Positions 1 to 64,000 of a stretch of 64,000 nt of DNA are shown here, in pieces (the stretch's first letter is position 1; every line of letters begins with the position of its first letter). Under the pieces are notes generated by a model. It saw nothing but the letters and a program-made list of their open reading frames with translations, was not told the DNA's origin and searched no databases. The DNA comes from Ectocarpus siliculosus. Taxonomy: Eukaryota > Sar > Phaeophyceae > Ectocarpales > Ectocarpaceae. The translations under genes and the position numbers were made by a program. The DNA lies in the NCBI GenBank assembly GCA_000310025.1, contig FN649728.1, forward strand, positions 1,598,277-1,662,276, written 5' to 3'.

Positions 1-1007
1 GTCGCCACTAGCTTCGAGTTCCCTCGGTTACCATCGTCCAGAACCGACGGGGACAGGTAGCCCGATGACAAATCCCACCCTACCTGTTGTGTGGCGAGGA
101 TGTACTCCGCCACGGCTCTAACGGTACATACGTCCCGGTTCGCGCTAGCAAGCACTACAATGACTTTGGTCGAAGCCCGCAAAGTTTTTCCAAAGAGGAA
201 GTTGAAAATTAACCCTGGGACCCCGGCAGCCGGAGTACATGCGACCCCAACGTTAAGGAGAGGTCAAACCCCCGACGCATGGAATGGTGCGCAAGGGAAA
301 AGAGAGCGACGTCCCGAGTGATGGCGATGCGTTCCGCCGTAGAATCGGAAGCGAGCGCTCGCACACGCATATTCGGCAGCAACTCCCCGAGGGTGTCCTC
401 CAGAAGAGGCGCTGCTTGCTTCGCGGTTATTCCTACCCGCTTCTGTTCCTCGGTGGTGAAAGTGCCTAGAGTAGAAACCCTTGCGGAGAGACTCGGCACC
501 GTATCGCTTTGCGCACGTAACGCCCGGGGAGCAGCTTCGGCGATCGCTCGCCCCCACTCCGGCGCATGTGATATCGTGAACCAACTTCATGCCCTTTCCC
601 TGGGAGTCCAGATAGCTAAACCAATCGACTACGCGTCCGGGGAAGCGTGAACCCACCCTTTGCTTCCACCGGAATACGATAGCAAAAAAGAGGTCGAATT
701 CATCGGCCACCCGGTGTTTACGGACTTCCCCGGCCCGCCCACGCATAGCCGTCTCCATCTGCGCCCGCCGAGCGAGCAGTTTATGGCGATCGATGAGAAC
801 GTGTGCCCCAGAGCCGAGGCGCGGAGAAGGGGCACCGCGGAGCGGTCGAGCAGCGCACTCCCGGCAAATGTTGAACTCAGCGACATTCTCTTGGTTGCAG
901 TGGACGCAACGCGGGAAGTTAACCAGGTCCCGGACGGAGGCTACCCCTGCGGCCGGAGCAGTCTCCGCCGAACCAAGCAAAAAAAAAAACAGCGGGTGGA
1001 TATCCAC
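1..1007 (-). pseudogene. DIRS-type tyrosine recombinase, N-terminal part, frameshifted and cut by the window
   Basis: Begins after the RNase H region with a zinc-finger-like block, two CxxC pairs (CVHC and CREC) near 870-920, followed by a helical region containing RVVDWFSYLDSQGKGM near 590-640. A frame change near 550 leads into a second open stretch (499-209) with AHHSMRRGFDLS, and another change leads into a third open stretch that runs to base 1 and contains NFLFGKTLRAS and WDLSSGYLSPSVL. The catalytic HxxR and tyrosine box would lie to the left of the window. The homologous copy at 57.8-58.6 kb shows that this region continues into a tyrosine-recombinase catalytic domain, which is the basis for the assignment. 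Confidence 0.65.
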
Positions 1008-1419
1008 CTACCGAGATAAGCAAATGCAGTACAACACGATTCATGTTCGAGGGAAATCTACTTCGTATGCCATCATCGCCCAACCTGGGTATCTCCACGT
1101 CTTGAGTATGCCCTCCGCGGAGGGCCATACGAACACTCCGCTTTCATTAATGCCAGCGACATCGACAGAGCGAGTTGTAGCTAAAAGACCTAACACTCGG
1201 AAGGAGCACTACCGCGCGCGCTCGACATTCGGCGAGGTGTTCAACTACGTGCCCCGCCATTTCTGGGCGGGGGGAAACAGAAGCCAAGGGCTGGTACATG
1301 GCCGCCCGGTAAGACTGCCACATTCTGCGCAAAGACGTACACGCCCGCAGACCCCCGCGACAGGAATGGAAGCGCCCCTCCGGACGATAATGAACGCTGT
1401 GCTGATGATGTGCAAGCCA

Positions 1420-2616
1420 TTACAGTAAGTCTATGTTGAACGGGCCCAGCTCCTGCCACAGCTTCCGGAAAGCATCCGGTGTAAGTCGGATGGCAGTCTC
1501 CCGTGATGGCCTCGAGATGGCGTCCGCCACACCGTTCTCCGCGGTAGGAACCCACTTCAGGGACAAAAGAAAGCCATACTCTATTTGGAGGTCAAACAGG
1601 CGGATAAGCAACTCGTGTGTAGCGCGGTTCTTCGCCCGACCCCGGTTGAAAGCGCCCACGACTATTGGTTGTCGACGTCAGAACACTTGTGCCCGACGGA
1701 GATAATCCGGGTGTCGTTGGCAGAATTGGAGCAGCAAGTGGTACAGCGCATACATCTCCTTCTGGTTGATGTGCGTCGACATCCACTCCGGGGGGAACAC
1801 CCCTCCCGCTTCGAAAGGGTCTGTCGCGGCGTACAGGACTCCTCCCCACGCCAGAGACGACGCGTCCGATGCCCCTTGGGTGAGGGCTGCCGCGAAGTGT
1901 CGCGCCAGCTGCCACGGGCCCTCGTGCGTGGTAGCCGTAATGTCCAGCCACTTACGCATTTCCCCCATCAAATCTGCGCTCGAGTCTTTTGAAAGATCCA
2001 CCGACCGCAGTGTGGATCGCTCCAGAGCTGTCAAAGCGGCGAACATCGCCCGGGTATACAGAGAGGCCGGTCGAATGGCCACCGTCATGCTCGTGGCTAT
2101 TCCGGCTACCCATTGAAGAGTCCGAAAGGACATGTTGCCCGCGGCTAGGGATTCTTGTAAGATGTCGTGCACGGCGTCCAGCTTGTCTTGCGGCACCCGA
2201 AATGTTGCTGTTGTGGAGCCGCACAACATGCCTAGGTATTATTGGATCGCGGTCGGTCTCGCCAGTCGCACTTCTTCGGCGATAGGAAGTTACCGCAGAA
2301 GTAAGATACCAAGACGGAAATATGCGCGGCTTCGCAAGCCGCCAGCCACTTGCTCCCGCGCTGTTTGGCCCAGAGTGGATTCGAGGTTGGTAAGGAAGAA
2401 GTCGTCCAGGTATGCCAACCCCGGAATTCCCAAGGAGCGGAGAAATGCTGCTTTCGCCGCACTGAGGGTGTGGTAGACGAACGGGCCAATGCTCAGTCCA
2501 AATGGGAGGACGCACCATACGCAATCCACGCCCCCGTACTCGAAGCCGAGCAGGGGCCAGGAAGAAGGCCGGATGAGGATGTGGTCGAAAGCACTCGAAT
2601 CATCGAGGGAGGTCAT
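1420..2616 (-). pseudogene. DIRS-type reverse transcriptase / RNase H remnant
   Basis: Encoded in overlapping minus-strand frames. The RT palm motif YLDDF follows GIPGLA near 2410-2430, preceded by a conserved LPFGLSIGPFVYH block. About 400 bases on comes an RNase H fold with DASSLAWGGVLY (first acidic residue), INQKEMYAL (Glu) and NGVADAISR near 1510-1530 (last Asp). These three blocks are the usual RNase H signature of DIRS and related elements. At least one frame change is needed between the RT block and the RNase H block, so a single functional polyprotein is not encoded. A short block around 1150-1420 (GSAGVYVFAQ, FCFPPP) continues the same element. Family identity is judged by motif, not by alignment. 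Confidence 0.75.
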
Positions 2617-2620
2617 GTAT

Positions 2621-4846
2621 CACCCTGGCGACGCCATGTTTCCCACCCGCGCTACTGTGTCCATGGAAAAACGCAAAAATGAGCGGGACAGGAGATTGTC
2701 GGGGGGGGAGAGAGGCAGAGGGCGTATAATATGCGTTTGTTTCCTCCCGTCTGAACATGGAATAGAACTACTGTTGTTCTTGTGGTGAACGAGTCCATGG
2801 AGGGGGTAAAACACATGTCTGTGGGCCCGACCAGGTGACAGGATGTGGCAATGACCCAAAGAAACAAAGCGTCTCCTGCGGTGAACTTGGGCAGTTGACG
2901 GGGCTGGTTCTCATGCCCATCGACGATGGCCCCCCACACGCCTTGCATGCCTAAGAAGGCATTCTGGTGTGTTTAAGCTACTGCTGTCAGAGGGGTGTTG
3001 TAAGGATATGGAATGTCAAAGGAGGGCGGCGACTTGCCTCGTGGGTGCTGGCAGCCAAGAAGGGCATTACCCGTTCACTGCACCTGAAAATTGATTTTTG
3101 GGGTGGACGGGGGGACCCATAGGACCCCAACAAACTGTTAGAAGAACAACAAAAACAAGAGGAGCGGAGATAACCGAGAAGGACGAAAGCAGCTAGGCGA
3201 AACGTTATTCTCGGGAAGGGAAAGAGTTCGCGCATCCTATAGAGCATATGTACAAACACGCACAAATTCCTTCTCATTTATGCGAGCACTATTCCTCGAG
3301 GCCATCTCATGTACTTATTCTCGAAAAACTCAGCAGCGGCAGGGCGGCAATCGCAATAAACCGGAGAAATATGCATATGCTTCGCGGACCCTTGAAAACA
3401 AAATAAATACCAGCAGTATTCCAAGAGCCGGCAATGGGAGGGACGGAGAGAGGACAAAAGGAGAGTTATGGGCGCAGGCCTATGTAGTACGCGCTTCCTC
3501 CGTGGTAGAGGTGGCCTAACTATCTGTACTCTGTGTGACGACATGGAAAGCGTCGTCAGTTGGTGGCTTGCGGCTCTCTCGCAGTCACGGCACACACCGA
3601 CAACATTGTGAGCGTGGACGAGAAATGGACGGTGGGACCGGTAACAGTCAACTTGTCAACAGAAAGAGGGACGGGCAGTTGCACAACTTGTCAACTTGTC
3701 AACGTTCGACGTAGACCCATGTAGCCGCGTAGATGCACACCACAACACCGAACCATGTACTGCAGAAAGACCAGGGGCAGCCATAGCGGCAGCGGACATG
3801 CGGTCCGGGTTTCCTGCTTTACATGCGGTTCAAAAACATTCACTGGTCATTCATCAATTCAAAGCAGCCACATAAGACCGACAATGACCACGCGCATGGA
3901 AGACACACAAAAAAGGTCGGCATAAAGGCGATGCAGATATATTCCGAACATGCTGATGAACGAGAGCAGCGATGATTGTTGCTGTCCGTGCACATTTTAG
4001 GGAATGAGTGACGCGTACGGGTGTTTAACACTATTAGCAGACAGAGAGACCGCATACCTCCGAGATACCCGCTGTGGTGCATGAAAACAGCAGCCTGAGG
4101 GATACAAACCATCCAGGTGGCAAAGATGGAAAGCCCCGCTCCCTCGCAAGAAAAAAATAAACAATTGTGATGCAACCGGACGGACCCTCTTTGTCTGTTC
4201 AACCGCCCCGTTCGGAGTACGGAGTACGGCACAGACAACGCCGACTTGTCGGCCATAGGAGGCGAAAGCTCCTCACACTCGGGGAGGGGTGATGATCTGC
4301 ATTTCCCCACCAAACCATACTCCGGACTCCGTGAGATTTGCATTGTAGCTCGAGATCATCATTTTGGGCCGAGTCGGGCAAGGGGTGGGGGAGTCGAATG
4401 AAACATGGATATTGGTCTGAGAAGTTGAGGCTAAAGCTTCATAACAATCTTCCACGAAAGACCAAGAACGTTCTACATAACTCCCAAATGTGTGGCCGAT
4501 CAACGACTCTACAGAGCAACAGTCCCGACATTTCGAACTATCCAATCAGACTGTTCTACGCTTGTGTCGACACACAGCCACTATCCGAACAGGGAGGATG
4601 AATGGGCAAAGTTCGGAAAGCTACCCGGCCAATCGGAATACAACAATCCAACTTCACGCTGAATACAGCGTTTCGGAGAGTTGCGAGCAACTGCATCTCC
4701 CCGTCGTACCTGCAACGGCAGATTCGAAGGCACCTGTGTAGCCGTGTGAAGGCGAAAAAGCGTAGCTACTGACGCCTTCCGGCGTCACATGCCAGCTTGG
4801 TGCCCTCTCGCATCTCTCTACCCAAGCATACCCTGTGGAAGCGCTT
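2621..4846. other. Intergenic, no gene supported
   Basis: Only short open frames occur, none with recognisable domains. A cluster of the direct repeat CAACTTGTCAA lies at about 3647-3705. A G-run sits at 2700-2708. The rest is unremarkable single-copy sequence as far as can be seen by eye. Confidence 0.5.
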
Positions 4847-6754
4847 TCATAGGAAGCTAAGAACCTCATGGAAGACTCCACATTCGTCGGGACACTGCAG
4901 GAGCCACACCACGGCGCCCTTCCAGGCGCACTCTCTAGCTTCCGTCATCCTACCCGGGCCAGCAGATTTCCGATGTTCCTCACCGTGCCCCCCCGGCGGC
5001 GTCTCGCGCTTATCTGCTGCTGCGTTCACTTTCCATCCAGTGGTAGGCGGCGAGCAATCGCGATCGATGTTTTCGGCCTCCCACCCGTCATGAAGAGATG
5101 CGCCCTGGCCTTCGTGCGATGTTGTCGTAGACGGTAACAGCGACATCGAGGTACCAAGAACCTGTTCGGGGCCAAGGCGCCGAGCCCGCATCATCACCAA
5201 CCAACCCCGACGTCCCCAAGAGCTAGACCTCTGCAAGATACTATAAATGCGGTCAGCGACCTCAGTTTCCACGGTATTCAATGTGGAAGGACGGCGAAGA
5301 TTGGAGGTGAAACTCATCGACTTTCGCTGCCGCCTCTCAAGTGCATCTGCCGCGACCACATCCCACGGCGATAGGCCTTCGTCACAGAGCAAGGATGTGC
5401 TGGCATGATGCTGCAGCAGCGTCTCCACGGCACCCTCGTGATTGTAGACGCAGGCAACATGTAGGGCCGATCGCCCTACTCGGTCAACGCAATCCACTTT
5501 TGCCCCGGCGAGGAGAAGTCGTTCCAACGGCCTGCAGAAACCCTCCTTAGCTGTTACATGCAGGGGTAGACAGTCGCCCCGATCCTTGCCAAGGTCCGCT
5601 CCAGCAGCGACCAAGTCGTCGATGATACCCTCGTTGCTCTCGTATGCGGCAACGCTCAAGAGGTTTTGCCCGGGTACCATGACGGCTTCTCGAGTGTTGG
5701 AAGTTGAGGCCCCGGCAGCCAGAAGCTCGCGCACCACCTCCTCGTGACCTTCTCTAACAGCGGCCGATAGCGCAGTATCTCCGATAACACCCTGCGTACG
5801 CCACTTGTACTCAAGAGGGGCCCCGGCTTCGATGAGGGCCGCCACGAAGCTCGGGTGCCCTCTCATGGCAGCGGCATACAGAGCAGAAAAAGGACGGTGG
5901 TCAGAGGCGTCATGCTCGCGCAATTCAGCATCAAAACCATCCACTTCGAGAAGGGCCAGCAGAATGTCCACACTTCCCCCTTTCGCGGTTTCCGTCAGGA
6001 GCAGCCGGATGCTTCCCCGGCCATATTTTGCGTCCGATAGCGACGGGAAGCCGTCGATAGCAAGGACATTCGAAAACATTTCGAAAATTCCGCCAGACAC
6101 GGCGCCAGCAAGGACCTGAAATGCTTGTTCAGGCGTCCAGACCTCCGCACTCGGGCAAAGAGCAAGGAGAGTAGAAAATATTTCCAAATTACCCCCGCAC
6201 GCGGCCACTCTTAAATACCTCTGAATCTGCGCTTGCTCTGTCTCGAACTCCGAATCGTTGCGGCATAGAGCATAGACACTGGAAAATATGTCCACGTTGC
6301 CTCCCCTCACAGCGCTACCTAGGAGCCGCACGGTGGGGCCATGTGTCCAGGACTCGGGATTACTCGTACAGACATCGCGCAGGCCGGAAAATATGTCAAA
6401 GTTTCCTCCTTCCGCTGCTCCAGAAAAAAGAGGCTGGGCGGTTTCCAGCGTCCAAAACGTCGAGTCTCGAGGACAGGCTGCCAAGAGTCGATCGAACATG
6501 CTGAGATTACCAGCAACTGCGGCCACTTGCACCGCGAGCATCAGCCATTTTTTCCACTCTGCATCCGAGGCCAACCGAATGAAAAGGTCAAGTATCTGCT
6601 CCCCGTGGGCTTCAATAGCAGAGCCATCACGGTACGATCTGAGGGCGTAGTGCAAGTCAGGGTCTACTCTCGGTAGAAAGCCTCGGAACAACCCTTTCCA
6701 GCCGTGATAAGGTAGCGAAAATCGGAGACTTCGTCTTCGTACTTCCCGGTCCAT
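4847..6754 (-). CDS. Ankyrin-repeat protein, 635 residues, single exon
   Basis: Intact 635-residue ORF, far longer than any chance frame nearby. Residues roughly 70-290 hold five or more degenerate ankyrin units with a repeated core of the type GGNFDIFS, GGNVDIFSS and GGNLEIFSTLLALCP, each about 42 residues apart. Residues about 300-470 hold five canonical units of about 33 residues (for example GDTALSAAVREGHEEVVREL and GRSALHVACVYNHEGAVETL). The C-terminal part has a basic motif RRGWLVMMRARR (near residue 515) and then a low-complexity polar tail. No membrane segment or signal peptide is apparent. The family is generally protein-protein scaffolding; the partner is unknown. The start at 6754 is the first ATG of the frame. 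Large single-exon ankyrin families with a C-terminal arginine/tryptophan motif are, from memory, common in brown-algal genomes. Confidence is high for the domain and low for a specific role. Confidence 0.85.
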   Translation of the reverse strand: MDREVRRRSLRFSLPYHGWKGLFRGFLPRVDPDLHYALRSYRDGSAIEAHGEQILDLFIRLASDAEWKKWLMLAVQVAAVAGNLSMFDRLLAACPRDSTFWTLETAQPLFSGAAEGGNFDIFSGLRDVCTSNPESWTHGPTVRLLGSAVRGGNVDIFSSVYALCRNDSEFETEQAQIQRYLRVAACGGNLEIFSTLLALCPSAEVWTPEQAFQVLAGAVSGGIFEMFSNVLAIDGFPSLSDAKYGRGSIRLLLTETAKGGSVDILLALLEVDGFDAELREHDASDHRPFSALYAAAMRGHPSFVAALIEAGAPLEYKWRTQGVIGDTALSAAVREGHEEVVRELLAAGASTSNTREAVMVPGQNLLSVAAYESNEGIIDDLVAAGADLGKDRGDCLPLHVTAKEGFCRPLERLLLAGAKVDCVDRVGRSALHVACVYNHEGAVETLLQHHASTSLLCDEGLSPWDVVAADALERRQRKSMSFTSNLRRPSTLNTVETEVADRIYSILQRSSSWGRRGWLVMMRARRLGPEQVLGTSMSLLPSTTTSHEGQGASLHDGWEAENIDRDCSPPTTGWKVNAAADKRETPPGGHGEEHRKSAGPGRMTEARECAWKGAVVWLLQCPDECGVFHEVLSFL

Positions 6755-9700
6755 GCGTAACAGTGGTTCCCCAAGGCCACGAAGCTGTGCCTTACAGCCA
6801 ATGGTGTCCTCCGCAGGCGGCGAAGTTTCCTGATGGCAACCAGAGCAAAATTGGTCGGGTCAACATTTTGACGCGATCATGCTCGAAAGTTCCGGAATAC
6901 CAACGGTACACAAACACTTGCAGCTCATATATACCGTCATGTCGGGTTGCGATGCAGTGGAGACAATTACCATATGAACTTATTGGCGCCCCGGCGCCTT
7001 GCATTATCAAAATTGAACGATCTGCTAGCATTTCTCCAGGTTCAACGCTTGAAGCGGCGGTTGCCGGCCCGAAGACTCAATAAGCCAATTGCCTGTTGCG
7101 ACAGATAGAGGCAAATAATTCCTGATGTCGGAGCCACAGCCACCAAGAGAGCGATAGACCAAGCTGTCACGTCCGGAGCAAGCTATTGGAAGCTTTCCAA
7201 CGACGGCAACAATCGGTCCAATGTAGTCCTGATCATTTCGGCTACGTTGATATTGCGAACCTTCAACGGTTCCAGATACCACAGGTCGTAGTCCCGAATA
7301 TGCTGGGCACAGATGGTGCTGCAAGGAAAAAAACAAACCTAACAACCGCCGGCAAATACGTTACTGACGGAAAATCAAGCAGCATTACGAAAGAAAAACA
7401 GCTGGGATCAGGGCCACACAACCTGCGTCCTTGAGGGAGGACAAAACTTCACAATTCGGGACATTGGCCCTACGACGACGACTTCGGTGGGCAATGCACA
7501 CAAAACAACAGCGCTGGTGATGTCGAGTGTGGAAAAGATACTACATCGTTCACTTGTTGGAGCCAACTGTCAAGCCAACCGTCCGATTTATGTGCTGTGG
7601 CATCTGGGTTCTGCACACGAGCGATATTTCCCCAGTTTGTCAACGACATGACTTTCTCCACCAATGAAAACAGCCAAAGACAAGCCAAACGTAACTCGTC
7701 CTTTCGAGACGGCCGCGAATGCGACGAGTGCCGAAGCCAATATATTTGGCAATCGACACCAACTTGTTTGTGCACTCGAATATGGTAGTGTCACCTTCGC
7801 ATGGCCCTCCGGTCACGGGAACCGGAGGATCAATTTGCGTTCGAGAATGCCCCGCAAATACACAAACTGTGTGCTTGTCGGTATGAAGCGGACCAGTACG
7901 AGTTGAATAAGTTCTTGCGCAGGTGTGGGTGCCATCACAAAGGACCACGTCTACTATCAACTGGAGTTGAGGACTCTTCCCCTCAGTGAATCGCGGTTGG
8001 GTGGAACATATGTTGAGTTCGGACGCTACCTTTGCTGGGCAACAGATAAGCAGAGGTGTACGTTGTAGCTCGAACGTTCGGCGACAGCGTGCCTGCGAAG
8101 CCTCGACAGGCATCCCTGAGATGCACCCTTCAAGGCGTCACTCTCACAATGCGGCACAAACAAATCAATTCGGCGCTAGTGAAAAGATCTCGATCATGTC
8201 ATGCAAGAGTAGCGATAGAGTGAGCTCTTGCCCTCTTATCTGTGTGAGACTCACCATTTCCCAATTCCCTCTGCAACAGCCGCCCCAATAGTCTTGACGC
8301 GCTATCCCACGAAAGCGATGGTGCAGGTCGTCGTCAGAATAAGTATTGGTCACAACAATAATACAGATCTCGCCGTCTTCGTGTGCGAGAACCCAATGTT
8401 GTGCTTTACGAAGTTCTTGAATGACATCGACGCCTGTAGGTCGATACCGCGGGCTGCAGCATGCATATCCCGACATTGGCTATGGTGTCCCGTATTCGCC
8501 GTTGATCTCGAGGAACCTGTTTTTGATGTCTACATACTCGGAACATAGCAAAGGAGGGTATGCTGTTTGGGGCGCTCGGCAGAGTATACTGTCCACGGGG
8601 CCTCCGGGGGATACGCGGATGGTATATGTTGATGGACACGCTGCATTGCGATGGTGTTGCGTACCACATGTCTCTCATTCTCTAAGCAACCAAGGTCTTG
8701 AATCAACCGTCTTTTTCTTTCGGCCTCTAACGAGCTACCGCACCCAAACACATGCAAATGGTAAAGCTGACACACGAAGAGGCGAAACTATTCATGTGGA
8801 GTCTGACGACGTTGTCCGTTAATCGTATGGAAGTGTCATGAAAATGGTGTAGGATATGCATAGACTAGGGGACCAAAGAAACACGTATGGTGGTTCACCG
8901 AACATGGCACGGCCTCCACACCCGATTTGCCCGTCAACCCATACAGTTGGTAAACGTTTTATGATGTGTGTCGACTGCTGTGGGCAAGAAGCGAATGTCG
9001 TCGCAGTGGTCTATACAACGTGGAAGTTGCTTAAAACCAGTGTCCACATGGAAGTTCTCGCTACATATGTGGTTTATGCGCACAAATTCAACACATGTGA
9101 TTTCGATGCGTATCAAAACGCAGTTCAAACATCTCTTTCCACAGCATTGTTTTGTACGGCTTCTGCGTGTGGGGAGGAACGGCGGTGGTCGATATGAATG
9201 CTGCCTCCATTGGGATAGGGCGTTTCATTATCATAATCAATAGAGCACGTTGATGAGTCTGTACGACAAGTCTCAACAGCTTCCGACAGCTTCCGCATGC
9301 TTCTAAGGCGATCAAAGCTCTAGGCGAAAATCACATGGGAACTATATCAAGAGCGATTCACAAAGAACACATTCTACAATGCGTGGATTGAAACTCACAC
9401 GTTGTCGACAGTATACGATAAAGAGCAGCGGAAGTCAAGAGCAGGACCAGTTTCGAGGCCGCACAAAAGAAGAAAGGAAAATGAAATATGGTCCAAGCAG
9501 TTGTCGTAGAACTTGATACGGGAAACGGCGAGAGTGCCGCGAAAAATGTAGATTCAACTCAAGACGATGATAGGGTAACACGGGAACGAAGTCGGTGGGA
9601 GGAAACGGGGTTACTTCAATTATACGACTATAGTAAATATTCGCCGAATAACGTTTGAGGCGTGAAATGGACGGCACAGCATGTGCCCGCGACAAAAGAA

Positions 9701-12463
9701 ATCGAATCCAACATAGAACCTAATGTTTGGACATTCGGCGACGAGCCATCTCTTGTCCCATTCGACAAGAATTTGTTGTTTGTGCTCCGGACTCGACGCC
9801 TTGCATGCCGGATGTAACAAGCAGGCGAGGTTGTCATCACGACTGGCAATGCCCTGCCGTGTCAACCGCAGTTGCTTCAAAGGCCACCGGTGCGCACAGA
9901 AATCTTATCCGTTTGTACTCTGTGGGGGAAGATGGGGGGTGGATCAGAACAATCGCCAACTCATCACGTAGTAGTCGCCCATACTTTTTCAAGGGTGTGC
10001 GGGAAGTGCGCGAGGGGGTGCAGGCAGTCTTACGGTTGCGCACACAAAGCCGCAGTAGAGCGGGCACTACGTTTGCTCGTAGCCCACCACAATCACAAAC
10101 GAATGGAAACAAATATGGTGTTCATCGATGTGTATGAGGGTGCTGCGTGTTTGGGCTTGGATTGGGTCAGTGTTGAGCGTGTCAACTGGCGAGCAATTCG
10201 TTTCAAACGCACCTGGGCAACGACAACCACATATCAACGGCTGGGATGACACCAAACTGTTCCCAGGGCTGTTTAATGCTCCTGAGAGCTTGCAACGACC
10301 ACAAATTACTGCGCAATCCATGGTTTCGTCCGGGTAGAGACCATATCCAAATTTCCGTCGAAATCTCCATACGAAGGAAACGATCGGAAGGAATGGCCCC
10401 TTGCAATGAATGTATCAGAAATGTGCAGTCGGAAAGGGAATTTCCGACAACAAAAGAAACGTTGCACCCTTCCGAAATCGGAAATTCACATTGTTGTACT
10501 GCCATTTGACATCTCAACAATCGAAGTATCGTCAGGCGACGATGATGATGACGAAGACAGATTTTTAGATTTTTCCAGTGGGTGCATATACACCATCGTT
10601 GGCTGCGCGCTTCACGTTCTCGGCCTTCTGCTGGGCCTGCGTGCATTGTGTTCACATTTTCTGAGTGTTATGTACAATATTTCCGTGCTCACCGTCCCGT
10701 TTGCGACAAAGGCACCTTGACCATAAACCAGTCCATATTACTATGGCTGTGCGCGCAGCGACTAACGTGTGGGGCCACATAAGTGGGCGAGGTTCTTATG
10801 TATACTTAGAGCGCGCCAACTGACCGCCCAATGTAGTAAAGTCAGTCTTGGTGGCAAGAGACTCAGGTGTATATGGAATCTACCGACGCCTCTGACAGCA
10901 GGCTTGTGCGGGAGACTGGCAGGAATGAAATAATAGCCCAGGTTCCTCATCGGCACGGTGCTCAACCAAGAATCCCAACGCAAAATGTTACTGAGAGAAC
11001 TACTTGCTCGTGGCAATTTGCATTGCAAGCATGCCTTTGCCCCGCAGATGAACACCAATGCCCGGTTTGCCTTTGCCGTGTTTCGAATATTCCGTCTGCC
11101 ACTTTTATGTGGTCAATCTCTACGTTGCAATGACCTTGCTTCTCAAACTGGAGAGATCCGAAGCAGTAGCGCGGACGTCGCGACGCCCACCGCTGCCTGC
11201 GCCGTTCGCTAAGGCCACATTACCCACACCTACGGCCACGCCCGGCACTTTGGGAAAGACAGAAGAGTTAAAAAGCAAAGGAATTATATTATCTATATAG
11301 TAGAGCTGCGTTGATTTTTCGTGATCATAGTCTAACTCCTGGTCTGGGAGCGTGCCAATTGGTGAACACAAGGCATGCTGGTTTCCGGATCCTCGGGGAC
11401 TCGCGAACGATATTCTGACACTTGCACCGCATATTTTATATTTCAATGCGGTCATTCATAGAGGGCGTTCGTTCCAACTCTGCAAAAGCCGCAATGTCTG
11501 CCGAGTCCGACGATATACCCATTCGGAAGGCCTTGTTCGCACATCGACATCCAAACAACCTTGGGAGTGAACGAGTAAACTGGTTCCGGACAAGCAGATA
11601 CAAAGGTACGCACTTCGGGCTCCTACTTTGTATGTAAGCATCGACGCTGCTGCGTCTTATGCATACGGCGAATTTCATGGGATCAATGCAACGGCATACA
11701 CACGCCACGGTAGGTAAACATCATTCTGGAGAGAATAGCTTCCAGCCCAACCAAGTGTTTTCCCTCTCGAACCTGAAAGCTCACTGTTGGGTGCGAGTAC
11801 GGGAAAAGTCAGCCACGCTCTCACCTCTCTCGTTGGTTCCTCCGCATTAGCAGCAGCAGCAGCTTCAACACGCCCATCGCGTGCACCAGATGATGCCATA
11901 CGGCGGCTTCTTTCTATACGAAATCGTAACCACAGCCTACAAAACAACTTGCCCGTTGTCTCTCTCTGTCCCGAAGGGCTCCTCTCCTCTCCTAGCGCGC
12001 TCTGCTGTAGGGGCGGCGAGGGGTTGGTTGTGAGAGTTTTCGAATTTGTTGTGTGTGCGTGTGTGCCGACAAGGAGTGATACCCCCCGCAAAAAGAAATT
12101 CGGGCTGCAGTATGCGTCCCCCCGTGTGCCGCAAGTTTGCGCAAGTTGTCCCGCCAGCCGCTCCAGCTCGGGAATCGCGGCCTCCCACACCAGCTCCCGT
12201 CGTGTGGTGTCAGGCGTGTGTGTATTCCAGCGAAAAAGAGGTCCTCGCTCGGCATGGTGAGAAACCACTTACGTTGATGTTACCGCTGATCGACTTTACA
12301 ATTCACCAGTTGGGTTTCTGTCGTTCGTGTGTGTGTGGTACTTGTATGATACATGTAGCATACATATCATATGTGTCAAACGCCCGATTCTACTTGTTGT
12401 ACAACGACCACCAGCGTCACACAGGTTAGTACTCTGCATATACTGAAAAATGTACATGTACAC
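6755..12463. other. 5.7 kb without a supportable gene
   Basis: Many short frames, none with a family motif I recognise. The most protein-like stretches are all on the minus strand: 7640-8113 (cysteine-containing), 8165-8476 (contains ICIIVVTNTYSDDDLHHRF), 9620-9880 (contains ILVEWDKRWLVAECPN) and 11675-12268. They lack consistent splice junctions linking them and may be remnants of a decayed gene or transposon. No long inverted or direct repeats were noticed here. Confidence 0.4.
8165..8476 (-). CDS. Unassigned short ORF, protein-like composition
   Basis: A 103-residue frame with balanced composition and a predicted strand-rich stretch (EICIIVVTNTYSDDD) followed by HHRFRGIARQDYWGGC. I do not recognise a family. 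Other protein-like frames lie to either side on the same strand (7640-8113 and 8530-8775), so it could be one piece of a degenerate multi-exon gene or an old transposase. No start context or splice evidence decides this. Confidence 0.2.
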   Translation of the reverse strand: MSGYACCSPRYRPTGVDVIQELRKAQHWVLAHEDGEICIIVVTNTYSDDDLHHRFRGIARQDYWGGCCRGNWEMVSLTQIRGQELTLSLLLHDMIEIFSLAPN

Positions 12464-12514
12464 GTCTCACCACGAAAAGTGGGGGGACTGTCGCCATAAT
12501 ATATAGGACGAAAA
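12464..12514 (-). repeat. Short dispersed repeat, copy A (MITE-like)
   Basis: About 51 bases that match, in reverse complement, positions 58373-58423 with only a few differences. The shared core includes GGCGACAGTCCCCCCA-type sequence flanked by TTTCGTCC and GTGGTGAGAC. The copy at 58.4 kb interrupts a recombinase reading frame, so the sequence appears to be mobile. Confidence 0.6.
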
Positions 12515-12626
12515 AGCACGACACTTGTAGGTTGTAGTTCGCGAATGAATTCCTTCCGCACTCATTTACAGTAAAATGTCCTCGCAGCCTTCTGAAATGA
12601 TGGGACGAGGGTTGGAATCAATCTCG

Positions 12627-12650
12627 GTACAAGCTGGGCCAGCCAAGAAG
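12627..12650 (+). repeat. 24-bp inverted repeat, left partner
   Basis: Exactly complementary to 15514-15537. It lies 18 bases outside the left terminal inverted repeat, whereas its partner lies about 346 bases outside the right one. It may mark an outer, older element or an insertion next to the right end. Confidence 0.7.
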
Positions 12651-13045
12651 CCAACAAAATGGTTAGAAGCGATTTCCGAGCCGGTTTTTACGAACTATAA
12701 CCTGAAATTTTGATATGTGATTGGAAACGGTCTTACAAATGCCCCCGAAGGAGGTGCGTTTTTTTTTTTTTTGGTGAGGTATCCCTATACAGAACGCGCC
12801 ACCACTTAAGAACCACTTATTTAGCTTGAGACTCGACGCTTATTGGTTGCCTCCAACCGAGCACATGTTCTTATTTTCCAAGTTCTCATTTGGAGCAGGT
12901 ATCCACCTATGGTAAACGAGGTTCTTATTCTTATTTCTATACCGATTGCCATATGCAGAGGACACAGACAGGTCTTTCTGCGTGGATTTCATCGCGAGAC
13001 ACTACTGCTGTAAGAGTACAATGTAGCCGTAAAATCGCCCCCTAG

Positions 13046-13632
13046 GTGGCAGTGCCGCATGTACGGTATGGGAGAGGTGAGGTTGCCGAGAAAGGCTTAG
13101 GAGGCGAAGTGGACAAACAAGAGGAATTGGTGTACCAACCTACGGAGGGAGTTAATGTTGTAGATGACGCATGGAAGGGGGTCCAACTTGACAAAGGTGA
13201 TACATTGGAGAGGGGAGGTCTAGAGGGGTTCAAGGAGAAGATATCTGTTGTTGCTTTGGCGAGAGAGAAGGACAGGATCAAACCAAAGAAACCAAGGGCA
13301 CGGAGGATCTCGATGTGTACGGAATATCAAAGAAGGAATATATTTAAAGATTACCTACATGGAGGGCCAATGGATGCAGAGACAAAGCTGAAGGTCAAAC
13401 CTAGACTGGGGATGTTGGCCTTTGAGAACGTAGACGAAGATTGAGGAAGGTAGACGATGAAGACGACAAACCCAGGTGTGATTGCCGCTCCGAGAGCGAA
13501 GACCGTCTTCATGTACTTGCAGAATGTCCGTGGTACAAGAAGGAGAGGGAAATGTACATGAGTGAGCTAGCTGGAAAAAAAGTACCAGAAGGGAAAAGCA
13601 CAGAAAGAAAGACAATTGACGAATGTAAATAG
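13046..13632 (+). pseudogene. LINE-like coding tail, copy 1
   Basis: Two adjoining frames (13046-13444 and 13441-13632). The second contains a CxC-x8-H-x4-C box within CDCRSESEDRLHVLAECPWY followed by KKEREMYMSEL. A C..C...H....C box followed by a charged helix is typical of the extreme C-terminus of non-LTR retrotransposon proteins after RNase H. The upstream frame is lysine/glutamate-rich and ends NVDED* just before the second starts. No RT motifs are seen, so this is a 3'-end fragment. A diverged second copy follows at about 13920-14500. LINE origin is inferred from the box alone. Confidence 0.45.
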
Positions 13633-13751
13633 CCAGGAGAAGACGGTAGCTATACTGGGGCATAGGAAATGGGTTGGAAAATAAAGCGGAAAGTGATACC
13701 GATGGGAAAACATGTTTGAGCGACCTTTTTGGCAACGTAGGAAGGAAACAT

Positions 13752-13835
13752 TGGCCATCGGTGATCGAACCTGTGGGAACAATGCTCCGTCCTGTCGAGG
13801 ACGCGTGGTCAACGGTCTAACCGCTAAGTAAGGCT
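13752..13835 (-). repeat. tRNA-like (SINE-head-like) sequence
   Basis: On the minus strand an A-box-like TTAGCGGTTAGACCG lies about 50 bases upstream of a B-box-like GGTTCGATCACC, with a long variable-arm-sized insert between, as in tRNA-Ser/Leu-derived SINE heads. The acceptor stem does not close convincingly, so it is not called a functional tRNA. A decayed second copy lies at about 14630-14705 in the second tandem unit. Confidence 0.4.
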
Positions 13836-13919
13836 GCCAAAACATGAGAGAGAGTACACCCCCCTTCGGATCCAACTCCTACGATCGGGAAGAGGCGTAA
13901 GTAGGTTAAAATGGCAGGT

Positions 13920-14760
13920 AGGCCGTATGTCGTACGATGTGGGAGAGGAGAGATTGCCGAGAGAAGCCTGGGAGGCGAAGTGGACAAACAAGAAAAACGG
14001 AGGTACCGACCCGGAGGGAGTGGATTAAGGTTGTAGACGGAGTAGGAAGAGTTCAAAATCGATCCGGCTGGTACATTGGAAACGAACGGTAGATCTAGAG
14101 GGGTTCGAGAACAAGAAATCTGCTTCTTTCGCCGAGAGAGAACATCATATAACAAAAGGATCCAAGGATAAGGAGGGTCTCCATGTGTACGGATGTTGAA
14201 AGAAGGTATAGGTGCCTACTACATGGACCAATGGATGCAGGGAGAAAGCCGAAGGTCAAATTTTGGAGTGGGGAAAACGGCCTCCGAGAACATTGACGAA
14301 GATTCAGGAAGGTAGACGATGAAGATGAGTTCAATGTGAATGCGACTCCGAGAGCGAAGATCGGGTTCATGTCGTTTGCGAAACGTCCGTGTTGGGCGAC
14401 AAGGACAGAGAAATGTACATGACTGAGTTGGACATGTAGAAGAAAAGGTACAGGGAGGTGTTTGAGGCATGGAATAGCCAGGAGAAAACGGTGGTAGCTG
14501 TACTGGGGCATAGGAAGTGGGTTGAAAAGGCGGGAAGTGATGATATCGATATAGGGTAGATCGGCTAGGGAGAACATGGTTTGGCCACGTTTGACAAAGT
14601 GCTTCGAAGTGGGAAGGAACGATTGGCATCAGTGATCCTGTTGGAACATGGATGCGTCCTCTCGAAGACGTTGGTCAATTGTCCTACCCCTAAGGCATGC
14701 GAAACATGAGAGAGCGTACGCCCTCCCCCTCCGCGCGTACAAGAATTCATCACGAGGTCC
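13920..14760 (+). pseudogene. LINE-like coding tail, copy 2 (tandem duplicate, decayed)
   Basis: Nucleotide similarity to 13046-13850 runs almost throughout: the opening GGGAGAGGAGAGATTGCCGA block, the AGTGGACAAACAAG block, the TCCGAGAGCGAAGA block over the zinc-box codons, and the AACATGAGAGAG block at the end. Frame is lost at several points and one zinc-box cysteine region is shifted, so this copy cannot encode the domain. The unit length is about 0.87 kb. Confidence 0.55.
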
Positions 14761-15233
14761 TCTCTCCCCCCCCCCCCCCGCCTCGAATCAGAAACTAACT
14801 GTTTGGGTCACCCCCAGCCTCATGAGTTCTTATCATGCAGCCGCCGCGTTTTGGGGCTCCGTTCTTATCTGTATGCGCATTGGTACACCGGGCGGGTTCT
14901 TGTTCTTAATACAACGTCGGAACTGAGCATATGTTCTTATGGTCAAGTTCTTAGATTTTGAATTGTTTTAGGCTCAGGTTCTTAACTGCTAAGTTCTTAA
15001 GTGGTGGCGCGTTCTGTATTCAATAACTGAGAATCCCAATATAGGGGGTTTTCTGGCTTAAAAAAAAAAAAGAAGACCGCACCTCCTTCGGGGGCATTCG
15101 TAAGACCGTTTCCAGTCACATATCAAAATTTCAGGTTCTAGTTCGTAAAAACCGGCTCGGAAATCGCGATATCCTCACTTTCGCTCAGTATCTTGGGTGT
15201 TGTATATGATCTTTTGCGAAGCCATAACTTTTG

Positions 15234-15443
15234 ATGGAAGACGACCTGAGCCTTGTGACAACCATCATTGTTCTCGCAATGCTCCCAGGTAAGTGCACAC
15301 CAATTTTCGGCTTAACCTGTAAAACTTTTATACTACTGATTTTAGTACCGGAACCATCCCCCACTACACCACCAATTGAGCATTCAATACCCAACTCAGA
15401 TTCGAAAAATTCTGGCACCGGCGCATCCTCGATGGTCTTTTAA
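15234..15443 (+). CDS. Possible small protein with one 57-nt intron
   Basis: ATG at 15234 opens 18 codons with a hydrophobic stretch (LVTTIIVLAMLP), then a textbook donor GTAAGT at 15289 and an acceptor TTTTAG ending at 15345. The second exon (15346-15443) encodes a Pro/Ser/Thr-rich tail to a TAA stop. The intron is 57 nt, a multiple of three with no stop, so retention would also be read through and would add a second hydrophobic segment. It lies just outside the right terminus of the inverted-repeat element, between it and the outer 24-bp repeat, so it may belong to a mobile element. No family recognised. Confidence 0.25.
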   Translation: MEDDLSLVTTIIVLAMLPGKCTPIFGLTCKTFILLILVPEPSPTTPPIEHSIPNSDSKNSGTGASSMVF

Positions 15444-15513
15444 GTGTAGCCACAAAATTTCAAGCCTAAACTCGTGGAATTGGCAGCGTGCGACGCGAAA
15501 CAACGAAAGTGAG

Positions 15514-15537
15514 CTTCTTGGCTGGCCCAGCTTGTAC
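15514..15537 (-). repeat. 24-bp inverted repeat, right partner
   Basis: Perfect reverse complement of 12627-12650. Similarity stops abruptly on both sides. Confidence 0.7.
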
Positions 15538-15543
15538 ATTCGC

Positions 15544-17624
15544 ACGAAGAGGGATCCTGAGTAACATGTACAGAATGTAGACAATATGCCCAAACAATAG
15601 GAAATCCCAAGCTCGATATTGTGCGTTAAGGCATCCGCGTCGTCCGTTGGCTCTACGAATATTAGAAGACTGGACGGTTCCGAGCGGAGAACGGAAACTT
15701 TTATTAGCAACAACATAATAGATATATCACAACACCATCGAGGAGTTATGGGAAAGTGAAAAGTTCGTGTCGGCGCACACATACATGTCGTCCGGCTGTG
15801 TTCATTCACGTTCGACGACGACGGACAACAACGACAGAATCTTCCTCGCGATCATAATGAAGTCAAGCATCGCGGAAGGAGAGAGGGAAAACAATAATCT
15901 CCACTACGCAGTTCCTCCTGTGGGACCCCGGCTGGTAAGTCCAGAGAATGTGCAACTAATTTACGACGTACAAGGACTGTAGACTTTCCTGCGCTAGTGA
16001 AAATAAACACAATGTCCTGCTCGTCGGCCTGTGCCAGGATGTATGTGCGGTGAACTTGCGTTAAATATAGGACCTGCTCTCGACACTACCGATGCCGCGA
16101 TTCATTCAACCAGCGATGCTAGAGAGGAACGAACGCTAACAGAGGATGCGAAACAAATGCCGCACTACTTGGTAAGAGAATTGAACCATCTCGTGCTTTC
16201 TGTTCTCTCTAGAGGTACAACAGAACAAGGCCCCCCTTGATGCGACAAACTCCGAACTTCGATATTCAAATTTCTAGTGGCATCGATGAGACGGGTGTGT
16301 TTGCTTCTACATGTACATATTCAAGGATACAACAATCTTGGTTCGTGCGGGTCTTAGAAATTACCTCTGCGCTTCACGATGGCCTCCTCCGTCTGTCAGG
16401 GAGATGCTCTGGACAAATATATATCCCGAAGTGCGCCTGACGAACCTATGGACACATACTCTGAAAATATGTCGTATTCGCCTCATGCTCTTGCATCGTC
16501 CAATCTCAAAACTGGCAGAAAAAGGTACGAAGCATAAAGCGAAGCTCATTCACTTTACGTTGGGGCGGTAGGGAGGAGATGAACCTCAGGAATCTGATCT
16601 ACAAGGCGCAACAGCTCGAATTTGCTCAAGGTATGAGTATTTCCATCTTCTTTGATGCGCACATAGAATGAATTCGCAACGCGAACTCTCTACAATTCAG
16701 TTTATGCTTAGTTGTCTCCCACCCCGTGGTTGTCGCCATCGTTGAACCCAAACCTATCACGTGCGTTCATTTACAGAGACTTTGCCAACAGGCAGCAAAC
16801 CGTATTGAAAAATCCTCCTTGAACTTGCAACCCCACACAACATACCTCTCGGACAAGACGTTTCGGATTTTCCTGTCATCTCACACTGCGTAGGCCAAAG
16901 TTACGTGAGGTAGCACGGCTGCCGAACCTCATTAAGCCTGGGTGCCCATGACCGTTCGAAACCGACAGATCAGAGGCGATTCCACCCACAGTAATTGTCC
17001 ATCTGGAGACACGCCGCTTAGCGTGACCATATCTGGAATGATCGCAAGGAACGGGCCTAGGGAAACAATCCCCATTGGCACGGTCCTACACGAGAAAAAT
17101 AGTGCGCGTACAGGTGAATGACCAAGATTCTAGAGATACGTGAATACCTTCGCTCCACTTCAGACGGCCGTGTATTCTCAAAGGCGACGGCCTACCCCAC
17201 CTTCTTGTGCGACCAGAGCATGGTTCCACGAAAGGCAAGCTGATTGGCCAGCACGAGGTCCTATCTCTACGGCCGGGGCATGGGAGGAGACGCATGCCTA
17301 TTCAGGTGCAGCCTTCACCGTGTTGTGGGCTTTACACCCGCTCTTGCCAGTATCTCTCTTCGTCCAGACTTCAGTCCGCCCAAAGGTTACCGTCGCATGA
17401 AGTAGTCGATGTGGTACGTGACAGCCCAGAAGAGACAATGGAAGAAAAAGTTGTTGTGTAGGACTAATCATCAGTTTGGTTGAAAGCTCTCGCGATCGCC
17501 GTTCGTTGAACCGATGGCCAATGGATCGCTTTGTGGTGTTCCCCCAAGTATGCGAGGGGGACACGTCCCATCCGTACAATATCGTATCACAGCACGGGCA
17601 GGGGGCACAATGGTGTCGTTGTAT
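15544..17624. other. Intergenic, no gene supported
   Basis: Short frames only. A potential first exon at 16579-16630 on the plus strand (ATG, 17 codons, donor GTATGAG) has no convincing continuation. Nothing else stands out. Confidence 0.4.
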
Positions 17625-37064
<19,440 letters not shown>

Positions 37065-40000
37065 GATGCTCCCTTGGCCTTCAATAACAAAATGCAAGGT
37101 AGAACACCCGTTACACGTCGGTGGCAAATAGACAGTAGTATTCACTCACCCAGCAATACCATAAATCAATGCCGAACCCCATGGAGGAAATCCAGAAGGA
37201 GAACCCAAGCGACAGTCACCCACTAAAACTGGCATGAGTCGCATCTGCGATGGATGCGGGCGACGTGTGTCCGGCAGGGGACCGTTCTCCAATGTGTATG
37301 CCCACCACCACCAAGCGCCCTCCGCCAGCTCCGGTGTGAACGGTGCGCGCATAGGGGAAAGGCACCATCGGATACAGAATAGAGCCCTTTACCGTTTGTT
37401 CTTGGATTCGCGTACATGCTACAGTCTATATAGTCTACATACCAGCTCCTTACATGCCACCAAATCAGAGCGCTTGTACAAGTAAGTCGATCGTAATATA
37501 ATCCAGCGATGGATATCCACTCCGAAGCGAGGCAGAACAACTGTTAACAACAAGTTCATTTCGGCTGGTGGTGTCTACAGTACTGTAGTCTATGTAGTAG
37601 AAGACGTGAGAGAAGAGCTTTCTTCCGAGTGAAAGAACTTTAGAGAAGGAGTAACACGAGAGGTTGACTCTCAAACAAACCGTAGACAATTGGCACATTG
37701 CGTGTGTGCATGTGTGAGAAAAAGTGGGCAGGACGGCTGTATTTCATGCACGCCACATTATTGTCTTGCCAGCCGCACAGCCACCGCTTTCGATGATCTG
37801 GTTTGTAGTATCCTCAAAATGCCCAGAGGGTCATACATCGTGGGTGGAGTTGGTTGCTGACAGCTGTTCATGCTAGGGAGTGATTCTGAAAGACTGTTGT
37901 TGTGAACCGGCGAAAAAACAGGTGGAATTATCAGGCTTGGATATATGCTAACCAATCTGGCATACCTAGCCTCCACTTCCTGCTTAGAGGTGGGGCCTCG
38001 CGTTAAGTGGCACCAGTGATCATTAGCCGTGGTGCAATCAGGCCATGCCAACTCTCGGCGAAACGCCCACAAACCACGCCTCGCGCGATGGAAACCGGCA
38101 TGGCCCAACACAATATCGCACCGCAGCTCAAGCCGTAGCCAAGCGACCCTTGGAGAGATTGACTGTACTGCACCCTGCAGGGCCGTGTGTATTCCTGCCC
38201 CAGAAGGTTTGGGGACAGCCCGCCGATGTGGTGACCTCGACTGACTGTGGAGGGAAGACGACTTTGGGGCTACCGTTTGGTGCAACTCTGGCCTCTATTT
38301 GTGCCTCCTGCTGTCTGAGGTGGAATACGATCACCTGCACCTGGTGTACAGACATCGTTCCTTTTCGCAGTGAAAAATATGCCGCGTCGCCATGCTAGGT
38401 AATACCCATGGCTAGACAAGCTAGACAAAGGTGAACCGACTGGTTTCACTTGCGTACAGAAGTAGCGGTTTCTCTTTGTGAATCGGCAACGTCTCGCGTT
38501 TGGCCGGTACAGCAACGCTGGTTGAAAAGAAAGACGCCGCTCCAACCCATCATACAAAGCATGTACCCCAACCACCAAGGCGCTTACCTGCGCTTGTATG
38601 CCGATGGGACACTGTCTCCCTCCCTCTCGCTCCCTCTCGCTCTCTCTCGCTCTACTCTGATCTGGTCACAGTCGCGAGGGTTTCCATATTCTCGAAGAGC
38701 GGTATTCTGATGAGGGGATTGAAGCGGGGGCACCGTCCATGTATGTACTCGTCACGGTGTGGAGGGTGCGTCATGTCCTAGCCAGCGTGTTGAGAGGTGC
38801 TCTCGTGTTGGACGCCATCGGCTTTGATGGGCGCGTGCAATGTGGCAGTGCTCCACGTTCTGTTGACGGAGTTGATGCTATCGCTGACCTTCCCAGGGGG
38901 ACGATGCGGGACCCCTTGCTTTTCACAGATAAGATTGCGAGAACCTCAAATGAATAAACTTGAGATACGCATGTGGGTATGAAATGTACTTACAGCGGAC
39001 GGAGGGGCACGCTTAAGTGACCTGCTGGCGAGCAGTTTTCATGGCTCGAGCAGATGATGTACGTACAGTGCACCATCTTTCGAAAATGGTTCCGAGAAAG
39101 ACACCAACCCACCTCCACTGGACGACGGCGTTCTGGGAAGTATGTGGTGTTTGCCAAGAATTTCCTCGTGCCAGCTACAGCACGCGGGTAGTCGTGACGC
39201 GTTGGTTATCGTGTGAAACCATTCGAACACGCCGCAACTAGTTGTGCTGGCCATGGCAAAATTACTGGTACTGCATGCTGCTCCATCTCATCCTGCGTAC
39301 CATTTGTTTTTCAAGATAGTCTAGGTGGTATCCTCGCAACCTTGTGATGGCTAGATCACAGGCTCGACTCCCGGCGAAAGCGAGCTTTTTCTTGAAAAAT
39401 TGAGTTTTTCTCTAGCTTACTTTTGGTTGTGGAAAGGGCTGCTCTGCTTGAAGTCTGTGTGGCTCTTTGAGGGATGAGAGTGTTGCAGTTGCCGAGGCAA
39501 GCACCGCAGGAGGGGTGGGAAGGGCGCACCTCAAAGAGCGTAATCCCCCTGTGTGACCACGGCGGAAATGCATATGAGCGCTGACAAAAAGTGTGAACAA
39601 GAGAAGAAGCAAAGAAGACTTCAATTCAATTGCTGCCTTCAAGTGCCCACTCCTCGGTGATCGTTTCATGGGTCGGGGACCTAGAGTTGTGCTTCACCAA
39701 ACGTCGGGTTCACAAGACATAAAAATAAACACAAACTTACTGTAGGACCCCCTGTACAGGGTTGGCCTGCTGACGGTTCACAGCAGAACCCGTCAACCGG
39801 TTCTTCCTGGGGAAACATAAGCACGTCATTCTGATGAGAAATCCAATGGCTGAAGGACTGGCAAAGAACCCTTCCCGTGCGTCGCGACCTGTGGTGAACA
39901 GAATCACAGCAATACACGTGCATCTCTCGCCCTCGATATGCGGGAGGTACATATGTAGGACACGGTGGGGTTGGAGTAAAACGTGCACCTGAGAGAAGGG

Positions 40001-40554
40001 AACTCAGCTTGCCCCGTCGCCTGCTTGTCGTCGAAATGAACACACAAAAAAAGGCAAAAATTATTGCCGCCTTTTAACAAGCACCCTCATGCTGCAAGCT
40101 GCACCGCTGAATAGTGCTCGAATCAATTTACAAGATCTGCGGCGCAACGTTGACTAGAGAGTGAAGCAGGCACCTAAACTACGAAAATGAGAGGAGTATC
40201 CGACCAACAAAAATACATCGTGCCCAAAGGCATGAAGCGCGTCGGTGACGCTGATCTCTCTGGTGCCTGCCCGCCGCACTCCGATGCGACTCAGGATCTC
40301 TTCTGCTGTAGCGCTCGAGGGGAGCAACACCACAAAACATGCTACATGTAGCGCTCTACGAGTAACCAAAAAACAGGCCGGGGCAAAACAACCGCCGCAT
40401 CTACATTGACAGAAAGCCCCTTTCGCCTGGTACAAAACAAGGACAGCACGTTACATACTTCATACACAGAGAGATACACCAGGATGGAGAGCGAGGCAAG
40501 TAGCAACGGGGAGAAGAACGGGGCCCCGGCATCGCCCACACCAAGGCCGACCCT
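37065..40554. other. Intergenic between MSH5 and AP2A, no gene supported
   Basis: This contains the 5' flank of MSH5 and the 3' flank of AP2A. A minus-strand frame at 37758-38285 (175 codons) and frames near 38128-38355 show no recognisable domain and no splice support. The motif TAGTCTAGGTGG near 39320 followed by GGCTCGACTCC near 39365 resembles tRNA promoter boxes but does not fold. TATATAGTCTACATA near 37428 could belong to the MSH5 upstream region. Confidence 0.4.
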
Positions 40555-43500
40555 CTAAGCCCCCACCCCGCCCGCGCCCACAACTTCCCCGACCGCCCCG
40601 CCGCCACCGCTGCTGCCATCGAGCTGAGAAATCAACAATTGCCGGATACCAGCGGCAACCGTCACGTGGACCGCGCGGACCGAAATGCGGAACGTTCCGG
40701 AGGCCGGCTCGACCTCCAGCCGCAGCATCGCCCCGAGAGATATCTTGTGCCCCTGCGGGTTGAGCGAGCCGGTTCGGAGAGTGCCGGCCGCTCGTACGGA
40801 GGTCCCGCTGTCGTTGCTGTTGGAGATAGAGTCCTGTTCCTCGGTGATCCCTTCAACGAAAACGTTCCACCAAAAACCGTCGGGGTGTGCGAAGGAGAGA
40901 GGGGGTATGATGCGAGATAGCTTCGATTCCAAGGAGAGGTAAGGCAGGGGTGTTGTGGTGAAAATGCCTGCAGAGGACGGGATGGTCCGTTCCCAAGCAC
41001 CTCCGAAAGTGGTTTTTCCCTCCCTCGGTGAAAGGTGAACTTGGGCATGACGTCAACTTGAGGAACGATGGCAGCTGTGCTTCTCCTTATCCCCCATCCC
41101 CCCACCAGAGCACATTCCTTCCAGTTCGCCCAGCGCCCCTAGGAAACACGACAACCCATGCTTCCCTCCCATCAATAAAAAGGGCATACAACGGTGATAC
41201 TCAAAACAACAACGCATTAGATGTCTCGATAACTTCCTACAGTATAGACCGAATTCCCTCACACGCTTGCAAAAACAAACAAACCCATTCACCCGCATCC
41301 ATGCTCACCCATCTTTACCGCCGACGTGACCATGCCGCGAACCTCGGCCCACCGTGCGGCCGTTACCGGTGCTCCCGCCCAGACCTCCCCGTTCTCCTCC
41401 TTCGAAGCGTTCCCTAGCATCTCCCATCGCCGCGCGAAGTCATCCGCTTCCAGCTGTAGTAGATTTCGTAGATTGCGTAACGGTTGAACACGACGCGGGG
41501 GGGGTGGTGCGTTTCGAATGCTGAGTCGTGTAATCTCAATATAGTCATGTGAACACTAAATACCTGCAGCCCTTCACATGGAAGGACCTACCCTGTCAAA
41601 TGAGCTTGACAGCCGTCTGACGGCAGTCGCGGCAGGAAGAACACCCGAGCCCGGACAACGCGCCATGAAAAAACCCAGGGGCGTCCAAACTCTCAGTTTT
41701 ACGAGAACGGGTGTGCCGGCGAAAAAACAACGCTCGCATATCTGTCGACATAACTCTGTCACACAACAGCAGTGGCTGAATGTCCCCTAGTTTGTGGGTC
41801 CGAATCTCTCATGAGGGAAGAAAACAACAGTCTACGAGTGAAAACGTAGCACAGTCGTGAGCACGCACACAAAGCACTAGGAGGGAAACGACAGCTGAAC
41901 CTTTCTCGCGCAACCGATAGATGGGCAAGCACGGCAAGGGGGGCTGACAACTCCTTCTGCGTGATGCTGCTAGCGCGTCAAACGTTTACCTCACACATTT
42001 AGACTGGCGACCAGAACAGATCGAGACGAACAACAAAAAACAAAAATCAGTAAGCACAGACCACACCTTCGAGCTATGTAAGAGTGCCAGACGTCGGCAT
42101 CGCCTACAACGGATGAACGCCACTAGCCTTTTTGTAAAAAGTGCCAAAATCAGCAAGTAGAAAAACTTCGTTAACGGACATCACATCGCGGCTATGCGGC
42201 CTCTTCCCCGTATCAACTCTACCAGAGGGAGCCTACGGCTTGGAAGTCAAGCACATACACGGTCGGGGTACCCACCTGAAGCGGCTCGATGAAGCTGCAC
42301 ATCGACAGGGGAAGAGTGAGTTCGAAGGAGTGAGGCCTGCCCTCCAACAGGAACGAAACCGACAAAGCCGGGGCTTCCGGGAATGGCTGAGGTTGGTAGC
42401 CGCAGTTGGCGGCGGCGGCGGCGTCGTCGCCGCCATTGTCGTGAACGTGTAACGTGAGCATCACAAGAAAAGGGGAGGGAGACAAGACGCGTATCATGGA
42501 ATGAATAAGTCGCCCCAGCACATTCCTCACGCACAAGCCGCAGAGATACACCGGCCTGAGCAGATCTTAAAGACAGCAGTAGCAGCAGCAGAAACAGGAA
42601 CAGCAGCAACGACGCCCACCTGTAGACACTCGCACATCAAGACCTGCTGTGCCCTACCGCCCACGTCGAGCCCAGGAGGGCCTTGCCCGATTTGAGATCG
42701 GAGATACGGCACCTACACAGCAAGACGAAAGAGACAAGTTTAGACACGGAAAGGACGGGGGGGTATCGCCTGTTGAGCTTCTGCAGTACGCTGAGGAGCC
42801 CAGGTTTCAGCCTCGATAAACATTGAAAAGCTAACAACACAAAACCATGGCCTGACACATGTGATGGACGGCGTCCGCAAACCAAAAAACGACGTTTTGG
42901 GAGCAAGGGATACCTGTTGATTTACGTGGCATCAGTGCCTGATACTCTTGTTTGAGGAGTATGCAGAGAATATACGACACACACACCAACAGCACAGCAA
43001 CAGCCAGCTACAATTTCCGCGTACCGAGGGAACGCCTAGCCGCAAGTCCGTCAAAGGCGCGGCCGCCAGGTTGTAGAGGTAGAGCGTCAACCGCCCCTGG
43101 GATGACCGGTACTCGTGGACAACTCCGATCTGACAAAAAAAACGCGATGAGAGGGAAAACACCAACAGAGGCGTGGTTGGAAAGAGAAAACAAACACGTT
43201 GGGGCATACAGAGACAAGCACGGGGCTAAACGAGTAATCTGATACGTACATGCACGTTGTTCCCGATACTTCCAGGTTTGAGACAAAGAAGCCCTAATCG
43301 AGAGCAGTCCGCAGACAACTTCGAGGGGGAGAGCGAAGAACACCCAGCACTCCGGATGTACCCACTATAATAGTGCAAAGAATCAACGTTTTGCCAGCTC
43401 CTGAGGCTGACCAAACCACTAGAGGCCTTCCATGTGCCCATGCCGTTCCTTGCCTCTGCGTTTCACTCTCTTTCGCACGCCAGCACTCCCTGCTTCGACA

Positions 43501-43853
43501 CACAACCTTTTCGACACACAACCTTGACAGAGTGGTCCGCCTCAGCTCCTTCTCATTCACCTTAATCGGACCGCCCTCGAACAGTATTCCCTTATCGCTG
43601 ACCATCAGCGACCTCAGCCAAGCCGACACTTGCGCCTGCATCTCGGGCGGGACTCCCACCACTCCTTGTCCCCCCAGCCCCCCCCCTCCTCCACCCTCCA
43701 AGATGCCCCCCCCGCCGTACCCGTCTGCTGGAGGGGCTCCCATCCTCGCTCCGTTGGTATTGCTGCTGGTGTTGATCCCTTCCACGCCGCCACCGTTGCT
43801 ACCGTACGGAGCTCCAGTGCCGGGGTCCGGCGAACCGTAGCTCCCCATGGCAA

Positions 43854-43888
<35 letters not shown>

Positions 43889-45770
43889 GGTTGTGGCTGC
43901 TGCTGCGGTTGTGGCTGCTGCTGCTGCTGCTGCTGGGCTAGCATGTCGCCGTAGACGGCTGGAAAAAATTCAGCAGACGGGAGGGGGAGGCGTTGGTTGG
44001 TTCGCTGGGGGAGGCGATTAATGTATTTGTCGGGATGGTTGAAAAGAAAAGAAAAATTAGGCTCACTGAGGCACGCGACGTTGGGCACAGTTACCCTGCG
44101 TAAACGATTTGGTTGGTATCCGAATGATGCCATTGGATGTTGTCGCACCTGTCCCGGTACCGCCGCCGCCGCTGCCCTCTCCCTGGTTATCCAACAAGAG
44201 CCCGCCCCCTCCACCTCCCCCTGCGGATCCCCCCGCACCCGCGTAAGAAACCAGCTCGCCCCCGGAAGGAACCACCGCCGAGCCGTAACCGGGATTTCCA
44301 GCACCCTGCCCGGCGTTGTTGTAACCGCCGTCGTTACCGTAGGGCCCGCTGTCCTCGACGGGCACCAGCGCACCATCGTTTCCCCTGTTGTTGTTGATGA
44401 TGTCGTTGTTGTTGTTGACCGCGTCCTCGGGGGCCATCAGGAGATTTGTCGCAGGTGCCGCTGCGGGCGGGGCGGGCGTGTTCACGCCACCGTAGTAGGC
44501 ATCCAGCGCTGGTTTTGGTTCAGATTCCGACCGATTTCGGCAGGCGCAAAAATATCGTAGGACAAGTGGGGTGAAATGGGGAGAGGTCAGAGCAGTTTTT
44601 TGGCCTGGTAAAAACAATACTACAAGTACAGACTACGGCATCATCATGGAGTTGGGGCATCGGTGTGTGAGATGGCCGTGTCGTGTCAAGGCAGCCGACA
44701 CTCCAAAAAAAAACCTTCCTTCTCATAAAACCGCCCGGACGCATCTCTGATGGCCGGTTGGAGAGCAGCGCGGCCGTTGGCAATGCGACGAACGCATCGA
44801 ACCGCCGCAAACATCTTGGGCCCCGGAAGTAAACAACACAAAGACTCATCATCTCTCGCACGGGCCGTGTAACTCAGCAAATGCGAAATCGGGAAGGGGG
44901 TTCCGCAGACCTGCTGTTGGTGAGGGAGCGACAGCGCCGCCGTAGCCGTAACCCCCGCCGGGGTCTTGCTGCTGCTGTTGTTGGGGAGCCGCTTGTCCGT
45001 GGTCTTCCTCCCCACCGATGCCCAGCAAGTCGTCAACCTCCACCTAAAAAACAAAGCCGTATGACAAGCGCAAGAAGCAGCAGCAGCAGCATCAGCCCTG
45101 GCTTTTGCTCTCTCGCGCAGTGTGCTCAGCGTATCGTTGGTGCTTCGGCTGTGCCGAGAGGAAAGGGGGGATGGATAGAGGCACCTGGAGACAGACAGCT
45201 CTACGACCGAAAAAACTCACATCATCTGTATGCTACACCAAGACATCAAAACGACCGAAAAACCACATCGGCCTCGCCAACAGGCTTTCCTCCGAGTACA
45301 GCAGCAGCGACTGCGCCTGGTCGCTTTACATGCACAACACCAATGCTTTTTCAGTCCACAGCCCCCACTTCAATTTTCGCGTCGCGCCCATACGCACCCA
45401 AACCAGCTAGCCACACCCAACCCCCCCCCTCAACACTTTCGTCTACACAAACAACACAACGACCCCCACGAGAGACCAAACAACCCCAGAGCACCAAACA
45501 GCCGCCACACGCCAACCAACCCCAACATAGTACACCCCGAACCCCACCCTTGGACCAACCAATATTCCAGTGAGTGTGGCCCCGACGACGACAAGCAGCG
45601 ACCCCAACAACCTCACCCCCCTCGCCGGCGCACGCACCTCCTCCCGCACCACCAGCTGGCCCTCTCCCGCCGCGTCCGCCGCGTCCCCCCGACTTCTAGA
45701 GGAACTCCTGCCGCCGCCGCCGCCTCCTCCGCCCTTCTCGTGCTCCTCGCCGTCGTGGTGGCCGTTACCA

Positions 45771-45801
<31 letters not shown>

Positions 45802-48800
45802 TGTCGACGCCTCCGCCGCCGGAAACCCGGAGGCCCTCCTCCGCCCCGAGCTCCTGCTCTTCCAGCCTTGACGACACGAGAGCATCGACCAAACCGGTTT
45901 TTGGCGATGGTGTTTAAAGAGTGGACGGAGAAAGATGAGGAGGGGTCTGTGCACAAAAAAATAACATACTAAAATAGAGCCCAAACACGAACGGTTGTTG
46001 TCTCATTCACAATAAAAACGACAGTGCCGGGCGACTTTCGCCAGTGAACGTATATATACAACAGAAGCTCTAGTCGGGATGCTGACAGACGGTGTGCGCG
46101 AGCTAGCTTTCGCCGCACTCTACGTGGTTGCTATTTCGAGAAAGCCGAAGAAACAACTGCCTAAATTTCTCTTACAAGGTGTAAGGACGTTGTAGATTTC
46201 TTGACCTTCTGTTCATGTCTTCTGTGGGTCCATCAACAGCTACATATGTACATAGGGGCCAGCATGGAGCCCGGTTCAAGCTTCTAATGTTTCGAAAACC
46301 TCGAACTCCTCATGTTCCTGACCGCCCGTGTTCCAAAGTGCGGGCGCTTGCAGCAGTACCGACTACCGTAGCGTACCTGCGGCGGAGTCGGGCTTCGGGC
46401 CCACTCTCTCTGTCCTCCGGGAAAGATGGCATCTCTTTCAACACCTGCACCATCGTTAGCGTCGCCCCAACAGAACCAGATCAGATTTACCCGTGCACGA
46501 CGGCGGGGAGTCACGTCAGGGCACGGGTCGGAGGTTCGAGGCATACGGTTGGGAAAGCTGGGACAACATCCCGCCACCACACTCGACCCACCCAATCGGA
46601 TCCGCGATGTAGGGCGATACAACACGTAGAAAAGCCTGCCGCCGGTTGCCAAGGTCATCGCCGTCGGTCTTGGGCACGCTTGACCAAATAAACGGCAGCC
46701 GCTCCCTAACAATTTACCACAGACTAAATAGTACAATCGTGGAAGAGAAGAGACCCAACAGTGTGACGTCGGCGAAACGGTGTCGACAAGTTGGATATCG
46801 TTCGAATTGTCAAGCTCCCCGCTGAACGAGCACAGAAATCGGTATAGCCAGCGGGGGCAGCACCCATTGCTACTGCGGCGTCATCACGAAGGCATCAACA
46901 GCAACACCAACGAAGACGCCATTTCCATCTCCAGAACACTAACAGGGCATACGCACCTCCTCCATCACGTCGATGCCCATTTCCGGCAGGCCCAGGTACT
47001 CGCAAGATCTCTGCTGCAGCTCCAGGTTTTGGCTCGAGCTGAACCGTTCGAACACCTGCACAGACGGACAACACGATGAGCAGAGCACGCGGGGGCGGGG
47101 GGTATCCGCTTGTTTCTGTTTTCCTCCGCACTGCACACCACTGTGTGTGTACGGCCGGGTGCCCTCTCGAGTGCGGATGTGCGCCAAGGCGCTTCCACAA
47201 GCACAAATTCGGGCACCCGCGCTATTCACTTTGCCCAACCATCGTGATTATTCCATCTGTGCCCGCCAATATCACCCGCACCACACCAGGCACGTGCATA
47301 ACAGAGGGCACCCGACCGCAGTGGCATCCCCGAACAAGGGTGCAATTGATAGGCCAGCAAGCTTGGGGCATGCGTGCGCTACTTAAGCCGGGAGAAAGAC
47401 ACGTCCCCGTGTCGCCAGATAGCGTACACTCCAAGCAGTCCAAGCAAAAAATAAAAAACAACGAGCGGAAACGGTAGACTTATAGATACAGCACTCAGAT
47501 AGGTTACACTCAAAGCAACCCAGGAAAAAAAAAAAACGTGCCAAAACCGTAGATTGATTGGTCAACACCACCCGCTCCACTAAGCGTGAAAAACTATCAT
47601 CGTACGTACGTACAAAGAAGGTACGCACCGGTGTAACGAGCTCTCTGCACTCCGGGTACAGGTTGGCGAGCTTGGCGTAGGTGCTCAGGAGCAGGGCCTT
47701 GGCCGCCGGCCCGACCTCCATGAAGTGCTGGTGGAGCACGTGGAACTGGTCTTGACCCGACATCTTGTCCTGCAGGTGGAAAAACAACAAGCAAAGCACA
47801 ACACTTCCTCATTCATCATGGACTCTTACTCAGTGGACGGAGATGAATTGAGTTTGTTTTGGTGAGAAATGTACACAAAAAGGAACGGGCCACGCAGAGA
47901 GAATGGAAGGCATCAGAAGGTTGGGGGTTGCGCAACATGCTACTGCCGACGCGGGGGTACGCCGTTTGTCGTCTGCCTCCGGTCACTCACCCGTTCTTGT
48001 GCTGACAAGCCGGCCACAGAAGCACAGAGACACATAGTGAATCTCAACACCAGTCTACAAACAATATCCTACCGTAGCAGCGTGTGAGGGTCGTTGGTTC
48101 ACAACAAAATTATCTACCATATATACGTATGTGGAAGGTTAAGAACGGTGAACTAACCTGTTCTGCGATGAAGTATCCGAATTCTCCGAGGATGTAACCA
48201 CCGATGTTGACGGCGGTCTCGTGCGCGCGGGGGGACTGGAGCGTTGCGAAAAGCCTCTCCGCTGCGTACGCCTGCCGGCATGGTTGATAGGAGGAGGGAG
48301 TAGAAGCGGGGGGGCAAGGTTCAAGTCTGAAAATCGAGTTATCGACGGGAGGGTAGGGGGGGGCGTCGCGCGGGCAGGCTTCATGTGCCGTCTCGGCGGC
48401 ATACTGCTGTACCACAGCTGAAAACAGCATGTTCAGCAATACTTCGAAATAACATCACCAAGGCGAAAGGAATGCCCCCCCGCTTGCAACAGCCCGTCAC
48501 ATATTCTGTGCGAGAGGGAGAGGTCGCACGGCTGGCTGCAACAAACACCGCTTCGGGGGGACCATTTCGCAAAACCAACAGCCGAACAAAAAAAAACATT
48601 GCAAACACATCCTGGACAAATTTCGACAGTGGATAGAGACGATATTTTCTCGATTTCGGAAGAAGAGAAAATATGTTTTCGTAATCCAGTCCAAACCGGG
48701 TACAACGTGTCGATAACTACCTGCAGGTCCTTGTGGTTGGTGACGATCTGGATGATGCGGTGCCAGACTGCTCCGGCTACCGAGTCGCCCGCCACGGCGA

Positions 48801-51800
48801 TCATTTCCAGCATCTTGTCCACATACCTGAACACAAAACGACAGAAACAAGGGGTAAGGTCAAAAAAATAAATTCCCCGGAGATGGTTGTTACAGGAAAA
48901 AATCGCCACGCCCGTGTCAGATATGAAGTATTTGAGCCATGAGTAAACACAACCATTCCCGTCATAACGGCTCGACGACAGCAAATGAAGCACGCGCGCA
49001 CACACACACGTTCGCGTCTTCTATCCCGCCACAAAGAAGAGGAACGAAATTTCATTGGTCAGCCGGTTAGCGCGATCGATCCAAACCTAAAATCACACAC
49101 ACGCACACGATTTCATTGGTCAGCCGGTTAGCGTGATCGATCCAAACCCAAAATCACACACACGCACACGCACACCAATTCTACCGTGCGCACACACCAG
49201 TTGAGATCGTCGGTGAACTTCTCGGCCAGGATGGCAATCTTGAGCACCATCTCCTCCCGGATCGCCGCCCCCGAAGCCGCCAGGTAGGTGACCAGCTCCT
49301 CCACGATCTCCGCGCCGTTGGTCTCGTCCGCCATCACGAACAGCAGGTCAAGCGCCCTCCGGCGAATGCTGATGTCCGCGTCCTTAAAAGGGTGTAGTGC
49401 CAAAGTCGAGGGGGGGGGGCGTTACTCGTGTTTTGCATTCGTTAGATGCTAGGCAGTTGACGAGGGGAGGGGCGTGTACTTATGTAAACGCATGCCGTTG
49501 TCGTTAGACTATTGGCCTCGCGCCCCTACAACGCCCGGACGCCGAGTTTATGTCGGCCCAGGCTACCTTTCAAAAGGGCAAACCACAAGCTCGTCATCAT
49601 TGTTGCCTTTGCAGTGGAAAACCGGATATACAATGGGGGGGGGCTTTTCAAGGTTGACATCGGCCTTCAGGGAAACTTAAGGCCAAATACCCTCGCTTCC
49701 CGATACAAAGCTGGCCGGCTGAGCACCGGGTGAAGCGTGTGCGACTGCTACTACTACGATTTAGGTTGACTGTTGGAGGTTAGCGATGGCAGCAGGAGTA
49801 GCACCGGACATCCCCCCACACCTTGAGGGACATAAGCACCGTGGCCTGGTGCTTCTTAGCGGTCTCGTTTCCCTCCAGCCGGGCCAGTCGTGACATCACT
49901 TCCAGCCCTAGGTAGCGGATGTTGGGCTCCTGAAGACGAACCAACCAACAGTAGCAGCGTATTAAGGGGCAGAGCAAGGGTCAGGTGAGACCCAATAAAA
50001 AGTGGGGGGCAGCAGCCATGGGTGTTGTCTACAACTTCGACGGGAACGCGAAAATCGCTTTTCTCAAAAAAATCGATCTCGCCAAACAGCAACAAAAAGC
50101 CTCAGCAGCACAGCAAAAGCAACAACGGCAAAGCAACAACAAAAACAGTCATCGGCGGTCCCAGCAGCAGCAGCAGCAGCACTTACAACACCCGTGATCC
50201 AAATCCGAAAACAAAAACAGGCCATGTGCTCCAACAGGAGACGCGATCATCTCAGCGGTGGCGAAATCGACTGAAGCCCATACCTAACCTCTTGGTCTCC
50301 CAAGCTATTCTAGGAAGTGTTCGGTGTTGTGCTCACCTTGACAGCGATAAACCTCCCCAACAGCGTCATCGCCTTCGATCGAAGCTCCTCGTTGCTGTCA
50401 CGACCCTAGCATAGTATGTAGAATCAGAGCAAGCACGGGGACATAATGGGGGGGGGGGGTTCTTGGTCGCAAGCATGAGCATACCCTTCACCTTCAGCCG
50501 AACCACAACACATAAACACACCAAAACGCCTACTGCACAACAAGTTCAGGCACTAAATGTCGAGGCACTAGGCAACGAAAGACAAACATGCCGCACAGGT
50601 TTGGCCTGGGGAGTCGTGCCGCGACATGCCATACTGTCACCCGGGCACGCGGGAAACGCTGCCCAAATGCTGGGCTATTACCAATGGGGGTGACGAGTTC
50701 ATCACATCGCAATTTCAACAGAATTCCACGATGCATATAAAAGCAAAAATAATCAAACCGAACGGTTACGCGCATGTCTGTGCGCAGCAACAAGGAGCTG
50801 GTTTGGTTTGGTTTGATACGACCATACATATCACTGCCGCAACGCCACGGGGGAGGGGGAGTAGCGCCGCTAGAGCGGTTTCGTAGGCCAAGAGCCGATG
50901 AGGGCCGCAAAGGCAATCCCGGGACATGGAGATTTTCGAGAAGTGTCACATCGAGCTTCAAGGCACGAACAGCACGAAAAAAGAACAACACAACTGCGGC
51001 AGCAGCAGTAGCAGCAGCAATAGAACCCACATGATGGATGATAACGTTGACGGCTTCGAACAGGATGCAGTGGTCGGCGTTGCTCTTGTTCACGCTCGCC
51101 GAGATCTGCAACCAACAACGACAGCAACAACATCAGCAGGCACACGACACGTCGTGTGGCGCCTCAATCGTCCTCCATTTCTCCGCAAGAACAGCCGCGA
51201 TTTCCGCATTTGACCGCCGTGACAGTCTAGCGGCCGGGAGCAGAGCTGTTGGAATTATTCCCGATCGATCACACCGCACGAACGCCGCAAGAGGGCGAAC
51301 ATAAAACAGAAAGACGGCCAGGAATGCATGCCACCCGAGTCGCACCAGACGTGGCCATGCCCTGCCCACCCACTTTTGCTGTGCACTATTGGCTGCGCGT
51401 GCGTCCATGCGTGCCTTTTATTGCCGGCTCGATCACAAGGCAATAAAATAAGGCGCTCTCCCTCGTGCCCATACCGGCAACAAGCCAAGGCTAAGGGTAC
51501 GGTATGCCAGCGCGCTCGCTAGCTACCTCGTTGTTTCCGGTCCATCCTCTCAAGGGCCATCTCACACACGGAGAGTGGTTGCGGCAGAACCCGCCAGGGT
51601 TAAGTACAAAGTCTCGCAGCAATGCGCACTACCTACCTACCTCGGTCTTTGTGATGATCTTCTCTAGAGCCTCGTCGAGCTTCTCCCTCTGACTCCCGTC
51701 CGCCGGTGGCGGGAACATCTGCAGGAACTTTAGCAGCTTCACGTGCATCCAGGGGCTCGGGGTGCCGTAGTACAGGTATTCCGACGCGCATGCCTTGTGG

Positions 51801-52122
51801 ATAACCTTGAACCAAATTAAACAACGAAACGTAAATCAGAAAATGCGGCAGTAGAAACACAGGTTGGTCATGCAGCGTTATGAATGTATTGCTAATTTAT
51901 CCTGGACATTTTTTTCTGTGGGCAGAGATAGAGATGACTTCGGTCTGTTTCTGCAAGAAAAAAGGCGGGGACAATTTGTGAGGATGGGGTGTAGGCGTCT
52001 CTAGCTGGTGACGCCCCCGACTGCTGTTTCGACCTGACTACCGTGAAGACCTTTGATCAACAAAATGCCCCAAACCCAGTGAGGGGACTGGAATAATTCT
52101 CGACAGGGGGCAGAGCCGTTCA

Positions 52123-52221
<99 letters not shown>

Positions 52222-55200
52222 CCTCTCTTTCTCTCTTATCTCTCTCTCTCTCTCTTTCTCTCTTTCTCTCCCTCTCTTTCTCTCTTATCTCTCTCTTATC
52301 CCTCTCTCTCTCACCAGTCGAGTGAGCAGATGGATCACGTGAGGAACGAGCCCCTCGTAGTTGCCCGGGCTCCTAGACGCCAGTCCTATCAGCAGAGACA
52401 TGACGCTCGTCACCACGCCGAGGTTCTTGTTCTCCAGCAAACGAGCCTGCAAGAGCAAAGAGGGGTGAAGGGGTTACAAATACCCGTCACGGTTCCGCAG
52501 GTCCGGGGTATTGACGGGCATGTGGGGCAGGCAACGGTCTTGTCCTAGCACGCGGCCAAACCCGAAGGAGGGAGCGATACAAGCCACCTCGGGGTAGAAA
52601 TAGTTGTTACGCAAACGACGGTACGGCGGCGGGGGCACGCGGTCGGTGTGAAGAAATGAGAAGGGCGGGGGCCACACGGTTAGTGTGCCGACACAGGGGG
52701 GGGGGGGGGTGTTCTCCACATCATGACTCAGGACACCTGTAGCATCGGATGCAACGGAGACACCAGCACCAAACAACATCGACGACACAGAAACAACTGT
52801 AACGACCACCCGTCCTCGACGTCAACATGGCACGAAAGCCGCTAACGTCACCAGTAGGGCTCATACCACCCGACTACCCGTACCCTCTTCGCCATGAAGG
52901 ACAACGAAAACAACAGCAGTGTCATCACCGTCGCCATGAACAAACGACGCCGCGGCCACCGCCGCCCTCTGCAGGAGCCGAGCTCGCGAGGCACAGCCCG
53001 CAACATCAACAACCGAGATCACAGTTGTCGGCAAAACCGACATCATAGCACACAGCAGTCACCATTTTATCCGATAGCTCCGAGTGGACGAGGTTGCCAG
53101 GGTTCTCTCTGAAGAATCTTAGGAAGCACAGAGCGGCCTTTTTTCGCACGGCCGGATCCGTCCCCTTCATCACCAACAGCCGCTCCACATCCTGTTCCAA
53201 ACAAACGATCGACCCACAAATTGTGATGATAAGAACTTCGTGCCCACGTTGTGCGAGTGCGGGGGAGGCTATAGATACGGAGGCAGAGAGGCACAGCCGA
53301 CGAAACACGGAGTGATGAAGAAACAAGACGCAGAGATACGTGTATCGAGAGAGGAAGAAACCCACAGCTTTGTAACATTGATGAACGTCCATCTCGGCAA
53401 CGCTGTACAGGCACAAAATGAGCATGCGACTGTAGTCATTCGTCGCGGAACACCGTGGAATACCATGGAATACAATACCGATACGGACGCTGAGCAAGCG
53501 GCCGGTGGAGGCCACGAAGATAGCTACAAAGGGTGTGTGGAGACGGCAGCAACGACGGTGATACCACCGCCAACAACCACCACAACGACACAAACTTCGC
53601 CGACAAGGATAACAACGACAGCACGTACCATGAGCAACAAACACAACAACTGAAAACAACAACAACAACAACAAAGAACTCACCGGTAAGAGGGCGTCGG
53701 ACAGATCGTTTCCCCCAAGGTTCGCCACCGTTGCCAGCGCCAGAGTCTGAACGGCAACACCGACACACAAAAAACGGGTCACACACACAAGCGCATCAAG
53801 CCCGCCAACACACCGGGAGACTAAGCCCAGCAAGCAGAGGGGCGATTGTACAAGCAACGGGCAACCTCGCGCAGAACCTACCGCAGGCGCCAACAAAACA
53901 CTATTGGCATGCTAAATAGTGAACAAAAATGCTGGAGCGACACGACGTGGGACACGTGATGGAGCAACTTTCCGGCGTAGAAAGCGCACTTGTTGGCTCC
54001 CACGAACGCCACACCAATCGACAGGAAAACAACACACACATACTGCTCTGTACTGCGTGCATTTCCCATGTTTTTCGGCCCGCAAAGCAAACGACTGCGA
54101 ATAAACCACTATATACCGCAAACACAATCTACATGGTACGCGGCTGCACTCTCGAGCGGCGAAACCGAAGCGGGAAAACAACGCACAGCCAGGTACAAAC
54201 AAAAAAAAAGGGTCGGCGTAGCTACGAAATGTGTTGTGCCGGTTCAAGGACCGGGCGGCGCAACCAACCGAAAAGTGAAAACTCGCCTGGGCGGGGCTCG
54301 AGTGGCTGTTGAGGTCGTTTCGGATTGAGTTGATGACAAGCGACATCATCGTGTCCCCGGACCGAAGGAGTAGGCTGACGGCGACGTAACCCACGTTCTT
54401 TTCCGAGTACCTTGAGAACCAAAAAGGCCGGCAGGCACGATGGGCGGCGTAAGTAAGCCGTGCGTGCCGACAATGGCGGCGCGAAGAACAAGAGAGAACC
54501 AACTAGCACGCCGCTCTTGTGGGAGGTAACAGGCGAGCGGGCTGGGGAAACTTGTCCCTGATATGTGTGCCATGAGCAAAGACAAGCCATTTGACGCTGC
54601 CGAAGGCGCGGCGGTGACTCTTCCCCGCTAGTGTATGGTGCGACGAGCAGAATGTGATAACGATTTTCCATACTCGTGCGGTATGTGAGGAATGCGGAAT
54701 CCGCACCGACCGACACAGGCACCCCAAATTCGACTGTTGAGCAACAAACACGTAATAGGTGTTTTCCTTTCGGGGTCTTGGAAGTCGACCTACACACAAC
54801 GTGTGTGTGGGGGGGGGGCTATCTACTGTAAGCTCCGACCAAAAGATAGACACACAGACAGGAAGTCTTCTCTCGGCGCCCCCCTTTTCCAATTAGGGGA
54901 TTTCATACCACGTTCAAGCGAGAAGGTCCCCTAACAGTAGTTTCAAGTGAACATACTCACTTGGTTGAGCTGATGAGGCTGATCATCTCCATGTGTCCGA
55001 AGTCAATCTCGTAGCCGAGCATGAACATGTAGACCAGCTTCCAAACATACCTGAACCGGTCCGAGTGTTTCGGTGATTCGGGGCACACCACCAAGATTTT
55101 CGTTGGGGCGGGGAACAAGGATCTCCACTCTTGGAAATGTGTCGCTGTGATCATCACATACATGCTCTGCGAGCGACATCCCCTTTCCTGTAGTCGTAGC

Positions 55201-55831
55201 CCTGTTATGTTATCTACACCATTAGTAGATATCTTCAATTTTCGTAGATCTCATAGATTGCCGTCACTCGTACGGGATCGCCCTCCTCAACTGGAACGCT
55301 CCGATCGGCGTTGGTCACGCACGTCAACCACTCCGCGGTGTGTGCCCACACCTTTTAGCGCGAGAAACGGTTCACCAGCACGTCCCCCCTACTGGAAAAA
55401 TTGACACAAAACAAAAAGGGCTTGCCTCAAAACAACGGGCACAGGCCTACCCGAGTCTCCCGGCTACGATAATATACGTATTCAAAAACTAAGGTAACCT
55501 CCTGCGATATGGCTATATTGAGCCCTTGATGTTCGTCCTGGAAGCTTGGGGAGGCTGTCGTGGTAGGCGGGGGGGGGTAGGGGAGGTCGTTTACGGCCGT
55601 ACCATTTGCGGTGCCACTTACTTCTTGCGGTTGTAGCTGCTCAGTCCGGAGCTCGAGCTGAACTTGTTTCGGATATTTGCCAGCTCCTTGTCCACGCGTT
55701 GCTGCGGTGGGGGGGAGGTGGGGGGGGGTGGGGGGACGACGAACAGGTGGGCAAGGTCAAGGCACAAGGCCAATGTTAGAGACTGAGATGATTCAAGTTA
55801 ACATGGGGATTGAGATTGAACTGAGAGCGAA

Positions 55832-55878
<47 letters not shown>

Positions 55879-58800
55879 TGTAGAGGGAATAGTGAGAAAC
55901 CAAGACGGAAGGGCTGGGGAAAGACGGGCAGACAGACAGCTTCAGGAAAAGACCGACACATACAGAGAGGGGCAGAAAACGCCCAGGAAAGAGAAGGGTG
56001 TGCGGGAATGGTCGTGTTCGGTTTGTTGGTAACAAAAGGCGTCTGGGTTCAGCTTCTTGTCCATATGGACAGCCGAAAAATAACCATCAAAGAAAGGGGC
56101 CGAGGCGGGACGAGGGATGCCGTCGGAAAAACAGCAGCTCATGTGGATAAATCTCGAAAATTATGCTACCGGTGATGCTGTTGGTGGTTGCGGACTCTGG
56201 ACGCAGCCACCGAAACTCAGCACAAATTTACAATTGTCCTTCTAGAATCATGTTCCCCGTGCGATGTCGAGCAAACCGGTTTCGGTACGCATGGGTGAGG
56301 TAGGCGAGCGAGATGAACACACCACCAAGCGTACCATGTTTTCCCATCGTGGCGCGGGCGGTATCCCAAGAAGGAACACCGCTTACAGCAGTTACAATTG
56401 CGTAGCTTGATACGCGTGTACTGCTGTGAGTTGCACGGGATACCACTCCCCGTGGACCGTTATTCTTCCATCTCTTAACGTCGAAGAGGATTCCACAATC
56501 AAGCGATTCGTTTTCGGAAAGCCCTCTCTCGACCGGACGGTTTCAACGTCGCCTTTTTCGGCGACGTCGCTGCTACAATACTTACCGTAGGGGCCCTTGA
56601 CCGAATTCCAAAACTCGAGTACTCCACGACGAAGAGGATACATACATGAAACGGTGCGTTTTCGGAAAGCTCTCGACGAAACCGCTCCAAAACCTCCGTT
56701 TTCGGCGCTGCAACTATTAAATACGTGTATTTCTACTGTGGAGAAATCGAGCTTTGGAAGCCCGTCCATGGGGTGTGATATCTTCTGTCACCTACGGAAA
56801 TCCAGCTGTGAAAAATTGGTCCAAGGTATGTGGTGCTGCTGTATCATACGCAAAACCTAACTGTTTAAGTCCGTTTGCTCTGCAGACGGGAAGATACAGC
56901 AGTAACATCTTCGTTTTCCAGCAAGAAGAACTAACAAGCCGAATCTGCACAGCTGTCCCGCAGCGACCATGCCCCTCGGATCTCAAACGCTCGGTTTCTT
57001 CACGCAAGACATGGAGGGAGAAACACGAACGACGCACGGTTTTTGTGGCGCGTGTTGACAAATATCTCGTCGTGTGTGTCCTGCACACCGCCGGGCAGCG
57101 GAGATACGGAATAGACCAAATATTTACTCGAGAGAGCTTGGCTACATGCCCCTCCATGGAACCAGTCGCACGACGGTGGAACTGTTGGTGCTGCTGTTGC
57201 CTGCCTTCATTGCCAGCTGTAGTTCGTATGATAGGAGACAGGACGCATCGGCGAGTTGCCGCCCGCGCAGAAGCGCGCTATACTGCCGGTGCCTACAACT
57301 CCACCATTCTACAATCCATACACAAATGAAAAGTCTACGTGCACGTATGGTGCTGCTGACCCTGTACTTCGGCTACATACGAATCCAAATTCGGAAAGAA
57401 TAACGGAGGAACGCGTCGGCCCTGATAACATCTTGATACTGTATGCATACAGCCGACATTCTCTTTTCTCCCTATCTTGAATTCGATAAAACACCAAGCA
57501 AGGAAAGAAAATTTGAGAGATGCCGAATACGAAAGCGAACCCGTCCCCCCCCGCGCCGGCGCCTGCGCCAGCCGCCGCGCCTGCGCCAGCCGCCGCACCA
57601 GCGCCGTCGGCCACGGCGCCCAGCGCGAGGGGGTCGGGCCGGCCCCCAACGTTGCCTGTTGCTCCAGGCGCCGTGGCCGNNNNNNNNNNNNNNNNNNNNN
57701 NNNNNNNNNNNNNNNNNNNNNNNNNNNNNNNNNNNNNNNNNNNNNNNNNNNNNNNNNNNNNNNNNNNNNNNNNNNNNNNGTCCAAGAGGGAGATGAATTC
57801 CCCGTCGCCGCGCGCTATAGCCGCCTCCGTGCCTCCCGCCGCGCTCGCTCCGCTCGCCCCGCACTGCTAACCCCCAATCCCCCCGTAAGACAGACCCACG
57901 GTTACGTATTCCTCTCTGCTCTCGCGCACCACGCCATGCGCCGGGGGTTCGACCTCTCGTTTTCGTTTACGCGAGGGCCACAGGTGCTCCGGCTGCCGGA
58001 GTCGGGAGGCTTCGTTTTCAATTTCTTGTATGGGAAGACCGTGCGGGCTTCGAACTGAAGCCGTACTAATCCGTTCTAGCGCCAACCAGGACACTTGTGC
58101 AGTCAGAGCCGTCCCGGAATACATCGCCGCCGCCCAGGCGGCCGGATGGGACTTGTCCCAGGGCTATCTGTTCCCGCCGGTGCTAGACCATGGGAGCAGC
58201 GGGCCCGTCAAACTCACGGCACCCCTCATGACATCGGCCCTTCAGGCGCACTTGCGGGCAGCCGACTTCCACACCCAGTTTACCATGCATTCTTTGAGAG
58301 TAGTTGGGAGCGTTGAGCAGGTTCACGGGAGGCGCCGCGACAGAGAAGATGATGCAGGGTGTTTTGTGTGTATTTTCGTCCTATTTATTATGGCGGCAGT
58401 CCCCCCATTTTTCGTGGTGAGACTACACTGTTCAGTGTGTTGGGGGATGGAAAACGGAGTCCATGGCCAAGTACTATAACGTTGAACCCGCTTCCGCTCG
58501 GGAGCAGGCGGTCAACTATACTGCCAACAGCGAGGCGTCGCTGTCTCCGGCCATCGAGGCCGACTTTGCAGCCGGTGCCCGCCGCCGGAAGGGTGGATAC
58601 AAATGACAATTTTCACGAAAGTTTGGGTGACTCAACCAGGCTCCAGGTCAGTGATCGAACAGAAGACACGGCCAGGAGAGGTATGGGACCACAGGCAGGC
58701 GCTGGAGGCCTCATCCAAAATCCAACACCCTCATTAGACGATCCTACAACTGTAGGCCAAGAGCAAAACTCAACAGCAAAAAAGGGCTACAATCTCAGAT

Positions 58801-59428
58801 ATGCATACTAATATAGTACCATACACATTTGCGATGTCAGTATCGTACTGGATTAAGAGTTCGGAAAACTCAGATATGCAGGCGTTTCCTGGAATGTAGA
58901 AAAGGAGACGCTGCGATCCCCCGTGCGCCCTTAAACGTTAATGGACCATTAACAGATTCACTGCCGCACCGACTGGTAGTGCATCAGTGGGACCGCCGGC
59001 CTCAGAGCTGGAGGCCTAATCCAAAACCCAATTCTATACTTTCATTAAATGATCCTAGGCCAAGAGCAAAATACAACGGCAGTGTACAGTACACCAACCG
59101 GCCGTGTGCAAGGCCATGTTGGCTGGCAAAACAACTTCTGCTGTGAAGGACTTCTATACTACAACATGTTTGCCAACTCCCAGCGAATCATGTGTCCATT
59201 CCATGCTGACGGGAACCACAATCGACAAGAACGTGACCGCCCATCGTCCACTAGACATTCCAATCACGGCGGGGTCCGATTGATTCCGAGGGGGGGCGGG
59301 ATGATCACCTGTTCTTGAGTAGGGTTGGAGCAGAGGCGGATCTCCTGGATGAAATTGTGGAGACCTCTCGGTTGGTTTGCGCCCTGGATGCCTCCCAGGG
59401 CCTCCGAGAGCACCTGCTTCACGCTCAT
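40555..59428 (-). CDS. AP2A: AP-2 complex subunit alpha (alpha-adaptin), 26 exons, about 1290 residues
   Basis: Large subunit of the clathrin adaptor at the plasma membrane. Exons: 59428-59309, 55701-55622, 55050-54961, 54410-54287, 53746-53684, 53191-53063, 52446-52315, 51805-51641, 51105-51031, 50405-50337, 49929-49822, 49382-49198, 48826-48721, 48271-48158, 47769-47629, 47055-46957, 46444-46377, 45866-45617, 45043-44911, 44508-44095, 43958-43561, 43129-43025, 42712-42620, 42386-42276, 41453-41319, 40920-40555. All phases agree. The trunk begins RGLHNFIQEIR and RVDKELANIR, then YEIDFGHMEMISLISS, GGYILGEFGYFI and EEVLKEMPSFPE. The hinge (exons 18-21) is enlarged by an Asp run, Gln runs and Gly runs. 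The ear begins DKGILFEGGPIK and ends near LLISQLDG. Human alpha is about 940-977 residues; the excess is mostly hinge. The ATG sits in CCACCATGA. Intron 4 has a GC donor; intron 1 (3.6 kb) carries a retroelement fragment. Confidence 0.93.
49049..49170 (+). repeat. 61-bp tandem duplication in AP2A intron
   Basis: Two copies of a 61-base unit (49049-49109 and 49110-49170) beginning ATTTCATTGGTCAGCCGG and ending in CA-rich sequence, differing at two positions. It lies just downstream of the donor of the 49382-49198 exon. Confidence 0.9.
52126..52314 (+). repeat. (CT)n microsatellite directly at an AP2A 5' splice site
   Basis: About 190 bases of CT repeat with TTAT and TTTC interruptions. On the coding strand the exon ends at 52315 and the donor GTGAGA merges directly into the GA repeat. 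Confidence 0.95.
55834..55876 (+). repeat. (GA)n microsatellite in AP2A intron 1
   Basis: About 20 GA units, 133 bases upstream of the exon 2 acceptor in the coding direction (CT-rich on the coding strand). Confidence 0.9.
57680..57779. other. Assembly gap (100 N)
   Basis: One hundred N inside element 3, within AP2A intron 1. The true length is unknown, so the intron may be longer than the apparent 3.6 kb. Confidence 0.99.
57900..58604 (+). pseudogene. Tyrosine recombinase of DIRS-like element 3, interrupted
   Basis: Contains AHHAMRRGFDLS and VLRLPESGG (matching element 1), then after a frame change SQGYLFPPVL, and the catalytic HxLR box TMHSLRVVGS near 58285-58315. After an insertion of about 86 bases the frame resumes with GWKTESMAKYY near 58445-58475, where a Tyr is the candidate nucleophile, and ends at a TGA near 58604. 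The insertion separates the HxLR box from the tyrosine and shifts the frame, so the enzyme is dead. Confidence 0.7.
58373..58423 (+). repeat. Short dispersed repeat, copy B (MITE-like), inside recombinase
   Basis: Reverse complement of 12464-12514 with a few differences. The inserted segment in the recombinase appears to span about 58358-58443, judged from where the coding frame breaks and resumes. Confidence 0.6.
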
Positions 59429-59983
59429 GGTGGATTCCTCTGGTGCTTTTCCGGCCGCTTAGCTCGCTCTCTCTCTCTCTCTCCCGCACACGCCTGGGTC
59501 TGTTGTTCCAGTTTCCGTCTGACCCTAGGTAACGCTGCTGCTGCCGCTGCACCTGTGTGTCTCACGATTTGTTGCAAAAAAACGGGAAACGGTCGATCGT
59601 TCCACGGAATCGACCAGAAACCAAAGCTGTTGGTGTCCGGGCTTCCACGGCGCAATGTTCCTCACGATGGCGCTGTCGTCGTCCACGGTATGCACTGCTT
59701 CCCCACGTCAGCGTGTATGTCAAGTGCGTGGGTGTGACCGCAAGGACACCCCTCCGCGCTGCTTCTCTGAATGACCAAGACACAAACAAAGACGGCGAGG
59801 GGGTCCGCAGACAGGCCTGAACAATTCGACCCTACCCCATGACGAGAGAAACCTTCCTCGGCAACGCACTAGCGCACCCACCAGCAGTGCAGTGTAACAC
59901 GCTCAGCTGCACAGCGCACAGAGCCGAGGGGTAGCGCAGCAGTCCAAAAGAACCCGATAGGAACAGGCCTTCTCGTTGAGATC
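59429..59983. promoter_or_regulatory. Putative bidirectional promoter between AP2A and ATP6V1F
   Basis: The two start codons face away from each other, 555 bases apart, leaving no room for separate large promoters. A CT repeat (59466-59482) and a GCTGCTGCCGCTGC run (59538-59550) lie near the AP2A side. No TATA box in convincing position was seen. Bidirectional function is inferred from spacing only. Confidence 0.4.
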
Positions 59984-62005
59984 ATGGACGAGAGTGGCAA
60001 GCTGATCGCTATCATCGGGGACGAGGTATGAGAGGAGCCAATGGGCAAGCAAGTCTAGGTTCTGTTCTCGGAGCGGTTCTTTGCAGCAGCTGCTGCTACA
60101 GCAGAGTAAAGCAGTAGTACAATAGAGGTCGCTCGAAGGCGGCTTGTGCTACTGGGTGGGTGATATTTCTCGGTTGTTGATCGTTACGCGAGACTCTTTG
60201 GTAGCCGCGCTACTCTCCCTTCATTGTGGTTCCTGCTGAACCTCTGTGCACTTCTCTATCTCACCTGAACCCGACGTTTTACTCCGCATGTGTACGAAGA
60301 AGCATCACAGCAGCAGCAGGCGCCTCCGCGCTCCGCGTGCTGCTCTGCTACATCAGTACATAGCAGCATCTCTCCGCTGTTGTAGGCTATGCTTTTTTCA
60401 ATCGCGAGGGTTAATGGCGTATGCCCGTGCCTACAGTTCAGCCAGAGCTCATGGTCGCTGATCACACCTAACGCCATCTTGTGTATAGGACGTAGGCAGA
60501 GCCGAGCACAACACACACAGCAGGCAGATCTGGTGAAGTTTTTCCTAGATCCGACGAATATGTCAACCCTACGGCCCTTAACAGAGGGTAGTATTACGAA
60601 CGCTAGCTGACACACACGCTCAAGTATGCCTGGGTCTCTTCAGGATGTGGCTGTATCCAACCTTTCTGATATAGAAGTATAAATATTGCGCAACGAACGC
60701 TATGTCGTTGCTAATTTCCCTCCCTCAGCACTCAGCGCAGGTCAAGAAGGCACCGGCAACGGGGACATTTTATGCGGATGTCAACGAGCAGCAATCATAT
60801 GTGTTTCATCTCTACTGCGTCGGTCAGTCATTCCGTTTTTTCCTGGAGGAACACGCCGCTACACACAAACGAATATTCTTCTCAACACCTTGCCACCATC
60901 AGCCGGGATGTGAAATCCACACGTGGCCCTTTCCAAGCCCTCGATGAATGCGCCGCGCGGGCCGTGGACTTTCGGGCGGCCTGACAGCACCAAACCTGGA
61001 AACATCGTGCTGAAAAGAAGGCGTGCAAACGGTGTGCTATCATGCGGCTGTTTGTCGTCCGCCCCCATGCGTGTGCGGTGCGCTCCTTGCTTGACCTCTT
61101 GGCGTTGGCAGGACACTGTGACCGGATTTTTGTTGGCGGGAGTGGGGCACCGTACCGTCAACACAACAAATTTCCTCGTTGTCAAGAACGGTGAGAATCT
61201 GCATTGTTGGCGTTACAGATGAATTCCTTGAGTCCGTACGCACCTGGGGGAAAGCAAGCAAGTTTCGCAGTTGTGTTCATCCTTCAAACGTTGATGGCCC
61301 GCTCCTGCGCTTCCCGTCGTTGCTTTTTCGTTCACGGACCGCAGCAAGTAGCGTGTTCATTGACCCAAGGACCGCTCGCTGTGCTTGATCAACGTTGAGG
61401 CTGCATGATTTTTTTTGGCGAAATCGTCTCTCGTGTGCGGCCGGCCGGCCCCCTGTGCCTCCAACGCGCAGACACGACGGTCTCGCAAATCGAAGACGCT
61501 TTCAACCGCCTCACGGCGAGGGATGACATAGCGATCGTGCTGATCAACCAGCACGTTGCGAACGAGATCCGTCATCTCCTCGGGAGCTACTCCAAGACCA
61601 TCCCCACAGTGCTAGAGATTCCCAGCAAGGACGTTCCGTGAGTGCTGGCATGCGATGTTGTAGTGCTTCCATGTTATTGTGTTGGTAACGATGTGTCGCT
61701 CGTTGTCATGATTCTACGATGTTTGTGTTTTGTCTAGACTTCGGCAGTCAAAGCACGGCGTGGTATCATTTGTGTGTACGGTTTAGACAAGACTGCTGTT
61801 AGACGAGACCGTGCATTTGGCTCTTTGGGAGCAACCCCCCTTTCCGCTGCCCGTCGCTTTGGCTCGACCTGCCTCCTGTTGCTGCTCTTACGTTCTCCGG
61901 CTGTTTTTCGTCGATCTGAACTTGTGTACGCTGCACAGGTACGATCCCGAGCAGGACTACATCATGCAGAGAATCAACATGATGCTCGGCGCCGGACAAT
62001 CGTAA
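59984..62005 (+). CDS. ATP6V1F: V-type proton ATPase subunit F, 4 exons, 117 residues
   Basis: Component of the V1 central stalk of the vacuolar proton pump on endomembranes, coupling ATP hydrolysis to rotation. Exons: 59984-60025, 61112-61190, 61472-61637, 61939-62005; all junctions are GT-AG and phases agree. The protein opens MDESGKLIAIIGDE, equivalent to the animal GKLIAVIGDEDTVTGFLL start, continues DTVTGFLLAGVG, then IEDAFNRLTARDDIAIVLIN and PTVLEIPSKDVPYDPEQD, and ends in an arginine/methionine helix. Length 117 against about 119 in animals, so complete. The first ATG was chosen because it gives the family start. The frame is also open upstream but has no earlier ATG. The first intron is about 1.1 kb. 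It is transcribed divergently from AP2A. Confidence 0.95.
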
Positions 62006-62372
62006 AACGTATTGTAGCAGTGGAGTGCATCATAGTTGGAAGAGTGCGAAGCCATGCTTGGCCCTGTGCATATTCGTGGCGCGTGAAATCACCACAGCCA
62101 AAGTAGTGCCCCGCAATTGTGTCTATTTAGGATAGTGAATGGCTGCATGGAAAGTGCAGGCGCGACGTGTGTGTAACATTCCAAGATTGGGGGGGGGGGG
62201 GTATTGCCATGCAGCACGGTGCCTCGGTTAGTTCTTGCGCGCTCACACAAGCATGTGTAATTTATGGTGTTTTTTGTGCCGTCTTGCTTGAGGAACGGTG
62301 CCGATAGGTACAACAGCACGGCATGCTTTTTGTGTTCTTCTGGCGGTCCTGCCCAGGAAAGCACCGACGGAA
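62006..62372. other. 3' flank of ATP6V1F, no gene
   Basis: AT/GT-mixed sequence with a run of G at 62189-62200. No open frame of note and no clear AATAAA signal seen. Confidence 0.5.
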
Positions 62373-62570
62373 GCAATTACTATCGTCATGCTCTCACTCT
62401 CTCTCTCTCTCTTGAATACATCCCCCCTCTCTTTCTCGGGGTTGTGTTAATACCGTTGTTGGGTCAGAGGTGCAATTATCGCCATGCTCTCTCTCTCTTT
62501 CTCCCTCTCGTGAATATATCCCCACTCTCCTTTCTCGGGGTTGTGTTAATACCGTTGCTAGGTCAGAAGT
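62373..62570 (+). repeat. Two tandem repeats of about 99 bp
   Basis: Units at 62373-62471 and 62472-62570, each opening GCAATTA-TATCGTCATGCTCT-like, passing a CT tract and closing with TCGGGGTTGTGTTAATACCGTTG followed by GGTCAGA. A third unit starts (GCAATTTTCG) and breaks off. Confidence 0.85.
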
Positions 62571-62687
62571 GCAATTTTCGGTGTTTCTCCGGTCCTACCC
62601 GCACGGATGCCCTGAAATGGTTGAATTCAACTCAATTGTTTCGTTGCCGTCGTTCCAGCACTGCCCGACTATCATCTTGGAAAGATT

Positions 62688-62897
62688 ATGTCTCGTCTCA
62701 TGGCTGCCGTCGTGGCGGTGGTGGCTGCCTCGCGGACACTCGTCGAAGCGGCGCCCAATACGCTGCTCATGGCCATTACGCCGACGGTAGTGCATGAAGG
62801 ACAGACGGTTTCATGTATTTCCGCCGCGAAAACGCTACCTCGCTGGAACAGGACATGTATCTCCTTGGAGGCAACATGTGTGCTGCCACGACATTAA
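62688..62897 (+). CDS. Possible secreted-protein first exon or broken ORF
   Basis: The ATG at 62688 opens a 69-residue frame whose first 24 residues look like a signal peptide: a short charged start, a hydrophobic core MAAVVAVVAA, and a small-residue cleavage region VEAAPN. Beyond about residue 40 the frame becomes less protein-like, while another plus frame over 62800-62900 reads FRRENATSLEQDMYLLGGNM. So either an intron or a frameshift intervenes. Palindromic insertions follow at 62935. No family recognised. Confidence 0.3.
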   Translation: MSRLMAAVVAVVAASRTLVEAAPNTLLMAITPTVVHEGQTVSCISAAKTLPRWNRTCISLEATCVLPRH

Positions 62898-62934
62898 TAG
62901 TACAGCATTCGAGGTGTACCCTATGGAACGAATA

Positions 62935-63016
62935 TTGTTAAGATGTACAGCATATCCACTATGCTACAAGTCAGCGCTGACTTGTAGCATAGTGGATATG
63001 CTGTACATCTTAACAA
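62935..63016. repeat. Perfect 82-bp palindrome, no loop
   Basis: Arms of 41 bases, perfectly complementary, with centre TCAGC|GCTGA at 62975/62976. Capable of a cruciform on DNA or a long hairpin on RNA. Confidence 0.95.
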
Positions 63017-63247
63017 AAGTACAACCGGGGTCCTTCAGCCTGCTAAAGCTGTTGGACCTCGGTAAACCCCAGGGTTGTAATCCCTGTAACCAGCGCTGCC
63101 CGCATGCGGTTCATCGACTTACAGGGCGGGAATATGTGTCTTCACTTGGACGACTGGAATGTATACCGTCTTTCAGGCCTATCCCAGACTTTTCCGGGAA
63201 AAAAGCGTCACAAGTGGTCCCAGAGGGATTCGGCCCCCGGTTGTATT

Positions 63248-63331
63248 TTTGTTAAGATGTACAGCATATCCACTATGCTAAAAGTCAGCTCAAGACTTTA
63301 GCATAGTGGATATGCTGTACATCTTAACAAA
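63248..63331. repeat. Near-perfect 84-bp hairpin with short loop
   Basis: Arms of 35 perfectly paired bases followed by a one-base bulge and a short AGCTCAA-type loop. The arm sequence equals that of the 62935-63016 palindrome except near the centre. Confidence 0.95.
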
Positions 63332-63347
63332 TATTCTTTGAGCCAAC

Positions 63348-64000
63348 ATGATCAAGCAGCAGGGAGTTGGCTTCAAGGGCTGCTGGGCATTCGGGATTAC
63401 CGCAATCGTCGATCCCGATGAGCAGACACCAGACGAAGAAAATTTGACGACATCCTCGAAGTCCGCCCTGCTTGTTACTACGCCTGTACCAAACTTACAA
63501 GGGAACCAAGTCAAATCTACAATCAAGACTACCCTACGTAAGGCAAACACCAAGGGTTTAGGGCAAGACAAAGACAGTACCAACCGGGGGGGAAAGGTCA
63601 GCAACACGCCAAGATCATGCTTACACTTCCTACGGGTCAAGGGTGAATATCCGGCCGCCGCTGTCTCGCAAGAAATCCTTGTGGGACTGCCCGTCCTTCG
63701 GGAACAAGAGCAGCGTCGGGGTGGCGCCGGCAACGACGTGGTCCTCGAAGGACAGGATTCGCAGCAGCGTGCACCCCGGGTGGACGCGTGCCCATCGCTG
63801 GGGACGTGCGGCGGCGGCCGCCGTCGCCGCCGCCCTTTCCTTCGATCTGGTGCCACGGGAGGGGGCGAAGGAAAACGTGGGGCATTCAATAGTTGCCACG
63901 TCACACGGGCCGTTGACTATTCCATATCTACGTTTCACACGGACGAACACCGCTTCCTGGCGTTGAAAGGAGACCAGTGCAAACGCACAAGGTATGTGTT
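63348..64000 (+). CDS. Hypothetical protein, 5' part, runs off the window
   Basis: Starting at the ATG at 63348 (an in-frame TGA lies at 63339-63341), the frame stays open for 217 codons to the last base. The first part reads GVGFKGCWAFGITAIVDPDE and is acidic/threonine-rich; the middle is arginine/glycine-rich; the end reads VDYSISTFHTDEHRFLALKG. Introns cannot be excluded. A minus-strand frame (63950-63630) overlaps it and also looks protein-like, ending at a possible donor, so the coding strand is uncertain. It starts 17 bases after the second palindrome. No family recognised. Confidence 0.4.
   Translation, partial: MIKQQGVGFKGCWAFGITAIVDPDEQTPDEENLTTSSKSALLVTTPVPNLQGNQVKSTIKTTLRKANTKGLGQDKDSTNRGGKVSNTPRSCLHFLRVKGEYPAAAVSQEILVGLPVLREQEQRRGGAGNDVVLEGQDSQQRAPRVDACPSLGTCGGGRRRRRPFLRSGATGGGEGKRGAFNSCHVTRAVDYSISTFHTDEHRFLALKGDQCKRTRYV
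63630..63950 (-). CDS. Alternative minus-strand exon candidate
   Basis: 106-residue frame antisense to the plus-strand ORF. Its C-terminal half, DHVVAGATPTLLLFPKDGQ followed by SHKDFLRDSGGRIFTLDP, is strikingly protein-like. The TAG that closes the frame could instead be part of a splice donor (CCC|GTAGGAAG). If real, it is an internal exon of a gene entering from the right. Only one of the two overlapping frames is likely to be coding. Confidence 0.3.
   Translation of the reverse strand: MFVRVKRRYGIVNGPCDVATIECPTFSFAPSRGTRSKERAAATAAAAARPQRWARVHPGCTLLRILSFEDHVVAGATPTLLLFPKDGQSHKDFLRDSGGRIFTLDP

Follow-up and report, generated by a model that had tools for sequence, protein, structure and literature searches.

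The window analyzed here, a stretch of 64,000 nt from Ectocarpus siliculosus, contains two long palindromes which we interpret, with a probability of roughly 0.72, as the terminal repeats of one short non-autonomous transposable element. The left palindrome, positions 62935–63016, proved to be loopless and perfect over 82 bp, as a preliminary description had claimed, with zero spacer and 41-nt arms identical at 100%. The second hairpin, which had been described as using the same arm, was likewise recovered; with its outer arms fully extended it spans 63248–63331, with 35 nt paired around a 14-nt spacer, and the gap from 63016 to 63249 measures 232 bp. Aligned as direct repeats, the two hairpins are 90% identical over 83 nt and lie 314 bp apart from start to start. 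Aligned as inverted repeats, 62935–63033 and 63232–63330 are 90% complementary across 99 nt, so that about 15 nt (AAAGTACAACCGGGG on the left) extends the terminal repeat inwards on both sides. When folded as single-stranded DNA, 62935–63016 reached −44.2 kcal/mol (shuffle mean −7.7, z −18.8) and 63249–63330 reached −38.1 kcal/mol (shuffle mean −6.8, z −15.1), values attained by 0 of 200 shuffles in either case. Since the outermost bases, T at 62935 and A at 63330, are part of the AATAT target duplication, the element's own terminal palindromes measure 80 bp. The end sequence of the element family is TGTTAAGATGTACAGC, and the features of the window copy are collected in the Table.

Table. Features of the element in the window (positions in the window)
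Feature	Positions	Strand	Remarks
Left target-site duplication copy, 5 bp, AATAT	62931..62935	.	
Whole element, 394 bp, TGTTAAG...CTTAACA	62936..63329	.	Ends common to other copies; empty sites at three sisters
Left terminal hairpin, perfect loopless 80-bp palindrome, two 40-nt arms	62936..63015	.	
Left terminal repeat, inverted extension AAAGTACAACCGGGG	63016..63030	+	Complementarity of 62935–63033 and 63232–63330
Interior	63031..63234	.	Interior search query was 63018–63248
T6 run, candidate pol III terminator, downstream of B-box position	63199..63204	-	
B-box position, GGGCCGAATCC in the window copy, 2 mismatches	63226..63236	-	
Right terminal repeat, inverted extension	63235..63249	-	
Right terminal hairpin, near-perfect palindrome, centre altered	63250..63329	.	
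A box TAGCATAGTGG, right hairpin inner arm, 44 nt before B-box position	63270..63280	-	
Right target-site duplication copy, 5 bp, AATAT	63330..63334	.	

The surroundings of the element include an exon of V-type ATP synthase subunit F at 61480–61638 on the plus strand (PF01990, E 7.5e-15), about 1.3 kb upstream, and two imperfect repeat pairs of 51–52 nt, 96 and 99 bp apart and containing CT-rich runs, at 62381–62580, also upstream.

Copies of the arm and of the interior were searched in a genome with 492 contigs and 189,456,909 bases in total. When up to three mismatches were allowed, a 30-nt pattern from the arm matched 72 places (38 forward and 34 reverse), whereas its reversed control matched none; the four arm copies of the window are among these 72 places and are thus not due to chance. 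With an 18-nt arm pattern and up to two mismatches, 111 places were found against 8 for the control. The interior query gave 31 matches, the window counted in, with all 31 candidates scored, and a 461-bp query gave at least 115 aligned pieces when the best 40 of 87 candidates were scored. The common unit of about 400 bp with target-site duplications, for which the preliminary description had proposed a genome-wide search, was recovered, and the lack of any other genomic copy, which had been named there as an argument against a mobile element, is not what we observed. Two exact arm patterns had no match in the viral contigs searched, a collection from which near records are possibly absent. Two further kinds of locus were seen by eye. 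At L096 (C10:654400–655300) the start of the arm is followed by other sequence that ends in CA and a repeated 5-bp flank, TATGC, and another element sharing this end may be present here. In L025, L030, L014 and L042 the right hairpin is lost at differing interior points, and the sequence at the break itself seems to match the 5-bp flank on the left.

The window copy is flanked by a duplication of 5 bp, and we asked how regularly other copies are. In 23 copies, which were chosen by their canonical-looking ends with the flanks already seen, so that the delimiting was not blind, the flanks matched at 5/5 bases in 11, at 4/5 in 8 and at three or fewer in 4 (L043, L044, L056 and L060); L013 scored 4/5 because its fifth base is N. 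Mispaired flanks, by comparison, matched at 5/5 in 0.6% and at 4/5 or better in 2.2% of 506 comparisons. The count drew on 61 family loci (L009–L063 and L095–L100), 33 of which remained undelimited; the uncounted loci have one end, unclear ends or rearrangements. One copy absent from this set, L052, scored 3/5, and its inclusion gives 11, 8 and 5 for 24 copies. A separate group of five further copies, whose ends were placed with the flanks in view, showed 5/5 in four and 4/5 in one; the group takes in L053 and L058, the latter with its start re-placed (1/5 with the former start). When duplication lengths were compared in a 22-copy run (with L052, without L015, and with end coordinates of L029 and L061 that differ from those in the 23-copy set), flank identity at 5 bp was 0.755 against 0.246 for mispaired flanks, and no comparable signal appeared at lengths of 3, 4 or 6–9; length 5 alone stands out.

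Sites lacking the element were found as well. When the flanks of 14 copies were joined and used as genome queries (best 40 of 208 candidates scored), those of three copies aligned across the junction to other places: L029 to places on C7 with a spacing like that of tandemly arrayed units, L035 to dispersed repeats and L010 to a single paralogue. Of these paralogues, two, four and one were read, respectively; they lack the element and have a single 5-bp site, which differs by one or two bases in L091 and in L093, the paralogue of L010, where AACGG stands for GATGG. The remaining 11 copies returned only their own flanks. Taken together, these results show that the element family is multi-copy, with TG...CA ends, 5-bp target duplications and uninserted sites, and the foldback- or MITE-like reading offered in the preliminary description is supported by the copies, the 5-bp duplications and the empty sites. 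At L010 (645–1032), both the flank and its paralogue read ...GGTAAG at the insertion, which is possibly an exon-intron border.

Ten of the 23 delimited copies are lone hairpins. Eight of them lie between flanks that match at 4/5 or better, three at 5/5 (L061, L095 and L099) and five at 4/5 (L047, L049, L054, L055 and L062, the last being a cluster of arms), and two, L056 and L060, have no matching duplication (2/5 or less). An insertion site can therefore hold just one palindrome, which would be either a solo terminal repeat produced by recombination or an independently inserted unit. A more radical reading, which we consider unlikely, is that the true mobile unit is the loopless palindrome of about 80 bp, a gene-less and two-ended minimal substrate for an integrase-type enzyme that would insert alone or would carry DNA as a pair.

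The perfect symmetry of the left palindrome had been taken to imply recent origin or active correction. Across 23 distinct hairpins, the two arms carry 47 and 57 substitutions, most of them unshared between arms, and 10 substitutions were common to both arms of a hairpin, compared to 2.1 when arms were re-dealt (0 of 10,000). A pair count on the same alignment found both sides changed in 8 pairs, against 2.1 in shuffled data (0 of 500), and 2–5 such pairs when the alignment was slid by 1–3 columns. Three of the 10 arm-common changes sit in rows shifted by indels (L009 right, L044 and L045); without these rows 7 changes remained against 1.9 (6 of 10,000), and after the further removal of arm positions 8 and 11, where several copies are changed, possibly as subfamily variants, 3 remained against 0.8 (306 of 10,000). 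In L016 the two hairpins differ by a change that one of them carries in both arms and the other lacks. Because the signal shrinks without the shifted rows and the recurrent positions, the symmetry of the window copy is best read as youth or as a constrained source. Of the two explanations in the preliminary description, recent origin is thus the more probable; the data are weakly consistent with some arm-to-arm correction at most.

The observations above are probably best explained by integrase-type insertion of a non-autonomous element, whose DNA copy would be made by reverse transcription or by excision. The TGTTA...TAACA ends would be joined to target DNA, at a stagger of 5 bp, by a helper of the integrase clade, most likely an LTR-retrotransposon integrase supplied in trans, which we slightly favor. 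A palindromic terminal repeat would present an outward-facing end on both sides; a lone hairpin could then be a complete substrate by itself, and two hairpins would bracket and carry the interior like a miniature composite element. No helper with these arms was recognized among the arm matches listed and the loci read, up to about 4 kb on each side of lone arms and judged without a reading-frame search. The region upstream of L037 was considered as an autonomous copy and was rejected after a look by eye at the frames of L064.

The right end of the element contains sequences resembling a tRNA-type promoter. On the minus strand, in the direction from the right hairpin to the interior, the A box precedes the B-box position by 44 nt in the window copy, L016, L017 and L018 and by 45 nt in L015, so that all five copies examined have a spacing of 44 or 45 nt. 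Among 19 right ends picked by hand as a wider set, 6 yielded an A box, with a spacing of 44 nt in four, 45 in one and 51 in one; its absence from the other 13 is partly explained by arms that are deleted or lie outside the examined stretch. The B box, GGTTCGANNCC, was perfect in 9 right ends, had one mismatch in 4 and two mismatches in 4 (window included), and was missing from 2. A run of 4–6 T residues follows the B box in 12 of the 19, starting 12–31 nt after it and at 22 nt in 8 of the 12. Best tRNA matches were tRNA-Thr(TGT) for L017 (score 16, equalled by 1 of 300 shuffles) and tRNA-Thr(AGT) for L018 (score 15, equalled by 0 of 300), the two copies on which shuffles were run. As for an intact tRNA gene, ARAGORN found none in the window or in L009–L047, and RF00005 gave 13.5 bits on a short stretch of L010, against a gathering score of 29. 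We infer that some right ends carry a putative tRNA-derived promoter, from which RNA polymerase III may transcribe from the middle of the hairpin inwards. In the course of this analysis, five tRNA hits at C17:5797970–5798443 (G000), near the end of C17, were found to have the same spacing as five hits at C295:27664–28137, four of them with equal scores, which suggests organelle DNA that was transferred to, or misplaced in, C17.

Integrase-type insertion has two sub-cases, RNA-mediated and DNA-mediated, and the probability given for the main reading is divided between them. The RNA-mediated version, which we regard as a serious possibility, holds that the family is a TRIM-like (TRIMp3/Helenus-like) LTR retroelement with the 80-bp palindrome as its LTR and the lone hairpins as solo LTRs. 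It is in keeping with the TG...CA ends, the 5-bp duplications (4/5 or 5/5 in 19 of 23 copies), the 394-bp size, the presence of solo terminal repeats and the direct repetition of the termini over 83 nt, which, being palindromic, are equally inverted. The tRNA-type boxes of some copies also lie in the terminal region, the A box in the hairpin and the B box in the interior, and TRIMs with no LTR sequence in common with their helper are allowed for in the sections consulted of PMC10886601. A further point in its favor is L011, the longest delimited copy: its length of 1,270 bp is due to roughly 863 bp of copia-type gag located between interior and right hairpin. Positions 1–863 of this fragment are matched at 93–97% in four other places, and positions 226–863 at 96% in one more; L011 and L067 have CTTTTG in common at the left joint, and a frame of L067 scored above cut-off for zf-CCHC and just below it for the copia gag family (24.9 vs 27 bits). 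This capture could have occurred by template switching in a retrotransposon particle, or by DNA repair.

Several results speak against the RNA-mediated version. Primer-binding-site matches to tRNA were 7–8 nt in three of four stretches and no better than in shuffled sequence, in a comparison that covered 15 distinct tRNA genes of only 8 amino acids; the right end of L010 matched tRNA-Val over 11 nt (1 of 200 shuffles as good), which we read as a self-complementary T-loop. No polypurine tract was seen by eye, and CCCCGGTTGTACTTT or close variants adjoin the hairpin from either side. The terminal repeats are palindromic and extend inwards as inverted repeats, features that an LTR does not require; the hairpins of L016 differ; and the T run that 12 of the 19 right ends have past the B box should make RNA polymerase III stop before a full-length RNA is made. 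If transposition were RNA-mediated, the first half of the LTR would be the reverse complement of the second, an arrangement that did not turn up in the literature search, in the parts of the sources it covered.

According to the DNA-mediated version, a tentative reading in our view, the family consists of MITEs of a Ginger2/TDD-like integrase-related transposon, with TIRs of about 95 bp whose outer 80 bp were made palindromic, and the lone hairpins are minimal two-ended units. This would fit the 99-nt inverted repeat, the failure to find a primer-binding site (15 tRNA genes) or a polypurine tract (by eye), the differing hairpins within L016, and the combination of TGTNR ends with 5-bp duplications as in TDD-4 and TDD-5 (PMC2836005, sections consulted). 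The traits expected of such a MITE, namely TGTNR ends, TIRs and target duplications of 4–5 bp, are shown by the family. According to the same sections, TGTNR ends are found in Ginger2 and in most Gypsy elements, and 5-bp duplications in TDD-4/TDD-5; duplication lengths of related DNA transposons and LTR elements are treated in PMC10045372, also consulted in part. Against the DNA-mediated version, the loci read and the matches listed included no long element in which these arms accompany a transposase, and L011 holds a retrotransposon fragment instead.

A microRNA-like hairpin RNA gene is highly improbable: Rfam microRNA models do score the hairpins, but every hit was below the gathering score, several fell on both strands, as expected of a perfect hairpin, and the unit is multi-copy with insertion duplications. 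An assembly or library artefact from fold-back reads is more improbable still for the window copy. L034 and L040 are indeed mirrored around the hairpin, over 171 and 275 bp per arm, counting the hairpin, beside N runs, and L013, L032 and L051 have N adjoining the hairpin; the window copy, however, has distinct flanks on each side, an AATAT duplication and two unlike hairpins, and other copies carry their own changes and duplications. The duplication of one arm by misassembly, an alternative mentioned in the preliminary description, is thus unlikely, since separately decayed copies with their own duplications show the same structure. The larger mirrored stretches centred on the hairpins of L034 (607–686) and L040 (600–677) may stem from fold-back reads at the ends of contigs, or else the hairpin may have seeded genuine inverted duplications there. 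The five hairpin loci with nearby N (L013, L032, L034, L040 and L051), counted with no background gap rate, suggest that the palindromes may break assembly; hairpins that border assembly gaps, or mirrored junctions that may be false, constitute a practical hazard. A SINE moved by a LINE was ruled out, as the duplications are all of one length, and a parvovirus-like rolling hairpin was rejected on consideration alone.

Long perfect palindromes are normally unstable. Palindromes that form the ends of a mobile family therefore provide a natural test of how a eukaryotic genome tolerates such structures and how they spread in it, as well as of the least DNA that an integrase-type enzyme requires in a substrate. 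The unusual trait of this family is that each end of the element is a hairpin which is also found alone at other insertion sites.

Among known systems, Mutator elements generate duplications of 8–11 bp. Foldback elements and MITEs such as Tm1 (Mutator/Foldback; PMC3169594) resemble the present family in their inverted terminal repeats and foldback structure, but here each single terminal repeat is a palindrome and the duplications are 5 bp long. Ginger2 and TDD-4/TDD-5 share the TGTNR ends, TIRs of similar length and, in TDD-4/5, the 5-bp duplications; according to the sections consulted of PMC2836005, they encode an integrase-like transposase, and Ginger2 prefers AT-rich targets, whereas the element described here has no transposase, has palindromic ends and occupies varied target sites. 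Cassandra TRIMs are miniature elements whose terminal repeats carry a pol III promoter, comparable to the putative one here, but theirs is derived from 5S rRNA, and palindromic LTRs go unmentioned for them in the consulted sections of PMC10886601. No MITE of this kind, with a palindromic LTR or a tRNA promoter, was found in the literature search, within the parts of the sources it covered. The closest described system is Helenus/TRIMp3 (Kojima 2024, PMC10886601, sections consulted): both are short and non-autonomous, boxes A and B of tRNA-like type lie at the terminal repeat in Helenus and in some copies here, and Helenus/TRIMp3 likewise shows 5-bp duplications (in fungal and plant families) and solo terminal repeats with 5-bp duplications. 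The LTR of Helenus contains the tRNA-like stretch, its interior has a primer-binding site and a polypurine tract, and palindromic LTRs go unmentioned in those sections; the Ectocarpus element differs in its loopless palindromic repeats, in a B box that lies inside, and in that neither a primer-binding site nor a polypurine tract was found.
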